Assembly: GCF_012849375.1 (NCBI RefSeq)
Contig: NZ_CP051684.1
Location: 2,108,001 to 2,172,000, forward strand
Source: Duganella dendranthematis
Lineage (GTDB): Bacteria; Pseudomonadota; Gammaproteobacteria; Burkholderiales; Burkholderiaceae_D
Reading direction: 5' to 3'
Length of the DNA stretch: 64,000 bases
In this document: in pieces, positions 1-64,000 of the stretch
Layout: every line of letters begins with the position of its first letter
How positions within the stretch are numbered: position 1 is the stretch's first letter
The notes under the pieces: model-generated
The model's database searches: none
The model's input: only the letters and a program-made list of their open reading frames with translations
Told to the model about the DNA's origin: nothing
Position numbers and translations under genes: made by a program

Positions 1-2119
1 TCAGGGCTGCGATGCCGGCAGTGGTGATGCTGCTGACGTCGCCGGCTTCAATCGCGGCCAGGTTGGCGCTCGACAGCGAAGCAACTTGCACGGTGGTCAA
101 ACCAGCGAACTGGTTCGAGGTCATGGCCACGATCTGGTTGGTGGTCAGGCCCGAGGCGACGTCGAGGGTGCTCATCGCGGCGAACTGGGCGCTGGTCAGA
201 CCCTGGATCTGTTCGGTGGTCAGGGCAGCGACTTGACTGGTGCTCAGCGAAGCGAAGGCGGCGGTTTTCAGTGCAGCCAGGTCTTCGGTTTGCAGGGCGG
301 CGATCGACTCGGTGGTCAGCGCGCGGACTTGAGCGCTGCTCAGTGCGCTAGCCTGGCCGGTGGTCAGGGCAACGATTTGCTCGGTGGTCAGGGCGACGAT
401 CTGGGCGCTGCTCAGACCAGCGATGGTCGAGGACTTCAGTGCGGCGAAGTCTTCGGTTTCCAGCGCGGTGATCGCGGCGGCGGTCAGCGAATTGACCTGT
501 GCGCTGCTCAGTGCGGCTGCCTGGTTGGTGGTCAGCGCAACCACTTGTTCTGTGGTCAGCGCTTTGATGGCGGCGGTGCTGATCGCAGCAGCCTGGTTCG
601 AGGTCAGCTGGCCGATCTGCTCGGTGGTCAGGCCCGTGATCTGGGTCGATTTCAGGGCAGCGATGCCGGCGGTGGTGATGCTGCTGACGTCAGCGGCTTC
701 AATCGCGGCCAGGTTGGCGCTCGACAGCGAAGCAACTTGCACGGTGGTCAAACCAGCGAACTGGTTCGAGGTCATGGCCACGATCTGGTTGGTGGTCAGG
801 CCCGAGGCGACGTCGAGGGTGCTCATCGCGGCGAACTGGGCGCTGGTCAGACCCTGGATCTGTTCGGTGGTCAGGGCAGCAACCTGGCCGGTGCTCAGCG
901 ACGAGAACACGGCGGTCTTCAGTGCGGCCAGGTCTTCGGTTTGCAGGGCGGCGATCGACTCGGTGGTCAGCGCGCGCACCTGGGCGCTGCTCAGTGCGCT
1001 AGCCTGGCCGGTGGTCAGGGCGACGACTTGTTCCGTGGTCAGGGCGACGATCTGGGCGCTGCTCAGACCGGCGATGGTCGCAGTTTTCAGCGCGGCGAAG
1101 TCTTCGGTTTCCAGCGCGGTGATCGACGCGGCGGTCAGCGCGTTGACCTGTGCGCTGCTCAGGGCGGCTGCCTGGTTGGTGGTCAGCGCCACGACTTGCT
1201 CGGTGGTCAGGGCCTTGATGGCGGCGGTGCTGATCGCAGCAGCCTGGCTCGAGGTCAGCTGGCCGATCTGTTCGGTGGTCAGGCCCGTGATCTGGGTCGA
1301 TTTCAGGGCTGCGATGCCGGCGGTGGTGATGCTGCTGACGTCAGCGGCTTCAATCGCGGCCAGGTTGGCGCTCGACAGCGAAGCAACTTGCACGGTGGTC
1401 AAACCAGCGAACTGGTTCGAGGTCATGGCCACGATCTGGTTGGTGGTCAGGCCCGAGGCGACGTCGAGGGTGCTCATCGCAGCGAACTGGGCGCTGGTCA
1501 GACCCTGGATCTGTTCGGTGGTCAGCGCGGCAACCTGGCCGGTGCTCAGCGACGAGAACACGGCGGTCTTCAGTGCAGCCAGGTCTTCGGTTTGCAGGGC
1601 GGCGATCGATTCGGTGGTCAGCGAGCGCACTTGGGCGCTGGTCAGCGAGTTAGCCTGGGCGGTGGTCAGTGCAACGGCTTGTTCGGTGGTCAGGGCGGCG
1701 ATCTGGGTGCTGCTCAGGCCGGCCAGGGTGGCGGTCTTCAGTGCGGCGAAGTCTTCGGTTTCCAGCGCGGCAAACGAGGCGGTGCTCAGTGCGCTCAACT
1801 GGCGGCTGTTCAGTGCGCCAGCCTGGTTGGTGGTCAGCGCGACGATTTGTTCGGTGGTCAGGATTTTGACTTGGCCGGTGGTCAGGCCTTGGAGACCGGT
1901 GGTGCTCAAAGCGGCAAAATTGGTCGCACTCAGCAATGGCACATTGGCGCTCGAAATGGCGCCAACTTGGGTCGAGGTCAGTACTTGGAACTGATTGGTG
2001 GTCAACGCCGCCATCTGTTCGGTGCTGAGCGCCGCAATATCTGCAGTCGAGATGGTCACCACTTGTTGGGTGCTCAGACTTGCAAGCTGATTGGTGGACA
2101 TACTGGTAATGACGCTCAT
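1..2119 (-). CDS. Giant octapeptide-repeat protein (5' part, runs off left edge)
   Basis: The minus strand is open from an ATG at 2119 to the window edge (706 codons, no stop). An AGGAG ribosome site lies 8-9 bases upstream. After about 8 residues the whole protein is a run of 8-residue units of the form A-L-T/S-T/S-x-Q/E/D-I/V/F-x (for example ALTTEQIV, ALSSAQVN). One 9-residue unit (containing ASGLTT) recurs per long repeat, so the higher-order period is 217 residues (26 x 8 + 9). No signal peptide is visible at the N terminus, which would fit a type I-secreted or otherwise C-terminally targeted protein, but the C terminus is not in the window. Proteins of this look are often auto-annotated in Oxalobacteraceae as heme utilisation or beta-strand-repeat proteins; I see no haem motif here. 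Function unknown; a regular solenoid is the likely fold. Confidence 0.8.
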   Translation of the reverse strand, partial: MSVITSMSTNQLASLSTQQVVTISTADIAALSTEQMAALTTNQFQVLTSTQVGAISSANVPLLSATNFAALSTTGLQGLTTGQVKILTTEQIVALTTNQAGALNSRQLSALSTASFAALETEDFAALKTATLAGLSSTQIAALTTEQAVALTTAQANSLTSAQVRSLTTESIAALQTEDLAALKTAVFSSLSTGQVAALTTEQIQGLTSAQFAAMSTLDVASGLTTNQIVAMTSNQFAGLTTVQVASLSSANLAAIEAADVSSITTAGIAALKSTQITGLTTEQIGQLTSSQAAAISTAAIKALTTEQVVALTTNQAAALSSAQVNALTAASITALETEDFAALKTATIAGLSSAQIVALTTEQVVALTTGQASALSSAQVRALTTESIAALQTEDLAALKTAVFSSLSTGQVAALTTEQIQGLTSAQFAAMSTLDVASGLTTNQIVAMTSNQFAGLTTVQVASLSSANLAAIEAADVSSITTAGIAALKSTQITGLTTEQIGQLTSNQAAAISTAAIKALTTEQVVALTTNQAAALSSAQVNSLTAAAITALETEDFAALKSSTIAGLSSAQIVALTTEQIVALTTGQASALSSAQVRALTTESIAALQTEDLAALKTAAFASLSTSQVAALTTEQIQGLTSAQFAAMSTLDVASGLTTNQIVAMTSNQFAGLTTVQVASLSSANLAAIEAGDVSSITTAGIAAL
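11..1860. repeat. 651-bp tandem super-repeats inside the octapeptide gene
   Basis: The same sequence starts at 11, 662 and 1313, exactly 651 bp (217 codons) apart. The first two intervals are complete and nearly identical at DNA level. The third copy fades at about 1860, towards the N-terminal end of the protein. Inside each copy the base unit is 24 bp. The near identity, including at synonymous positions, suggests recent amplification or gene conversion rather than selection on protein alone. Confidence 0.9.
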
Positions 2120-2724
2120 TGCATTTCTCCTAGAAGGGCGCTGATTCGATTTGCTGTCCGAAAACATCTGGTGCACGGCCCTACCGTTGCATCCGCGTCT
2201 TCCGCCAGTGGCATATTTGCCGTTTAACTACTTATTAGGTATTACTTGCCGCGAACGCAAAACCGCGTGCGCACACATTCTTAACGTCAACATATTGCTC
2301 AACTTGAGTAAACCCGAGAAGATTTATTGCCTCCTCCCAACTCAACATCGAGCCTAAAACTCGTCCTGCTTGATTACAAGGCGACCGTCACGAGTCTTCC
2401 ACTAAGTAAACTTATTCCCATACGGAAAAAAAACTCACGAAATCTTGCCGCTGCCGTTCAAAAATCACCAAGTGCTTGAAAGCATTCGTTTTTTTCTTTG
2501 AAACGTGTGTAAAACGACGTAAAAAACTTGCTATGGAGGGCTAGTATAGCGGATTAAATTTCCGCAAGGAATTTATTTGCAAGCCTGTCGCCGCGCCGCC
2601 ACGCTTAAAATAACAATGTTCAGCGGCTATCAACCATGTTGATTTGTCTACGACGGCGAGCGCAGCTGGATAAGGCCAGACTGTGCCTCAGTGATATGAC
2701 GCGATGATGACGTATGGAAATTTT
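2120..2724. promoter_or_regulatory. AT-rich intergenic region upstream of the repeat gene
   Basis: About 600 bp with clearly lower GC than the surroundings and no convincing gene on either strand. It must hold the promoter of the minus-strand repeat gene. A TATACT -10-like hexamer on the minus strand (plus-strand 2543-2548) is the best candidate, but its -35 is poor. A-runs and T-runs around 2425-2432 and 2489-2497 could give bent DNA. I see no tRNA, riboswitch or strong terminator in it. Confidence 0.4.
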
Positions 2725-3117
2725 CTATTGCGCTGCAGCGGTCTGGTGGCGGCGCCGCCACAACACCGCGAGGGTGGCGGCTAGGAGCACCAGCGCAAAT
2801 GCATTCATGACAACAGTGGCGTTGGCGAATTGCATCACCACGCCGAGACTGACGCCGGCTTTGACGCTGAAGGTCGGACCTTCGCCATGGGGAAAATAGC
2901 TGAACAGCTGCACACTATAATAGAGCGCCCCGCCCCACAGGCCGAAACGCGCGCGCCGCAGCGACAGCACGCCGGCCAGGAAACCCAGCAGCGCCACCCC
3001 GTGCAGCAGCATGTCGCCGGTGGGCGCCGCGGCGCCGAGCAGGCCCAGGCTGACGGCCAGCGCCAGCCCGCTGTTCAGCAACAATACCCGGGCCAGCCAT
3101 TTTTCCAGTGCCTGCAT
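2725..3117 (-). CDS. Small four-helix membrane protein, unknown function
   Basis: A 130-residue hydrophobic protein with about four membrane segments and an Arg-rich C-terminal tail (RRRHQ). The frame can be extended to a TTG at 3132. The ATG at 3117 is preferred because a GAGGACAGG ribosome site sits directly before it. It begins 7 bases after the stop of the GlxA-type regulator on the same strand and so is very likely co-transcribed and translationally coupled with it. I do not recognise the family. Confidence 0.65.
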   Translation of the reverse strand: MQALEKWLARVLLLNSGLALAVSLGLLGAAAPTGDMLLHGVALLGFLAGVLSLRRARFGLWGGALYYSVQLFSYFPHGEGPTFSVKAGVSLGVVMQFANATVVMNAFALVLLAATLAVLWRRRHQTAAAQ

Positions 3118-3124
3118 CCTGTCC

Positions 3125-4108
3125 TCATCCAAAGCGCGATTGATAGTCGCTGGGTGCTACGCCCAGCTGCGCGGCAAATGCGCGCCGCAGATTGTACTCG
3201 CTGCCGAAGCCGCTCTGGCGGGCGGCGCGCTTAACCGTCATGCCGGCCTGCTCCAGCAGCCCGCAGGCGGCCTCCATGCGCAGCCGCAGCAGCAGTTGCG
3301 CCGGCGACAGTCCGGCTTCCTGCTGCAGGTGGCGGTGCAGCGTGCGCACCGATACCGCCAGCGCGGCCGCCATTTGCTCGACATCCAGCTGCTGCTGCAA
3401 GCGCGGCCGCAGCCAGGCGGTCAGGCGACCGTGCAAACCCTGCGGTTCGGCCTGGGCCAGCAATTCGGTGCTGAACTGGCGCTGGCCGCCGGGCCGCTTG
3501 TAGAACACCACCAGCCGCTTGGCCACTGCCAGTCCGGCGGCGCGGCCCTGATCCTCTTCGACCAGCGCCAGCGCCAGATCGATGCCGGCGGCGATGCCGG
3601 CCGAGGTGTACAGCGCGCCGTCTCTAATATAGATGGCGTCTTCCTGCACGGTGATGGCCGGGTATTGGGCTTGCAGCGCGGCGGCGTCCTGCCAGTGGGT
3701 GACGGCGCGGCGGCCGTCCAGCAGACCGGCACGCGCCAGCACGAAGGCGCCGGTGCACACCGAGCAGCAGCGCGCCAGCTGGCTGGCGGCCTGCACTACC
3801 CAGTCGACCAGCGCGGCATCCAGCGCCGGACTGGCATCCGGCCCGCGTTCCACCCCACGACCGCCGGCCACCATCAGCGTGGCGCCGGCCAGCGCGGACG
3901 GCGAAGGCAAGGGCGCGGCCTGTACGGAAACGCCTGCGGTCGACATCACCAGACCGGGTTCGGCGGCGATCATATTGATTTGATAAGGCGACGGCCGGCC
4001 GGCGTCGGCCGCCTCGTCATTGGCGGTGGCAAACACTTGGGCGGGGCCGGTAGCGTCCAGCAGCAAAAAGCCGGGATACACCAGCAGCCAGATCGGGATC
4101 GGAGTCAT
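3125..4108 (-). CDS. GlxA family AraC-type transcriptional regulator
   Basis: 327 residues. The N-terminal two thirds (about 1-190) are a DJ-1/PfpI class I glutamine amidotransferase-like domain, with the nucleophile-elbow motif SVCTGAF and the conserved THWQ downstream. The C-terminal third (about 225-325) is an AraC-type double helix-turn-helix domain, ending in the usual PSDYQSRFG-like tail. The family normally acts as a ligand-sensing cytoplasmic activator or repressor. It is transcribed divergently from a stand-alone DJ-1/PfpI protein starting at 4190, so the 81-bp gap probably carries the shared control region. Ligand unknown. Confidence 0.9.
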   Translation of the reverse strand: MTPIPIWLLVYPGFLLLDATGPAQVFATANDEAADAGRPSPYQINMIAAEPGLVMSTAGVSVQAAPLPSPSALAGATLMVAGGRGVERGPDASPALDAALVDWVVQAASQLARCCSVCTGAFVLARAGLLDGRRAVTHWQDAAALQAQYPAITVQEDAIYIRDGALYTSAGIAAGIDLALALVEEDQGRAAGLAVAKRLVVFYKRPGGQRQFSTELLAQAEPQGLHGRLTAWLRPRLQQQLDVEQMAAALAVSVRTLHRHLQQEAGLSPAQLLLRLRMEAACGLLEQAGMTVKRAARQSGFGSEYNLRRAFAAQLGVAPSDYQSRFG

Positions 4109-4189
4109 CTGGCAGATATTCCACCATGGATGTCATTTGTGTCAACTGTGGCCGTGCCAACATGGCTGATTAGGGACAAGGAGATCGCC

Positions 4190-4792
4190 ATGACACGCAC
4201 CGTAGGCATTTATATTTTCGACAACGTTGAAGTATTGGACTTTGCCGGCCCGTATGAGGTATTCACCTGCGCCACGCGGGTGGCGGCCGGACTGACGCCC
4301 AACGCGCCGCCGCCGTTCGCCGTGCGCACCATCGGCGCCAGCAACCTGCCGGTGCGCGCCCGCGCGGGACTGGTGCTGCATCCGGAAACCACCTTGGCCG
4401 ACACCGGCCGGATTGACGTGCTCATTGTGCCGGGTGGCGTCGTCGGCGCCGAGCTGATGCGACCGGAAGTCATCCGCTGGATCGCTGCCACGGCGGCGAC
4501 GGCGGAACTGACGGCCTCGGTCTGCACCGGCGCCGTACTGCTGGCCAAGGCCGGCCTGCTGGACGGCCTGCCCGCCACCACCCACTGGCAAGACCTGGAC
4601 GAACTGCGCTCGGGCTGGCCGCAGGTCGAGGTCAAGACCGGCCAGCGCTGGGTCGATACCGGCCGCATTGTCAGCTCGGCCGGCATCTCGGCCGGCATCG
4701 ACATGTCGCTGCACCTGGTGGCGCGGTTGAGCGGCGCGGCGCTGGCCGACCGCACCGCGCGCCAGATGGACTACGACTGGCGCCGCGACTGA
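4190..4792 (+). CDS. DJ-1/PfpI family protein
   Basis: 200 residues. The start is the ATG at 4190 with an ACAAGGAGA ribosome site just upstream; the open frame extends much further 5' but that part is antisense to the regulator. It is a single DJ-1/PfpI domain with the nucleophile motif SVCTGAV, followed by TTHWQD, as in isonitrile hydratase-like and ThiJ-like proteins. It lacks the AraC domain of its divergent neighbour, although the two PfpI domains resemble each other. Likely a cytoplasmic enzyme or chaperone under control of that regulator; the substrate cannot be told. Confidence 0.85.
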   Translation: MTRTVGIYIFDNVEVLDFAGPYEVFTCATRVAAGLTPNAPPPFAVRTIGASNLPVRARAGLVLHPETTLADTGRIDVLIVPGGVVGAELMRPEVIRWIAATAATAELTASVCTGAVLLAKAGLLDGLPATTHWQDLDELRSGWPQVEVKTGQRWVDTGRIVSSAGISAGIDMSLHLVARLSGAALADRTARQMDYDWRRD

Positions 4793-4796
4793 GCCG

Positions 4797-7439
4797 TCAT
4801 AGCTTTTTCAGCTGTTCGCGCGCATAGGTGGCGCTTGGATGGTTGGGGGCCAGCGCCAGAAAGCTGGTGTAGGCCTGCTTGGCTTTCTCGTTGTCGTTCA
4901 GGTGCGCGCGAGCGTCGCCGAGGTTGAGATAGGCGATGGCGCGCGAGGTGTCGATTTGCAGCGTGTTTTCAAACCAGCGCGCCGCCTCGGCATATTTCTC
5001 CTGCTTGTAATAGACGAAGCCGAGGTTGTTGGCGGCCAGGCCGAAGTCCGGCCGGAATTTCAGCGCCTCGGTAAACGCCGCCTCGGCCTGCGCATACTGC
5101 TTCTCTTTATACAGTTGCATGCCACGGTCGTTGGCGCGCTGCGCCAGCTGGCGCGCCGACACATCGACCGGCTTCGGCGCCGCCAGTTTCTGTTCGCCGC
5201 CGTTCAGGTTCTTGACCACCACTGCGTTGCCCTCGGCCTGCTGGCTGCGGGCGCTATCGAGCTTGCTGTTAAGTGCGATGGCGTCAGCCGGCAATTGCGT
5301 CGACTGCGCACTGAGGAACTCGGCCTCGACCGGCAACTGGAACACGAACTCGCCGCCCTCCGAACCCGGCAGGCTGCCGAACGCCGGCGTCTGCTGCGAC
5401 ACGCTGGCCACCGCCGGCGCCACATAGGCGGCCAGTTCGGTCGCGGTGATCATGCCGTCGCCGTTGAGGTCGGCCTTGCCGTTCAGCGCCTGCAACAAAG
5501 TCCAGGTGAATACCGAGTGGCCGCCGGGACCGCCATCGGCCACCAACTGGTCGGCGCCGCCGGCGGTCAGCATCTGGCGGCCGATGCGGCGCGCGTTGTC
5601 GCGCAGGAAGGCTTCGCTGCCGCCGCCGCGCGTCAGCCCCAGGCCGCTGTAACAAGCGTCCATGACGAACAACACGTGCTTGGCGTTGAGGCTTTCGGCA
5701 ATGTTCTGCAAATCCGTCATCGGAATGGCGTCGACGCTGACCTGCTGCGGATCGGAGTCGGCCGGGATAATGTAACCGAGGTTGCGGCCGGACGACAGCT
5801 GGCGCGTGGCGCCGTGGCCGGCGAAGAACACGAAGATGCGGTCATCCTTCTTCAGCTTGGCTTCGGCCAGCTTGTCGTGGAACAGCGCCAGGATGTTGTT
5901 GCGGGTGGCCTCGCCGTTGGTCAGCGTGAACACGCGCTCGCCGGCAAACCCGAAACGGTTGACCAGCGTGTCGCGGATCGCCTTGGCGTCCTGCACCGCG
6001 TATTGCAGCTTGGGCCACTTCTGGTAATCGTTGATGCCGATCACCACCGCGTAACTGTTGGCGTAGCCGGTGCTGATGGCGACCTGCTCCGGCGCCGGCT
6101 TGGCGCCCTTGGCGACCTTGAACTCCTGGCCGTCCCAGGCGGCAAAGCTGTAGCCGTCGGCAATCAGCTTGTCCAGCACCATCGGCAGCGCCTTGACGCT
6201 GCGGTCGTGGATGTCGTGGAACAGGATGATGCCGCGCTGCTCCTTGGCCAGCGTGCCCAGCACGCGGTTGGCGATCGAGCTCGGCACCGGATCGGCCCAG
6301 TCCATCGAATCCACATTCCACATCACCGAGCGCAGGCCCAGCTTGGACAGGATGGCCAGTCCTTCGGCATTGTGTGCGCCATACGGGAAGCGGAACAGCG
6401 GCGAGCGGCGCTCGTCGGCGGCCTTCAGCGCGGTGTCGGTGTTGGCGATTTCGCCGTACAGCTTGTCGCCGCTCTGCTTGGACAGCAGCGCGTGGCTGAA
6501 ACTGTGGTTGCCCACGGTGTGGCCGGCGTCGATCAGGCGCTTGCTCTCGTTCTTGTAGCGGCCGACGTTCTGGCCGACCTCGAAGAACACGCCCGGCACA
6601 TTGTATTGCTTGAGGATGGCGGCGATTTCTTCGGTGTAGGTGCCATGCGGACCGTCGTCAAAGGTCAGCACCACGGTTTTCGGCGGCAGCGTGTTGCCGA
6701 AGATTTCCTTGGCCGGCGCAGCAGCAGTGCCCGCAGCCCCAGCGGCGGCGGCCGGCGGCTCCGGATACGGCACGATGACGCCGTAGTCCTTCATGATCTG
6801 CTCGCGGGTGTACAGCTTGCGCAGATGGGCGACGTAGTCATCCCACTTCTCGCGCTTGGGCGTGATGGCGCGCGCTTCAAAGCGCGAGAAGATATCGCTG
6901 ATTTCCTTGTCGTACTGCTTCTCGATGTCTTCCAGCGCCGCCAGGTCTTCGCTGACACGCTTGTGCAGCTTGATGGCCGGCAGCGTCTGGTCGGTAGCCG
7001 CCAGCTTTTGCAGCGACAGCAGCACTTCGCGGAACGCCAACCGGTCCGCATCGAACAGGTCGGACGCCGATTCGATATACGACAGCAGCGCATCGTAGGC
7101 GGCGTCGCGCTGGGCCGGCGGCAGCGCCTGCGTTTGCACCAGCAGCGGCTGGATACGCGTCAGGCGCTCCAGGTTTTCATGGAACAGTGACTGGCCAACT
7201 TGGTTGGCGGCCTTGCGGTCGGCGTCGTTCAGGGTTTTCTCATCGGCCAGCAGCACGATGATCTTGCGGTAATTGGCCAGCAGCGCTTGCAGTTCTGGCT
7301 GCAAGGCCGGCACGGCGGCGGTCTGGGCCGATGCCGGGGACGCAGCCGGCGCAGCGGCCGGCTTGCCGCGCAACACCACATACGCACCGCCGGCGGCCAG
7401 CGCGGCCACCACGGCGACAATGATTAACTTGGATTTCAT
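4797..7439 (-). CDS. Polysaccharide deacetylase - caspase - EF-hand - TPR fusion protein
   Basis: 880 residues. An N-terminal uncleaved-anchor or signal segment (about 5-22) is followed by a helical region (45-225). A NodB polysaccharide deacetylase domain (about 253-440) carries TFDDG (259-263), the metal-binding H312/H316 in HSFSH, RFPYG (350-354) and H408 in FHDI. A caspase-like peptidase C14 domain (about 460-705) has H542 in AGHG and C596 in DACYSG. It contains an EF-hand loop at 657-668 (DLNGDG, with E668 at position 12). Three C-terminal TPR units (766-870) suggest protein binding. All catalytic residues of both enzymes are present. The protein probably acts in the periplasm on cell-wall glycan and protein. 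The combination is unusual; each single domain assignment is secure from its motifs. Confidence 0.88.
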   Translation of the reverse strand: MKSKLIIVAVVAALAAGGAYVVLRGKPAAAPAASPASAQTAAVPALQPELQALLANYRKIIVLLADEKTLNDADRKAANQVGQSLFHENLERLTRIQPLLVQTQALPPAQRDAAYDALLSYIESASDLFDADRLAFREVLLSLQKLAATDQTLPAIKLHKRVSEDLAALEDIEKQYDKEISDIFSRFEARAITPKREKWDDYVAHLRKLYTREQIMKDYGVIVPYPEPPAAAAGAAGTAAAPAKEIFGNTLPPKTVVLTFDDGPHGTYTEEIAAILKQYNVPGVFFEVGQNVGRYKNESKRLIDAGHTVGNHSFSHALLSKQSGDKLYGEIANTDTALKAADERRSPLFRFPYGAHNAEGLAILSKLGLRSVMWNVDSMDWADPVPSSIANRVLGTLAKEQRGIILFHDIHDRSVKALPMVLDKLIADGYSFAAWDGQEFKVAKGAKPAPEQVAISTGYANSYAVVIGINDYQKWPKLQYAVQDAKAIRDTLVNRFGFAGERVFTLTNGEATRNNILALFHDKLAEAKLKKDDRIFVFFAGHGATRQLSSGRNLGYIIPADSDPQQVSVDAIPMTDLQNIAESLNAKHVLFVMDACYSGLGLTRGGGSEAFLRDNARRIGRQMLTAGGADQLVADGGPGGHSVFTWTLLQALNGKADLNGDGMITATELAAYVAPAVASVSQQTPAFGSLPGSEGGEFVFQLPVEAEFLSAQSTQLPADAIALNSKLDSARSQQAEGNAVVVKNLNGGEQKLAAPKPVDVSARQLAQRANDRGMQLYKEKQYAQAEAAFTEALKFRPDFGLAANNLGFVYYKQEKYAEAARWFENTLQIDTSRAIAYLNLGDARAHLNDNEKAKQAYTSFLALAPNHPSATYAREQLKKL

Positions 7440-7484
7440 GGCAATTCTTTAGAGCAATGGAATCCGCATTCTATGACAAATTTG

Positions 7485-8726
7485 CTAATTTTTCACTTGA
7501 TAACCATCGTCCAGTGTTTTGAGGAAGGCGACGATGTCGGCGATATCGCCTTCATTCAGCAGCGGCTTGCCGCCCACCTTGCCGCCGAACGGCGCTTCCA
7601 TGTTGACGTTGCCGTCCATGCCTTCCGGCTGGTCGTCGAACTTGCGGCCCTTGTACCACCGCTTCGGCGTGGTGTCCCGGGTAGCGTAGAAACGCACCAC
7701 TTCCTCCAGGCTGCTGAAGCTGCCGTTGTGGAAATACGCCTTGCGCGTGGCCACATTGCGCAGCGACGGCGTCTTGAAGGCGCCGCAATATTCTTTGTGA
7801 TCCTTGAGATCGGTGCGGTCCGGGCCGCACAGGCCGAGGTCGTAATACGCCGGATCGCCGTTGACCGCCAGCTTGCGGTTGCGCGGCACGCCGATATTAA
7901 TCAGGCCGTAGTCGGTGAACTGCGGGAACACGCCGCCCTGCGAAATCTGGCTGATGTGGCAGGACGCGCAATTGCCCTTGGTCTCATCGTTGAACACGCG
8001 CAGGCCGCGCTGCTCTTGCGGGCTGAGCGTGACTTGCTTGCGCAGGTAGGCGTCGTACTTGCTGGTGTAGGGATAGAAATCGGTCGGGCTTTCTTGGAAC
8101 ACTTCCAGCGCCATCAGCGCCCCCTGCAGCGCGGCGTTGGGCCGGCTGAAGATATCGTCGCCAAACACCTTGCGGAACTGCGGCGCCAGCGCGCCATCCT
8201 TCAGCCTGGCCACCACGGCCGCCTCATCCTGGTTGCCCATCTCGCGCGCCGACAGCAGTGGCCCCAGCGCCTGCTCGTGCGCCGTCTGCGTGCGGCCGTC
8301 CCAGTTGTGACCGCCGGTCGGGCCGGCATCGACGCTGTCGTCGCCGTCATCGTCGTGATAGTGCTCGGTGAAGACCGGCACGTTCTGGATATAGCGCAGC
8401 GACGGCGTCGCCCGCGTGCCTTCGCTGCGGCCGTCGGGACCGCCCAGCTGCACCGCCAGATTGTTGTTGGGACTGTAGCCGTTGTCCGGGCTGTGGCAGC
8501 TGGCGCAGGCCAGCTTGCCCGACGCCGACAGGCTGGGCTCATTGAACATGGCGCGGCCCAGCGCGGTCAGTTCCGGCACGGTCGGACGGCGGCCCGCCGG
8601 CGGCGCATACGCAGCGCGGGGGGCATCGGCAGCGATAGTGGCGGAAGGCGCGGCGGCGTGATCAGACGGGGATGGCTGGCACGCGCTCAGCAGCGCAGCC
8701 ACGGCAACTGTATAAATAATTTTCAT
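7485..8726 (-). CDS. Di-haem cytochrome c peroxidase / MauG-like lipoprotein
   Basis: 413 residues. The N terminus is a lipoprotein signal with lipobox ending at C16 (LLSAC). Two CxxCH haem c sites are present, CASCH at 74-78 and CASCH at 253-257, the spacing typical of bacterial di-haem peroxidases (CcpA/MauG family). Expected to sit in the periplasm, anchored to a membrane, and to reduce hydrogen peroxide or oxidise a protein substrate with electrons from the cytochrome chain. It lies 45 bp upstream of the deacetylase-caspase gene on the same strand, so co-transcription is possible. Confidence 0.88.
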   Translation of the reverse strand: MKIIYTVAVAALLSACQPSPSDHAAAPSATIAADAPRAAYAPPAGRRPTVPELTALGRAMFNEPSLSASGKLACASCHSPDNGYSPNNNLAVQLGGPDGRSEGTRATPSLRYIQNVPVFTEHYHDDDGDDSVDAGPTGGHNWDGRTQTAHEQALGPLLSAREMGNQDEAAVVARLKDGALAPQFRKVFGDDIFSRPNAALQGALMALEVFQESPTDFYPYTSKYDAYLRKQVTLSPQEQRGLRVFNDETKGNCASCHISQISQGGVFPQFTDYGLINIGVPRNRKLAVNGDPAYYDLGLCGPDRTDLKDHKEYCGAFKTPSLRNVATRKAYFHNGSFSSLEEVVRFYATRDTTPKRWYKGRKFDDQPEGMDGNVNMEAPFGGKVGGKPLLNEGDIADIVAFLKTLDDGYQVKN

Positions 8727-8871
8727 GCGCGCAGCCTAGCAAAATGACGTGACCGCTACATGACAGTCATAGAACGATACAAAACGATACTTTTGCGACC
8801 TCCCCATTTCATCGTCCTGACATATTTGCTAAATAGCATGAGCCGCTTTCACCCACCACCCTCAAGGCAGA

Positions 8872-11013
8872 ATGATGAAATCAAACTTGAAAACGGCACT
8901 GCGTCCTGTGCCGCTGTTGCTGTTGGCTACCGGCATCGGCGCCGGGCTGATCGCTTGCGGCAGTTCCTCCGATAGCGACGTGCCGTCCGTGTCCGGCCAG
9001 GTGGTCGGCAGCTACTATGAAAACGCCGTGGTCTGCCTGGAAGGCAGCACCAAGCTGACCTGCGACAGCAACTCGGGCACCGTGCGCACCGGCGCCGACG
9101 GCTCCTTCAAAGTCACCGGCACCAATAGCGGCGCTTTGCTGGTCACCGTTGGAACCGATGCCATCCGCCATGACGCACTGGGCGACGCTGGCACCAAGGT
9201 GACGCAGAAACTGGTGTTCCGCGCACCGAACGGCCATACCGGCATCATCGACGCCATCAGCACCGAACTGACCGCCATCATGGACGCCAACGGCGGTGAC
9301 TTCGCCAAAGCCAGCGCCCAGCTGGCTGCACGCATCGGCGTCAGCGAATCCAACCTGCTGGCCGACGTCAACAAGGTATCGGGCGACGACCAGGCCAAGC
9401 TGAAAACCGAAAACGACAACTTCACCGCCGTCATCGCCGCCGCCGGCACGCAAAGCGCCAACGCCGACGTGGCCAACGCCATCAGCGCCGGCGCAGCGCT
9501 GGGCAACATCAAGAATATCGTCGTCATCTACGCGGAAAACCGTGGCTTCGACAATCTGTACGGCCTGTTCCCAGGCGCTAACGGCGTGCCGGGTGTGAAC
9601 CCGACCTCGACCAGCGCCTATGTGCCGCAGAAAGACATCGACAACAGCACCCTGCCAGTGCTGCCGCCAACCTGGGGCGGCATGACCGCCGCCGGCCAGA
9701 GCCTGGTGATCACCCAGGCACAAACCGCCAACCTGCCGAACAAACCGTTCCAGATTGACGACGCCAACAGCGCGATTTCGATGCCGCAATCGGTCATCTC
9801 GCGCGACCTGGTGCACCGCTTCTACAACAACCAGATGCAGATCAACGGCGGCGCCAACGACAAGTTCGCAGCCTATTCCGACGCTGGCGGCCTGACCATG
9901 GGCTACTACGACGGCAGCAAGATGAAGATGTGGGACATCGCCAAGCAATACGCGCTGGCCGACAACCTGTTCATCGGCGCCTTCGGCGGTTCGTTCCTGA
10001 CCCACCAGTACCTGATCTGCGCCTGCGCGCCGCAGTACCCGAACGCCGACACCTCGGTCGCGGCCGGCTCGATCGCCAAGATCGATGTCGACAGCAAGGG
10101 CAACTTCGTGCGCCTGACGCCGTCGGCCACCGCGCCAAGCAGCGTGCTGAACGGCGCCCCGGCCTACGCCAACGACGGCGCCCTCACGCCGGCCGATTCG
10201 ACCGGCATGTTCTACGCGGTCAACACCATGCAGCCGCCGTACCAGCCGAGCAGCAATGCCCCGGCCGCCAGCGACAGCAGCCACCTATTTGCCGACACCA
10301 CCAAGTCCACCACCTTGCCACCGCAGACGCAGAAGAACATCGGCGACATGCTGACCAGCAAGAACGTCGACTGGGCCTGGTACTCGGGCGCCTGGGCCAG
10401 CACCACGGCCAACGCCACCTCGGCCAGCCGCGGCGCGTTTGCCAATCCGCCTAACTTCCAGTTCCACCACCAGCCGTTCAACTACTTCGCCAACATGGAC
10501 CCGGTGAAGAACCCCGCCTACCGCGCGGCGCACTTGAAGGACTACGACACCCAGTTCGTGGCCGACGCAGCAGCCGGCACCTTGCCGCCAGTGGCGTTCT
10601 ACAAACCGCAGGGTAACCTGAACCAGCACGCCGGCTACGCGTCGGTGGCCGATGGCGACGCGCACATCGCCAACGTGATCGCGCAATTGAAGAAGAGCCC
10701 GCAGTGGAAGAACATGCTGGTCATCGTCACGTACGATGAAAACGGCGGCTTCTACGACCACGCTGCGCCACCAAAAGGCGACCGTTGGGGTCCAGGCACC
10801 CGCGTGCCGGCGATTATTGTGTCGCCATACGTGAAAAAAGGGTCGGTCGACCATACCCAGTATGACTCGGCCTCGATCCTGCGCGCGATTACCCACCGCT
10901 TCAATCTGCCGGTGCTGGACGGCCTGACGGTGCGCGACAAGGCGCTGGCCGCCAACGGCGCCAAGCCGATGGGTGACTTCAGCGCAGCGCTGGCGCTGAC
11001 GCCTCAGGAATAA
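8872..11013 (+). CDS. Phosphoesterase (acid phosphatase / phospholipase C family) lipoprotein
   Basis: 713 residues; ATG at 8872 or the next ATG at 8875, with AAGGCAG upstream. It has a lipoprotein signal (LIACGS). Residues of about 25-210 form an N-terminal domain without a recognised motif. The phosphoesterase core then begins with IVVIYAENRGFDNLYG and carries the late motif TYDENGGFYDH and GTRVPAIIVSPY, as in AcpA-type acid phosphatases and non-haemolytic phospholipase C (alkaline phosphatase superfamily). Likely periplasmic or surface-exposed, releasing phosphate from organic phosphates or phospholipids. It ends convergently with the kinase gene over a palindromic repeat. Confidence 0.88.
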   Translation: MMKSNLKTALRPVPLLLLATGIGAGLIACGSSSDSDVPSVSGQVVGSYYENAVVCLEGSTKLTCDSNSGTVRTGADGSFKVTGTNSGALLVTVGTDAIRHDALGDAGTKVTQKLVFRAPNGHTGIIDAISTELTAIMDANGGDFAKASAQLAARIGVSESNLLADVNKVSGDDQAKLKTENDNFTAVIAAAGTQSANADVANAISAGAALGNIKNIVVIYAENRGFDNLYGLFPGANGVPGVNPTSTSAYVPQKDIDNSTLPVLPPTWGGMTAAGQSLVITQAQTANLPNKPFQIDDANSAISMPQSVISRDLVHRFYNNQMQINGGANDKFAAYSDAGGLTMGYYDGSKMKMWDIAKQYALADNLFIGAFGGSFLTHQYLICACAPQYPNADTSVAAGSIAKIDVDSKGNFVRLTPSATAPSSVLNGAPAYANDGALTPADSTGMFYAVNTMQPPYQPSSNAPAASDSSHLFADTTKSTTLPPQTQKNIGDMLTSKNVDWAWYSGAWASTTANATSASRGAFANPPNFQFHHQPFNYFANMDPVKNPAYRAAHLKDYDTQFVADAAAGTLPPVAFYKPQGNLNQHAGYASVADGDAHIANVIAQLKKSPQWKNMLVIVTYDENGGFYDHAAPPKGDRWGPGTRVPAIIVSPYVKKGSVDHTQYDSASILRAITHRFNLPVLDGLTVRDKALAANGAKPMGDFSAALALTPQE

Positions 11014-11015
11014 CA

Positions 11016-11102
11016 AACCCGCACCGCCGGGTGGGGTCGGACCCTGCGGGTCCGACCCCTAAAAGGTCAAGTGAGCGTCGTGGCAAAAGCATGCGGGGTA
11101 AA
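11016..11102. repeat. Palindromic repeat element at convergent gene ends, copy 1
   Basis: It contains a hairpin (GGGGTCGGACCC / GGGTCCGACCCC, about 11033-11059) followed by a conserved tail of about 31 bp (11072-11102). The whole 87-bp block aligns with 21107-21196; the tail differs at a single base. On the minus strand the tail forms the last codons of the histidine kinase (FTPHAFATTLT and stop). It probably also terminates transcription from the phosphoesterase gene. Confidence 0.8.
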
Positions 11103-12437
11103 GTCGACGGTAACGGTAAGGCCGGCGCCATCACTGTCGAGCGTAATGCGGCCGCCATTCCGCTCGGCGGCCCGCTCGGCGATCGCCAATCCCAGCCCAC
11201 TGCCGGACTGTTCCTGTCCCGGTACACGGTAAAACCGCTCAAACACCTTCTGCTGCAACGCCGGCGCAATGCCCGGCCCCTGGTCGCTGATGGTCAGCCG
11301 CCCGCCTTCCAGCCGCACCACCACCCGCCCGTTTTCCGGCGAATACTTGACCGCGTTGCTGATCAGGTTATCCAGCAGCGCCGCCATGCTTTCCACATGC
11401 ACCGCCATCGGACATTCCTGCGCCGACTGGAATTCCAGCTCGACCCCGCGCTGCAAGCCCAGCGGCGCCGCTGCCGCCAGCCGGCCCCGCACAAAGCCAC
11501 CCAGCTCCGTCAACGGCAACGGCTCGCCGCCCGGCTCGGCCCGCGCCCGCTCAAACGCCAGCAACTGGTGCACCATATGGGTGGCCCGCGCCACGCCATC
11601 GCGCAAGCCCTGCTCCGCCTCGGCGCTCGGCCCCGCCTGTCCCGCCGCGCTACGGCTCAACAGCAGATGGGCATTGATCTGGATCGCCGCCAGCGGCGTC
11701 TTCAGTTCATGCGCGGCATCCGTCAGGAATTCATGCTCATGCTCGATACGCGCGCTCAGCCGCATCATCAGGCGATTAATCGCATCCACCAGCGGTGACA
11801 GCTCGCGGTACTTGGACTCCGGCAGCGCCGTCAAATCCGACACCGCGCGCGCCTCGATCTGCTCGGCAATCGAGCGCAGCGGCCGCAAGCCGATGCCGAT
11901 AATCAGCCACGCCGGCAACAGCAGCAAAGGCAAACTGAAAATCGTCGACGACAGCAGGAAGCTGACGCCGGAAAAGCTCTGCATCCATTTATCATCGATT
12001 TCATGGCTGCGTTCGACGATCAGCCCGCTGGCGTCGTCACGCTGCACCGCGCTGACCCAGGCGTTGCTATCGCGCGCGGCGGCGCTGCCGGGCGCCGGCA
12101 ACTGGTCCGGCAAGGCCGGCAGCGAGTTGTAAATCAGCGCGCCATGCTGCCAGACCCGCAGGCGCACCCGCGAGTGATAGTCCAGATCGCGGAACATGGC
12201 CAGCCGCACGGCTTCCAGCGCGGCAGCCGCATTCTGCATGCGCACCGGTTCGCCGGCGATCTCCCGCAGATGCAGCAGTACCTCGCGCGCGTGGGCGGCG
12301 TTTTCGCTGGCGGTACGCGCGCGCTGGGTAATCTTGGCCTCCACCGCCACGTAAGTAAAGCCGGCCAGCGCCACCAGCGTGATGACGCCGGTAAAGCCCA
12401 GCATCAGGCGGCGGAATAAGGACGACGGCTTATTCAT
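11067..12437 (-). CDS. Sensor histidine kinase (QseC/TctE-like)
   Basis: 456 residues from the ATG at 12437, which overlaps the stop of the upstream response regulator (ATGAATAA arrangement); a longer frame to 12452 is less likely. Two membrane helices (about 10-30 and 165-190) flank a periplasmic sensor of about 130 residues. HAMP follows, then a HisKA box (AAHELKTPLAA), and a HATPase domain with N box (NLISNAVKYS), DQGPGIAP and GSGLGLAI. It autophosphorylates and signals to the OmpR-family partner encoded just upstream. Its last residues are encoded by the palindromic repeat also found at 21107-21196. Signal unknown. Confidence 0.9.
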   Translation of the reverse strand: MNKPSSLFRRLMLGFTGVITLVALAGFTYVAVEAKITQRARTASENAAHAREVLLHLREIAGEPVRMQNAAAALEAVRLAMFRDLDYHSRVRLRVWQHGALIYNSLPALPDQLPAPGSAAARDSNAWVSAVQRDDASGLIVERSHEIDDKWMQSFSGVSFLLSSTIFSLPLLLLPAWLIIGIGLRPLRSIAEQIEARAVSDLTALPESKYRELSPLVDAINRLMMRLSARIEHEHEFLTDAAHELKTPLAAIQINAHLLLSRSAAGQAGPSAEAEQGLRDGVARATHMVHQLLAFERARAEPGGEPLPLTELGGFVRGRLAAAAPLGLQRGVELEFQSAQECPMAVHVESMAALLDNLISNAVKYSPENGRVVVRLEGGRLTISDQGPGIAPALQQKVFERFYRVPGQEQSGSGLGLAIAERAAERNGGRITLDSDGAGLTVTVDFTPHAFATTLT

Positions 12438-13089
12438 GCGGACGCTGCGCAAAATAGCCGACCCCGCGCACGGTGCGGATCAGGCGCTCGCCGATCTTCT
12501 TGCGCAGATTGGAGATGTGCACGTCCAGCGTCTGGCCTTCGCTGTGCGGCAGCACGCCCTGCTCCAGCTCGGCGCGCGTCAGCACCCGGCCGGAATCCTT
12601 GACCAGGGCCAGCAGCAGCGCGAACTCGGTGCGCGACAGCGCCACCGGCGCCCCGGCGCGCGTGACCTGCATGCGCCGCTCGTCGAGCATCAGGTCGCCG
12701 AAGCTCCAGCCGCCACCGTCGGCATTGCCGTTGGCGCGGCGCACAATGGCGCGCAGCCGCACCAGCAGTTCGGGAATCTCGAACGGCTTGATCAGATAGT
12801 CGTCGGCGCCGGTGTTGAAGCCGTTGAGCCGGTCTTGCAGACTGTCGCGCGCGGTCATGATCAGTACCGGCACACTCAGGCCGGCCGCGCGGACCTGCTG
12901 CAGCAGCGTGCCGCCGTCGCCGTCGGGCAGGCCGAGGTCGAGCAGCACGGCGTCAAAGTTTTCTTGTTGCAGGCGCGCCAGCACGCCGTCGGCCAGCCGC
13001 AGCCAGACCACCAGGTGGCCTTCGTCCTGTAACACCGCCAGCAGCGCGCGGCCGATGGCCAGGTCATCTTCAATCATCAGGATATTCAT
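12430..13089 (-). CDS. OmpR-family response regulator
   Basis: 219 residues with an N-terminal receiver domain (acidic pocket near MIEDD, phospho-Asp in LLDLGLPDGDG, switch Lys in LIKPFE) and a C-terminal winged helix (about 125-215). It is the first gene of a two-gene operon with the kinase, with 8 bp overlap. The tinctorial relatives are QseB/TctD-type regulators. It is divergent from the TonB receptor locus at 13286, so it could control it, but nothing in the sequence proves this. An inverted repeat TGCCGA-ATTA-TCGGCA at 13149-13164 lies 60 bp upstream of its start. Confidence 0.92.
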   Translation of the reverse strand: MNILMIEDDLAIGRALLAVLQDEGHLVVWLRLADGVLARLQQENFDAVLLDLGLPDGDGGTLLQQVRAAGLSVPVLIMTARDSLQDRLNGFNTGADDYLIKPFEIPELLVRLRAIVRRANGNADGGGWSFGDLMLDERRMQVTRAGAPVALSRTEFALLLALVKDSGRVLTRAELEQGVLPHSEGQTLDVHISNLRKKIGERLIRTVRGVGYFAQRPHE

Positions 13090-13229
13090 GGCGCCAGTTT
13101 AGCTGGCTTTGTAGTTTAAGTACGCCAACGTCGGCAAAACGCCACAACTGCCGAATTATCGGCAAATCAGGGACTTGGCCGCCAACCTTCACGCTTTCTT
13201 CAGGTCGGCCTGACGCGATTGTTGACCCG

Positions 13230-13245
13230 GTTTTAGCGCTGTTAC
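13230..13245. promoter_or_regulatory. Candidate AGCGCT-centred operator upstream of the TonB receptor gene
   Basis: An imperfect inverted repeat with a central AGCGCT (GTTTTAGCGCTGTTAC) lies 40 bp before the receptor start, just after a TTGACC -35-like hexamer (13222-13227). CG-centred pseudo-palindromes of this size are typical of LacI-family sugar regulators. No such regulator is encoded in the window, so this is only a candidate. Confidence 0.3.
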
Positions 13246-13285
13246 ACCATCCGTCCAGCAGTTCACAATAAAACAAAGGAGATGT

Positions 13286-16126
13286 ATGACCACCAGCACC
13301 CTATTCCGGCTGCGGCCGATGGCGGCCGCGTGCGCGCTGCTGATCAGCGCCGCTGGCGCCAGCCACGCACAGCAAACCACCCCGGCCAGCGATCCGGCCA
13401 CGCCGGCGCCGGCCAAGGCGGACGACGATGGCATCGCCAGCGTCACCGTGTCCGGCATCCGCCGTGGCGTCGAAGCGGCGATCTCGATCAAGAAAAATTC
13501 CAGCTCCATCGTCGAGGCGATTTCCGCCGAAGACATCGGCAAGCTGCCCGACAACACCGTGGCCGAGTCGATTTCGCGCCTGAGCGGCGTGACCACCCAG
13601 CGCAACAAGACCAACGGCAAGGCCACCGACGTCAGCGTGCGCGGCCTGTCGCCAAGCTTCAACGGCTCGCTGCTGAACGGTCGCGAGCAGGCGTCCACCA
13701 GCGACGCCCGCAGCCCCGAGTTCGACCTGTTCCCGTCCGAGCTGACCGGCTCGGTGCTGGTGTACAAGACGCCGGACGCCAGCCTGATGGGCCAGGGCCT
13801 GGCCTCGACCATCGACCTGCGCACGCTACGGCCACTGGACTTCGGCCAACGCGTGCTGGCCGCCTCGGTGCGCAAGGAACGCATTGGCTTCGACTCGGGT
13901 TCTGACCTCGGTTCTGGCCACCGCACCACTTTCAGCTATGTCGACCAGTTTGCCAACCGCACCATCGGCCTGTCGCTGGGCCTGACCCGCTTCAAGGAAG
14001 ACAACGGCGGCGAGCTGAAGTTCGACAGCTGGGGCGGCGGCACCACCGACATGGCCTACGACGGCGGCACCGCCAAGGCGCCCAGCGGCTTCCTGTCCGA
14101 GACCTCGCGCCGCAAGAATGACCGCGACGGCGCCGCCGTCACGCTGCAATACAAGCCCAACCCGAACTTCCGCTCGACGCTGGACCTGTTCTACTCGCGC
14201 GGCGACGAAACCACCAAGAAAACCGGCATCGAAGGCGCGGTGGCCGGCAGTACCGGCCTGTACGATCCGGTCGGCGTGCTGAGCAACGCAGTGGTGGTCA
14301 ACGGCATCGCCACCAGCGGCACCATCAGCAACTACAAGGGCGACGTCCGCAATCACCTGTACGGCAGCAAGGACAAGCTGACGTCGATCGGCTGGAACAA
14401 CGAGCTCAAGCTCGATGAGCAATGGCGGATCGAGGCCGATGTCTCGCACTCGAAGGGTGTCAAGAACATCTCCAACTACGAGACCACCGCCGGCCAGCCG
14501 GGCAACACGCCGGCCTCGCAGCTGGCCAGCATCAGCTACACCGGCTTTAACGGCACCAACTTCTCCGACGTCAAGTACACGCCGAGCATCAGCTATGCCG
14601 ACCGCTCGGTATCGCTGCTGACCGACGTCGACGGCTGGGGCGGCGGACCGAATTCGCCGCAGGCCGGCTACGTGGCGCTGCCGACCATCAGGGACACCGT
14701 CAATTCGGCGCGCCTGACCGCGCACCGCGTGCTGGACTGGGGTCCGCTGTCCGACCTGCACTTCGGCGCCAACTTCACCAAGCGCGACAAGTCGCGTACC
14801 GGTCAGGAAGGCCGGCTGTCGGTCAAGGGCAGCGACGGCTACGCCAGCGCCGCCGTACCGGGTACTGAGGTGGCGCCGGCCGGCGCCTCCGGCATCATGG
14901 TGGCCTCGTTCGACCCCACCGGCACGCTGGGTTCGATCTACGAACTGAACCGCTGGGTCGACGCCACCGTGCTGGCGCGTGACTGGACCGTCGGCGAGAA
15001 AGTCGCCACCGCCTACGCCATGAGCGACCTCGACGGCAGCCTGTGGGCCGTCCCCTACACCGGCAACATCGGCTTCCAGGTGGTTCACACCAAACAGCAA
15101 TCGACCGGCAACCAGGTCGACCTGGCCAACTGCACCGGCATCACGGTGGAAACCTGCCCGTACAAAATCCGCAGCGACGGCACCAGCTACACCAACGTGC
15201 TGCCGAGCCTGAACGTAGCATTCGACCTCGGCTACGAGCAAAAACTGCGCCTGGGCGCCGGCAAGCAGATTTCGCGCGCCAACCTGGACAATATGAAGGC
15301 CGGACTCGACTTCTCGGTGCAGAACGCCACCTCGGTGGCGCCGGCGCTGAGCGGCTTTGCCGGCAATCCGCAGCTGAAGCCGTACCAGGCGCGCTCGCTC
15401 GACCTGTCGTATGAAAAATACTTCGGCAAGAAAGGCTACATCAGCGCCGCCACCTTCTTCAAGAAGCTGGACAACTACATCATCAACGCGCCGATGCAGT
15501 TCGACTTCAAGCCGTACACCAGCCCCACCACGCCGCTGCCGACCACCGGCCCGTTCGCCGGTTCCACCATCGGCTTCCTGACCATGCCGCAGAACGGCCA
15601 GGGCGGTAACATGCACGGCTACGAGCTGGCGGTCAATCTGCCGTTCTCGCTGGCCACGCAATGGCTGGACGGCTTCGGCGTCGCCGCCAACTACTCGTTC
15701 ACCGACAGTTCGGTGCGACTGCCGACCAGCGGCTTCGTCTCGCCGAACAATGCGCCGGTGTTCAACGGCGCGGTCAGCGAGATCGGCCTGCCCGGCTTGT
15801 CGAAGAACGTCAGCAGCCTGCGCGTCTACTACGAAAACCACGGCCTGCAACTGGCGTGGGCCGCGCACCGCCGCTCCAGCTTCGTCGGCCAGATCCTGGA
15901 CTACCGCAGCGACTCGCAGTTCACCTTCATCAAGGGCGAGACCATCGTCGACCTGCAAGCCTCGTACGAATTCCAGCAAGGCTGGCTGAAAGGCGCGTCG
16001 GTGTTCCTGCAAGGGCATAACTGGACCAACACACCGTTCCAGGAGTACACCACGGATCCTAACCAGATCACCAACAAGGTGGTGTATGGCCGCACCTACA
16101 CCTTTGGCCTGAACTACAAGTTCTAG
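13286..16126 (+). CDS. TonB-dependent outer-membrane receptor (carbohydrate type)
   Basis: 946 residues; ATG at 13286 with AAAGGAGA upstream. A signal peptide (about 1-29, ending SHAQ) is followed by a plug domain with DIGKLPDNTVAESI and the NGREQ region. The C-terminal beta-barrel ends in an aromatic residue (FGLNYKF). The plug sequence is that of the proteobacterial receptor subfamily often linked with sugar utilisation genes. Placed first in a cluster with GH13, a halogenase-family protein and GH97, it probably imports maltodextrins or other alpha-glucans using TonB energy. No fused sigma-signalling domain is seen. Confidence 0.92.
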   Translation: MTTSTLFRLRPMAAACALLISAAGASHAQQTTPASDPATPAPAKADDDGIASVTVSGIRRGVEAAISIKKNSSSIVEAISAEDIGKLPDNTVAESISRLSGVTTQRNKTNGKATDVSVRGLSPSFNGSLLNGREQASTSDARSPEFDLFPSELTGSVLVYKTPDASLMGQGLASTIDLRTLRPLDFGQRVLAASVRKERIGFDSGSDLGSGHRTTFSYVDQFANRTIGLSLGLTRFKEDNGGELKFDSWGGGTTDMAYDGGTAKAPSGFLSETSRRKNDRDGAAVTLQYKPNPNFRSTLDLFYSRGDETTKKTGIEGAVAGSTGLYDPVGVLSNAVVVNGIATSGTISNYKGDVRNHLYGSKDKLTSIGWNNELKLDEQWRIEADVSHSKGVKNISNYETTAGQPGNTPASQLASISYTGFNGTNFSDVKYTPSISYADRSVSLLTDVDGWGGGPNSPQAGYVALPTIRDTVNSARLTAHRVLDWGPLSDLHFGANFTKRDKSRTGQEGRLSVKGSDGYASAAVPGTEVAPAGASGIMVASFDPTGTLGSIYELNRWVDATVLARDWTVGEKVATAYAMSDLDGSLWAVPYTGNIGFQVVHTKQQSTGNQVDLANCTGITVETCPYKIRSDGTSYTNVLPSLNVAFDLGYEQKLRLGAGKQISRANLDNMKAGLDFSVQNATSVAPALSGFAGNPQLKPYQARSLDLSYEKYFGKKGYISAATFFKKLDNYIINAPMQFDFKPYTSPTTPLPTTGPFAGSTIGFLTMPQNGQGGNMHGYELAVNLPFSLATQWLDGFGVAANYSFTDSSVRLPTSGFVSPNNAPVFNGAVSEIGLPGLSKNVSSLRVYYENHGLQLAWAAHRRSSFVGQILDYRSDSQFTFIKGETIVDLQASYEFQQGWLKGASVFLQGHNWTNTPFQEYTTDPNQITNKVVYGRTYTFGLNYKF

Positions 16127-16136
16127 GTGTTTTTAC

Positions 16137-16180
16137 CGGATGCCCTGTCGACCGTCCCCTGGCAGGGCATCCGTTTTTTT
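16137..16180 (+). terminator. Rho-independent terminator between receptor and GH13 gene
   Basis: An 11-bp perfect stem CGGATGCCCTG / CAGGGCATCCG (16137-16147 and 16163-16173) with a 15-base loop, followed by seven T (16174-16180). It begins 11 bases after the receptor stop, and the T-tract ends only 9 bases before the GH13 start, so it likely trims expression of the downstream enzymes. Confidence 0.9.
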
Positions 16181-16189
16181 ACCGCTTAC

Positions 16190-17536
16190 ATGATCAAATC
16201 ACTCCTGACCGCGCTGCTCATCACCTTCAGCGGCGCCGCCGCAGCAGATCCCTACGTGCAGTTCCAGCACGCCGAATGGACCAGAAACGCCAGCATCTAC
16301 CAGATCAACACCCGCCAGTTCACGCCGGAAGGCACGTTCCGCGCCGCCGAACGCCAGCTGCCGCGCCTCAAGGCGCTGGGCGTCGACATCCTGTGGCTGA
16401 TGCCCATCCATCCCATTGGACTCGCCAAACGCAAAGGCGCGCTGGGCAGCCCGTATGCGGTGCGCGACTACCTCGCCGTCAATCCGGAATTCGGCACCCA
16501 GGCCGATTTGAAGCACTTCGTCGACGCCGCCCATGGCCTCGGCCTGCACGTCATCCTCGACTGGGTCGGCAATCACACCTCGTGGGACAACGTGCTGTAC
16601 GCCAGCCATCCCGAATGGTACGAGCGCGATCGCCACGGCCGCCCGCATCCCACGCCATGGTACGACTGGGACGACATCATCGACCTCGATTACAACCAGC
16701 CCGGCCTGCGCCGCTACATGACCGACGCGCTGCGCTACTGGGTGCGCGAAGTGGGCGTGGACGGCTACCGCGCCGACGCCGCCGGCCTGGTGCCGCAGGA
16801 CTTCTGGGACAACGCCGCGGCCGAGCTGCGCGCCATTAAGCCGGTGTTCATGCTGGCCGAATGGGAAAGCCGTGACATGCACGCGCGCGCCTTCGACGCC
16901 AGCTACGCGTGGAGCTGGTGGGACGGCCTGCGCGCCATCACCGACGGCAAGGCCGACGCCACCTCGCTGTATACTTATTATGCGTGGAACCAGAAGTTTT
17001 ATCCGCGCCAGGCCTACCGCATGCTGTACACCACCAACCATGACAAGAACGCCTGGGACGGCACCGAGTTCGAGATCTTTGGCCCGGCGGTGGATGCGGC
17101 CATCGTGTTTTCCTTCGTCAGCGAAGGCATGCCGCTGATTTACAACGGCCAGGAAGCCGGCAACCGCAAACGGCTGGCCTTCTTCGAACGCGATGCGATA
17201 CAGTGGCAGGCGTCGCCCTACACCGCGCTGTACACGCAGTTGAATGCGCTGAAGAAGCAGCACACCGCGCTGTGGAACGGCGAGTGGGGCGCAAGGATGG
17301 AACAGGTGCCGAACAACGCGCCCAAACAGGTGTTCAGCTTTGTGCGGCAAAACGCCGGCGACAAAGTGTTCGCCGTGTTTAACCTGAGCGCGCAACCGGT
17401 AAAAACCAGCTTTCGCGATGACCTGCACCTTGGCCGCTACCGCGACTTCACCAGCGGCGAGACGCTCAAGGTCGATGAGTCGACGCAGTTCGACATGGCG
17501 CCGTGGAGCTATAAAATCATGACCAAGGCAGAGTAG
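16190..17536 (+). CDS. GH13 alpha-amylase family enzyme
   Basis: 448 residues from the ATG at 16190. A GTG at 16127 gives a longer frame but would bury the clear signal peptide (MIKSLLTALL..., cleaved near AAAAD), so it is rejected. The (beta/alpha)8 barrel has all three GH13 acids: D196 in GYRADA, E224 in MLAEWE and D285 in TNHDK. The protein is compact, with a short C-terminal beta domain. Expected to be periplasmic and to hydrolyse alpha-1,4 or alpha-1,6 glucosidic bonds of imported dextrins. There is no clear ribosome site between the upstream terminator and the ATG. Confidence 0.9.
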   Translation: MIKSLLTALLITFSGAAAADPYVQFQHAEWTRNASIYQINTRQFTPEGTFRAAERQLPRLKALGVDILWLMPIHPIGLAKRKGALGSPYAVRDYLAVNPEFGTQADLKHFVDAAHGLGLHVILDWVGNHTSWDNVLYASHPEWYERDRHGRPHPTPWYDWDDIIDLDYNQPGLRRYMTDALRYWVREVGVDGYRADAAGLVPQDFWDNAAAELRAIKPVFMLAEWESRDMHARAFDASYAWSWWDGLRAITDGKADATSLYTYYAWNQKFYPRQAYRMLYTTNHDKNAWDGTEFEIFGPAVDAAIVFSFVSEGMPLIYNGQEAGNRKRLAFFERDAIQWQASPYTALYTQLNALKKQHTALWNGEWGARMEQVPNNAPKQVFSFVRQNAGDKVFAVFNLSAQPVKTSFRDDLHLGRYRDFTSGETLKVDESTQFDMAPWSYKIMTKAE

Positions 17537-19042
17537 ATGGAGACCATCAAAAAAGTAGTCATCGTCGGCGGCGGCACCGCCGGCTGGATGAGCGCAGCCG
17601 CGCTGTCGCGGATACTGGGCGACAAGGTGCAGGTCACGCTGATCGAATCGGAGGACATCGGCACCGTCGGCGTCGGCGAATCGACCATCCCGATGATCAA
17701 ACTGTTCAACGCCGTCCTCGGCATCGACGAGAATGAATTCGTGCGCGAGACGCAGGCCACCTTCAAGCTGGCCATCGAATTCCGCGACTGGGGCCGCATT
17801 GGCGACCGCTATATGCACGGCTTCGGCATTTTCGGCCAGGACCTGGCGACGCTGCCGTTCTACCAGTACTGGCTGCGCATGCACCAGCAGGGCAAGGCGC
17901 CCGACCTGGAAAACTACTCGATCAACCGCATGGCGGCAAACGCAGGAAAATTCATGCGCGCCGACCGCTCGCACGGCAACTCGCCGCTGGGCGACATCGT
18001 CAGCGCCTTCCATTTCGACGCCGGCCTGTATGCGCGCTATCTGCGCCGCTATGCCGAACAACGCGGCGTGCGCCGCATCGAAGGCAAGGTGGTGGACGCC
18101 CTGACCCGCGCCAGCGACGGCCACGTGGACGCCGTGCGCATGGAAAACGGCGATCTGATTGGCGGCGAATTGTTCATTGACTGTTCCGGCTTCCGAGGCC
18201 TGCTGATCGAACAGGCGCTGCACACCGGCTTTGAGGACTGGTCGCACTGGCTGCCGTGCGACCGCGCCTGGGCGGTGCCGTGCGAACTTGGCGGCGGCCT
18301 GCTGCCCTACACACGCGCCACGGCGCGGCCGGCCGGCTGGCAGTGGCGCATCGGCTTGCAGCACCGCACCGGCAACGGCCATGTGTACGCGTCGAAATTC
18401 ATGGGCGACGATGAAGCGCGCGCGCAGCTGATGGCCAGCCTGGATGGCCGGCCGCTGGCGGAACCCAAGCTGCTGCGCTTCACCGCCGGCAAGCGCAAAC
18501 AGGTATGGAATAAGAACGTAGTGGCGGTGGGCCTGTCGTCCGGTTTTCTGGAGCCGCTGGAATCGACCAGCATCCACATGATCCAGTCGACCATCGCGCG
18601 CCTCATCAGCTTCTTCCCGGACAAGGGATTCAGCCAGCCGGACATCGCCGAATTCAATCGCCAATGCAATTTCGAGATCGAGCGGATACGCGACTTCATC
18701 ATCCTGCACTACCACGCCACCGAACGTAACGACACGCCGTTCTGGGACCATGTGCGGACCATGGAGATACCGGACACGCTGCGCGAAAAAATGGATCTGT
18801 GGCGCGCGCGCGGCCGCATCGTCCGCGTCGACAACGAACTGTTTGCGGAAGTAGGCTGGCTGCAGGTGCTGCATGGACAGCGCGTGCCGGTGGCCGGGCA
18901 CCATCCGCTGGCAGACCTGATGGATGAAAAAGAAGTGGCCGACTACCTGGGCGACATCGCCTCGGTGATCAGCAATTGTGTGGATCAAATGCCGTCGCAT
19001 GCCGCCTTCATCGCGGCCAACTGCGCGGCGCGTCAACTGTAG
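17537..19042 (+). CDS. Flavin-dependent halogenase (tryptophan halogenase family)
   Basis: 501 residues, starting one base-frame after the GH13 stop (tight coupling). The FAD site is GGGTAGW (11-17), and GESTIP follows at 48-52. The catalytic lysine of the family aligns with K77 (ATFKLAIEF), and the catalytic Glu with E342 in EPLEST (339-344). The diagnostic WxWxIP motif reads W268-Q-W270-R-I-G273, so the proline is replaced by glycine. No flavin reductase is encoded nearby. Relatives lying beside TonB receptors in Xanthomonas and Caulobacter have been shown or proposed to halogenate indoles, but their natural substrate is unclear. The family call is secure; actual halogenating activity is not. 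Confidence 0.85.
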   Translation: METIKKVVIVGGGTAGWMSAAALSRILGDKVQVTLIESEDIGTVGVGESTIPMIKLFNAVLGIDENEFVRETQATFKLAIEFRDWGRIGDRYMHGFGIFGQDLATLPFYQYWLRMHQQGKAPDLENYSINRMAANAGKFMRADRSHGNSPLGDIVSAFHFDAGLYARYLRRYAEQRGVRRIEGKVVDALTRASDGHVDAVRMENGDLIGGELFIDCSGFRGLLIEQALHTGFEDWSHWLPCDRAWAVPCELGGGLLPYTRATARPAGWQWRIGLQHRTGNGHVYASKFMGDDEARAQLMASLDGRPLAEPKLLRFTAGKRKQVWNKNVVAVGLSSGFLEPLESTSIHMIQSTIARLISFFPDKGFSQPDIAEFNRQCNFEIERIRDFIILHYHATERNDTPFWDHVRTMEIPDTLREKMDLWRARGRIVRVDNELFAEVGWLQVLHGQRVPVAGHHPLADLMDEKEVADYLGDIASVISNCVDQMPSHAAFIAANCAARQL

Positions 19043-19059
19043 TGTTTTAAGGAGTAGTA

Positions 19060-21108
19060 GTGCATATCAATTCCCTGCAAGTCCGTTGGATCTCCGCCGC
19101 CTGCATGATGCTGGGCGTGGTCGCCAGCGCCAATGCCGCCGAGGTGCTGGGCACCGTCTCGTCGCCCGACCATTCGCTTAGCGTAGAAGTCCAGCTGGAA
19201 GACGGCGGCCGCCTGGCCTACAGCGTGCAGCGGCGCGGCAAGCCGCTGATCGCGCCGTCCCACCTCGGCTTCCTGCTGACCAATGCGCCGCAGCTGGACA
19301 ACGGCTTCACGCTGGCCCGGCAAGCCGTCTCCTCGCACGACGACACCTGGGAACAGCCGTGGGGCGAACGCCGCTACGTGCGCAATCACTACCAGGAGCT
19401 GCGGCTGGAACTGGTGCAGAAAGCGCTCGACAACCGCCGCCTGGCGCTGGTGTTCCGCGTATTCGACGACGGCGTCGGCTTCCGCTACGAGTTCCCCGAC
19501 CAGCAGCAATTGCCGGTTGCGCAAATCAGCGATGAGCTGACCGAATTTGTCGTCGCGCCGCCATCCACCGCGTGGTGGCAGGAAGCCGGCGAAAAGGCCG
19601 CGCTGGAATATGCCACCCGCAAGACGCCGCTGGCCGAAGTCGGCACCGCCAACACGCCGCTGACCATCCGCACGCAGGACGGCACGCATATCGCCTTCCA
19701 CGAAGCGGCACTGGTCGATTACGCCTCGATGTGGCTGCGCAAGGTGGAAGGCCAGACACTGCGCGCGCACCTGACGCCGTCCGCATTCGGTCCGCCGGTG
19801 GAACGGCGCGGCGCCTTCACCACGCCATGGCGCACCATGCAGATCGCCGACGATGCGGCCGGTCTGTATATGTCCGATCTGGTGTTGAACCTGAACGAAC
19901 CGAATAAGCTGGGCGATGTATCGTGGGTCAAGCCGTCCAAGTTTGTCGGCGTATGGTGGGAGATGCACCTGGAACGCAGCACCTGGGGCTCGGGCGCCAA
20001 GCACGGCGCCACCACGGCCAATACCAGGCGCTATATCGACTTCGCCGCGCGCAACGGCTTCCGCGGCGTGCTGGTGGAAGGCTGGAATCTGGGATGGGAT
20101 GGCAACTGGTCGGGCAGCGGTTCGTCATTCAGCTTCACGCAGTCGTATCCGGACTTTGATTTGCCTGCGCTGTCGGCTTACGCGCAGCAGAAAGGCGTAC
20201 GGCTGATCGGCCACCACGAGACCGGCGGCAATATCGCCCGCTACGAGCAGCAAATGGATGCGGGTTATCAGCTGTACGCAAAGCTGGGCGTGGACAGCAT
20301 CAAGTCCGGCTACGTGACTGATGGCGGCGCGGCGATTTTCCCAAGCGCGGGCGGCGGCACGCATTTCGGCTACACCGATTCGCAGGAAGGCGTGCGGCAT
20401 TACCTGAAGGCGGTGACCGAAGCGGCGCGCTACAAGCTGGCGATTGATACGCATGAACCAGTAAAGGATACCGGCTTGCGCCGCACCTATCCGAACTGGA
20501 TTTCACGCGAAGGCGCGCGCGGGATGGAGTACAACGCCTGGGGCAATCCGATCAACAGCGTGGATCATGAAGTGAACCTGGTGTTTACGCGCATGCTGAG
20601 TGGTCCGATGGACTACACGCCGGGCATTTTGAGCCTGGAAGGCGTGAAAGGACGGCCGATCAACTCCACGCAGGCCAAGCAGCTGGCCAGCTTTGTGGTG
20701 ATTTATTCGCCGGTGGTGATGGCGGCGGATCTGATCGAGAACTATGAGAAGTATCCGGGACCGTTCAAGTTTATCAAGGACGTGCCGACCGACTGGGCCG
20801 ACACGCGGGTGCTGCATGGTTCGCTGGGCGAGTATGTGACGATTGCGCGCAAGGACCGCCGCTCGGAGGACTGGTATGTCGGTTCGATCACGGATGGACA
20901 GGCGCGCACGCTGCCGCTGTCGCTGGACTTCCTCGACGCCGGCAAGCGTTACACGGCAGAGATCTATCGCGACGGCGACCAGGCGGACTACCGCAGCAGC
21001 CACCGTTTCGACATCGTCATTGAGAAGCAGACGGTGACGGCGAAAACGGTGCTGCAACTCAAACTGGCTCCTGGCGGCGGCCAGGCGATTCGGTTTACGC
21101 CGCTGTAA
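19060..21108 (+). CDS. GH97 alpha-glucosidase (SusB-like)
   Basis: 682 residues from a GTG at 19060, with AAGGAG five bases upstream; no better ATG precedes the signal peptide (cleavage near SANAAEV). An N-terminal beta-sandwich (about 30-290), a central barrel (about 295-570; GHHETGG, DSIKSGYV, HEPVKDTG, and the acid-rich SREGARGMEYNAW) and a C-terminal sandwich match the GH97 layout. The Glu residues of the EGxRGxEY motif fit the inverting SusB subgroup. Periplasmic; expected to release glucose from maltodextrins. Last gene of the receptor-GH13-halogenase cluster. Confidence 0.9.
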   Translation: MHINSLQVRWISAACMMLGVVASANAAEVLGTVSSPDHSLSVEVQLEDGGRLAYSVQRRGKPLIAPSHLGFLLTNAPQLDNGFTLARQAVSSHDDTWEQPWGERRYVRNHYQELRLELVQKALDNRRLALVFRVFDDGVGFRYEFPDQQQLPVAQISDELTEFVVAPPSTAWWQEAGEKAALEYATRKTPLAEVGTANTPLTIRTQDGTHIAFHEAALVDYASMWLRKVEGQTLRAHLTPSAFGPPVERRGAFTTPWRTMQIADDAAGLYMSDLVLNLNEPNKLGDVSWVKPSKFVGVWWEMHLERSTWGSGAKHGATTANTRRYIDFAARNGFRGVLVEGWNLGWDGNWSGSGSSFSFTQSYPDFDLPALSAYAQQKGVRLIGHHETGGNIARYEQQMDAGYQLYAKLGVDSIKSGYVTDGGAAIFPSAGGGTHFGYTDSQEGVRHYLKAVTEAARYKLAIDTHEPVKDTGLRRTYPNWISREGARGMEYNAWGNPINSVDHEVNLVFTRMLSGPMDYTPGILSLEGVKGRPINSTQAKQLASFVVIYSPVVMAADLIENYEKYPGPFKFIKDVPTDWADTRVLHGSLGEYVTIARKDRRSEDWYVGSITDGQARTLPLSLDFLDAGKRYTAEIYRDGDQADYRSSHRFDIVIEKQTVTAKTVLQLKLAPGGGQAIRFTPL

Positions 21109-21196
21109 CCCGCACTGCCACGCAGGGTCTGACCCCGGACGGGGTCAGACCCTTAAGCGGTCACGCCAGCGTCGTGGCAAAAGCGTGCGGGGTAAA
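21107..21196. repeat. Palindromic repeat element at convergent gene ends, copy 2
   Basis: A hairpin (AGGGTCTGACCCC / GGGGTCAGACCCT, about 21124-21153) with the same flanks and 31-bp tail (21166-21196) as the element at 11016-11102. It overlaps the stop codon of the GH97 gene and on the minus strand supplies the last codons of czcA (LPRTLLPRRWRDRLRV). The two copies are read in different frames by their host genes. Confidence 0.8.
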
Positions 21197-24100
21197 TGCA
21201 GCCAACGATACAGTAGCGGCAACACCAGCAACGTCAGCGCAGTCGAGGACAGTATCCCCCCGATCACCACCGTGGCCAGGGGACGCTGTACCTCCGCCCC
21301 GGTGCCGGTGGCAATCGCCATCGGCACAAACCCCAGCGACGCCACCAACGCCGTCATCAACACCGGCCGCAAGCGCGCCAACGCGCCTTCCCGCACCGCC
21401 TCCTCGACACCGCGTCCCTCCTCACGCAGCTTGCGGATCGCCGACACCAGCACCAGCCCATTCAGCACCGCCACGCCGGACAACGCGATAAACCCCACCG
21501 CTGCCGATATCGACAACGGTATGCCGCGCATCGCCAACGCCGCCACCCCACCGGTCAACGCGAATGGAATCCCGCTAAACACCAGCAGCCCATCCTTCAA
21601 ATTGCCGAACATGGCAAACAGCAGCAGCATCACCAACCCCAACGCCGCCGGCACCACAATCCGCAAGCGCTGCGACGCCGACTGCAACTGCTCGAACTGC
21701 CCGCCCCACGTAGTCCAGTAGCCGGCCGGGATTTTCACCTGCTGCAAACGCTGCTCCGCCTCGTCCACGAACGATCCCATATCCCGCCCGCGCACATTGG
21801 CACTGATGACCACCCGGCGCTTGCCGTTCTCGCGGCTAATCTGGTTCGGCCCCGGCGCGATAGTGAAGTTCGCCACTTCACCGAGCGGAATGAAATTGCC
21901 GGAACCGGCCAGCGGCAACGGCAAGCGCTTCACCGCCTCCAGATCGCTGCGCAGCACATCCGGCAACCGCACCACGATGTCAAAGCGCCGGTCCCCCTCA
22001 AACATCGTGCCCGCGTCCTTGCCGCCGATGGCGGTCGCCACCACCTCCTGCACATCGCTGACATTGAGGCCGTAACGCGCCGTCTTTGCGCGGTCGATCT
22101 CCACCGTCAGCACCGGAAGGCCGCTGGTCTGCTCCACTTTGACCTCCTGCGCGCCGTCAACCTTGGCCAGCATGGCCGCGATGCGCGCCGCAGTGGCGTT
22201 CAGCACCGCATCGTCATCGCCAAACAGCTTGACCGCGACATCGCTGCGCACGCCCGAAATCAACTCATTGAAGCGCAGCTGGATAGGCTGCGAAAACTCA
22301 TAGGCATTACCCGGCAACTGCGCCACCGATGCCTGTATCGCCGCCAGCAATTCTGCATGCGACTTCTTCGGCTTGGGCCATTGCGCCTCCGGCTTGAGCA
22401 TGATGTAACCATCCGAGATATTCGGCGGCATCGGGTCGGACGCGATTTCCGCCGTGCCGGTGCGGGCGAACACGCGCTCGATCTCGGGGAACTGGCGCGT
22501 CAAGGTCGACTCCACCTGCTTCTGCATTTCCACCGACTGCGTCAGACTGGTGCCGGGAATGCGCAAGGCCTGCATGGCGATATCGCCCTCGTTGAGGGAC
22601 GGCACGAATTCGCTTCCCATGCGCGTCGCCATCAGCAGCGACAGCGCCACCGCGATGCCGGCGAACGACAGCACCACCGGCGCGTTGCCCAGCGCGCGTT
22701 CCAGCAGCATTTCGTACCCGAGGTTGATGCGCGGCGTGTGCTTTTCCACCACGCTGTCGCCGATGAACAGCGCCACCGCCGCCGGTATAAACGTCACCGA
22801 CAGGATCATCGCGCCCGCGAGCGCCATCACCACCGTCAAGGCCATCGGGTGGAACATGCGGCCTTCGACGCCGGTCAGCGCGAAGATCGGCAGGTACACC
22901 ACCATGATGATCAGCTGCCCAAACAGCAGCGGCCTGCGCGACTCCTTTGCCGCAGCGAAGACTTCATCGAATTTCTCCGCGCGCGTTAGCGGCCGGCCGA
23001 GCGTGACTTGCGCATGCGCCAATCGCCGCACGCAGTTCTCGACAATGACGACCGCACCATCGACAATGATGCCGAAGTCCAGCGCGCCGAGGCTCAGCAG
23101 GTTGGCGCTGACCTTGCCCGCCACCATGCCGCTGAAGGTGAACAGCATCGCCAGCGGAATCACCATGGCGGTGATCAGCGCCGCGCGCAGGTTGCCGAGG
23201 AAGAGGAACAACACCGCGATCACCAGCACCGCGCCTTCCAGCAGGTTTTTCTTCACGGTGCCGATGGCTTTATCCACCAGCGTGGTGCGGTCGTACACAG
23301 TGACCGCCTGCACGCCGGCCGGCAGGCTGCGGTTGATGACAGCCATCTGCTTGTCCACCGCTTGCGACACGGCGCGGCTATTCTGCCCGATCAGCATGAA
23401 GACGGTGCCCAGCACCACTTCGCGGCCATTCTCGGTGGCGGCGCCGGTGCGCAGTTCACGGCCAATATCGACATCGGCGACGTCGCGCACGCGCACCGGC
23501 ACACCATCCACGCTGCGCAGCACGATGTTGCGGATGTCTTCCAGCGACTTCACCTGGCCCGGCGCGCGTACCAGGAGCTGCTCGCCGCGTTTTTCGATGT
23601 AGCCGGCGCCGGCGTTACCGTTGTTGCGTTCCAGCGCCAGCACCACGTCCTGCAAGGTCAAACCATAGGAAGCGAGACGCTGCGGCTGCGGCGCCACCTG
23701 GTATTCCTTGGCGTAGCCACCGATGGAATTGATCTCGGTGACGCCGGCCACATTGCGCAGCTGCGGCTTAACGATCCAGTCCTGGATTTCGCGCAGATCG
23801 GTCGGCGTGTAGGGTGTGCCGTCGGCCTTCTTCGCATCTGGCTTCGCTTCCACCGTCCACAGGTAAATTTCACCGAGGCCGCTGGAGGTGGGTCCCATGG
23901 CCGGCGTGATCCCGGCCGGCAGCTGCGCGCGCGCTTCCTGCAACCGTTCGCTGACCATCTGGCGCGCGAAGTAGATGTCGGTGCCGTCCTTGAACACCAC
24001 CGTGATCTGCGACAGCCCATAGCGCGACAGTGATCGTGTTTGCTCGATGCGCGGCAGGCCGGCCAGCACCGTCTCCAGCGGCACGGTAACGCGCTGCTCG

Positions 24101-24282
24101 GTCTCCAGCGGCGAGTAGCCGGCTGCCGCCGTGTTGATCTGCACCTGCACGTTGGTGATGTCCGGCACGGCGTCAATCGGCAGCTTGCCATAGCTGACGA
24201 CGCCCAGCGCCGCCATCGCGGCCACCATCAGCAGAACCAGCCAGCGCTGGTCGATGGCGTAGCGGATAAGTCGTTCAAACAT
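21145..24282 (-). CDS. czcA: CzcA-type heavy-metal efflux RND pump
   Basis: 1045 residues from the ATG at 24282, with a GGGAGA ribosome site; the longer frame to 24300 is not needed. It has twelve predicted membrane helices and two large periplasmic loops. TM4 carries the charged signature DFGIIVDGAVVIVEN of the divalent-cation HME-RND group (Co/Zn/Cd), unlike CusA copper pumps. It works with CzcB and CzcC, encoded immediately upstream, to export metal ions across both membranes by proton antiport. The final residues after LPLLYRWLHL come from the palindromic repeat and are Arg-rich. Confidence 0.93.
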   Translation of the reverse strand: MFERLIRYAIDQRWLVLLMVAAMAALGVVSYGKLPIDAVPDITNVQVQINTAAAGYSPLETEQRVTVPLETVLAGLPRIEQTRSLSRYGLSQITVVFKDGTDIYFARQMVSERLQEARAQLPAGITPAMGPTSSGLGEIYLWTVEAKPDAKKADGTPYTPTDLREIQDWIVKPQLRNVAGVTEINSIGGYAKEYQVAPQPQRLASYGLTLQDVVLALERNNGNAGAGYIEKRGEQLLVRAPGQVKSLEDIRNIVLRSVDGVPVRVRDVADVDIGRELRTGAATENGREVVLGTVFMLIGQNSRAVSQAVDKQMAVINRSLPAGVQAVTVYDRTTLVDKAIGTVKKNLLEGAVLVIAVLFLFLGNLRAALITAMVIPLAMLFTFSGMVAGKVSANLLSLGALDFGIIVDGAVVIVENCVRRLAHAQVTLGRPLTRAEKFDEVFAAAKESRRPLLFGQLIIMVVYLPIFALTGVEGRMFHPMALTVVMALAGAMILSVTFIPAAVALFIGDSVVEKHTPRINLGYEMLLERALGNAPVVLSFAGIAVALSLLMATRMGSEFVPSLNEGDIAMQALRIPGTSLTQSVEMQKQVESTLTRQFPEIERVFARTGTAEIASDPMPPNISDGYIMLKPEAQWPKPKKSHAELLAAIQASVAQLPGNAYEFSQPIQLRFNELISGVRSDVAVKLFGDDDAVLNATAARIAAMLAKVDGAQEVKVEQTSGLPVLTVEIDRAKTARYGLNVSDVQEVVATAIGGKDAGTMFEGDRRFDIVVRLPDVLRSDLEAVKRLPLPLAGSGNFIPLGEVANFTIAPGPNQISRENGKRRVVISANVRGRDMGSFVDEAEQRLQQVKIPAGYWTTWGGQFEQLQSASQRLRIVVPAALGLVMLLLFAMFGNLKDGLLVFSGIPFALTGGVAALAMRGIPLSISAAVGFIALSGVAVLNGLVLVSAIRKLREEGRGVEEAVREGALARLRPVLMTALVASLGFVPMAIATGTGAEVQRPLATVVIGGILSSTALTLLVLPLLYRWLHLPRTLLPRRWRDRLRV

Positions 24283-24296
24283 GGTCGTCTCCCGCC

Positions 24297-25487
24297 TCAA
24301 TGTTCATGTTCCGCGCCGTCCTTGCCCAGTTCCGCCTTCAGCACGTAGCTGTTGGCGGCGGCGTAGACAGCGCCTGCGGACAGGCCTTGCAGGATTTCGG
24401 TCAGCTTGCCGTCGCTGCGGCCCGGCTTTACCGGCTGGGCCACGAAGCCTTGCCTGGTGCGCACGAAGACGGCAGGCTGGCCATCCACCGTTTGCAGCGC
24501 GCCTGAAGCCACGGTGACGGCGGCCTCGCTCAGGCCCGACTGCACGTCGACATTGACGAACAGGCCCGGACGCCAGGCGCGCTGCGGATTGGCCAGCGCC
24601 ACGCGGGCGTTGGCGGTGCGGGTTTGTTCACCCAACAACGATCCGACGTAACTGATCTTGCCGCTGGCCTGCGCGTCGAACGCCGAGGCGCGCACGATGA
24701 CGCTTTCGCCGACACGCACGCGGTTCAGGTCTTGCGCCGGCACGGCGAAATCGGCCCACACGGTGGACAGGTCGGAGATGGTGAAGACGTTGGCGTCTTC
24801 CTTGATCGCCTCGCCGAGCGCGAGGTGCTTTTCCATCACCACGCCGTCGAACGGTGCACGCAGTTGCAGTTGGTTGAGCTGCGAGCCTGCCGCCGCGCCA
24901 GCACCCAGCACACTCAGTTTTTGCTTGGCGTTTTGGACAGCGATGTCGGCTTCGTTCATCGCCTGGCGGGCTTGTAGGTAGTCCTGTTCTGCCGAGATCT
25001 TGTCTTGCCACAGTTTGCGTTCGCGTTCCAGCGTGGTGCTGGCCAGCGTCAGCCGGCGTTGTGCGGACAGCAGTTCGCTACGCTGTTCAGACAGTGCGCT
25101 GCTGGCGATGACCGCCAGCAGCTGTCCGCGCTTGACGGTCTGGCCCAGCTCCGCGTGCACGGCCACCACCACGCCGGCCAGCTTGGGCACCACGTGCGCG
25201 GTGCGGTCTTCGTTGAAGCGGATCTCTCCTGGCAGCGTGAGGATGGTGCTGATCTGCGCCGGCGCAGCAGTCGCCAGCACGATGCCGGACGCCTTGACCT
25301 GCGCCTCGCTCAGCGCGATGGTCTCGGGCGCGGCGCTGGCAGCATCCCCGTGCGCCGCGCTGGCCGGCGCCTTGGCATCGGCATTGGCATCAGCGTGCGC
25401 GTCGCCACACGGCTTGAGAATAAACGCCGCCAGCAGCAGCGAGATGACCGCCATGACGGCGATGATAATAGTCTGCTTCTTACTCAT
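24297..25487 (-). CDS. czcB: CzcB-type periplasmic adaptor of metal RND pump
   Basis: 396 residues. One N-terminal membrane anchor (about 5-25) is followed by a short Ala/Asp/His region (HADANADAKA). The membrane-fusion core has lipoyl/barrel-sandwich halves (VVAVHAELGQTVKRGQLLAV and APFDGVVMEK) around a coiled-coil hairpin. The C-terminal tail is HEH-rich (GKDGAEHEH), plausible for metal capture. It links CzcA to the outer-membrane channel CzcC. It overlaps czcC by 8 bp and lies 14 bp before czcA. Confidence 0.93.
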   Translation of the reverse strand: MSKKQTIIIAVMAVISLLLAAFILKPCGDAHADANADAKAPASAAHGDAASAAPETIALSEAQVKASGIVLATAAPAQISTILTLPGEIRFNEDRTAHVVPKLAGVVVAVHAELGQTVKRGQLLAVIASSALSEQRSELLSAQRRLTLASTTLERERKLWQDKISAEQDYLQARQAMNEADIAVQNAKQKLSVLGAGAAAGSQLNQLQLRAPFDGVVMEKHLALGEAIKEDANVFTISDLSTVWADFAVPAQDLNRVRVGESVIVRASAFDAQASGKISYVGSLLGEQTRTANARVALANPQRAWRPGLFVNVDVQSGLSEAAVTVASGALQTVDGQPAVFVRTRQGFVAQPVKPGRSDGKLTEILQGLSAGAVYAAANSYVLKAELGKDGAEHEH

Positions 25488-26700
25488 ATTCTGCTCCGGT
25501 CAAACGCAAGATGGCGGCCTGCGCGCGATGCGCATCGGCCAGCGTGGTGAGGTAGTGGGACTGTGCCTGCAACAGCGTGCGCTGCGCATCCAGCACGTCG
25601 AGGAAGCCGAACTTGCCGTACTCGAAGCCAGTACTGGCCGCGTCATACGCACTCTGCGCGCCCGGCAGAATCTCGCCCTGCAAAGCCAGCGCCTGCGCAC
25701 GCGCCGACGCATATTCTTCCCGCGCCTGCACCAGCTCCGCCTCCAGCCGCGAGGCCGTCGCTGTCACCCCATCCCGCGCCTGATCGACACGCCGTGCCGA
25801 AGCCAGTACCGCCCCCTGATTACGATCGAACAGCGGCAACGGCACCGACACGCCAAACACCGCCTGCGTGCGCCCCAGTTCCTCCGAGCGCTTGCTACCG
25901 ATCGTCAGCGCCACGTCCGGCGCGCGGCGCGACAACTCCACCTGTGCCGCCGCCTGCCGCTGCGCCAGCTCCGACTGCGCCACCTGCATCGCCGGCGCCT
26001 GCACCAGTAACGCACGCTGCGCCGCCAGCGACGGCAATTCCGGCAACGTCGCCATCTCGCCAGAAGCCTGCGCAAAGCACGGCGCCGGATTGCTCCACAA
26101 CGCCGCCAGCCGCGCACGCGCCGTCGCCAGCGCGCCATGCGCCCGTATCAAGTCCAGCTTGACGGTGGCCGCAGCCACTTGCGCGCGCGTCTCCTCCACC
26201 GGCGACACCTTGCCGGCCACCACCCGCCGTGCGGTCGCACCGGCTGCGCGCTGCGCCAGCTCCGACGCCTGCTGCGCCAGACGCAATTGCTCCTGCGCCG
26301 CCAGCACCGCAAACCACGCCGCCGCCGTATCAGCGCGCACCTCGGCCCGACGCTGCACCAGCAACGCCGCCACACCCTCGCGTCCACGCTGCGCCGCCTG
26401 CATGCGCGCCGCGCGTTTGCCGCCCAGCTCCAGCGGCTGGCTCAGTTGCAAAGTGGTTTCGCGGGTATCACGGCGCGTATCAACGCGCTCCACGCTCAGG
26501 GAGGGATTGGGCAGCAAGCCAGCCTGCTGCACCACGCCGTCTTCCGCCAGTAGCGCATGCCGCGCCGCCGCCAGATCGGCATGAGAGGTATCCGCCAGCG
26601 CCAGCGCTGCGGACAGCGTCAACGGCGCGCACGGCTCCACCACGGCCTGCGCGTACGCAGGCCACGCCGCTAACCATAGCGGCAAAAATATCTTGACCAT
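25480..26700 (-). CDS. czcC: CzcC-type outer-membrane efflux channel (TolC family)
   Basis: 406 residues with a signal peptide (cleavage near AYAQA) and two outer-membrane efflux repeats (about 30-210 and 215-400) rich in Ala/Gln heptads, as in TolC coiled coils. ATG at 26700 with CGGAGAA upstream. It forms the outer-membrane duct of the tripartite metal pump with CzcB and CzcA. Confidence 0.9.
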   Translation of the reverse strand: MVKIFLPLWLAAWPAYAQAVVEPCAPLTLSAALALADTSHADLAAARHALLAEDGVVQQAGLLPNPSLSVERVDTRRDTRETTLQLSQPLELGGKRAARMQAAQRGREGVAALLVQRRAEVRADTAAAWFAVLAAQEQLRLAQQASELAQRAAGATARRVVAGKVSPVEETRAQVAAATVKLDLIRAHGALATARARLAALWSNPAPCFAQASGEMATLPELPSLAAQRALLVQAPAMQVAQSELAQRQAAAQVELSRRAPDVALTIGSKRSEELGRTQAVFGVSVPLPLFDRNQGAVLASARRVDQARDGVTATASRLEAELVQAREEYASARAQALALQGEILPGAQSAYDAASTGFEYGKFGFLDVLDAQRTLLQAQSHYLTTLADAHRAQAAILRLTGAEYE

Positions 26701-26769
26701 CGAATTCTCCGAGTTAACAGAACAGGAATTCGACGAGACGTGAAAGGAAAAAGATCAGGCCTCGCCGCG

Positions 26770-27111
26770 TTAAGCGACGAGCATCCAATTGGGCCGTGGC
26801 GGCCCATCGGCAATATAGGAGTGATAGCGCGGCACGCCCGCTGGCGCAAACACGGCGGCCGGCGCCACCGTCATCAGCGGCTCGGCGGCCGGTACCGAGG
26901 CCTGCACCGCATGATGACAAACCTCGCAATCGCCATGCTTGGACGGCTTGCTGTGGTCCGTGTCATCGTCGGACTGCGCCTGGTGCTGATGGCCATGGTG
27001 GCCGAAGTGCGACACCTTGTTCTCTTCGTGCTGGCAATAGACGGCCGCCATCGACCAGGCGTACTGGATCGGCAGGATCGTCAACAGCAGGATGAGCAGG
27101 ATTTTTTTCAC
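26770..27111 (-). CDS. czcI: CzcI-like small histidine-rich periplasmic protein
   Basis: 113 residues from a GTG at 27111; an ATG nearby is in another frame. It has a signal peptide (MKKILLILLLTILPIQYAWS). The mature part has a His cluster (HFGHHGHQHQ) and a Cys-His pair motif (CEVCHH), and ends near PRPNWMLVA. Its position directly before czcCBA matches czcI of Cupriavidus, which modulates metal induction. Function by analogy: periplasmic binding of Zn/Co/Cd or tuning of the sensor. Confidence 0.75.
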   Translation of the reverse strand: MKKILLILLLTILPIQYAWSMAAVYCQHEENKVSHFGHHGHQHQAQSDDDTDHSKPSKHGDCEVCHHAVQASVPAAEPLMTVAPAAVFAPAGVPRYHSYIADGPPRPNWMLVA

Positions 27112-27268
27112 ACCGCATTGTAGCAGCCTGCCGAGCCATCAGCTTTTCCGCATCAGCCATAATATTTTTAGCTGGAAGCGCTGCCAGCGCCGTTGCGTAA
27201 CAAGCTTGTCATATCCGCTCTTTACCCTGTGGCCTTTTTCCAACTCCCCACCGACAACGGATACCGAT

Positions 27269-29218
27269 ATGCACCTGCTTCCTGCCCGCCCCCTGATCCT
27301 GGCCCTGAGCATTGCCGCCGCGCTGAGCGCCTGCGGTGGCTCTTCCAACGACGAGCCGCTGGTCATTCCAGCCGCGCCCGCCGACCAGGGCGCAGCGGAA
27401 AGCGTCGCCTTGCCGACCGCCACCGCGTTTGTTGACACCATCGCCACCAACCAGCGCGGCGACGCCCGCTACGCGACGCTCGACACCAACGCCGGCGTGC
27501 GCATCCTGGGCGGCTTCCTGAGCATCTGGAAACCGCTGACGCAAATCGTCGACGCCGGCGTGACCGCGCCAGCCAATGGCGCCTTCCCGGCCGTGGTCGC
27601 ATCGACCTGGTCCGGCGTACCGGGCGACGGCACGCCGGACGGCACCGTGCTCAACGCCACCGTACACCAGGCCAACATCGACTACGTGGTCAAAGCCACC
27701 ACCAACCGCACCGCCGACCAGGCCGTCCAAGCGTATCTGGATGACCGCCGCGGCAAGGGTTACAGCATCACCGACGGCCTTGGACCGCTGACCAGCGCCT
27801 GGCGCGCCGCCGCCCAGCAGACCACCACCATCACCAGCGTGGCGGCCGACGCCACTACCGTGTTGTACAACGACGGCGGCAACAACACCGGCGTCGGCAG
27901 CGCCACCAACACCAGCTTCGGCAACGTGGTCGACCTGGTCAACCTGGTCGGCAACAACGCCTCTACCGAACCGGCCAAGCGCTTCTACAAATACGCCCGT
28001 CCTTACCGCTGGAGCACCAGCGTGCAGTTGCTGCCGGCGCTGGTCCCGGCCAAGAGCACCACTCCGAATACCGATGGCGGATTCACCAGCGGCCACACCG
28101 CCGAAGCGGTGCGCGACGCCGTCGCCATGGCCTACGCGGTGCCGGAACGCTATCAGGAAATGCTGAGCCGTGGCCTGGAATTGGGCGAAATGCGCATCCT
28201 GGCCGGCATGCACTCGCCGCTGGACGTGGTCAGCGGCCGCATGCTCGGCATCGCCAGCGCCGCCGCCAACCTGGCCGATCCAGCCAACGCCGCCAAGAAA
28301 GCCGCCGCCGTCACCCAGGCGCACAGCGCGCTGATGGCCGCCACCAGCACCACTGCCGATACCTTCGCCGCCTACGCGCAATCGGGCACCGTGGCCAATG
28401 ACCGCTTCGCCGACTACGCCACCAACAAGGCCAACTATCTGCGCCGCAGCACCTTCGGCTTCGCGCCGATCGCCGCCACCAACGCCGCCGCCGCCGTGCC
28501 GAAAGGCGCCGAAGTGCTGCTGGAAACGCGCCAGCCCTACCTGAGCGACGCCCAGCGCCGCGTGGTGCTGAAAACCACCGCGCTGACCTCCGGCTACCCA
28601 GTAATGGACGATGCAGAAGGCTGGGGCCGTCTGAACCTGTTCGCGGCCGCCGACGGCTATGCCTCGTTCAGCGGCAACGTCACCATCGTCATGGACGCCA
28701 GCAAGGGCGGCTTCAACGCGGTGGACCGCTGGCGCAACGACATCAGCGGCGCGGGCAAGCTGGTCAAGCAAGGCACGGGCACGCTGAAACTGGCCGGCGC
28801 CAACACCTGGACCGGCGGCACCGAACTGACCGCCGGCGCACTGCAGGGCGACTCGGTGGCCGCCTTCGGCAAGGGCGACGTCTACGTCAGCGGCGGCACG
28901 CTGGTGGCCAATGCGCCGGCCGCGCTGCAAGTGACCGGCAAGTACACCCAGCTCAGCGGCAGCACCACGCTGGAACTGGATCTGGGCGGCGCAGCCGCCG
29001 GCAGCCAGGGCAGCCTGACCGTGTCCGGCACCGCCACCATCGCCGGCGGCACGCTGCGCATCAAATTCGCCAACGGCTACAAGCCGAAAGCGGGCGATGT
29101 GCTAACTGTGATCACCGCCGGCAGCCTGAAAGGCAAGTTCACCACCATCACGGTGGACGGCTTTAGCAACGTGACGCCGAACTACGGCGGCGCCACGCTG
29201 ACCCTGACGCTGGGCTAA
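27269..29218 (+). CDS. PAP2-family acid phosphatase lipoprotein with autotransporter-type strand repeats
   Basis: 649 residues from the ATG at 27269, which gives a lipoprotein signal (LSACGG); the longer frame is not supported. The phosphatase/vanadium haloperoxidase site is present in order: K-x6-RP (KYARPYRW), TSGH (GGFTSGHTAE) and the H-x3-D of RILAGMHSPLDVVSGR. After about residue 490 there is a beta-strand repeat region of the kind associated with autotransporter passengers (GKLVKQGTGTLKLAGANTWTGG is the core, shortened here). No C-terminal beta-barrel follows; the protein ends in ATLTLTLG. Probably a periplasmic or surface phosphatase. Confidence 0.85.
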   Translation: MHLLPARPLILALSIAAALSACGGSSNDEPLVIPAAPADQGAAESVALPTATAFVDTIATNQRGDARYATLDTNAGVRILGGFLSIWKPLTQIVDAGVTAPANGAFPAVVASTWSGVPGDGTPDGTVLNATVHQANIDYVVKATTNRTADQAVQAYLDDRRGKGYSITDGLGPLTSAWRAAAQQTTTITSVAADATTVLYNDGGNNTGVGSATNTSFGNVVDLVNLVGNNASTEPAKRFYKYARPYRWSTSVQLLPALVPAKSTTPNTDGGFTSGHTAEAVRDAVAMAYAVPERYQEMLSRGLELGEMRILAGMHSPLDVVSGRMLGIASAAANLADPANAAKKAAAVTQAHSALMAATSTTADTFAAYAQSGTVANDRFADYATNKANYLRRSTFGFAPIAATNAAAAVPKGAEVLLETRQPYLSDAQRRVVLKTTALTSGYPVMDDAEGWGRLNLFAAADGYASFSGNVTIVMDASKGGFNAVDRWRNDISGAGKLVKQGTGTLKLAGANTWTGGTELTAGALQGDSVAAFGKGDVYVSGGTLVANAPAALQVTGKYTQLSGSTTLELDLGGAAAGSQGSLTVSGTATIAGGTLRIKFANGYKPKAGDVLTVITAGSLKGKFTTITVDGFSNVTPNYGGATLTLTLG

Positions 29219-29234
29219 ACCGAAGCCAGCTTCA

Positions 29235-29271
29235 CGCCCGTTCGGAGTCACGCCGAACGGGCGTTTTGTTT
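29235..29271 (+). terminator. Rho-independent terminator after the PAP2 gene
   Basis: A perfect 11-bp stem CGCCCGTTCGG / CCGAACGGGCG (29235-29245, 29253-29263) with a 7-base loop, followed by TTTTGTTTT. It starts 16 bases after the PAP2 stop codon. Confidence 0.92.
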
Positions 29272-29367
29272 TATAAAATCGAATGATTTGTGCAGAACAT
29301 ATCAATGGACTGCATGGATATGCGGTTTCATACTTTGCTTATTCGGAATTTGAATAAGGAATAAGCA

Positions 29368-30372
29368 ATGTCAACCAAAATCCTTCCTGGACTGCTGCTG
29401 TGCGCCGTCGTCACCGCTGTCGCCTGCGGGCTGGCGCAGGCCGAGACCGCCCTGTTCGGCCGCGCCTGGCTGGAAAGCCTCGTGCTCGCCATCCTGCTGG
29501 GTACCGCGCTGCGCACGCTGACGCCCCTGTCGGCGCGCTGGGACGCCGGCATCCACTTCAGCGCCAAGACCTTGCTGGAACTGGCGGTGCTGCTGCTCGG
29601 CGCAACCGTCAGCGCCGGCGCGCTGCTGGCCAATGGCTGGATGCTGCTGACCGGTATCGCCGGCGTGGTGGGGCTGGCGATCGGCTGCAGCTACGCCATC
29701 GGCCGCCTGAGCGGCCTATCCGCCAAGCTGGCCCTGCTGATCGCCTGCGGTAACTCAATCTGCGGCAATTCCGCCATCGCCGCCGTGGCGCCGGTAATCG
29801 ATGCCGATGGCGAGGACGTGGCGGCGTCGATCTCGTTCACCGCCGTGCTGGGCGTCATCGTGGTCCTGCTGCTGCCGTTGGCCATGCCGCTGCTGTCGCT
29901 GTCGGCCAGCCAGTACGGCGTGTTTGCCGGCCTCACCGTGTACGCCGTGCCGCAGGTGCTGGCCGCCACCGGCGCGGTATCGCTGACCAGTGCCCATGTC
30001 GGTACCCTGGTCAAGCTGGTGCGGGTATTGATGCTGGGGCCGGTCGTGCTGCTGCTGTCGCTGTTCGGCCCGCAGGCTGGTGACGCGCCACGTCAACGGT
30101 TGCGGCTGTCGGCGCTGGTGCCGTGGTTCATCGCCGGCTTCCTGGCGCTAATGGCGCTGCGTTCGGCCGGCCTGCTGCCGCCGGCGCTGCTGAAGCCGGC
30201 CCAGGCCGCCAGTAGCTTCCTGACCGTGATGTCGATGGCGGCGCTGGGCCTAGGCGTCGACGCCCGCAGCGTGCTGCGCGCCGGTGGCCGGGTTACCATG
30301 GTGGTCGTGCTGTCGCTGCTGGTGCTGTGCGCCATCAGCCTCGGCCTGATCCATTTTCTGCACATCGCCTAA
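29368..30372 (+). CDS. YeiH-family putative sulfate exporter
   Basis: 334 residues with about ten hydrophobic helices. The conserved family segments are GNSICGNSAIAAVAPVI in the middle and VKLVRVLMLGPVV later, as in YeiH/UPF0324 proteins. ATG at 29368 with AGGAATAA upstream. Inner-membrane protein; sulfate or sulfite export is proposed for the family but not proved for this member. Followed after 9 bp by a LysR regulator, the usual YeiH-YeiE pairing but in the same direction. Confidence 0.88.
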   Translation: MSTKILPGLLLCAVVTAVACGLAQAETALFGRAWLESLVLAILLGTALRTLTPLSARWDAGIHFSAKTLLELAVLLLGATVSAGALLANGWMLLTGIAGVVGLAIGCSYAIGRLSGLSAKLALLIACGNSICGNSAIAAVAPVIDADGEDVAASISFTAVLGVIVVLLLPLAMPLLSLSASQYGVFAGLTVYAVPQVLAATGAVSLTSAHVGTLVKLVRVLMLGPVVLLLSLFGPQAGDAPRQRLRLSALVPWFIAGFLALMALRSAGLLPPALLKPAQAASSFLTVMSMAALGLGVDARSVLRAGGRVTMVVVLSLLVLCAISLGLIHFLHIA

Positions 30373-30381
30373 GGAAGCTGC

Positions 30382-31257
30382 ATGACGCTGGAACAACTGC
30401 GCATCTTCGTCGCCGTCGCCGAGCGCGAACATCTGACCCAGGCGGCGGCGGTGTTGGCGCTGACGCCCTCGGCCGTCAGCGCCGCGTTGCGCGCATTGGA
30501 AGAACGCTACGACACGCCGCTGTTCGACCGCGTCGGCCGCCGCATCGAACTAAACGATGCCGGCCGGCTGTTCCTGGCCGAGGCGCGCGCCACGCTGGCG
30601 GCGGCCCGTAACGCCGAACTGGCGCTGGCCGAGCTGGCCGGCCTGCAACGCGGCGCGGTGGCGCTGCACGCCAGCCAGACGATTGCCAGCTATTGGCTGC
30701 CGCCGTTGCTGCTGGCCTTCCACCGCCAGTATCCGCAAATCGAACTTAGCCTCACTATCGGCAACACCAGCAGCGTCGCGCAGGCGGTGCGCGACGGCGC
30801 GGCCGATCTCGGGCTGGTGGAAGACGGCGTCGATGCGCCTGAGCTGACCGCCACCGTGGTGGCGCATGACCAGTTGGTGGCGGTGGTGGCGCCCTCCCAT
30901 CCGTGGGCCGATGGCCGCGCGGTGGATGCGGCGGCGCTGCTGGCGGCTGACTGGATTCTGCGCGAACCGGGTTCCGGCACGCGTTCGGCGTTTGAGACGC
31001 AGCTGGCGGCGCTGGGCGTCGCGCCAGCGCAGCTAAAGGTGGCACTGGCGCTGCCGTCCAACGAAGCGGTGCGCAGCGCCGCCATGGCCGGCGCCTATGC
31101 CACGGTGGTGTCGGAACTGGTGGTGGCGCCGCATCTGCAAGCGGGGCTGCTATGCAAGGTCAACCTCGACCTGCCGCCACGCCCCTTCTCGCTGCTGCTG
31201 CATCGGCAGCGGCCGCCCAGCCGCGCCGTCCAGGCCCTGGCGCGACTGCTCGGTTAA
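30382..31257 (+). CDS. LysR-family transcriptional regulator (YeiE-like)
   Basis: 291 residues: an N-terminal winged HTH (TLEQLRIFVAVAEREHLTQAA, cut here to its recognisable start) and a C-terminal periplasmic-binding-like effector domain (about 90-290). The genetic link to yeiH and the sequence QTIASYWLPPLL are typical of the YeiE/CysB-like branch. It probably regulates the exporter in response to a sulfur or anion signal. Its last codon overlaps the convergent helicase gene by 4 bp. Confidence 0.88.
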   Translation: MTLEQLRIFVAVAEREHLTQAAAVLALTPSAVSAALRALEERYDTPLFDRVGRRIELNDAGRLFLAEARATLAAARNAELALAELAGLQRGAVALHASQTIASYWLPPLLLAFHRQYPQIELSLTIGNTSSVAQAVRDGAADLGLVEDGVDAPELTATVVAHDQLVAVVAPSHPWADGRAVDAAALLAADWILREPGSGTRSAFETQLAALGVAPAQLKVALALPSNEAVRSAAMAGAYATVVSELVVAPHLQAGLLCKVNLDLPPRPFSLLLHRQRPPSRAVQALARLLG

Positions 31258-34200
31258 GCAGCTTTGGTGTCGCTGCCGACCGTCTGCGCCGACGCCAGCG
31301 CGTCCACTACCTGTTTCAGCACCAGCTCCGGCTGCGCCACCCAATCCTTGCTCAGCACGCGCAGCAAACGCCAGCCGGCGCCGGCCAGCAATCCGGGCTG
31401 CTGCAGGTAACGCTCGACCAGGTCAGCGGACGCGTAATGCGCGTCGGTATCGACCAGGATGCCGAGGCGATAGGCAGTGTCGCCGGCGTGCCGCACGCCG
31501 AGGTCGCAGCGCAGGCTGGATTCGCCGATGCCGGTATCGACCTCCCAGCCGCGCTCGAGCAAGGCGGCGCGCAGTTGCGCCACCACCGGATGCAGTTCGG
31601 CGCGGCGCTGCACGGTCACCTTGCCGCCCATCAATGCAATCACCTGGCGCGCGCCGGCCTGGTCACCCACCGACGACAGTTCGGCGAACTGCAAATACGC
31701 TTTGAGGGCGAACGCGCCCGGGTTGTAGTCGTTGCGGATATCGCTGTGCTTGATACTCGACACCAGGAACATATGCCGCTTGGCACGCGAGAACACCACG
31801 TTGAGCCGCTTCTCGCCGCCGGCGCGGTTGATCGGCCCGAAGTTCATCAGCATCTTGCGCTGGCTGTCGTAGCCGTAGCAGACACTCATGATGATCAGGT
31901 CGCGCTCGTCGCCCTGGACGTTTTCCAGGTTCTTGATGAACAGGCCGCAGAACTGGCCGTCCTCTTCGCGCTCGTAGGCCGCATCCAGCAGCGCCGAGAA
32001 CGCCGGGTCCTGGCCGGCCAAGGTCTTCAGCGCCTGGATGATCTCGTCCTGCTGCGCCTCGGAGAACGCCACCACGCCCAGCGTCAGGCCGGGGCCGTGG
32101 CTGTCGTTCAGTAGCTGGCGCACCAGCTGCGCGATGTAGCCAGCCTCGGCCGGATTGCGGCGATCGCGGTACAGGCCGTCGGTCAGGTAATGGAAACTGA
32201 TCGGCCGCTGCAAGGCCTGCGCCAGCGCCGGCGCCACCGCATCGCCGGCGCGCAGCGTGATCGGCAGGGCCGGCTGCACCAGCGCGTGGTCGGGGATGGT
32301 CAGCAGGCTGCCGTCGTAGAAACGGTGGTTGGAGAACGTGATCAGCGCCTCCGACCGGCTGCGGTAGTGCCATTGCAGCATGGTGGACGGCAGGCTCTTG
32401 GCGGCCTGGTTGAGGAAGCTGTCGCTGCTGAGGTCAGCCAGCAGCTCCTCATCCGCCTCGTCCGGATCGGCCTGTGTACCGAAGAAATTGGTCGGCGGCA
32501 GCTGCATCTCGTCACCCACCACGATCACCTGCGGGCCGCGGTACAGCGACGGCACCGCTTCCTCCACCGGGATCTGACTGGCCTCGTCGAAGATAACGAC
32601 GTCGAAGTAATCGGCTTCCAGCGGCAGCGTGTCGGAGATCGACAGCGGGCTCATCATCCACACCGGTTTCAGGTCGCGCACCACCAGCCCGGACGGACCG
32701 GACGCCAGCTCGCGGATGGCCTTGTAGCGCATCACCTTGGAAAACTCGTTTTCCAGCTCGCGCCGGCCGGCGGTATAGGCTTTCTTGAATTCCTTCTGCA
32801 CCGCGTCCAGCTGGCCGGCGCCGCTGTTGGCCAGCGCCAGCTGGGCCAGGAAGTGGTTGCGGCGTCGTTCCAGGATCACGCGGGCGTTGAGGGCCTGCAA
32901 CTCGCGCAGGTGGCCGCCGAGCCGCGCGCACAACTGATCGAGCTGGACGCCGTCCTGGCGCGCCAGCGCGGCATCGTCACGGTACAGCCGCATCAGCGAG
33001 GCGCGCGCCATGGCCATCTCCAGCGCTTCCGGTTGACCCTGCCAACTGCGCGCGGCGTGAGCGAACGCCGGCGGCGTCTGCTGCAAGGCCGACAGTCCGG
33101 GCGCCACCAGCGGCAACCAGGCGCCGGCCGTCTCTCCCGCCGCCACCTCGTCCTGCAATTGCGGCAGCGTCAGGTGCTCGACATCGGTCCAGCCGGCGTC
33201 CAGCGCGCGCAAGGCGGCAGTGCACAGCGGTTCCAGCGCCAGCAAGCCCGGCAAGTCGGCGTAAGCACCGCTGCTCAGGGCGTACTGGAACAATAGCAAC
33301 GCCGGCGACAAGGCGGCGCTGCGCGCGTGCAGCTGCTCGACCTGAACGCTGAAGGCGTCCACATCGTCAACCTGCCAGCTACTGTCGATCTCCGCCACGG
33401 TGGCGGCCAGTGCCGCCGCCGCGTCGTAATCCTGCTGCAGCCAGCGCAGGGCGTCGCTCCAGCGCGGCTGCACCGCATGCGCCGCCATGTCGTAATGCGA
33501 CTTGAATAAGCCGCGCAGCTGCCACCAGGCCGGCTTGAGCCAGCCCAGCCACGATTGCTCGACGGCCGCCGCCTGCGGTAACGCTGCCGCCACCTCGGCG
33601 GCCGACAGCCGCACGCGCCAGTGCGCGCTCTGCGCCGCTGCCGCCTGTGCCGCCGTGTGCTGCGTCGCGTACTGCCGATGCAGCTTGAGGAAGGCCGCGC
33701 TGCGCGGCTGGCCGGCGTCCAGCAATTCCGGCAACCGGCGTTGCAGCAGCGGCCGCACCGCTTGCAGATAGGCGCCGAGCGCGCGCAGCTGCGCCACGTC
33801 GCGCCACAACTCGGGCGGCAGCCCGACCAGCGCCTGTTGCAGCTGGCGTAGCAGCGGTAGCGTCGTCTGTACTGCGGAGCGCAACGCCGCCGCCGGCTGC
33901 GGCGCCGCCAGCAGCTGTGGATGCAGGTAGCGCAACGGCAGATGCGCCAGGCATGGGTCCTGGCCCGCGTCGCGCAGCCGCGCGGCCAGCGCCAGATACA
34001 CCGGGCCATGCGCGGCCCACAGCGCGTAGTCGGGCAGCGACGCGATGTCTTCCGCGCTGGCCTGGTGCGCGTCGATGCTGCCGGTCAGCTGCGCGATGCG
34101 CTGGTATAGCTGGCGCAGTGGAATGCCCAGGCTGTCGGGCGACTGCGTCATGTGGGCGGAGAATGCGGCCAGCTGCGCCTGTTCGCCGTCGGCCAGCGCC

Positions 34201-36368
34201 AGCAGCGCGGCACGTTCCTGCTCGGCCTGGTGCGGATCGGCCGCCGGCGCCATCCACGTTTCGTAGCAGGCCTTCAGATCCATCACGAAGGCTTTTTTGT
34301 CGCCCTGCGAATCGTGGATCATCGCGCACAACTGCTCCAGCCCGTGCTGCTGCAGCCGGTGATAGACGACGTCGATGGCGGCGCGCTTGGCGCAGACAAA
34401 CATGATGCGCTTGCCGCGCGCAACGTAATCGGCGATCAGGTTGGTGATGGTCTGCGACTTGCCGGTGCCGGGCGGCCCCTGGATGATCATGCTGGCGCCG
34501 CTGCGCGCGTGGGCGATGGCGCGCGCCTGGGTCGGGTCCTGCGGCACCACGGTAAACTGCTCGCCCAGCGACGGCGCCGGCGCCGATTCGGCAAAGGCAC
34601 GCCGCGGCGCCAGCGAAAAGATGCCGTCGAACGCCGGGCTGGCCAGATTCTCTCGCAGCAGCGCGTTGTAGTCCTGCACCAGCGACATCTTGCGGTAATT
34701 GAAGTTGCCCAGCGTGAGCGCGCACAGATCGAATTCCCAATCGTACGGCGTGCCCGGGCGCTCCTGGTCGACCGCGTAGACTTCCTGCTCGACGGTGGCG
34801 GGTGCAGTGACAGCATCCGGCGCCGCCATGTGCAGCGGGCGCGGCTTGCCCACCACCGACGCCAGCGGCGCCGGCTGCGGCTTGACGCGGTCGAGGAACA
34901 GCTGCACGCCGAGCGGATGGTAGGCGGCGGCATCGTAGCTGTACTCGAACTCGCCGTAGCTGCGGCGACTCAGGCCACTCAGCTTCTTGCGGCGGCGCTC
35001 GAACTGGTCCAGCCGCGCGCGCGCCTGGCGGCGGATCAGCTGGATCTGCGGGCGGTCGATCTTGTGCAGCGTGATGCCCGGCTCCGACTGGCGGATCTGC
35101 TGCTCGAACTGCGCGTGGAAGTCATCCAGCGGCTGGTCGAGGTCGATGCTCTCCGGCAGCTCGATGCCATACACCTGGCGCAGTACGTGGCGCAGCACCG
35201 GATTGACTTCCGCCACCGAAGTGGTGGCCTGCAACTGGTAAGTGTCGCGCACGCCCTTCTTGCGCGTCAGCGTCACCGGCAACAGCAGCAGCGGCGTGGT
35301 GATGCGCTCATCCTTGTCTTCCTTGAAGTTATGCCAGCGCAGCATGCACACGGCCAGCCGCAGCTGCGAGAAGCCGTACTCGGCCTGATCGCGCTGGGCG
35401 CTGGCGCGGATCGTGTCCAGCTGCGCCGGCAGGAACGGCAAGTCCTCGAAGCGCAGGTATTTTTGCAGCGGAATGGCGGCCTCGCTGCAGACCTGGCGCG
35501 CCACCGCGTCATGCCAATAAAACAGTTGCTGTTCCTTGACGTTGCGCACGTCCAGCATCAAAGGGAACGAGCCCATGGTCAGGTTCAACGTCTGCTGCGA
35601 CGGCTTGAAGTACAGCAGTTTGTTGCGACGCGAGACCTCAAACAGGCGGTCGCGCAGATGCGCCTGCAACTGGCGGCTGCGCTCGCCTTCGCCCGTCGCC
35701 GTTTCCGGCAACGCCGGCGGCACTTCCAGTACGCGGTAGTTGCGCAGCGTGTGCAGCGCTTCCTGCAAATCCGGCTGGCGGCGATGGCGCGACAGCTCGG
35801 TCATGCGGACGATAGTGCGCGCCCAGACCGGATTGAGGCGGTCATTCAGCGCGAACAGGTTGTGGCGGTGGGCCACAAAGCGCGCCAGGTCGTCCTCGTT
35901 GGACAGGTTGAGGCGGCAGGCCGCGCTCACCAGTACCAGGCCCAGCACGAAAATGTCAGTCAGCGGATCGTGATGGCCGAGCGTGTGTTCCCACGCCACG
36001 TAGCCCGGCAGATACTGCGGCGCCGTCAGGCCGTCGTCGCCCTGCGGCACCGCGCCGAGCACGAGGTTGCGCTGTCGCGCTTCATCCTGATACAGACGGG
36101 CGCTGACGGTGAGCGTGGTCAGCGGATCGAGCGCGGCCACTTTGGCGTCCGCCCGTTGCGGCGCACCGGCCAGGCCCTGTTCAAACCACAGCTGGTTGTA
36201 ATCGAAGCGCAGGCTGGCCACGCCCTGCAGTGGCGCCACCTGGTCCTGCGCGTGCAGCGTCGCCACCTGCTCCAGCAGCGGCAGCAGCCAGGCCTGCAAG
36301 TCCTCGGTCTGCGGCGTATCGTGCAGGGTGGCGAGGAAGTCGAAAAAACTGTGGGTCGGGTTGGTCAT
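31254..36368 (-). CDS. DUF4011-type superfamily 1 helicase with C-terminal Vsr/REase-like domain
   Basis: 1704 residues. The N-terminal part (about 1-230) has no clear motif. A DUF4011-type segment begins near 236 (LRDRLFEVSRRNKLLYF). The SF1 helicase core has Walker A GPPGTGKS at about 631-638, motif II IFDEAS, motif III GDEMQLPPTNFF, motif IV/V HYRSRSE and QGDERDLIIMS, and the final NVVFSRAKRHM. A coiled, insert-rich stretch lies between the two RecA halves. The last ~120 residues (ERGWEVDTGIG, CDLGV, LGILVDTD, RLLRVLSKDW) look like the PD-(D/E)xK/Vsr-like nuclease domain attached to such helicases. Its ATG overlaps the stop of the upstream M48-type protease by 4 bp. Similar helicase-nuclease proteins have been predicted to act in anti-phage defence. 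The helicase call is firm; the nuclease is by resemblance. Confidence 0.85.
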   Translation of the reverse strand: MTNPTHSFFDFLATLHDTPQTEDLQAWLLPLLEQVATLHAQDQVAPLQGVASLRFDYNQLWFEQGLAGAPQRADAKVAALDPLTTLTVSARLYQDEARQRNLVLGAVPQGDDGLTAPQYLPGYVAWEHTLGHHDPLTDIFVLGLVLVSAACRLNLSNEDDLARFVAHRHNLFALNDRLNPVWARTIVRMTELSRHRRQPDLQEALHTLRNYRVLEVPPALPETATGEGERSRQLQAHLRDRLFEVSRRNKLLYFKPSQQTLNLTMGSFPLMLDVRNVKEQQLFYWHDAVARQVCSEAAIPLQKYLRFEDLPFLPAQLDTIRASAQRDQAEYGFSQLRLAVCMLRWHNFKEDKDERITTPLLLLPVTLTRKKGVRDTYQLQATTSVAEVNPVLRHVLRQVYGIELPESIDLDQPLDDFHAQFEQQIRQSEPGITLHKIDRPQIQLIRRQARARLDQFERRRKKLSGLSRRSYGEFEYSYDAAAYHPLGVQLFLDRVKPQPAPLASVVGKPRPLHMAAPDAVTAPATVEQEVYAVDQERPGTPYDWEFDLCALTLGNFNYRKMSLVQDYNALLRENLASPAFDGIFSLAPRRAFAESAPAPSLGEQFTVVPQDPTQARAIAHARSGASMIIQGPPGTGKSQTITNLIADYVARGKRIMFVCAKRAAIDVVYHRLQQHGLEQLCAMIHDSQGDKKAFVMDLKACYETWMAPAADPHQAEQERAALLALADGEQAQLAAFSAHMTQSPDSLGIPLRQLYQRIAQLTGSIDAHQASAEDIASLPDYALWAAHGPVYLALAARLRDAGQDPCLAHLPLRYLHPQLLAAPQPAAALRSAVQTTLPLLRQLQQALVGLPPELWRDVAQLRALGAYLQAVRPLLQRRLPELLDAGQPRSAAFLKLHRQYATQHTAAQAAAAQSAHWRVRLSAAEVAAALPQAAAVEQSWLGWLKPAWWQLRGLFKSHYDMAAHAVQPRWSDALRWLQQDYDAAAALAATVAEIDSSWQVDDVDAFSVQVEQLHARSAALSPALLLFQYALSSGAYADLPGLLALEPLCTAALRALDAGWTDVEHLTLPQLQDEVAAGETAGAWLPLVAPGLSALQQTPPAFAHAARSWQGQPEALEMAMARASLMRLYRDDAALARQDGVQLDQLCARLGGHLRELQALNARVILERRRNHFLAQLALANSGAGQLDAVQKEFKKAYTAGRRELENEFSKVMRYKAIRELASGPSGLVVRDLKPVWMMSPLSISDTLPLEADYFDVVIFDEASQIPVEEAVPSLYRGPQVIVVGDEMQLPPTNFFGTQADPDEADEELLADLSSDSFLNQAAKSLPSTMLQWHYRSRSEALITFSNHRFYDGSLLTIPDHALVQPALPITLRAGDAVAPALAQALQRPISFHYLTDGLYRDRRNPAEAGYIAQLVRQLLNDSHGPGLTLGVVAFSEAQQDEIIQALKTLAGQDPAFSALLDAAYEREEDGQFCGLFIKNLENVQGDERDLIIMSVCYGYDSQRKMLMNFGPINRAGGEKRLNVVFSRAKRHMFLVSSIKHSDIRNDYNPGAFALKAYLQFAELSSVGDQAGARQVIALMGGKVTVQRRAELHPVVAQLRAALLERGWEVDTGIGESSLRCDLGVRHAGDTAYRLGILVDTDAHYASADLVERYLQQPGLLAGAGWRLLRVLSKDWVAQPELVLKQVVDALASAQTVGSDTKAA

Positions 36369-37543
36369 GGGCGGTGGATATCGGTGGGGATCGTCATGGC
36401 GCGCAATCTGGCCACGGCGGTTTTCTTCAGCTTGGTTTCCTTCAGGACCGCGCGCTCGAACGCATCGGCGATGTCCAGCTGCTGGGCCAGCTGCAACGCG
36501 GCCGCCATCGGCAGTTCTTCCAGCGCCGGATCGGCGCAGGCGAAGTCGAGCAGTACGAAGGACAGGTATTCATCGAGCTGGTGCGGCTGCGGCAGGCGCA
36601 CCTGGCCCACCACGCCCAGGTGGCGCTCGGCGGGCGGTTCGCCGGGCAGGAAATCGTCCCAGTAGCGCCGCGCCAGCGCGCGCACGGTTTCGCTGTTGAA
36701 CCATGGCGAGGCCAGCAGACCGGCCACCACGCTGCGCGTCAGCGCGGCCACCTCGACCTGGCCGAGGATGTCGAGCGTGTCCGGCGCCAGCGCGCCGTCC
36801 AGCCATTGCGCCAGCGTGGCGTCGCAATCGGACGCACCGGCCGCATGCAGCGCCAGCGCGCGGGCCCGGATAAACGATTGCGGATGGCTGACCGCCTCGC
36901 TCACCACGCCCTCATGCGCCAGGATGCGGTCGGCCTGCTCCAGATAGCTGTCGACGTGCACCTGCTTGAGTCCGGTCTGGATCTTGACCAGGCTGGCGAT
37001 GCACGGCGCGATATCCTGGCACACCTGGTAGGCGCCGCGGTCGGCATAGATTTCCATATATTGCTGGTAACGCAGCGCCGTGTGGTGCCACTCGCCGACG
37101 CCGGCCTCTTCCGCCGCAAGGCGCTCGACCAGCCGGCTGCCGATCCAGTACCTGCCGCCGTCACGCTGCCACAGCTCGTAATGCGCCAGCTCGTGGCCGA
37201 TCACGGCTTGCAGTTCGGCCGCGTCCAGCAGTTCCAGTACCGGGCCGCTGAACACGATATGGGCCGCCTGGTCCTCGATCAGGATCGCCACATTGGGCTG
37301 GCTGTCATGCTGGGCCTGGTACAGCGCCACCTCGGGCGCAATGCCGAGCCGCTGCGCCGCCAGCGCCACGGCGGCATGTAGCGCAGCGTGCGCTTCGCGG
37401 CTCAGCTGGTAGGTGGTCTTGAGCAAGTGCAGGCGCAGCTCGGGGTCGTGCTGCTGGCGGCTGGCGGCGATCCATTGCCACAGTTCCGGCTCCCGCCGCT
37501 CCAGGTAGTCGCAAACGGCGAGGTGATAAGTAGTCGGTTCCAA
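36365..37543 (-). CDS. M48-type zinc metalloprotease paired with DUF4011 helicase
   Basis: 392 residues, soluble (no signal or membrane helix). The zinc motif is HELAH (H117, E118, H121, within IGHELAHYELW), with the likely third ligand E164 in MEIYADRGA, followed by D168 as in M48 peptidases. The C-terminal half (about 210-390) is helical and unassigned. It starts the operon; its stop overlaps the helicase start (ATGA). A cytoplasmic M48-like protease coupled this tightly to a helicase-nuclease suggests a joint role, for example proteolytic activation or substrate control, but that is inference. Confidence 0.8.
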   Translation of the reverse strand: MEPTTYHLAVCDYLERREPELWQWIAASRQQHDPELRLHLLKTTYQLSREAHAALHAAVALAAQRLGIAPEVALYQAQHDSQPNVAILIEDQAAHIVFSGPVLELLDAAELQAVIGHELAHYELWQRDGGRYWIGSRLVERLAAEEAGVGEWHHTALRYQQYMEIYADRGAYQVCQDIAPCIASLVKIQTGLKQVHVDSYLEQADRILAHEGVVSEAVSHPQSFIRARALALHAAGASDCDATLAQWLDGALAPDTLDILGQVEVAALTRSVVAGLLASPWFNSETVRALARRYWDDFLPGEPPAERHLGVVGQVRLPQPHQLDEYLSFVLLDFACADPALEELPMAAALQLAQQLDIADAFERAVLKETKLKKTAVARLRAMTIPTDIHRP

Positions 37544-37605
37544 TGGGCACGGGCGCTGGTTGAACAGCCTTCATCATAAGGCATTCTTGCCACGCCTGTA
37601 GCGTG

Positions 37606-38154
37606 CTAGGGCGCCGGTTTGGCGGCCGGCGTCTTCACCAGCTGGCTGGTATCGAAACCCTGGCGGGTCAGGCGATCGACCAGCGCCTCGTAGGCCGCCG
37701 GCGACACGGTCGGCGTACGCGCCAGGATCCACAGGTATTCGCGGCGCGGCTCGCCGACGGCGGCCAGTTGGTACCCGTCAGCGATATCGAGCACCCAGTA
37801 GTCAGCCCACACCATCGGCAGGAACGACAGCCAGGCCGGCGCAAAGCGCACCTGCAGCTTGGGCGAAGTGGCGGCGCCGACCTGGCGCGCCTCGGCGGTG
37901 GCTTCGATCATGTCGCCGCCGGCGGTCTGGCAGCGGTTGACCACCTGCACCTTGCCGTCCTTCTGCAAGGCATACGTGGCGGTGGTGGCGGCAACGCACT
38001 TGCGCTGGAAGGAATTGGGGAACTTGGCGATCTCGTGCCAGGTACCCATGTAGCGCGGTACATCCAGTGCGGCGATGGTGGCCAGCGGCGCCTCGGCGGC
38101 CAGCGCACCGCCACAGCACAGCGCCAGGGCGGCGGCGGACAGTAAAGTTTTCAT
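37606..38154 (-). CDS. Lipocalin (Blc-like)
   Basis: 182 residues with a signal peptide (MKTLLSAAALALCCGGALA). It has the lipocalin GxW motif in YMGTWHEIAKFPNSFQ and the family end motif region EYLWILARTP. The N-terminal Cys pair (CC) could be a lipobox, but a Sec cleavage at ALAAEA fits better. Periplasmic or outer-membrane lipid/hydrophobe binding, typically induced under envelope stress. Confidence 0.9.
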   Translation of the reverse strand: MKTLLSAAALALCCGGALAAEAPLATIAALDVPRYMGTWHEIAKFPNSFQRKCVAATTATYALQKDGKVQVVNRCQTAGGDMIEATAEARQVGAATSPKLQVRFAPAWLSFLPMVWADYWVLDIADGYQLAAVGEPRREYLWILARTPTVSPAAYEALVDRLTRQGFDTSQLVKTPAAKPAP

Positions 38155-38194
38155 GCGGCTATCCCATCGGTGAAACCGTCATGGTAATCGGTTT

Positions 38195-38225
38195 GGGCCG
38201 GCCGGGGCGCACGCCGGCCGGGCCC
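38195..38225. repeat. GC-rich hairpin between glutaredoxin and lipocalin genes
   Basis: A near-perfect inverted repeat (GGGCCGGCCGG / CCGGCCGGGCCC, one bulge) with a short loop lies just downstream of the glutaredoxin stop and upstream of the lipocalin start. It has no T-run in either direction, so it is either a factor-dependent terminator or an mRNA-stabilising structure. Confidence 0.4.
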
Positions 38226-38239
38226 CCGCGCCAGGACGA

Positions 38240-38497
38240 TCAGCCGGCGGCCAGCGCGGCGTCGAATTCGCCGGCGCGGTCGAGCTTGACCAGATCGTCA
38301 TAGCCGCCGATGTGGCGCGCGCCGAAGAAAATCTGCGGCACCGTGCGGCGGCCGCTGCGCGTCATCATCTCCTGCATCGCCTGCGGGTCGCTGCCGGCAT
38401 CGATCTCGTTGACGGTCACGCCTTTGCCGGCCAACAGCCGTTTGGCCATGCTGCAATAGCCGCAAATCGGGCTGGTATAAATGGTTACTTGAGTCAT
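38240..38497 (-). CDS. grxC: Glutaredoxin 3 (GrxC-type)
   Basis: 85 residues from the ATG at 38497, chosen because AGGAGGA lies 7 bases upstream; the frame runs further 5' without merit. The dithiol active site is CGYC (C12-C15), a variant of the usual CPYC. TVPQIFF and GGYDDL mark the glutathione-binding face. Cytoplasmic thiol-disulfide reductant using glutathione. Confidence 0.93.
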   Translation of the reverse strand: MTQVTIYTSPICGYCSMAKRLLAGKGVTVNEIDAGSDPQAMQEMMTRSGRRTVPQIFFGARHIGGYDDLVKLDRAGEFDAALAAG

Positions 38498-38634
38498 GAT
38501 GTCCTCCTGATTGATGGACACAGTATGCACCAGGCGGGCGCAACGGACCATGCTCGCAAGCTGCAGCATTTTGCTTATTCGTCGCACGGGGAAGGCGGTA
38601 TGATAGGCAACATCGATCACCTGCCGACCTCGCC

Positions 38635-39228
38635 ATGAACCAAGCCGAACTCGATCTCTTCAACGACAAGCTCGACGCCCACGCCAAGGAGGTGGAACGT
38701 TTTCACGGCGAAGTGGCGAACGTCACGCGGCAGATCGCCAACTGCGACAAGCTGGTGCGGCTGGCGAATGCCGGCCTGAGCCAGATTGACAGCAAGATTG
38801 CAGAAGCGGTGCGGGTCGGCGCCGACGCGCAGCACATCGCCGACCGCGCCGCCGTCGAGGCCAGCGCTGCGGCTACCCATGCGACCCAGGCGGCGGTCAG
38901 CGACATGATCGCGCGGCTGGCGGAAGCCACCGAGGCGGCGCGCAAGACCAGCCTGTCGCTGAACCTGCTGCAATTCAAGACTGGCGGCTGGATCGCCGTC
39001 TACACGGTGCTGGTGCTGCTGTGCTGCATGGCCACCGGCGCCCTGACCAGCTGGGCGCTGCGTGGCCAGGCGTTGACGCCCGAACAAGCCCACTACGTCG
39101 AGCTGGGTAAGGCCCACGAAGCCCTGCTGGCCAACGCCAGCGACAAAGAACTCAAGCAACTCAACGCCATCCGCAACCGCGACAAACCCGGGGTCAGTTC
39201 TTCCAAACGTACACAAGCCCAGCAGTAG
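38635..39228 (+). CDS. Coiled-coil protein with one membrane segment, unknown function
   Basis: 197 residues. The N-terminal 115 residues are Ala/Glu/Lys-rich and probably coiled coil. One membrane helix (about 121-146, WIAVYTVLVLLCCMATGAL) follows, then about 50 residues. The last 13 residues (after NRDKPG) are encoded by the inverted-repeat element at 39189-39274 and may not be ancestral. No recognised domain. Confidence 0.65.
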   Translation: MNQAELDLFNDKLDAHAKEVERFHGEVANVTRQIANCDKLVRLANAGLSQIDSKIAEAVRVGADAQHIADRAAVEASAAATHATQAAVSDMIARLAEATEAARKTSLSLNLLQFKTGGWIAVYTVLVLLCCMATGALTSWALRGQALTPEQAHYVELGKAHEALLANASDKELKQLNAIRNRDKPGVSSSKRTQAQQ

Positions 39229-39274
39229 GTGTCACTACGGCCGGGCTCGTGTATATTGGGCAGAACTGACCCCG
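39189..39274. repeat. Long imperfect hairpin element over a gene 3' end
   Basis: The outer arms are perfect: CGGGGTCAGTTCT (39189-39201) and AGAACTGACCCCG (39262-39274). The inner arms TACACAAGCCC (39210-39220) and GGGCTCGTGTA (39243-39253) pair with one wobble. The 22-base loop is 39221-39242, and AATTTT follows. It contains the stop codon (39226-39228) of the coiled-coil gene. It probably terminates the convergent cytochrome gene as well. The GGGGTCAG arm recalls the hairpins at 11033 and 21124. Confidence 0.75.
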
Positions 39275-39278
39275 AATT

Positions 39279-40532
39279 TTAGTGGGCTTTGGCGCGGATC
39301 CTGGCGACGTCGCGTTCGGACACGCTGTCGGCGCTGTTGCTCCAGCCCTGGCGCAGGAAAGTGGCCAGCGAGGCGACCTCGGCATCGCTCAGGCGGCGCG
39401 AGAAGTCTGGCATCACCAGGATCGACGGCGCTTTCTCGGTCGATGGCGTGCGCGCACCATGCAGCACGACGTTGACCAGCGCGGTCGGATTGTCGGCATT
39501 GATCACGGTCGCTCCATCCAGCTCAGGGAACACGCGGCTGGCGCCCTGGCCATTGACAAAGTGACAGGCGGCGCAGTTATCCAGGTACAGGCGTTCGCCC
39601 AGCGTCAGGTTGACGGCTGCCGTCAGCTTGCGCGCGGTTTCTTCCTTGCCCTGCGGCTTGACGGCAGGACCGCGTGGCGGCACCGGCGTCAGCTGCTTGA
39701 GGTAGGCCGCCACCGCTTGCAGATCGGCATCCTGCAGCCGCGAGGTGCTGTGCTCGACCACCGCCGTCATCTCGCCCGCCACCGCCGAACCGTGGTTGCG
39801 GCCGGTTTGCAGGTAGTCGACGATCTGCGCTTCGCTCCAGCGTGGCAGGCCGCGCAGCGATGGCACCGGCCAGTCGTTCAGCTCACCGCCGGCGAGGAAT
39901 TTCGGCTGGCCGCTGTTGCCGGCTTTCTCGTTCATCGCGAAGCCGCGCGGCGTGTGGCAGCTGGAGCAGTGACCCAGGCCTTCCACCAGATACGCGCCCT
40001 GCGTGACCTTGTCGCTCCAGCCAGCTTGCGCCACGAACGGTTTGGTGTCGGCGAACAGGTAGTTCCACACGCCCATGCCCCAGCGCAGATTGAACGGGAA
40101 GTTCATGCTGGTGGCCGGCGGGTCATACGCCGCCGGTTTCACGCCCGACTGGAAGAACGCGTACAGCGCCTTGATGTCGGCGTCGTTGACCTTGGCGTAG
40201 CTGGTATACGGCATGGCCGGATACAGGTGCGTGCCATCGGCGCGCACGCCTTTGCGGACGGCGTCGGCGAATTGCTTCTCCGAATACGCGCCAATGCCAT
40301 GCTGCTTGTCCGGCGTGATGTTGGTCGAGTAGATGATGCCGTGGCCGCTGTCGATGGCCAGGCCGCCGGCAAACGCCGGCTTGCCGGCCGCGCTGTGGCA
40401 GGCGATACAGTCGCCGGCGCGCGCCAGGTATTCGCCGCGCTGTATCAGCGCCTGGTCCGGGGCGGCGTTGGCGGCAGCGCCGGCCAGCGCCAGCACTGCG
40501 GTGGTGAGGAATTGCGTCAGTTTGTTGATCAT
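39279..40532 (-). CDS. Tri-haem cytochrome c subunit of membrane dehydrogenase
   Basis: 417 residues with a signal peptide (cleaved near ANAAPD) and three CxxCH haem c sites (CIACH, CSSCH, CAACH), as in the cytochrome subunits of gluconate, sorbitol and alcohol dehydrogenases. It takes electrons from the GMC flavoprotein encoded just upstream (4-bp overlap, ATGA) and passes them to the quinone pool. Periplasmic face of the inner membrane. Confidence 0.92.
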   Translation of the reverse strand: MINKLTQFLTTAVLALAGAAANAAPDQALIQRGEYLARAGDCIACHSAAGKPAFAGGLAIDSGHGIIYSTNITPDKQHGIGAYSEKQFADAVRKGVRADGTHLYPAMPYTSYAKVNDADIKALYAFFQSGVKPAAYDPPATSMNFPFNLRWGMGVWNYLFADTKPFVAQAGWSDKVTQGAYLVEGLGHCSSCHTPRGFAMNEKAGNSGQPKFLAGGELNDWPVPSLRGLPRWSEAQIVDYLQTGRNHGSAVAGEMTAVVEHSTSRLQDADLQAVAAYLKQLTPVPPRGPAVKPQGKEETARKLTAAVNLTLGERLYLDNCAACHFVNGQGASRVFPELDGATVINADNPTALVNVVLHGARTPSTEKAPSILVMPDFSRRLSDAEVASLATFLRQGWSNSADSVSERDVARIRAKAH

Positions 40533-42301
40533 ACTTGCACCAGCGGGCCAGGGTTTTTCAGGTATTGGTTCTTGATCGCTTCAGCGGCAAACAGCGTGAT
40601 GGCACCGATGGTCGCGGTCGGATTGGCCTGGAAGTTCTGCGGGAAGGCATTCCCGCCCGGCACGAACACGTTGTGCACGTCCCACGATTGCAGGTAGCGG
40701 TTCAGCGCCGAGTCGCGCGGCGAATCGCCCATGATGGCGCCCCCCACGTTGTGGGTCGACACGTACTTGGTAATGTCCCAGTGCGAATCGAGCGCCAGGA
40801 AGTTTTCGCTGATCGAATCCGGGCCCAGTTCCTTGGCGATGCCGAGCACGATGTCGCGCAGGTAGCGTTGCAGCTTGAGTTCGTTCTGGCGCCAGTCGAA
40901 GGTCATGCGCAGCAGCGGCTGGCCCCATGGGTCCTTGTAGTTCGGGTCCAGATCGAGGTGGTGGCCGCGATACGACTGACAGGTGGTGGTGATGCCGATT
41001 TTCATCGAGCGGCCATACCAGTCGACCATGCCTTCTTTCCAGCCCTTGCCCCAGCCTGGCGTGCCCTTCGGCAGCGAGGTGCCGATCGGTGCGCCGGTCG
41101 CTTGCGAGCTGTGGATCTTGGCGCCGCCGATGAAGCCCAGCTTGATGCCGTCTTCAAAGTTACCGGGCGAGATGTCGTTGAACATTTCGCCGGTGGCGCC
41201 GGCGGTGGCGAACGGGTTGAAGTGCTTGTCCTTGAAGAACAGGGTGGCGTCGCCATTGCTCAGGAAGGCGTAGTTGCGGCCGATGGTGCCGGTTTCGGTC
41301 AGCGGATTGTAGATCTGGCCGATGCCCGACAACATCATCAGGCGCACGTTGGCGAACTGGAAGCTGGACAGGATGACGATCTTGGCCGGCTGGAACACTT
41401 CGTTCTTGTTCTCGTCGATGTAGGTGACGCCCTTGGCGGTCTTCTTGTCGGCGTGCAGGTCAACACGGATGACGTTGGCATTGGCGCGGTAGCTGAAGTT
41501 CGGCATGCGCTTGACCACGTCCAGGATGGTGGTCTGCGGCGAGGCTTTCGAATAGTTCAGGCACGGGTACTTGGAGCAGTAGCCGCAGTAGTTGCACGGC
41601 GCCAGTTGCGCGCCGTACGGGTTGGTCCAGGCCTGCGAGACGTTGGCCGATGGGTTCGGGAACGGGTGGTAGCCCATCTTTTTCGCGGTGGCGGCGAACA
41701 GCGAGCTGTTGTAGGTGTCGTGCAGCGCCGGCAGCGGATACGGGCTGGAACGCGGACCTTCAAACGGATCGCCGCCCGGCTGGATCACACCCTTCAGATT
41801 GCCGGTGGTGCCGGACAGGCCGCAGATTTTGTCGAACTTGTCGTAGAACGGTTCGATCTCTTCCCAGCTGAACGGGAAGTCCTTGATGCGCATGTCCGGG
41901 TCGAGCGAGCCGCGCTTGTAGGCGTGGTCGGCATAGGTCTTGAGCTTGAGGTCGGTGGTGGTCGGGCGGATCAGCACGCCTGTCCAGTGCAGGCCGGAGC
42001 CGCCGACGCCGGTGCCGGGCGCAAACGCGCCCCACTTGCGGGTGGGCAGCGCGGTTTCGCTGTCGTTGTAGCGTACCGTCAGCGCGGCGTCGCGCGGGGT
42101 GGCGAACACCTTGTTCTTGATCGCGTAGGCATACTGGTCGGCTGGTTTCGGGTAGGCGAAATCTTCCGGCGGACGGTCCGGGCCGCGCTCCAGCGCGCGT
42201 ACTTTCAAACCTTCTTTGGCCAGTTCGATGGCCATGATGGAGCCGGCCCAACCGAGGCCGACGATGACGACGTCGACTTCGTCGTTAGTGATGTTTGACA
42301 T
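40529..42301 (-). CDS. GMC-family FAD dehydrogenase, large subunit
   Basis: 590 residues. The FAD-binding GLGWAGS (14-20 region) is followed by the GMC core and ends with the conserved H...N part around HNVGGAIMGDSP and NPTATIGAITL. A Cys-rich insert (APCNYCGYCSKYPC) is typical of the gluconate 2-dehydrogenase / 2-ketogluconate dehydrogenase large subunit and may hold an Fe-S or structural site. It has no signal of its own and is probably exported with the Tat-signal subunit. It oxidises a sugar acid or polyol; the exact substrate cannot be read. Confidence 0.88.
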   Translation of the reverse strand: MSNITNDEVDVVIVGLGWAGSIMAIELAKEGLKVRALERGPDRPPEDFAYPKPADQYAYAIKNKVFATPRDAALTVRYNDSETALPTRKWGAFAPGTGVGGSGLHWTGVLIRPTTTDLKLKTYADHAYKRGSLDPDMRIKDFPFSWEEIEPFYDKFDKICGLSGTTGNLKGVIQPGGDPFEGPRSSPYPLPALHDTYNSSLFAATAKKMGYHPFPNPSANVSQAWTNPYGAQLAPCNYCGYCSKYPCLNYSKASPQTTILDVVKRMPNFSYRANANVIRVDLHADKKTAKGVTYIDENKNEVFQPAKIVILSSFQFANVRLMMLSGIGQIYNPLTETGTIGRNYAFLSNGDATLFFKDKHFNPFATAGATGEMFNDISPGNFEDGIKLGFIGGAKIHSSQATGAPIGTSLPKGTPGWGKGWKEGMVDWYGRSMKIGITTTCQSYRGHHLDLDPNYKDPWGQPLLRMTFDWRQNELKLQRYLRDIVLGIAKELGPDSISENFLALDSHWDITKYVSTHNVGGAIMGDSPRDSALNRYLQSWDVHNVFVPGGNAFPQNFQANPTATIGAITLFAAEAIKNQYLKNPGPLVQV

Positions 42302-42318
42302 GTTTAACTTTCTTCTTT

Positions 42319-43035
42319 TTAAGCACGCTTACCGCTGACGCTGACCGGACCCAACGGGTACTTGACGTTGTGCTGGTCAACCCATTCCGTGTACGCCGCG
42401 CGGGCGCCGGGGAAGCCGATCGCGACCCAGGCCTTCATGTCCTTGTTGCCGCCGTACATAGGGTCGGCCAGGTAACCGTTCTTGGCGTCGCCCAGCATCT
42501 GGTTGAAGAACGACGACGCCTTCAGGCCCGGTTCGCCGAGGTCAGCAAACACGATCTCGTTCTTTTGCAGCGCGGTCAGCAGCGCGTCCTTGTCGGCCGG
42601 CGCCAACTGCTCGAACGGCTTGCCGTGTTTCTGCTGCGCGACTTGCTGCGCCAGCTTGATGCCGGTGCGGTACGACTGCTGCGGCGTGAAGGTGCCCTGG
42701 AAGCCCAGCGTCGATGGCGCATCGGCCTTGTGCGGACCGGCCATGTAGACGTCGTCGCCGAGGCCGTTGTGCAGCTGCTGGTCGATGAACACCGGCACAT
42801 TGGTTTCCAGTGCGCCGGGACCACGGCCTTCGGCCGGAATCAGGCGGTCGCAAGCGGCCAGCAGGAATTGCCATTCGGCTGCCGAGAAGAAGACCGGCTG
42901 GTACTGCGCCAGTTCAACGCCTTCCAGGCCGTCGGCGCGGGCAGCGCGGTAGACCGGCACGGAAACCAGAGGAACGGCCGCTGCAGTCGCCATGAGTATC
43001 GTCCGGCGAGACGGACTGAATTTGTCTTTGGACAT
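42319..43035 (-). CDS. Gluconate 2-dehydrogenase subunit 3 family protein (Tat signal)
   Basis: 238 residues. A twin-arginine signal (SRRTILMATAAA) fits the small subunit that co-exports the flavoprotein through Tat. It is the first gene of the three-gene operon subunit 3 - GMC flavoprotein - cytochrome c. The promoter and a GntR-type operator lie 65-120 bp upstream. Confidence 0.88.
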   Translation of the reverse strand: MSKDKFSPSRRTILMATAAAVPLVSVPVYRAARADGLEGVELAQYQPVFFSAAEWQFLLAACDRLIPAEGRGPGALETNVPVFIDQQLHNGLGDDVYMAGPHKADAPSTLGFQGTFTPQQSYRTGIKLAQQVAQQKHGKPFEQLAPADKDALLTALQKNEIVFADLGEPGLKASSFFNQMLGDAKNGYLADPMYGGNKDMKAWVAIGFPGARAAYTEWVDQHNVKYPLGPVSVSGKRA

Positions 43036-43100
43036 AGGTAGCGTGTAGTGAAAGTGAGGAGGACAGCACCGTCAGCAGGCGCTGTATTCTGTTTGGCAAT

Positions 43101-43130
43101 ATTACACTTATGTAATTATGGCCTGACCAA
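43101..43130 (-). promoter_or_regulatory. Predicted sigma70-type promoter of the GMC dehydrogenase operon
   Basis: On the minus strand TTGGTC (43130-43125) and TGTAAT (43106-43101) are separated by 18 bp and point at the subunit 3 gene. The -35 lies inside a TGGTCAGGCCA half-operator (43119-43129), so a bound regulator would block polymerase. Confidence 0.5.
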
Positions 43131-43133
43131 ACC

Positions 43134-43154
43134 ATAATTGGTCAGACCAATTAT
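43134..43154. promoter_or_regulatory. GntR/FCD-type operator upstream of the dehydrogenase operon
   Basis: A perfect palindrome with 10-bp arms ATAATTGGTC / GACCAATTAT around one central A. It contains AATTGGT-N3-ACCAATT, which is the known PdhR/FadR-subfamily (FCD) consensus. A second imperfect copy, TGGCCTGACCA, sits next to it at 43119-43129. No GntR gene is in the window. Confidence 0.75.
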
Positions 43155-43222
43155 TGCCGAACTATAACAGAATGTAGCGCTGTCCGCAGCCCCCGCCATC
43201 CCGCTTTGGGAGGGACAGATAC

Positions 43223-43248
43223 AAAAAAGCCCGGCGCGTGGCCGGGCT
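43223..43248 (-). terminator. Rho-independent terminator after the S53 protease gene
   Basis: On the minus strand AGCCCGGC and GCCGGGCT (43248-43241 and 43235-43228) form an 8-bp stem with a 5-base loop followed by six T. It lies about 22 bp after the protease stop. Confidence 0.88.
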
Positions 43249-43269
43249 GGAGCTGAGTGCTGGTGCGGC

Positions 43270-45450
43270 TTAGCGGGCGTTGACCGTTACCGGTATCGAG
43301 GCCGAAGCACTGGCGCCGTTGCCATCGGTGGCGACCACTTTGAGCGTATAGCTGCCGGTCTGCGGCGAGGCCCAGTTGGCGACAATCTGCATGCCGCTGA
43401 CCTGGAAGCTCATGCCCAGCGGTGCGCCGGAGATGCTGACCGAGATCGATTTGCTGGTGGCGTCGGTGATGCTGATGGTGCCGCTCAGCGCGCGGCCGGC
43501 GACGCCGCTCATGGTGGTGGCCTTGATGACCGGGCCGCTGCCGGCGGCGGCGGTGGTCGTCGTCGTCGTGCCGGTGGTGGTGGTGGTAGCAGCCGCGATC
43601 GTCACCGTGTACACGCCCTGACCGCTCAAGCCGGTCTTGCTGTCCTTGGCGGTGACGGTCACGCTATAGGTGCCGGCCACCGGCGTCGCCCAGCTGACCA
43701 CGCCGGCGCTGCTGATGCTCATGCCGGACGGCGCGCCGCTCAGTGTGTAGGTCAACGCATTGCTGGCGGTCACCGCCACGGTAAAGCTCAGCGCCGTGCC
43801 GGCCTTGCCGCTGATGCTGGCGGGGGCAACCACCGGCGCGGTCTGCACCGTCAGACCGGACAAGGTCGACAGCAGCGCAGTAGCGTTCGGCGTGCCAAGG
43901 CCGGTGGCCTGGTCGTAGCCGACTTCGCCGCTACAGGCCGAGCACGTACCGTGGCTACCCTTGGTGATATCGGCGAAGGTGCTGGCGTAAGTGCCTGGAA
44001 CGGTCGAAATATTGGTGTACAGCGCCACATGCGGTGCACCCAGCGCGGCCTTGCCGTTGACGGCGCGCAGCGCATTGCTGACGGCGATCAGGCCGGCCCA
44101 TTGCGGCGTCGCCAGGCTGGTGCCGCCGACGCTGGCCCACTTGACGGTGGAGGTGCCGGAGGCGATCACGGCCACGTACTGGCCGCTGTTCGGGTCGGCG
44201 TTGAAGGCGACATCGGCCACCGTGCGGCGCACGGCGCTGCCCATGCCGGGGACGGCGGTGCTCTGGTAGCTTGGCGTCGCCACATAGGCGCTGACGCCGC
44301 CGCCGGTGCTGGACCACACCACTTCCGAGCGGGTGCCGCCGGTGTAGGTCAGCGTGGTGCCGCCGACCGCCAGCACCTTGGCCGATGACGACGGCCACGA
44401 CACGGCGGCGCCGGAGTCGCCGGTGGCGGCCAGGTAAGTCATGCCGCTGGCTGCGAATGCGCTCTCGGCCGAGCTGGTGCCGCTGCTCTCGCTGCCGCCA
44501 AAACTCATCGACACGATCCCCGGGCCCATTGCGTTAGCCAGCTTGATGCCGCCCAGCAGATTGTTGTAGCTGGAGCTGGCTGCTTCGATCAGCACGATGC
44601 GCGCCAGCGGCGCGGTGGCGTGGGCCCACTGCACGTCCAGCGCAATCTCGGTGGCCCAGCCGGAATCATAGGTCGGCGCGGTGGCGGTCATGCCGCCGGC
44701 GGCGGTGCTGTACACCACCGACAATTCGCAGGCCGACGACGACGCGGTCGCCAGCGGCAGCGTGGCCGTGGTGGCCACCGTCTTGGTGGTGCACGCCGGC
44801 AGGCTGAATTTGGTGTTGAACGCGGCCAGCTCGGCTGCCACGTTCGGATTGTGCTGGGCGTCGACAATGTAGATAGTCTGGCCGGCGCCAAGCTGGGCTG
44901 CTTGCGCGGCGGTCAGGCCGGTGTAGCTGGCCGGCAGCGTCGGCAGGCCATAAGCGGCGCGGATCTGCGCCGGCGTGTAGGTCGCCACGGTGGTGGTCGT
45001 GGCCAGCGGCGCGGCGGTGGTGCTGGCGGTTGCGCTGCTGTCGGTGCTGCCGTCAACGCTGCTGCCACTGCTGGTGCTCTGGCTGCGGGCCGCCTGGACC
45101 TGGCGCAAGCCTTGCAATGTCAGGCGGCGCGAGCTGATGCCACGGAACTCGGTCGGCACGGTTTGCGTGTGCACGGCGGCCGGCGCGGCGGCATCGGCAT
45201 TGGCGTCGGCCGGCGTCTCCAGCAACACCGGCGCCATGTGGAACGCCGGTACCGCCAGCTGCTGCGCGTCGGCTTCCGGCAAGGTGGCCGGATCCAGTTG
45301 CAGGATCGTGGTGGCGGTGGCCAACGGCGCCGCTTGCAACTGGGCCGTATTGGCGGTGCTATCGGTGGTGGTGCCGCCGCAGGCGCTCAGCAAAGCGGCG
45401 ATGCAGGTCAGCGGTACAGCCAGGCGGCTGTGGCGGGAGAAAAGGGACAT
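43270..45450 (-). CDS. S53 family (sedolisin) serine protease lipoprotein with Ig-like domains
   Basis: 726 residues from the ATG at 45450; the frame extends to 45528 but only this start gives the lipoprotein signal (LLSACGG). A Thr/Ser/Ala-rich linker region runs to about residue 150. The sedolisin domain has the catalytic Glu/Asp pair in ATEIALDVQW, the oxyanion-type SGDSG and the nucleophile Ser in GGTSLATPQWAG. Two C-terminal putative Ig (He_PIG-type) domains are separated by a Thr-rich linker. Secreted or surface-anchored acid protease. Relatives usually carry a pro-kumamolisin prodomain; I do not see one clearly. Confidence 0.87.
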   Translation of the reverse strand: MSLFSRHSRLAVPLTCIAALLSACGGTTTDSTANTAQLQAAPLATATTILQLDPATLPEADAQQLAVPAFHMAPVLLETPADANADAAAPAAVHTQTVPTEFRGISSRRLTLQGLRQVQAARSQSTSSGSSVDGSTDSSATASTTAAPLATTTTVATYTPAQIRAAYGLPTLPASYTGLTAAQAAQLGAGQTIYIVDAQHNPNVAAELAAFNTKFSLPACTTKTVATTATLPLATASSSACELSVVYSTAAGGMTATAPTYDSGWATEIALDVQWAHATAPLARIVLIEAASSSYNNLLGGIKLANAMGPGIVSMSFGGSESSGTSSAESAFAASGMTYLAATGDSGAAVSWPSSSAKVLAVGGTTLTYTGGTRSEVVWSSTGGGVSAYVATPSYQSTAVPGMGSAVRRTVADVAFNADPNSGQYVAVIASGTSTVKWASVGGTSLATPQWAGLIAVSNALRAVNGKAALGAPHVALYTNISTVPGTYASTFADITKGSHGTCSACSGEVGYDQATGLGTPNATALLSTLSGLTVQTAPVVAPASISGKAGTALSFTVAVTASNALTYTLSGAPSGMSISSAGVVSWATPVAGTYSVTVTAKDSKTGLSGQGVYTVTIAAATTTTTGTTTTTTAAAGSGPVIKATTMSGVAGRALSGTISITDATSKSISVSISGAPLGMSFQVSGMQIVANWASPQTGSYTLKVVATDGNGASASASIPVTVNAR

Positions 45451-45612
45451 GGCGGTCTCGCAGGAAAGGCAGAAGTGGTCAGCAAATACTATCAAATTCC
45501 CACATGGAAACAAATTACCTTGAGGCAATTAACACCCAAATACCACGTAAATTCGTGTAAAGCTGTTAACGCGCTGCCATGATTGCCCTACTTTGATTAT
45601 CTGCCTGAAAAT

Positions 45613-45655
45613 GTTCCCGTGGGGTGGGCGGCGTGCCCCCCTGGGAACGCCGCCC
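45613..45655. repeat. Overlapping inverted repeats downstream of the catalase gene
   Basis: GGGCGGCGT (45626-45634) pairs with ACGCCGCCC (45647-45655), while GTTCCC (45613-45618) pairs with GGGAAC (45643-45648). The two pairings share bases, so they exclude one another. No T-run follows. It lies just after the catalase-family stop and may act as a weak terminator. Confidence 0.4.
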
Positions 45656-45683
45656 AGGCCAGCGCGATTTCAATTGCGCGCGT

Positions 45684-46739
45684 TCAGCCTTCGCTCTGGC
45701 GCCGCGCGTACGAATACGCGTAGGACGGCGAGCGGAACAGCAGGATCGGATCTTCGGTCGGCAGGATGCCGTCCGCCATCACCAGCGGGTCGAAATTGAT
45801 GCGGTTGCTGGCGGCGGTTTCCGGTGGCGCGGCCGAGGTCAGCGTCAGCGTGCCGACATTGATTTCCTTGCGCTGCTTCGGCCACAGGATGGTCGGATCG
45901 GTTTCCGAATCGCCCGGCTCGCCGATGGCCACCAGCATGTCCCACTCGACCGGCCCGTGCTTGAGGCGCTCGGTCAGCGCCGCGTACAGGAAATCATCCG
46001 GCGCCGACGCCATGTCCGCATCGCTCAGACTCTTCTCGCCATCGCGCGGCACAAACCGCCAGCGCACCAGCGTAACGTGATTGGCCTGGTTGACGAACTT
46101 GAAGGTATGGATGCCGTAGAAAGCACTGTTGGCATAGCTGGGCGGAGGGTTGTGCTCGGTCAGGAACATGGTTTGCGATGCGGCGTCCGGATGCGTGGCG
46201 TTGAAGGCCTTGACCTTCTCCGGCATCGGCTTGCCGGTGGTCGGGTCCGGCTTGACGGCGGCAAACTTGGCGATGAAGGTGGCCGGCATGCGGGCGAAAA
46301 ACATCGGCGTATTCAGCATGGTGATGTGATGCATGCCGCCGCCCGGCAGGCGAAACTCCAGCCCCAGTCCACGCGTGCTTTTTTCCTTGTCCTCGACCCT
46401 GGGGTTGCCGCCGGCGATGGAGAAGCGCGCCACCACATCAATCGGCGCGCCCGAAAACAGCAGCGAACGCGAGTACGGCGCCGCGGCCTCCGGATTGCCG
46501 ACAAAGGTGCCCATCGCACCGATACCCTTGGTGTGGTTGCGCCGCTGGCCTTTGTGTGTGCCATACGTACCTTCCAGCGTATCGATGGCTTTCTCGGCGG
46601 TGGCCGCCGCTGCCTCATCCGGCGCGGCGGGACTGGCCAGCGCCGCCGCGCCGGACGCGGCCAAGGTGCCGGCCACGGACAGGCGCACAGCCTGAAGTAA
46701 AGTATTCCTGCGATGTAGATTTTCCGGTGTATCAGCCAT
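45684..46739 (-). CDS. SrpA-type catalase-related peroxidase
   Basis: 351 residues from the second ATG (46739), which has the better-spaced AAGGAGA site; the ATG at 46742 is possible. An N-terminal Tat-like or Sec signal (RRNTLLQAVRLSVAGTLAASG is its core, shortened) ends near ALASPA. The shortened catalase fold shows the distal His in RNHTKGIGAMG and the conserved STRGLGLEF region. The C-terminal flavodoxin-like domain of full catalases is absent, as in SrpA. Periplasmic haem peroxidase acting on peroxides. Confidence 0.87.
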   Translation of the reverse strand: MADTPENLHRRNTLLQAVRLSVAGTLAASGAAALASPAAPDEAAAATAEKAIDTLEGTYGTHKGQRRNHTKGIGAMGTFVGNPEAAAPYSRSLLFSGAPIDVVARFSIAGGNPRVEDKEKSTRGLGLEFRLPGGGMHHITMLNTPMFFARMPATFIAKFAAVKPDPTTGKPMPEKVKAFNATHPDAASQTMFLTEHNPPPSYANSAFYGIHTFKFVNQANHVTLVRWRFVPRDGEKSLSDADMASAPDDFLYAALTERLKHGPVEWDMLVAIGEPGDSETDPTILWPKQRKEINVGTLTLTSAAPPETAASNRINFDPLVMADGILPTEDPILLFRSPSYAYSYARRQSEG

Positions 46740-46939
46740 CATTTTCTCCTTGGGTCAGTAGGGGTTGAACGCGTCCCACTATAAAAACCCGGCGGTGACC
46801 AAGCCATGACGCAAGGATTACAAATAGATGACAGCAGAACGCGTTTATTGTGCAGCCACATGGATAGTGATTCCACTTTCTCCCAATTTACACAGCGGGC
46901 TGCACAAAATACACTGGATTCCTCGTTAGTGAGGAAACC

Positions 46940-47635
46940 ATGCTTTTACATCGCCGCTACAAGTCGCTCGACCGCAATACCCTGCCCTGGCTGCGCGCCA
47001 GCTACCATTTCCGCGTCGATCCGCAAGGCAACCCGGAGCACAGCGCGCTCGGTCCGCTCTACGTCTGGAACGACGACGAAGTGGCCGTCGGCGCCGGCTT
47101 CCCCATGCACGGCCACCGCGCGGTGGAGATCGTCAGCTACGTGCGGCACGGCGTGCTGCAGCACCGCGACAGTCTCGGCTCGGAAGGGCTGCTGCACGGC
47201 GGCGAAGTGCAGGTGATGAGCGCCGGCACCGGCATCCGGCACGCGGAAGCCAACCACGGCAAAGTGCCGCTGCGGGTGTACCAGATCTGGCTGAAGCCGC
47301 GCACGCCGGACGCCGAGCCGCGCTGGGAAACACGGCCCATTCCACGCGAGCCGGGCAACAGCTTCACGGTGCTGGCCAGTGGCCTGCCCGGCGACGAGAC
47401 GGCGCTGCCGGTCAACGCCGACGCCCGCGTGCTCAGCGCCATGCTGAAGGCCGGCGCCTACCTGCGCCATCCGCTCGGCCTGGCGCGTCAGGCTTATCTG
47501 GTGGTGGCGTCCGGCCGGATCGATATCGACGGCGAAATCATGACGATGGGCGACGGCGCGGTGGTGCTGGGCGTGGAAGCCACCCACATCATCGCCTTGC
47601 AGGACAGTGAGCTGGTCATGGTGGAAGTCGCTTAG
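46940..47635 (+). CDS. Pirin family protein
   Basis: 231 residues; ATG at 46940 with GTGAGGAAAC upstream. A bicupin with the N-terminal metal motif HGHRAVEIVSY and later HAEANH. The C-terminal cupin is reduced, as in YhaK-type pirins. Likely a cytoplasmic quercetinase-like or redox-sensing protein. It is followed after 3 bp by a response regulator gene, so both are probably one transcript. Confidence 0.9.
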   Translation: MLLHRRYKSLDRNTLPWLRASYHFRVDPQGNPEHSALGPLYVWNDDEVAVGAGFPMHGHRAVEIVSYVRHGVLQHRDSLGSEGLLHGGEVQVMSAGTGIRHAEANHGKVPLRVYQIWLKPRTPDAEPRWETRPIPREPGNSFTVLASGLPGDETALPVNADARVLSAMLKAGAYLRHPLGLARQAYLVVASGRIDIDGEIMTMGDGAVVLGVEATHIIALQDSELVMVEVA

Positions 47636-47638
47636 GAT

Positions 47639-48352
47639 ATGAAAATCCTGGTGATCGAAAATGACCCCAAGACCGGCGACTACCTGCGCGCCGGCCTGGA
47701 CGAATCGGGCTACGTGGTCGATCTGGCCCGCAACGGACAGGACGGCCTGCACCTGGCCACCACGCTGCATTACGACCTGATCCTGCTGGACGTGAGCATG
47801 CCTGGCATGGACGGCTGGGAAGTGATGCGGCAGCTCGGCCCGTCGCCGGCCGCACCGGTGATTTTCCTGTCGGCGCGCGACGAACTGGCCGACCGCCTCA
47901 AGGGTCTGGAACTCGGCGCCGAAGACTATCTGGGCAAACCGTTCTCCTTCGCCGAGCTGCTGGCGCGCATCCGCATTGCGCTGCGCCGAAACCACCAAGG
48001 CCGGCCGGAAGACGGCTTGCGCATCGCCGACCTGCACCTCGATGTACTGACGCGCCGGGTGACCCGCGCCGGCCAGCGGCTCTCGCTGACCAACCAGGAA
48101 TTCACGCTGCTGACCTTTTTCGTCGAGCATCAGGGACTGGCGTTGTCGCGCTCGCTGATTGCCTCGCGCGTCTGGGACATGAATTTCGACAGCGACACCA
48201 ACGTCGTCGATGTCGCCGTACGCCGCCTGCGCCAGAAGATCGACGCGCCGTTTGCCGTGCGCCTGATCCACACGGTACACGGCGTCGGCTATCGCTGCGA
48301 AGCCGAGGCCGAAGTCAAGGCCGCGCCGGCTCGTGCGGAAAGCGCAGTGTAA
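47639..48352 (+). CDS. OmpR-family response regulator, heavy-metal type, paired with pirin
   Basis: 237 residues with a receiver (phospho-Asp in LLDVSMPGMDG, GKPFSF switch) and a winged helix ([20 protein letters not shown]). It is very similar to the regulator at 49712-50386, especially in the DNA-binding domain, yet it has no kinase of its own on this strand. Its 3' end overlaps the convergent kinase gene by 38 bp. Its C-terminal tail is extended (EAEAEVKAAPARAESAV). Probably an extra regulator sharing the neighbouring kinase or its operator. Confidence 0.9.
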   Translation: MKILVIENDPKTGDYLRAGLDESGYVVDLARNGQDGLHLATTLHYDLILLDVSMPGMDGWEVMRQLGPSPAAPVIFLSARDELADRLKGLELGAEDYLGKPFSFAELLARIRIALRRNHQGRPEDGLRIADLHLDVLTRRVTRAGQRLSLTNQEFTLLTFFVEHQGLALSRSLIASRVWDMNFDSDTNVVDVAVRRLRQKIDAPFAVRLIHTVHGVGYRCEAEAEVKAAPARAESAV

Positions 48353-49712
48353 AGCGCGTCACACCATCCTGGCTGGTGGCCTGCCACCGCCCCTGATGCA
48401 AGGTCATGATGCTGCGCACGATCGACAGCCCCAAGCCGCTGAACGCCGCCGAATCGGCGCGGGCCGGATCGGCACGGTAGAAGCGGTCGAAGATGCGTGC
48501 CAGATGCTGCGGCGGAATGGTTGGACCACGGTTCTCGACGCTGAGGTCAATGCCACTGGCATGCGCCACGGCCGACAGCACAATGATCGATCCCGGCTCG
48601 GCATAGCGCACCGCATTGGCCATCAAATTACCCAAGGCGCGCCGCAGCAAGGTCTGGTCGGCCCAGACGATGCCGTCGCCGTGCAGCGCGATGCGCACCT
48701 CGCGTTCCTCGGCCACGCCCTCGAAATAATCGACCATGCGTTCCAGCTCATCGGCCAGCGGCAGGCGCTTGCGGGCGATGGCGTTGTCCGCGTTCTCGGC
48801 GCGCGCCAGGAACAGCATGTTGTCGGTCATCTTGGACAGCCGCTGCAATTCCTCAAAATTGGAACCCAGCAGTTTTTCATAGTAGGCGACATCGCGCTTC
48901 TGGCCCAGCGCCACTTCGGTCTGGCCCAGCAGATTGCCGATCGGCGTGCGCAAATCATGCGCCATGTCGGCCGAGACCTGGCTCAGTTGCGTGAAGCTGC
49001 GGTCCAGCCGGTCCAGCATGCCGTTGAAGCCCTCGATCAGCGGCGCCAGTTCGCGCGGCGCATTCTGCGCGTCGATGCGGGTCGACAGGTTGCGCACACC
49101 GATAGCGGCGGTCTGATGCGCCAGCGCGCGCAGCGGCCGCAAGCCGCGCCGCGCGCCCCACCAGGCCAGGCCGGCCAGCAGCAAGGCGCCGCACGAGGCC
49201 ACCAGCAAGATCTCGTTGCGATAGGCCCGCAATACGCGGCTGCGTTCCGTCATCAGGCGGCCGGCGATGATCTCCAGGTCTTGCCGCGAACCGGAAATGG
49301 CGGTCGAAATGGCCAGCACCGAAAACGGGATGCCGCCCCGTTCCTGCGCGTGCTGGACGTCGGTCAGCGCTAGCGGCGCACTGGTGCGCATCGGCGCCAC
49401 TGCCGGCACCGGCGTGCGGCTGGGATTCACCTCGATCAGCGGCGCCTGTCCGGCAAAGCGCAACACCAGCAAGGCTTCGCGGTTGCCCAGCATATTGGCG
49501 AACAGTTGCGGCTTCTGGTGGATCAGCGAGATCAGGTCGGTTTCCTGCAGCAGCGTGCGGATCTGCTCCACGCGCGCCACCAGCGCCGCATCGTCGCGGT
49601 CGGCCAGATGCCGCGCCAGCGAGTTGTACAGTACAGCGCCAACCGCCGCCAGCGCCGCGAACGACAGGCAGGCAAACAGCAGCGCCAGGCGGGCGGCCAG
49701 TGACGAGCGCAT
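48315..49712 (-). CDS. Heavy-metal sensor histidine kinase (CzcS/CusS type)
   Basis: 465 residues from the ATG at 49712, which overlaps the stop of the partner regulator (TGATG); the frame upstream of this is antisense shadow. Two membrane helices (about 8-30 and 158-180), a HAMP domain, HisKA box (MAHDLRTPIGNLL), N box (NLMANAVRYA) and G boxes (FSGLGLSIV) are present. The periplasmic sensor (about 31-157) contains HQK and several His but no long His cluster. It signals to the regulator at 49712-50386, and possibly to the convergent one. Confidence 0.9.
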   Translation of the reverse strand: MRSSLAARLALLFACLSFAALAAVGAVLYNSLARHLADRDDAALVARVEQIRTLLQETDLISLIHQKPQLFANMLGNREALLVLRFAGQAPLIEVNPSRTPVPAVAPMRTSAPLALTDVQHAQERGGIPFSVLAISTAISGSRQDLEIIAGRLMTERSRVLRAYRNEILLVASCGALLLAGLAWWGARRGLRPLRALAHQTAAIGVRNLSTRIDAQNAPRELAPLIEGFNGMLDRLDRSFTQLSQVSADMAHDLRTPIGNLLGQTEVALGQKRDVAYYEKLLGSNFEELQRLSKMTDNMLFLARAENADNAIARKRLPLADELERMVDYFEGVAEEREVRIALHGDGIVWADQTLLRRALGNLMANAVRYAEPGSIIVLSAVAHASGIDLSVENRGPTIPPQHLARIFDRFYRADPARADSAAFSGLGLSIVRSIMTLHQGRWQATSQDGVTRFTLRFPHEPARP

Positions 49713-50386
49713 CACGCCCCCGCTTCGCAACGATAGCCGACGCCATGTACGGTCTGGATCAGGCGCGTGGCGAACGGTTCGTCGATTTTCTGGCGCAGGC
49801 GGCGCACCGCCACGTCGACGACATTGGTGTCGCTGTCGAAGTTCATGTCCCACACGCGCGAGGCGATCAGGGAACGCGACAGCACCTGGCCCTGGTTCTG
49901 CACGAAGAACTGTAACAGCGCGAACTCCTTGTTGGTCAGCGTGATGCGTTGATTGCCCCGCACCACGCGCCGCTTCGGCACATCGATTTCCAGATCGGCG
50001 ATGCGCAGCATATCGTCCACGCGCTGCTGACTGCCACGCCGCAGCGCAACGCGGATGCGCGCCAGCAGTTCGGCAAACGAAAACGGCTTGACCAGATAGT
50101 CTTCCGCGCCGAGTTCCAGTCCCTTGAGCTTGTCCTCCAGCGTGCCGCGCGCCGTCAGAAACAGTACCGGCACGCCGGCCGATTTATCCAGTTGGCGCAT
50201 CACCTCCCAGCCATCCATCTCCGGCATCATTACATCCAGCAAAATCAGGTCGTAGCGGAATTCATGCGCCATGTGCAGGCCGTACTTGCCGTTGCGGGCC
50301 AGGTCCACCACATAGCCGGATTCGGTCAGACCGGTGCGCACATATTCGCCGGCCTTGGGTTCGTCTTCTATCACCAGGAGTCTCAT
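49712..50386 (-). CDS. OmpR-family response regulator, heavy-metal type (CzcR/CopR-like)
   Basis: 224 residues from the ATG at 50386 (AAGGACC upstream). It has a receiver with phospho-Asp in [11 protein letters not shown] and a winged helix with [17 protein letters not shown]. First gene of an operon with the metal-type kinase, divergent from czcE. The 11-bp-period repeats at 50500-50543 lie in the shared intergenic region and are a natural binding site for it. Confidence 0.92.
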
Positions 50387-50499
50387 GATCGGTCCTTGTT
50401 GCAATCCAAAGCCAGACTTTAGTCGCAGCCCGGGGACAGCAATCTGACAGAGATATGACAATTCGGTCATTTTCGCTGCCATTTTTCTGCAATGATCGC

Positions 50500-50543
50500 G
50501 TCATGAATTTGTAATGCCGGCGTCATGCTGGTGTCAGCGGCCG
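50500..50543 (+). promoter_or_regulatory. Four direct repeats with 11-bp period upstream of czcE
   Basis: Four consecutive 11-mers begin with the same heptad: GTCATGAATTT (50500), GTAATGCCGGC (50511), GTCATGCTGGT (50522), GTCAGCGGCCG (50533). A TACACT -10 element follows at 50549-50554, and the last two repeats cover where the -35 should be. This is the classic layout of an OmpR-family activator site. Confidence 0.65.
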
Positions 50544-50585
50544 TTCTCTACACTGGCTCCATTCTCAACGCAAAGGAGCCATGCC

Positions 50586-50903
50586 ATGAACACCCTGAAA
50601 AACACCCTGTTTGCCCTGACCATCGCCACCGCCGCCCTCAGCGCTGCGCATGCCGCCGATTACGGCCAATTGGTCGGCAACAGTTACAGCGACCGCGTCA
50701 TCAACCTCGACGCCGGCACCAAATATGTCAATGTGACGAACGGCGAAACCGTGCAGTTCGTCCAGCAAGGCAAAAGCTTCACCTGGCACGTCGACACCTA
50801 TCCGAACGTGACCGAAGTGGATTTGAAGAAGATTGCGCCGGCCGGCTTCGATGCAGGCGCGATTGAAGTCTACGTCGCCAGCAATCCGCTGTACCGCGGC
50901 TAA
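50586..50903 (+). CDS. czcE: CzcE-family periplasmic metal-binding protein
   Basis: 105 residues from the ATG at 50586 (AAAGGAG upstream; the ATG at 50581 is followed at once by a stop). Signal peptide cleaves near AHAADY. The mature protein is a single small beta domain with YGQLVGNSYSDRVINL and the conserved FTWHVDTYPN, as in CzcE. CzcE of Cupriavidus binds copper and zinc in the periplasm. Divergent from the metal-type two-component operon and about 24 kb from the czcICBA pump. Confidence 0.82.
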   Translation: MNTLKNTLFALTIATAALSAAHAADYGQLVGNSYSDRVINLDAGTKYVNVTNGETVQFVQQGKSFTWHVDTYPNVTEVDLKKIAPAGFDAGAIEVYVASNPLYRG

Positions 50904-50915
50904 GCGAGGGCGCCG

Positions 50916-51998
50916 ATGAAGAAGAAGTTATTCGGCGTGGTGGCGCTGGGCGCCATCGCCGCCGGCGCGCAGGCGCAATCGAACGTGCAGATCTACGGCA
51001 TCATCGACGCCGGCGTGGTGGCCGAACGCGGCGGCGCGGCGGGCAACCTGGACAAGGTGACCAGCGGCGTCGGTTCTGCCTCGCGCCTGGGCTTTAAAGG
51101 CACCGAAGATCTGGGTGGCGGACTGAGTGCGCTGTTTATCCTGGAGTCCGGCGTCAAGGTGGACACCGGCGAATCCGATGTCGCTGGTTCCATCGCCAAC
51201 CGGCAGGCGCTGGTGGGACTGAACAGCCGCGATTACGGCATGCTGACCCTGGGCCGCCAGAAGACCGCCATGTACAAGGCCCTGGGCGAAGTCGGTGATC
51301 CGTTCGGCCTGGGCTATGCGGGCAGCGCCAAGAACCTGTTCCCGCTGGCCGGCCCGAACACGCGCACCAGCAACACCATCGCCTACGCAACGCCATCGCT
51401 GTACGGTTTTTCCGGCGAAGCGACCTACAGCCTGGGTGAACAGCAGGGCGACCAGTCGGCCGGCCGCCAGTACGGCGCGGCGCTGGCTTACAGCAATGGC
51501 GACCTGAACGCGCGCCTGGTCTACAACAACCGCAACAGCGACAGCGTGGTGCCAGGCGCCGCGACGGTATCGCATGACCTGGGCCACAACGCGCTATTCG
51601 TCGCCAACTACGATTTTCATATCGTGAAAGCGTTCTTTGCGTTCGGCCAGGACAAGGGCTTCAACAGCGCGGTGCTGCCGGTGGCCAACGCCTACGGTTA
51701 CAAGGATGCGCCCAAGCCGACTACCGACAGCCGCGATCTGCTGATCGGCGCCACCATTCCGGTGGGTGCGCGCGGCACGGTGATGACGTCCTATCTGCAC
51801 AAGGATAACCGTCAATGGCATCAGGACGCCAGCCAGCTGGCGCTTGGTTATTCGTATGCGTGGTCACGTCGTACCAGCACCTATCTGGCCTACGCCAAGA
51901 TCAACAACCGCAACGGTGCTGGCTACACGGTGGGCAACGACACCGAGGCTGGCAGCGGCAATGCCGCCTTCAACCTGGGCGTGCGGCACTCGTTCTGA
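50916..51998 (+). CDS. Gram-negative porin (betaproteobacterial 16-strand type)
   Basis: 360 residues; signal peptide ends GAQAQS. The mature N terminus SNVQIYGIIDAGV, the GFKGTEDLGGGL motif and C-terminal Phe (GVRHSF) are hallmarks of the betaproteobacterial general porins. It forms outer-membrane trimers for small solutes. It starts 12 bp after czcE and may be co-induced with it, which would be odd for a metal-stress response unless the porin is substituted under stress. It ends exactly where the convergent dehydrogenase ends. Confidence 0.93.
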   Translation: MKKKLFGVVALGAIAAGAQAQSNVQIYGIIDAGVVAERGGAAGNLDKVTSGVGSASRLGFKGTEDLGGGLSALFILESGVKVDTGESDVAGSIANRQALVGLNSRDYGMLTLGRQKTAMYKALGEVGDPFGLGYAGSAKNLFPLAGPNTRTSNTIAYATPSLYGFSGEATYSLGEQQGDQSAGRQYGAALAYSNGDLNARLVYNNRNSDSVVPGAATVSHDLGHNALFVANYDFHIVKAFFAFGQDKGFNSAVLPVANAYGYKDAPKPTTDSRDLLIGATIPVGARGTVMTSYLHKDNRQWHQDASQLALGYSYAWSRRTSTYLAYAKINNRNGAGYTVGNDTEAGSGNAAFNLGVRHSF

Positions 51999-52781
51999 TT
52001 ACTGCATGAACCAGCCGTGGCTGACCACGATCGATTGACCGGTCAGCGCATTGGTCGGGAAGCCTGCCAGGAACAGCGCGGTTTGCGCGACATCGTCGAC
52101 GGTGGTGAATTCGCCGTCGACGGTTTCCTTCAGCATCACATTCTTGACCACTTCATCTTCCGTGATGCCTAGTTCCTTGGCTTGCTCGGGGATTTGTTTT
52201 TCCACCAGCGGGGTGCGCACGAAGCCCGGGCAGATGACGTTGGCGCGCACGCCGTGGGCGGCGCCTTCCTTGGCCACGGTCTTGCACAGGCCGACCAGGC
52301 CGTGCTTGGCGGTCACGTACGGGGCTTTCAGCTTCGACGCTTCCTTCGAGTGCACCGAACCCATGTAGATGATGCTGCCGCCGCGTTTCTGCTCGTACAT
52401 CAGGCGCAGGCAGGCGCGGGTGGTCAGGAAGGCGCCGTCGAGGTGAATCGCCAGCATCTTCTTCCAGTCCGAGAACGCGAAGGTGTCAACAGGGGCAACG
52501 ATCTGGATGCCGGCGTTGGACACCAGTACGTCAATGCCGCCGAGCTTGGCGGCCGCATCGGCGATACCGGCGTCGACCTGCTCTTCATTGGTGACATCCA
52601 TCGCCACCGCGATCACGCGTTCGCCCGACGGATCGAGTTCCTTGGCGGCCGCCTGCGCCGATGCCAGGTTCAGGTCGGCGATGACGACCTTGGCGCCGTT
52701 CTTGAAAAATACCGTGGCGATTTCCTTGCCGATGCCGCTGGCGGCGCCGGTAACAACAGCAACTTTGTCTTGAATACTCAT
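51999..52781 (-). CDS. 3-hydroxybutyrate dehydrogenase (SDR family)
   Basis: 260 residues. Nucleotide motif [11 protein letters not shown] in LVSNAGIQ, catalytic Ser in MGSVHS and the YVTAK motif match short-chain dehydrogenases. The C-terminal sequence ([15 protein letters not shown]) and length are those of D-3-hydroxybutyrate dehydrogenase, which converts 3-hydroxybutyrate to acetoacetate with NAD during polyhydroxybutyrate use. Start at 52781. Confidence 0.9.
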
Positions 52782-52817
52782 GATGTTCCTTCAAAAGAGA
52801 TGTTAGGGAAGACTCGT

Positions 52818-53384
52818 TTATTCGCGTTCCGGCACCGGCACGTTGAAACCATTCAACGTGGTCGAGACCAGCGCATACAGGCCGACCAGATAGATTAACT
52901 CATTCGTGCCATGTTGACCGAAGGTGGCGATGGCCAGCCGGTACAGCGGCTCCGGCAAGACCCCGCCACGGCTCAGTGCATACGAGAAATCGAAGGCGAC
53001 ATTTTCCTCCTTCGACAAGTCGGTGGGCTTCAGGTCCGCCACCAGCGCCGCCAGGCGCTCGGCCGACATCCCCTCTTTTTCAGCCACCGCCACGTGGGCG
53101 TACAGCTCGTAGGCGGCGTCGTAACGCGCGCCGACCACCAGGATGGCGATCTGCCGCACGTTATCGGGCAGAACGGCGTTGGCTGTCATGGCCAGCGTCA
53201 GATCCCAGATCGCCTTGCCGATAGCCGGCTCGTGCAGCCATGGATTCCACGGGCCCATCAGGGCGCCGTCTTCACGTTCCACCTGGAACGCATTGAAGTT
53301 GCTGGCGATGCCTTTGCGCATGCTGTCGTACAGGGATTTTTGCTCGGTGCTCAGTTCAGATGGGGGAATCAGTGGCAATCGCAT
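52818..53384 (-). CDS. Carboxymuconolactone decarboxylase family protein
   Basis: 188 residues. An AhpD/CMD-like alpha fold with the motif YELYAHVAVAEKEG; it has the E...H pair but lacks the CxxC of peroxidase-active AhpD. So gamma-carboxymuconolactone decarboxylase-like or unknown chemistry is more likely than peroxidase activity. It lies 36 bp upstream of the hydroxybutyrate dehydrogenase on the same strand and may be co-transcribed. Confidence 0.8.
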   Translation of the reverse strand: MRLPLIPPSELSTEQKSLYDSMRKGIASNFNAFQVEREDGALMGPWNPWLHEPAIGKAIWDLTLAMTANAVLPDNVRQIAILVVGARYDAAYELYAHVAVAEKEGMSAERLAALVADLKPTDLSKEENVAFDFSYALSRGGVLPEPLYRLAIATFGQHGTNELIYLVGLYALVSTTLNGFNVPVPERE

Positions 53385-53503
53385 GCTTTCCTCGCGTAAA
53401 TGGTGGGTGACCTCGGGAGTGATTCTGTCAGTTTAATGATGAATCAGGCGTTCGGTTGAGGCCCCTATCCAAAGATATGGCGTGGTATCCGGCTGATGGT
53501 TTT

Positions 53504-56500
53504 TCAGTTGCCCAGCATGGTGAATCCGGCCCAGTAGAACGGGTGGCTGTGCGTGCCGGCCGGCATAATTGCCGACGCCGGTACATCGATCGGTTTCAGG
53601 CCGCGTGCACGTCCGGCGCCGGTTGCCGTTGCGCTGGCGATCTGTCGCAACTGTGCCTGGCGCAAGGCCTCCGGCTTGCTAACGCCGCGTCCCAGTGCCT
53701 GGTAGAAGTCGGTCATCAACGTGGCGGTGGAGCGGTCCGACACACGCCACAGGCTGGCCAGCACGTTGCGCGCGCCGCGTTCGCGCGCCAGCCAGGCCAG
53801 GCTGGCCAGTTCACGGCCGGTGGCGTCGACGCCGGCCGGCACCGCCGTTTCGCAGGCCGACAGGGTCAGCAGGTCCAGGCCGGTGAAGCGGAAGCGCGGC
53901 TGCGCCAGTTCCGCCAGGCTGAGACGTTGACCGTTGCCAAGCAGCAGGTAGGAACCGTCATCGCGGCCCGAGCGCAGCACGAAGTGGCTGGCGATGTGGA
54001 CCATGCTGTCGCGTTGCAGCGCCTGCTCCAGGGTGGCGGCGGTAAAGCTGGCGTCCAGAAAAGTTTGGCTGGGAATATGGCCGGCGCGTTCGGTGGCGCT
54101 CACCGCCTGCAACTCACGCGCCACGTACGGCAGGGCCGGCAGATCGTCGGTGGCCTGGCTCTGGCCGAACAGCGCGACCGAATGCGTGCGCGTCGGGGCG
54201 TTGATTGCAGTCGGCACGTCGTTCGAGTCGGCGCCGCCGGCGACCTGAAGCGGCAAGCGCTCCACCAGCCAATGACGTCCATCATGCAGCATGGCGAACG
54301 GCAGGTAGCGCAGCACGCCGTTCAGCGACAAGTTCAGGCTGCGCGCCTGCGCCAACTCCTGCGCCACAGGCGCCAGCAGCTGGTTGTACAAACGCTGCGC
54401 CTGCGGACGCGGATCTTTGCCCGGATCTTGCGCCAGCCGCCGCAGCGTGGCAATTTCCCGCGCCAACGCAGCCTCATTGACCTCCAGCGTCACCACGCGC
54501 GCCACGTTGTCGTGCTGAACCACGATGCGCAAGCGGCGTTCGCTCACCAGATAAGTCAGTTGCAACCGCCCCACCGGCAGGGCCGCGCGTGTCACGGTGG
54601 TCAGCGGCACGACATCCGGCACCGCAGCCGACGCGGTGGACGAAGAAGCAGTCGGCGATGTTGCCGGAATGGGCGAGGCGGCGGCACTCGGCGCGCTCCA
54701 CGCCGCCGTCGCCTCGTCCAATACACGCAGCATGTCAGCCTGCGCCGTCGCCAGCTCCGCCGCGCTGCCTGCGCTGCCCTGCGCCTGCTGTTCCCGTGCC
54801 TTCGCCAGCGCTTGGGCGGCTTGCTCCAATGCGTGCGTACGCGCCGTGAACTGCTGCTGCGCCGACTGATCCACGCCGTCGAAACCAAGACGCGCAATGC
54901 GGGCGTCCTGCCGGCCATCGGCGCTGGTGTCGGCGCCGCGCACCAGATCGTGGAATTCATTTTCCTCCACCATCGCCAGCACGCTTTCCGCTTCGCCGAT
55001 ACGTCGCCGGTCCAGCAAGCGATCAACCAATTGCTGATACGCTACCTGCTTCAGTTGCACAAAACTGTGCTGCTGCTCAACCGGCAAGCCAGTGATATTC
55101 TCACGCGCTAACTGCAAGGCATTCACCGCCTGCTTACCAAGAAACACCGCCTGATTGCCGTCATCGAGCACGCTCAACTGCGCAGCGGCACGCGCCTGCA
55201 ACAACGTAGCGCGATTAGCCAGACCAATCGCCATGGCGCGCGCGCTTTGCTGACGCGCCAGCGCCAGATCCGGCACGCGTGCATTCAACGCGGCGGCATC
55301 CAGCAGCGCATTGGCATAAGTGGGATGCGACAGACCACGCTGTCCAGCCAACTGCTGCGCCAGCACGCCAACACGTTCTGCCAGCTCAGACAAGGCTTGC
55401 GCATTGATGCCAACCCGTTCGGCACGTACCGCGTTCAGCGCCAGATCCACTTCAGTCTGGCCATTGGCCATCGGATCAGGTAACGCCGCCACGCGCTGCG
55501 CCAACTCGGCCAGTGTGCTCTCGGCTTGCTCGTAGCGTCCCAGCGCCAGCAGCGCCTGCGCTCGCAGCATGGCGGCGACGCGCTCATCACCGCCCAACTC
55601 CCCTGCGCGGCCCGGGCTACGGCGGCGGCACGTTCGGCCTCCTCCAGCGCCGGCTGCGCCTGCCCTAGCGCCAGCAGCGCCTTGGCATGGGCCAGCTGAA
55701 GCCATACGCACGAAGCGGCAATCCCGCCCGGCATCGCGCGGCAAGCGTCAAATCCCGCCTGCGCCGCAGCCGCCGAGCGGCCCAGACGATTATTCGCCAG
55801 CTGCGCACTCGCCACGTCCTGCCAGGCGCTGATGGTTTGTGCATGGTGTTCGCCCAAGGTTGCGCGACGGATGCGCAGTACCTGTTCCGCCTCGCTGGCT
55901 GCCTTTGCCGCCTCGCCCAGCCGCAGGTGAATGGCCGATACGCGCGCCAGCGCATACGTGGAATTCACCGACTCGGGACCGAAACGCCGCACCGCGCTGG
56001 CCAGCCCCTGTTCGGCGAAGGTCAGTGCCGCCGCATCGTTGCCGGTTTCGGTGTACCACGCCGCCATATCCTGCGTGCTGGTCTGCGTTTCAGTGCGGTC
56101 CTGGCCGAAAGCGGCCAGACGGATACGGTAAGCGCGCTCCAGATAGTAGTAGGCCTCTTGTTGCTTGCCCTGGCGGAGCAGCAGCACGCCGACGTCGCGC
56201 ATGCCCCAGGCGTGGTCGGTGCTGTCGGTGCCGGAGGTATGCTCCCAGATATCCATCGCCTCCTTGGCGTAGACCAGGCCGCGCGCATAGTCGCGCGTCA
56301 TCAGCGTGATGCCGGACAGGTTGGACAGTAAGGTGCCATAAGAACTGGTGCGCGTGCCCTCCGACTTCGCCTTGACGCGTAGTGCTATTTCGCCCCACTG
56401 CCAGGCCAGGTCGAAACGGCTGGACTGGCGGTACAGATACATCAACTCGGCGGGATAATGCACACCTTCGCGATCGGGATCGCCATCCGGGGTGGCGCTG

Positions 56501-56853
56501 CTGTCGATCTTCTGGCGCAACGCCCAGCCTTCCAGCAAGGCCGCTTCGCTGTCCGCATAGCGGTTCAGGTGATGGACCGTCTGGCCATACTCCAATAAGG
56601 CCGCCGAGACGCCGCGTACATCGCCGGCCGCGCGGCACAGGCGCAGCGCTTCCTCGAAGGATGGAATGGCATCCTGATAGCGCTCTTCCCCGAACGCCTT
56701 GTCGCCAATCGCCAACAATTCGTCAGCAGCGGGCTGGCAACTACCGCTGGCGGCGCCCGCACCGGGCGCCACCGCCGGCGTCTGCGCCACGACCGGCGAT
56801 CCGGCAGCCGCCACACACAGCCACGCGGCCCATGCCAGTAAGCTTCGCTTCAT
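53504..56853 (-). pseudogene. TPR-CHAT protease of the caspase operon, with a one-base frameshift
   Basis: The 5' part (start ATG 56853, overlapping the caspase stop by 4 bp) encodes a signal peptide (MKRSLLAWAAWLCVAAAGS) and many TPR units. It loses sense after AAQG at about 55600. The 3' part resumes in the next frame at GELGGDERVAAMLRAQ and runs through further TPR/coiled-coil to a C-terminal CHAT domain. One extra G in the GGGG at 55600-55603 restores a single 1116-residue protein. In the restored numbering the CHAT His is H957 (HIASH) and Cys is C1001 (SACET); both are intact. Frame shift by deletion, by sequencing error, or by -1 slippage on GGG are all possible. CHAT proteases are caspase-clan enzymes; TPRs probably hold a partner. 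Confidence 0.8.
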
Positions 56854-58802
56854 TGCCCGCCTCCTGTCGCCACGCGCCAGCTGACGCGCGCTACCTGCGC
56901 TTGATCTGGATTGTGCCCGGCCGCCAGCGAAGCGCCACGCTCGGCCGGTGCGGCAAGGTTGTTGCGCAAGGCATCGAGCAACGCGAAACGGCGCGGCATG
57001 GCGCCACTGGCAGCTGGCGCGGCCACCAGCGCCAGCCATTCCGGCGCGCCGGCCGCACCCTGCGCCGTCACCTCGAACTCGCGCTCAAAGCGGCTGATCT
57101 GGATCGGCGTGCCGGGCGGCAGACGGTTGCTGTCGCCTTCAAACGGCGGAAACACGCGGGTGGCCGGGCCGCTCAAGGGCAGATGCACAATCCCGGCATC
57201 GACCGAATCCTCACCACCGTTCTCGACGACCACGCGCAAACGCGTGCCAGGCGTCAGCAGGCCAAGGTCACGGTCGGCAAACGGCAAGCTGATGGCGGCC
57301 TGACCAGGCGCCTGAATCTCGATGCGGGCTTGCAGCAGCGGCGCGGCGGCGGCGGTCGATGGCAGCGCCAGCAAGGCGGCGAGGCTGGCGGCGCGCGCAC
57401 GCAGGGCCGGCAGTTCCTTGTCTGCTACCCGCAAGCGTACCGCGCCGCGACCGGGCAGCGTAACGCTGACCGTGCGTGCGCCGCCCTGCCGGCCGAGGAC
57501 GGCAACCGTAGATGCGCCAGCGGACGTACCGACAGGCGCGGCGCTGGCAGCCGCTGTGTTGGCCGGCAGCCGGCTAGCCCAGCCGCCAGCCGGCATCGTG
57601 CCGGTGCGTTGCAGGCCGGTGCTGCCGCCGTCAAGTGTGGTGTTGGCCAGCAACCTGCTAGCGCCGTCGCCGGCTGCTGCCGTGCTGTCGGTGACGGCCA
57701 GCCGTGCCTCGCCCCAGTTGACGTCGGTGATGCGCCAGGTGCTGGCGCCACGCTGCAATAGATCGCCCGCCTGCAAGCCATCAAGACGGCCATAGGGCAC
57801 ATACCAGCCGCGTCCATCCTGCCGCACCGGCCACAGCACCGGCGCACCGGCCGCCGTCCACAAGGCCTGCTCCAGCGTGCCGGCATACACCGGCGACGGC
57901 CGGGCACTGGCCGGCAGCTGCCGAGCGTCCAGCGCCTCGCGATAGTGCTGGTTGGTGGCGCTGGCCCAGGCCAGATAGCTGGCAGGACTATCGCCCAAAC
58001 CGGCGATCAGCGCGCGCGTGAAGATGCCGCGGGCCTGGCCGGCATAGTCGCTGCTGAGCGCTTCGGCGCTGCGCTGCTGCGGCTCGGCGGCAAAGAAGCC
58101 AATGAACAATGGCCGTTCATGCGGCGTGGCCGCGCTGTCCGGCGGCGGCATGTCTGCACGCTCACTGGCCGGACGCCGACCGCCCAGACTGGCCGGCCGT
58201 GGCGCCCATCCCAGCGCCGCGCTGGACAGACCGCGCCACGCCAGGCCGGGATCACCGCGCGTGCTGCCGGCCGCGTAGCAACTGTCAAACAGCGCCACCA
58301 CCTGCACCTGGCGCGCCGCCAGCGTGTCGATAGCGCGGCCGATGTCGGCACTGCTGATGCTGCCCGACAGCTGCCGGTTATGCGCATCGATGCGGGCGTC
58401 ACGCGTCAACAGATGCACTTGCTGGCCGGATGGTGTTTGCCACACGCCCGGCTGTCCCGGCATCAGCAAGCCGTGGCCCGACCAGTAGAGCACCAGCACA
58501 TCGTCCGGCCGTAGCGTTTTGCCGAGTTGCGTCAACTGGGTGAGGATGGCGCTGCGGGTCGGTGCTGCCGCGCCGTCGACACCGTCGGCCAGGCTGATGA
58601 TATGGGTAGCGGAGAAGCCTTGCGCCAGCAGCGCGCTGCGCATGGCCGGCACGTCGTAACGCGGCCCGTTCAACCAGGCGCTGCGCGGCAAGGCCGGCAT
58701 GGCCGAAACGCCGACCAGCAGCGCGTAGCGCTCGGCTGCCGCCGCTGGTGCGCCGATGCCAGCGGCAGCGGCCAACAACAAGACGAGCAGCCGGCCACGC
58801 AT
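56850..58802 (-). CDS. Caspase-family (peptidase C14) protein of a sigma-controlled operon
   Basis: 650 residues. A signal peptide (about 1-23) precedes a caspase p20-like domain (about 25-230) with H110 in YWSGHG and C175 in FDSCYAAG, so the dyad is complete. The rest (230-650) is Ala-rich beta structure. Part of it (near VFPPFEGDSNRLPPGTPI) resembles the DUF4384-type domains that accompany bacterial caspases and kinases. Predicted periplasmic or envelope-facing protease. It starts at the stop of the anti-sigma gene and overlaps the TPR-CHAT gene by 4 bp. Confidence 0.87.
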   Translation of the reverse strand: MRGRLLVLLLAAAAGIGAPAAAAERYALLVGVSAMPALPRSAWLNGPRYDVPAMRSALLAQGFSATHIISLADGVDGAAAPTRSAILTQLTQLGKTLRPDDVLVLYWSGHGLLMPGQPGVWQTPSGQQVHLLTRDARIDAHNRQLSGSISSADIGRAIDTLAARQVQVVALFDSCYAAGSTRGDPGLAWRGLSSAALGWAPRPASLGGRRPASERADMPPPDSAATPHERPLFIGFFAAEPQQRSAEALSSDYAGQARGIFTRALIAGLGDSPASYLAWASATNQHYREALDARQLPASARPSPVYAGTLEQALWTAAGAPVLWPVRQDGRGWYVPYGRLDGLQAGDLLQRGASTWRITDVNWGEARLAVTDSTAAAGDGASRLLANTTLDGGSTGLQRTGTMPAGGWASRLPANTAAASAAPVGTSAGASTVAVLGRQGGARTVSVTLPGRGAVRLRVADKELPALRARAASLAALLALPSTAAAAPLLQARIEIQAPGQAAISLPFADRDLGLLTPGTRLRVVVENGGEDSVDAGIVHLPLSGPATRVFPPFEGDSNRLPPGTPIQISRFEREFEVTAQGAAGAPEWLALVAAPAASGAMPRRFALLDALRNNLAAPAERGASLAAGHNPDQAQVARVSWRVATGGGQ

Positions 58803-59473
58803 CAGGGTTGCGGCGCCGCCGGTGCGAGTGGAATCACGCTAGCTTCGGCCACCACGACGTTGGTCCGCAGTTGCGCCAGCGCAGCGGCGGCGTCCTCGGC
58901 TTGCAGCAGATAGCGCTGTCCGCCTTGCGGACCACTGACGATGCGGGCATGCGCTTGCAGCAGCGCCGCCTCGACCTGCGCCAGACTGGCGTCGGCGGCG
59001 AAGCGCACCTGCACGTTGGCGGCTGGGGCGGCGACGTTGAGTGGCGCGTCGCGCCAGGCCACATCGGTGTCCGGCGCGTGGCCCAGCATCCAGCCCTGCA
59101 CCGCACACACCGCCACCAGCGACGCCACAATGGCCGGCGTGAACTGCGGCATCAGGCGCAGATCAAACAGCCGCTGCCACCAGGCGCTGCGTGACGGGCT
59201 GGCCGGACGCTGCGGCTGTGGCGGCGCGGCGGTAGGGGCCTCGACTGCCGGCGCGGCAGCGATGCGGCGATGCAGTTCATCCAGCCCGGTATCGCTGTCC
59301 ATGGCCGCGATCTGCGCCGCGACAGCGCCGCGCACATCATCCAGCATGGCGGCCTGCGCCTGCCATGCCGGATCACTGGCCAGCAACGCCGCGATACGCT
59401 CCGCATCCTCGCCGGTGACGTGACCGGTGAGGTAATCGGGCAAGCGCTCCAGCAAACGTTGTTGCTCATCCAT
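58802..59473 (-). CDS. Anti-sigma factor with one membrane helix
   Basis: 223 residues from the ATG at 59473, which overlaps the sigma factor stop by 8 bp; the longer frame is rejected. The N-terminal cytoplasmic part (about 1-75: LPDYLTGHVTGEDAERI) resembles an anti-sigma domain without the ZAS zinc motif. One membrane helix (about 112-130, IVASLVAVCAVQGWML) leads to a periplasmic part of about 90 residues. It should sequester the co-encoded ECF sigma until an envelope signal relieves it. Confidence 0.8.
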   Translation of the reverse strand: MDEQQRLLERLPDYLTGHVTGEDAERIAALLASDPAWQAQAAMLDDVRGAVAAQIAAMDSDTGLDELHRRIAAAPAVEAPTAAPPQPQRPASPSRSAWWQRLFDLRLMPQFTPAIVASLVAVCAVQGWMLGHAPDTDVAWRDAPLNVAAPAANVQVRFAADASLAQVEAALLQAHARIVSGPQGGQRYLLQAEDAAAALAQLRTNVVVAEASVIPLAPAAPQP

Positions 59474-60089
59474 GACGGCCACCTTCCTGTACAAACCAGC
59501 GCTCCAGGCACTGGCGCAAATTGAGCCGGCCATGGAACAGCCGGCTCTTGACGGTCCCCTCCACCGTCCCTTGAATGCGGGCGATCTCGACCACCGACAT
59601 ATCTTCCAATGCCCACAACGTCAGGCTCTCGCGCTGCAGCGGATTGCGCAGCCGGCGCAAGCAATTCAGCACCGCCGAGCGGCGCTGCGCATTCTCCTGC
59701 AACACCATCGGACTCGGCGCCATCATCTCCAAGTGGGTGGCGGCCGCCTGCTCCAGCTCACCCTCTTCATCGAGCAGCACTTCCGCCGCCTGACGCTTGC
59801 CGTGGCGACGAATCTGATCGACCGTCTTGTTGCGCGTCAGCGTGAGCAGCCAGCTGGCGAATTCAATACGACCGTCGTAACGCAGCGGCGCTCGCCACAA
59901 ATCATGAAACACATCGACCGTAACTTCGTCGGCGATGGCGTCCGCATCCAATCCACAACGCAGCAGCCTGGCATGGGCAAACACCCGCACCTTGCGCGAC
60001 CAGCCGCGATACAGCGCATCGAGCGCGCGCTGGTCGCCACCGGCCATGGCCGCCAGCAGCTCGCTGGGCGCCAGCGTGGGCGTACTCAA
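59466..60089 (-). CDS. ECF-family RNA polymerase sigma factor
   Basis: 207 residues. Region 2 (ADEVTVDVFHDLWR, ASWLLTLTRNKTVDQIRR) and region 4 (RESLTLWALEDMSVVEIARI, cut here, and GTVKSRLFHGRLNLR) are clear. First gene of the sigma - anti-sigma - caspase - TPR-CHAT operon. Its upstream region has a minus-strand TATAAT at 60146-60141, with a TTGCCA 19 bp before it, so basal transcription could be sigma70-driven. Confidence 0.9.
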   Translation of the reverse strand: MSTPTLAPSELLAAMAGGDQRALDALYRGWSRKVRVFAHARLLRCGLDADAIADEVTVDVFHDLWRAPLRYDGRIEFASWLLTLTRNKTVDQIRRHGKRQAAEVLLDEEGELEQAAATHLEMMAPSPMVLQENAQRRSAVLNCLRRLRNPLQRESLTLWALEDMSVVEIARIQGTVEGTVKSRLFHGRLNLRQCLERWFVQEGGRHG

Positions 60090-60194
60090 GCGGGCCTCCG
60101 ACGAAATTTTATGACGCTGGGATTGGTAATCATGAGAAACATTATAGGGTCAGATCATCATCTTTTGGCAACATACAAAAAACAAAAAATAATT

Positions 60195-60222
60195 TGAACC
60201 GTGCTCTCCAGCCCTACGAATA
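60195..60222 (+). promoter_or_regulatory. Candidate ECF-type promoter for the divergent envelope trio
   Basis: TGAACC (60195-60200) and CGAATA (60217-60222) are 16 bp apart and point at the gene starting at 60277. This has the GAAC / CG-type shape of many ECF promoters and lies back to back with the ECF sigma gene. No matching motif was found on the sigma operon side. Confidence 0.4.
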
Positions 60223-60276
60223 ACACCGCGACAGGCTGCGTGTGCGGCACTGAAACTGGAGAGGAGAAACAGCATC

Positions 60277-61083
60277 ATGAAAAAACGCGGCAAGATTTTG
60301 CGGGACACCAACGCCGGCCCCGGTCTGCTGAGTATCGACGGCGTGCAGCATCCATTCACGCTGGAAGCCCACTGGAAATCGGACACGCCGCCCAAGGTCG
60401 GCCTGGTGGTCGAAGCCGACCTGGATGATTCCGGCGCCTTGCGCACGGTGATCCCGGTGGCCGACACCCAACTGGCCAAGGAACAGGCGGAGCTGGCGAT
60501 GCAAGCCGCCAAGGCTAAGGGCGGCGAACTGGCTGCCGGCCTGACCGCGCGCTTCGGCGTGCCGACCCTGGTCGCCATGGCGGCACTGGTAGCCGGCTGG
60601 TTCTTCCTCAACACCATCGCGATCCAGATCTCGTCCAGCTACCGCGTTGGACTGTCCTTCTGGAAAATCCTCGGCGTGCTCAACTCGCCCGCCACGCTGA
60701 TGACCAGCTTTAGCGACGCCGGCGGCGGCGCTGGCGGCGGCATCTACGCCTTCCTGTGCATCGTCGCCCTGATCGCCCCGCTGGCGCCGCAAGTCTGGAA
60801 GGACAAGCGGGCGCACCTGGGCGGCCTGCTGCCCTTGGCCTTCATGCTGCTGGTAGCACTGATGGTCTACCTCGGCATCAGCGACAGCCTGAAGCAGGCG
60901 CAAGGCGCCGCCAGCATGTTCGGCGGCGGCCAGGGCGGGCGCATGGCCGAAAACATCGGCAACGAAATGCTGCGCGAAGCCATGCGCGCCATCTCCGTCG
61001 GCATCGGCGGCTACCTGTCGCTGGCCGCCAGCCTGTACCTGGCTGGCCGCAGCGCCATCCAATTCCTCGCCGCCAAGGCTTGA
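60277..61083 (+). CDS. Membrane protein with four helices, unknown function
   Basis: 268 residues; ATG at 60277 with GGAGAGGAG upstream. A 65-residue N-terminal soluble part (beta-rich, FTLEAHWKSDTPPKVGLVV core) is followed by helices near 101-121, 155-175, 185-205 and 238-258. It contains a Gly-rich loop (DAGGGAGGG) and another before the last helix (FGGGQGG). No recognised family. First of three same-strand genes (with two lipoproteins), divergent from the sigma/caspase operon. Confidence 0.7.
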   Translation: MKKRGKILRDTNAGPGLLSIDGVQHPFTLEAHWKSDTPPKVGLVVEADLDDSGALRTVIPVADTQLAKEQAELAMQAAKAKGGELAAGLTARFGVPTLVAMAALVAGWFFLNTIAIQISSSYRVGLSFWKILGVLNSPATLMTSFSDAGGGAGGGIYAFLCIVALIAPLAPQVWKDKRAHLGGLLPLAFMLLVALMVYLGISDSLKQAQGAASMFGGGQGGRMAENIGNEMLREAMRAISVGIGGYLSLAASLYLAGRSAIQFLAAKA

Positions 61084-61112
61084 ACCCACTTCTACTTGAT
61101 CAAGGAAACACC

Positions 61113-61874
61113 ATGCGCCACTCATTCCGTCTCCTCCCTGCCGCCAGCCTGCTGACGCTGGCCCTGCTGGCCGCTTGCGGCGACAAGACCACCACCGCAC
61201 CGGCCGGCGCCGACGCCAAGCCGAATCTGGCCGACGCCGCCAAACCCGCCGTCATGGCCGAACAAGCCAAGGAACAAGCGCGCGCCGCCCTGCCGAAAGG
61301 CGATCCGAACACGCCGGCCAGCAGCTACACCGACATCGAAAGCGGCAACCAGCTGATGTTCGCCTACCTCGGCGTGGCCGGCATGCCGATCGACTACAAC
61401 GAAGTGGCGACCAGCTACTCGCGCGACTACGCCACCGCCTCCGACGAGTTCAAGAAGAACGACCTGCTGAAAGCGCTGAAACTGAAGATCGATGCCGGCG
61501 TGGCGCAGGCGGCGCAGCAGCGCTACGTCAAGCTGGACATCCCTAGCCCGGTGCAGAAATACGACTTCGAGAAAAAAGGCTTCCCGCTCGATTCGTCGGT
61601 GTGGGAGAAAGGATCGTACCGCTACTTTGGTGACAACAGCAGCTACAAGATCGGTTTCAACAACGGTGCCAGCTTCCGCTATCTCAACGTGCCGGAAGAA
61701 GACAAGGCGCGCGTGATCGAAGGCTTACGCAGCAAGTACGAGTCCATGCACCTGGTGGTGTACGGCTATGTACAGGACGCCGACGTCAGCAAGAAAGTGG
61801 TGCAGGCGCAGATCCTCAAGGTCGAGCTGGTCGACAAAAAAGGCAACGTACTGGCCAGCCAGGCCGCTCAATAA
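61113..61874 (+). CDS. Lipoprotein, unknown function
   Basis: 253 residues from the ATG at 61113 (AAGGAAA upstream). Lipobox LLAACGD places it in the envelope. An Ala/Lys/Gln-rich linker to about residue 65 is followed by a globular domain with many Tyr/Lys/Asp. It lies 29 bp after the four-helix membrane gene and probably shares its transcript. I do not recognise the family. Confidence 0.7.
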   Translation: MRHSFRLLPAASLLTLALLAACGDKTTTAPAGADAKPNLADAAKPAVMAEQAKEQARAALPKGDPNTPASSYTDIESGNQLMFAYLGVAGMPIDYNEVATSYSRDYATASDEFKKNDLLKALKLKIDAGVAQAAQQRYVKLDIPSPVQKYDFEKKGFPLDSSVWEKGSYRYFGDNSSYKIGFNNGASFRYLNVPEEDKARVIEGLRSKYESMHLVVYGYVQDADVSKKVVQAQILKVELVDKKGNVLASQAAQ

Positions 61875-61895
61875 TCACGCTGACGGAAAGAAATC

Positions 61896-62201
61896 ATGAA
61901 CAACATCAAACGCGTACTGGCCTGCCTCGGCAGCCTGGCAGTCCTGACCGCCTGCACCACCGTCACGCCCAACAACCTCCGCGAAGTCAACGACAGCGAA
62001 GTGAAGTCGTGCAAGCTGGCCGGACCGGTCTACGGTTCCGACTCGGTATTTGTCGGTCTGAGCGCCGGCATCGGCACCAAGAACGCCAAGGCCAAAGCCA
62101 TGAACGAAGCCGTGCGACTGAAAGCCACCGACGTGGTGTGGTCGCAGCAAGGCACCAGCATGACCAGCGAATGGATCGGCAAGGCCTACGTCTGCAAATG
62201 A
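61896..62201 (+). CDS. Small lipoprotein, DUF4156-like
   Basis: 101 residues with a lipobox (VLTACT). The mature part, with a Cys after ESEVKS-like sequence (SEVKSCKLAG), a second Cys near the end, and the A-x-N-x-A-x3-ATDVVW pattern, recalls YjeI/DUF4156 lipoproteins. Third gene of the trio; followed by a strong terminator. Confidence 0.6.
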   Translation: MNNIKRVLACLGSLAVLTACTTVTPNNLREVNDSEVKSCKLAGPVYGSDSVFVGLSAGIGTKNAKAKAMNEAVRLKATDVVWSQQGTSMTSEWIGKAYVCK

Positions 62202-62220
62202 TCCGGCCCTAAATTGTAAA

Positions 62221-62254
62221 AAATCCCCATAACTTCAACGAGTTATGGGGATTT
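62221..62254. terminator. Bidirectional rho-independent terminator
   Basis: A 14-bp perfect stem AAATCCCCATAACT / AGTTATGGGGATTT with a 6-base loop, with A/T runs on both sides. It serves the small lipoprotein gene (plus) and ssb (minus), whose ends lie 19 and 23 bp away. Confidence 0.93.
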
Positions 62255-62277
62255 GTATTTTCCAAAGCTAAGCTGCT

Positions 62278-62796
62278 TTAGAACGGAATATCATCATCCA
62301 TGTCCGAGAAGTTCGGTGCTGGACGCGGGGCTGGGCGTGGTGCTGGCGCCGGGGCCGCCATCTGCGGGCGCGGGGCCGGAGCCTGGCGCTGTGGTGGGGC
62401 TTCGTAGCCACCGCCACCGCCGTAGCTGTTGCCATCGTCCATGCCGGCGTCGCCGCCACCTGCGCGGCCACCCAGCATCTGCATGTTTTCCGCGATGATG
62501 TCGGTTGCGTATTTCTCTACGCCATCTTTATCGGTGTACTTACGGGTCTGCAGACGGCCTTCGACGTAGACCGACGAACCTTTTTTCAGGTACTGGCCGA
62601 CGATTTCCGCCAGACGGCCGAAGAACGAAATACGGTGCCACTCGGTCAGCTCTTTCTGCTCACCGGTGTTACGGTCTTTCGATTTATACGAGGTCGCCAC
62701 GGCGATGTTGGCGATCGCATCACCGCTAGGCATGTAGCGAATTTCAGGATCGCGACCCAGATTGCCGACGATGATGACTTTGTTGACTGATGCCAT
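62278..62796 (-). CDS. ssb: Single-stranded DNA-binding protein
   Basis: 172 residues. N-terminal OB fold (about 1-110; [30 protein letters not shown]), then a Gly/Pro/Ala-rich linker and the conserved acidic tip DMDDDIPF, which recruits repair and replication partners. Standard length for a proteobacterial SSB. Confidence 0.97.
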
Positions 62797-62883
62797 TTTA
62801 TTAAAACTCCAATGTGTTCGACCAAACTAGAAGTTTATCTCACTTTTGACTTTGAACCCTAGAATCCGAGCGCAGTGATTTTG

Positions 62884-63237
62884 TTATCGCTCAAAATCCG
62901 TGTTGCCCGCCTGGTGAAATACCAGCTCTTCCACCGGCTTGCCGTTGCACAGGTGGTCGTCGATGATGCGGTCCATATTTTCCGGCGTGACGTTGTAATA
63001 CCAGGTGCCGTCCGGCTGCACGCACATGATCGGACCACCCTTGCAGGCGGCAAAGCAGCTGACCCGGCTGCGCTTGACGCGCAACTCGCCTTCGTTCAGC
63101 CCGGCGGCCTTGAACTTGTCGCCCAGACTGTCGAACAGCGCCTGCGAGGCGCCGTCCTGGGCGCAGCGCGGGCCGGTGCAGATCAGGATGTGGCGGTAGT
63201 AATTGCCGATTTTCGGCTTGATGACGGCGTCACTCAT
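62884..63237 (-). CDS. 2Fe-2S thioredoxin-like ferredoxin (cobalamin locus)
   Basis: 117 residues of the thioredoxin-like [2Fe-2S] ferredoxin type. Cys residues in CTGPRC, in SCFAACKGGP and in IMCVQPDG fit the cluster ligands. Its start overlaps the stop of the cobJ-like gene (ATGA, 4 bp), so it belongs to the cobalamin synthesis operon and may supply electrons there. Confidence 0.85.
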   Translation of the reverse strand: MSDAVIKPKIGNYYRHILICTGPRCAQDGASQALFDSLGDKFKAAGLNEGELRVKRSRVSCFAACKGGPIMCVQPDGTWYYNVTPENMDRIIDDHLCNGKPVEELVFHQAGNTDFER

Positions 63238-64000
63238 GCTTCGCTCTCCTCGCTGGCGGCGGCTTCGGCCTCCACCGGTTCATTCAACGTGTCGCGGATA
63301 TAGTCGGCCGGCAGGCGGTGGCGCGCGGCCAGCGTCTCGATGCTGTCGCCGGCCGCGTGTTCGGCCTGCAGCGTTTCCAGCCAGCCCAGCAGGCCGGTCG
63401 ACAGCGAACGGCCTGCCTTCTCGCCTTCGCGCGTGGCGCCGCCCTCTTCCATATCGTACTTGTTGGCGTAGCCGCGCGGCGTCACCATCAGGCCGTGGCG
63501 CACGAAGGTGTTGCTGTTGCCGATCAGGACCGTGCTGAGCATGCCGATGTCGGCTTCGGCCATCGAATCGAGCGTGGTGAAGACGATGTTCTGGCGGCGG
63601 CGGTAACCGCTCTTGACGATAGCCACCGGGGTGTCCGGGCGGCGATGGCGCAGGAACAGGCGCTGCGCTTCGACGATCTGGCGCGTGCGGCGGCCGCTCT
63701 TCGGGTTGTACAGCGCGACCACGAAATCGGCCATGGCCACAGCGTCCAGCCGGCGGGCGATGGTCGGCCACGGCGTCAGCAGGTCGGACAGCGAGATCGC
63801 GCAGAAATCGTGCGTCAGCGGCGCGCCAACCAGCGCGGCGCAGCTGTTCAGCGCCGAGGCGCCGGGGATGATTTCCACCTGCACCGGATCGTCCGGCGTC
63901 CAGCCGGACTGGAACAACACTTCATAGGTCGGACCGGCCATGCCGTAGACGCCCGCATCGCCCGAGGAAATCAGCGCCACCTTCTTGCCGGCGCGCGCCG
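63234..64000 (-). CDS. cobJ: Precorrin-3B C17-methyltransferase, 3' part (5' end off window)
   Basis: 255 codons present; the frame is open to the window edge, and the ATG-like start near 63980 is really a GTG valine inside the protein (GKKVALISSGDAGVYG). SAM-binding tetrapyrrole methylase fold: SSGDAGVYGM, PGASALNSCAA, VALYNPKSG and VLIGNSNTFV are typical of CobJ/CbiH. It methylates C17 and contracts the corrin ring in vitamin B12 synthesis. A C-terminal extension of about 55 residues after YANKYDMEEGG, ending in a Glu/Ala-rich tail, is unusual for CobJ. Confidence 0.88.
   Translation of the reverse strand, partial: ARAGKKVALISSGDAGVYGMAGPTYEVLFQSGWTPDDPVQVEIIPGASALNSCAALVGAPLTHDFCAISLSDLLTPWPTIARRLDAVAMADFVVALYNPKSGRRTRQIVEAQRLFLRHRRPDTPVAIVKSGYRRRQNIVFTTLDSMAEADIGMLSTVLIGNSNTFVRHGLMVTPRGYANKYDMEEGGATREGEKAGRSLSTGLLGWLETLQAEHAAGDSIETLAARHRLPADYIRDTLNEPVEAEAAASEESEA

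Follow-up and report, generated by a model that had tools for sequence, protein, structure and literature searches.

Proteins that join a helicase to a nuclease are common in bacterial immunity, and two named families of this kind resemble the helicase described here. Hhe, reported by Gao and colleagues, is said to follow the domain order DUF4011, helicase and Vsr/REase-like domain, and our helicase likewise has a DUF4011 segment, an SF1 helicase and a REase-like C-terminus. ProA, or PDC-S37, is homologous to our family over the helicase and the REase-like C-terminus and is its best match in both NCBIfam and PADLOC; the literature searched by term returned no paper on ProA. As a parallel in working rather than in descent, for which we claim no homology, crosslink repair by SPRTN and FANCJ also combines a metalloprotease with an adduct-unfolding DNA helicase, in a eukaryotic system with a different protease type and helicase family; the SPRTN active site is of another type than the M48-like one, in which the third ligand is a Glu. 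FANCJ is described as unfolding adducts, likely before SPRTN degrades them (PMC10175854). The vWA-MoxR, VMAP and other conflict systems with peptidase effectors link NTPase switches to associated peptidases; their description mentions a rare metallopeptidase effector and, in its main text, none of the terms M48, HtpX and WGR (PMC7159879). Unlike the vWA-MoxR systems, the pair described here includes no vWA or MoxR partner. In Pseudomonas aeruginosa, one defence hotspot has a large DUF4011 gene as a core flank (PMC10250203). Among papers that mention DUF4011, the word 'protease' is absent from PMC10250203 and PMC6589727, as are 'metalloprotease' and 'M48' from PMC8249566, and the literature searched, with subscription journals and preprints outside its scope, gave no description of a protease paired with a DUF4011 helicase.

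We found such a pair in Duganella dendranthematis, in a 64,000-nucleotide stretch (hereafter, the window; G000:C1:2108001-2172000) of a genome that consists of one contig. Its minus strand carries a 392-residue M48-type metalloprotease gene with a TTG start (36365-37543) and the gene for a 1704-residue DUF4011 SF1 helicase (31254-36368), which have 4 bp in common: an ATGA at 36365-36368, also on the minus strand, in which the TGA stop of the protease overlaps the ATG start of the helicase. The TTG start is backed by the protein of a relative (P0004), which has its initial Met at the same alignment column. Reading frames, strands, lengths and overlap are all as an earlier first-pass annotation of this DNA had them.

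That annotation had also proposed the protease as a dedicated partner of the helicase, to be doubted if protease neighbours proved random across genomes. A scan of one genome per species with an alignment of 25 protease sequences gave 116 matching stretches; 95 of them could be confirmed as relatives, of which the best 80 served as loci. These include Oxalobacteraceae, Burkholderiaceae, Variovorax, Pseudomonas, Lysobacter, Stenotrophomonas and Sphingomonas, together with many Verrucomicrobia and one Planctomycetaceae metagenome-assembled genome, and so span several phyla. In 79 of these best 80 loci, the next gene on the protease strand encodes a helicase homologous to that of the window, and in the single exception (L042) the contig ends there. 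The first detected piece of helicase lies no more than 4 bases past the protease ORF in 78 of the 79, the other being a frame-broken copy (L077) at 301 bases.

The pairing also holds from the helicase side. A profile of 17 helicases was searched in sets of 100 Variovorax genomes, 398 from the window's phylum, 288 Verrucomicrobia and 199 Pseudomonas, scoring the two to four best first-look candidates per genome and listing matches to 1e-60 or 1e-100. Family helicases score above about 1,300 bits when split matches are considered, and the other listed matches reach at most 476. The protease sits directly 5' in 30 of 31 fetched family loci; full-length ORFs are present in 29 of the 31, 12 of these 29 are new relative to the first sample, and the protease accompanies 11 of those 12. 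One locus (L122) has an intact family helicase without the protease. In contrast, the protease profile detects no ORF in 29 loci of cousin DUF4011-type helicases, even at E<=1; at least 2 kb of DNA is available 5' of the helicase ORF in 28 of these loci and effectively none (14 bases) in L126. Across 250 genomes of the window's order, DUF4011 occurs in 23 and the full-length protease in the window genome only; 119 other genomes of the order with a match to the protease profile have weak, partial M48 matches of at most 49 bits. Over 75 pairs, distances among the proteases track those among the helicases (r = 0.98, a value that still includes shared species ancestry), and 0 of 2000 permutations reach 0.98, with none above 0.11. 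The pairing is not random. Chance neighbours in an operon, an explanation with nothing behind it beyond the single window, are already refuted by these counts (79/80, 30/31 and 0/29), and we consider that explanation extremely improbable.

The gene overlap recurs as well. The distance from protease stop to helicase start equals -4 bp in 51 of 79 loci, -13 in 11 and -8 in 5, so that stop-start overlaps of 4, 8 or 13 bp account for 67 of the 79; the distance ranges from -59 to +61 in 10 others, and the helicase is frame-broken in 2. These distances are minimal values, because the nearest possible start codon was taken in each case. Since it recurs across loci, the overlap is more than chance.

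The protease has all of the features of M48 membership that we looked for. HELAH (HEXXH) occupies residues 117-121, EIYAD (164-168) supplies the third ligand E164 and D168 in an ExxxD arrangement, and an SHPxxxxR motif follows at residues 219-226; we take these three motifs to be M48 features. The score against Pfam Peptidase_M48 is 37.8 bits (cut-off 20.3), so the M48-type protease with HELAH and third ligand E164 that had been proposed is borne out. All 75 family proteases in the alignment share the two His and the Glu of HEXXH as well as E164 and D168. The highest 19-residue Kyte-Doolittle means are 1.48 for the protease and 1.76 for the helicase, and therefore neither protein has a clear transmembrane segment. 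Membership in SprT/Spartan was considered and rejected for the window protease (SprT-like, 23.0 bits; cut-off 25.6). Among the 120 protease homologues listed, several have precomputed Pfam matches to both M48 and SprT-like (PF10263). The closest named matches are from Duganella margarita (95% identity) and D. sacchari (79%), and a protease profile found no match at E<=1 among PDB sequences.

The helicase, encoded on the minus strand throughout, comprises an N-terminal domain (aa 1-244; 35637-36368), a DUF4011 segment (aa 241-396; 35181-35648; Pfam, 54.6 bits), an SF1 core with a long insert (aa 612-1538; 31755-34535; Pfam AAA_11 and AAA_12) and an MTES_1575 REase-family domain (aa 1599-1691; 31296-31574; 55.5 bits, cut-off 38.2). 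ORF and Pfam matches thus agree with the 1704-residue SF1 helicase with a DUF4011 segment that the first-pass annotation had described. Walker A starts at G631 and DEAS at D1261, and K637, D1261, E1262, Q1289, Q1485, R1336 and R1528 are identical in 89 of 89 distinct helicases (of 106 in all, counted as distinct when differing in the last 600 residues).

The N-terminal domain of about 240 residues, present in 106 of 106 family helicases, resembles a protein-kinase C-lobe in profile comparisons, without an N-lobe. A PDB search at E<=10 matched 26 chains, every one a kinase and about six kinds in all (best E 0.0076), and alignment by hhalign to 8 bacterial kinases gave a probability of 89.9 and a score of 50, against 11.5-18.1 for seven controls (five column shuffles, the reversed profile and the protease alignment). 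Counting against this likeness, Pfam Pkinase matches weakly, in 2 of 17 members with a best E of 0.07; and because HRD and DFG are absent from the alignment, the domain is not a kinase by motif. The profile of the domain matches 0 of 29 cousin helicases at E<=1. In three Pseudomonas cousins (L123-L125), a kinase-like domain with HRD lies near the same end, and the family domain aligns to it over 36 columns with a probability of 36. At the other end, most family helicases close with a WGR domain, found in 64 of 89 distinct helicases by its own profile; in a Pfam scan of 5 relatives, 3 exceeded the cut-off for this domain (60-70 bits). WGR is absent from the window copy and from the Variovorax copies, and no separate WGR gene accompanies a helicase that lacks the domain in 40 loci (L092-L131). 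The sole WGR match outside full helicase ORFs in those loci is a piece of the broken helicase end of L111.

The C-terminal domain sets this family apart. In PD-(D/E)xK enzymes, the Glu of the ExD motif is a metal ligand; the window domain has D1622 and D1640, with L1638 in the place of that Glu. The Glu is absent from 89 of 89 distinct helicases, which have a hydrophobic residue instead (L in 83, F in 2, M in 2, V in 1 and I in 1), whereas the D...ExD motif is carried by 26 of the 29 cousins, all without the protease and none established as Hhe; of the other three, L129 and L130 lack it and L132 is frame-broken. The first-pass annotation had read a helicase-nuclease with a Vsr/REase-like C-terminus, a reading that it tied to a nuclease fold with active residues. 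The match to a REase family is real and membership at the level of sequence family holds; the missing ExD Glu had escaped it, and the nuclease half of its reading finds no support. As judged from conserved residues, the domain appears catalytically dead or altered, a probable remnant with a DNA-binding or structural role. Each of the two aspartates is kept in 86 of 89 helicases, and some residual or altered nuclease activity would therefore be possible. Because L129 and L130 have neither the Glu nor a protease, loss of the Glu does not require a protease partner.

The missing Glu also bears on whether the protease might be a regulator that processes or degrades the helicase, or an inhibitor of it, while the helicase alone does the work. 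Constant pairing and overlapping genes are compatible with such an arrangement, as is the L122 helicase that stands without a protease. However, with the nuclease Glu lost throughout the family, the helicase alone is left without an obvious output, and we regard a purely regulatory protease as unlikely.

Measured against the named families, the window helicase stands apart from both. It scores 445.7 bits against Hhe (NCBIfam NF042953; 445-487 in five relatives), far below the 2000-bit cut-off, and the Hhe membership suggested earlier is not upheld. Its PADLOC best match is PDC-S37 (PDLC05009); against ProA (NCBIfam NF058533) it reaches 655 bits and its relatives 678-703, and identity with ProA/PDC-S37 is rejected by the 1500-bit cut-off. 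Three of five cousins tested (L126, L131 and L141) exceed that cut-off, at 1697-2102 bits. These ProA-scoring cousins keep ExD, are unmatched by the kinase-like N-terminal domain and have no protease in the locus (L126 has no 5' DNA), whereas the window family is paired.

We somewhat favor helicase-guided proteolysis as the function of this two-gene module, building on the pairing, the overlap, the conservation of active-site residues and the absence of the REase Glu. The large helicase protein would bind DNA and move along it, as suggested by its complete SF1 motif set, by WGR in most relatives and by homology. We infer that the two proteins form a complex with DNA-dependent activation, in which the helicase would bring the protease to protein-bound or abnormal DNA, or switch it on there, and the co-encoded M48 metalloprotease would then cut its protein substrate at that place as the output of the module. 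An effector acting in trans would thus take over from the nuclease of ProA/Hhe-type helicases. A widespread sister lineage in which the nuclease Glu is consistently absent and a metalloprotease is co-encoded suggests such a swap of effectors, from cutting DNA to cutting protein. More tentatively, and with less than even confidence, we envision a DNA-guided protease arising in a helicase lineage of the defence type that gave up its nuclease in favor of a metalloprotease in trans, converting DNA recognition into protein cleavage against invaders or at protein-blocked DNA. Several observations count against helicase-guided proteolysis: L122 lacks the protease, the window and Variovorax copies lack WGR, D1622 and D1640 persist in most copies, and the Glu-less L129 and L130 have no protease.

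Two purposes, defence and the clearing of protein-blocked host DNA, seem about equally likely. For defence against phages or plasmids, the helicase would sense invading DNA and free the protease to attack phage proteins or, in abortive infection, an essential host protein. The nearest named families, ProA and Hhe, are called anti-phage, and the PADLOC best match points the same way. Carriage of the operon is patchy, with carriers in 20 of 100 Variovorax, 8 of 199 Pseudomonas and 6 of 288 Verrucomicrobia genomes, in 3 of 398 from the window's phylum and in 5 of 74 from the window's genus, where two deep types occur in different species (three carriers at ~610 bits and two at ~343). Empty sites occur in close relatives, and the operon is therefore accessory. 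A lysR orthologue with 80% identity or more occurs in eight genomes of the genus, including the window's, and the operon lies beside it in three (G000, G301 and G028). In four others (G299, G286, G288 and G313), lysR is followed directly by a glutaredoxin gene, and these empty-site genomes lack what lies at 31.23-38.24 kb of the window, namely helicase, protease and lipocalin; in G001, lysR is followed by a gene matching window positions 38635-39228. Seven Pseudomonas loci lie at seven different sites. Against a defensive role, 18 of 18 Variovorax loci compared share one common chromosomal site (sites were grouped by single linkage of blastn matches between 5-kb flanks, with 700 or more aligned bases), and collections of plasmids, phages and viral contigs held no match to the operon at the sensitivity used.

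The neighbours tell against defence too. Within 4.5 kb, codon usage called 232 proteins at 40 chosen family loci and, with shorter flanks, 103 at the 29 cousin loci used as a control; 95 proteins per set were scanned with PADLOC at 1e-15, excluding those above 900 aa. The family set gave matches to 3 PADLOC families (DrmD and two Csa3 models, with one member apiece) and the cousin set to 36, including JetA, JetC, JetD, Dsr2, SoFic and WYL, in a single sampling in which taxa differ between the sets, several models can match one protein and three cousin loci are close relatives. Fragments of the broken L132 helicase are probably among the two PDC-S37 and two Hhe matches of the cousin set. Even so, the difference between the sets speaks against a classic defence-island gene; the proximity to known defence genes that the first-pass annotation had proposed as a check did not appear, and of all our results this one weighs most against its idea. 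Its defence role thus keeps the anti-phage naming of the cousin families, the patchiness and the empty sites, and loses the expected neighbours and any phage or plasmid match; we hold defence to be a real, although tentative, possibility. If phage is the target, the pair would be a new effector class within a known sensor family.

The same scarcity of defence genes beside the operon is in line with genome maintenance, in which proteins crosslinked to host DNA or stuck on it would be stripped off or unfolded by the helicase and digested by the protease, as animal FANCJ and SPRTN do. A REase Glu that could be dispensed with, and the M48 and SprT-like matches found together among listed homologues, fit this alternative. 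So do the DNA-binding nature of the WGR domain, as described in PMC7824862, and the unfolding by FANCJ that likely precedes SPRTN degradation (PMC10175854). However, a core repair system would not usually be so patchily distributed or leave empty sites, and the active site is M48-like and not of the SPRTN type, with the window SprT-like score below cut-off; genome maintenance is possible in our view, with considerable reservation. If host DNA-protein adducts are the target, helicase-guided proteolysis would give bacteria a helicase and protease equivalent of FANCJ/SPRTN.

We also considered, and rejected, a mobile element as carrier of the operon: 17 of 19 loci scanned have no tRNA gene. Of the other two, L056 has one about 8 kb away, and in L080 a tRNA-Ser (9364-9456) lies close to the protease (10001) on its 5' side, where it could indicate a point of insertion. 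The two ends of the Duganella insert, compared as 150-base stretches, have no exact common repeat longer than 9 bases. The lipocalin gene (37606-38154, minus strand) lies within the inserted segment that holds the operon, is common to the window and G301 and is missing together with the operon in the four empty-site relatives; it was not found beside the operon in L008 and is not a constant part of the module. A third constant component was likewise sought among the neighbours and rejected: the clusters recurring across genera resemble, on visual inspection, LysR regulators and short-chain dehydrogenases, both large general families, and the remaining clusters are mostly limited to one genus. 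In four Verrucomicrobia, the operon is followed by a 620-aa family without a Pfam match.

The REase glutamate is also absent from two short cousin helicases of the verrucomicrobial sample, L129 (4752–9143) and L130 (4782–9149), each of ~1460 aa, in which the motif reads GVLTD, and no protease gene was found adjoining the helicase at either locus. L122 encodes an intact family helicase in which WGR is present and the nuclease glutamate is absent, and here too no adjoining protease gene was found at the locus. Among the cousins from Pseudomonas, the three DUF4011-type helicases of L123, L124 and L125 keep an intact ExD motif and carry at their N-terminus a kinase-like domain containing HRD (hhalign, 98.8%); the N-terminal region of the L124 helicase is matched by PADLOC mad6.

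In the window, the helicase gene and lysR overlap by 4 bases at their stops, tail to tail (31254–31257), and because of this overlap the 3' end of lysR directly borders the inserted segment. At a Sphingomonas locus, L080, a tRNA-Ser gene (9364–9456) lies ~0.5 kb 5' of the protease gene and is a possible landmark of insertion. The lipocalin gene (window 37606–38154) and the operon belong to one inserted segment, both in the window and in G301, a genome of the same genus that carries the operon beside lysR. A relative of the lipocalin occurs without the operon in three more species of this genus.

At L008 (3711–9854), the D. sacchari locus, the stretch between the operon and the counterpart of a gene near the operon in the window holds a VgrG-like gene, identified by eye, another of 743 aa with no Pfam match, and one of the FGE-sulfatase type. 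In L009, L013, L020 and L037, proteins of ~620 aa that belong to one family recur downstream of the helicase. The two members of this family that were scanned gave no Pfam match; in L037, the family gene is followed by one for a SWIM zinc-finger protein.
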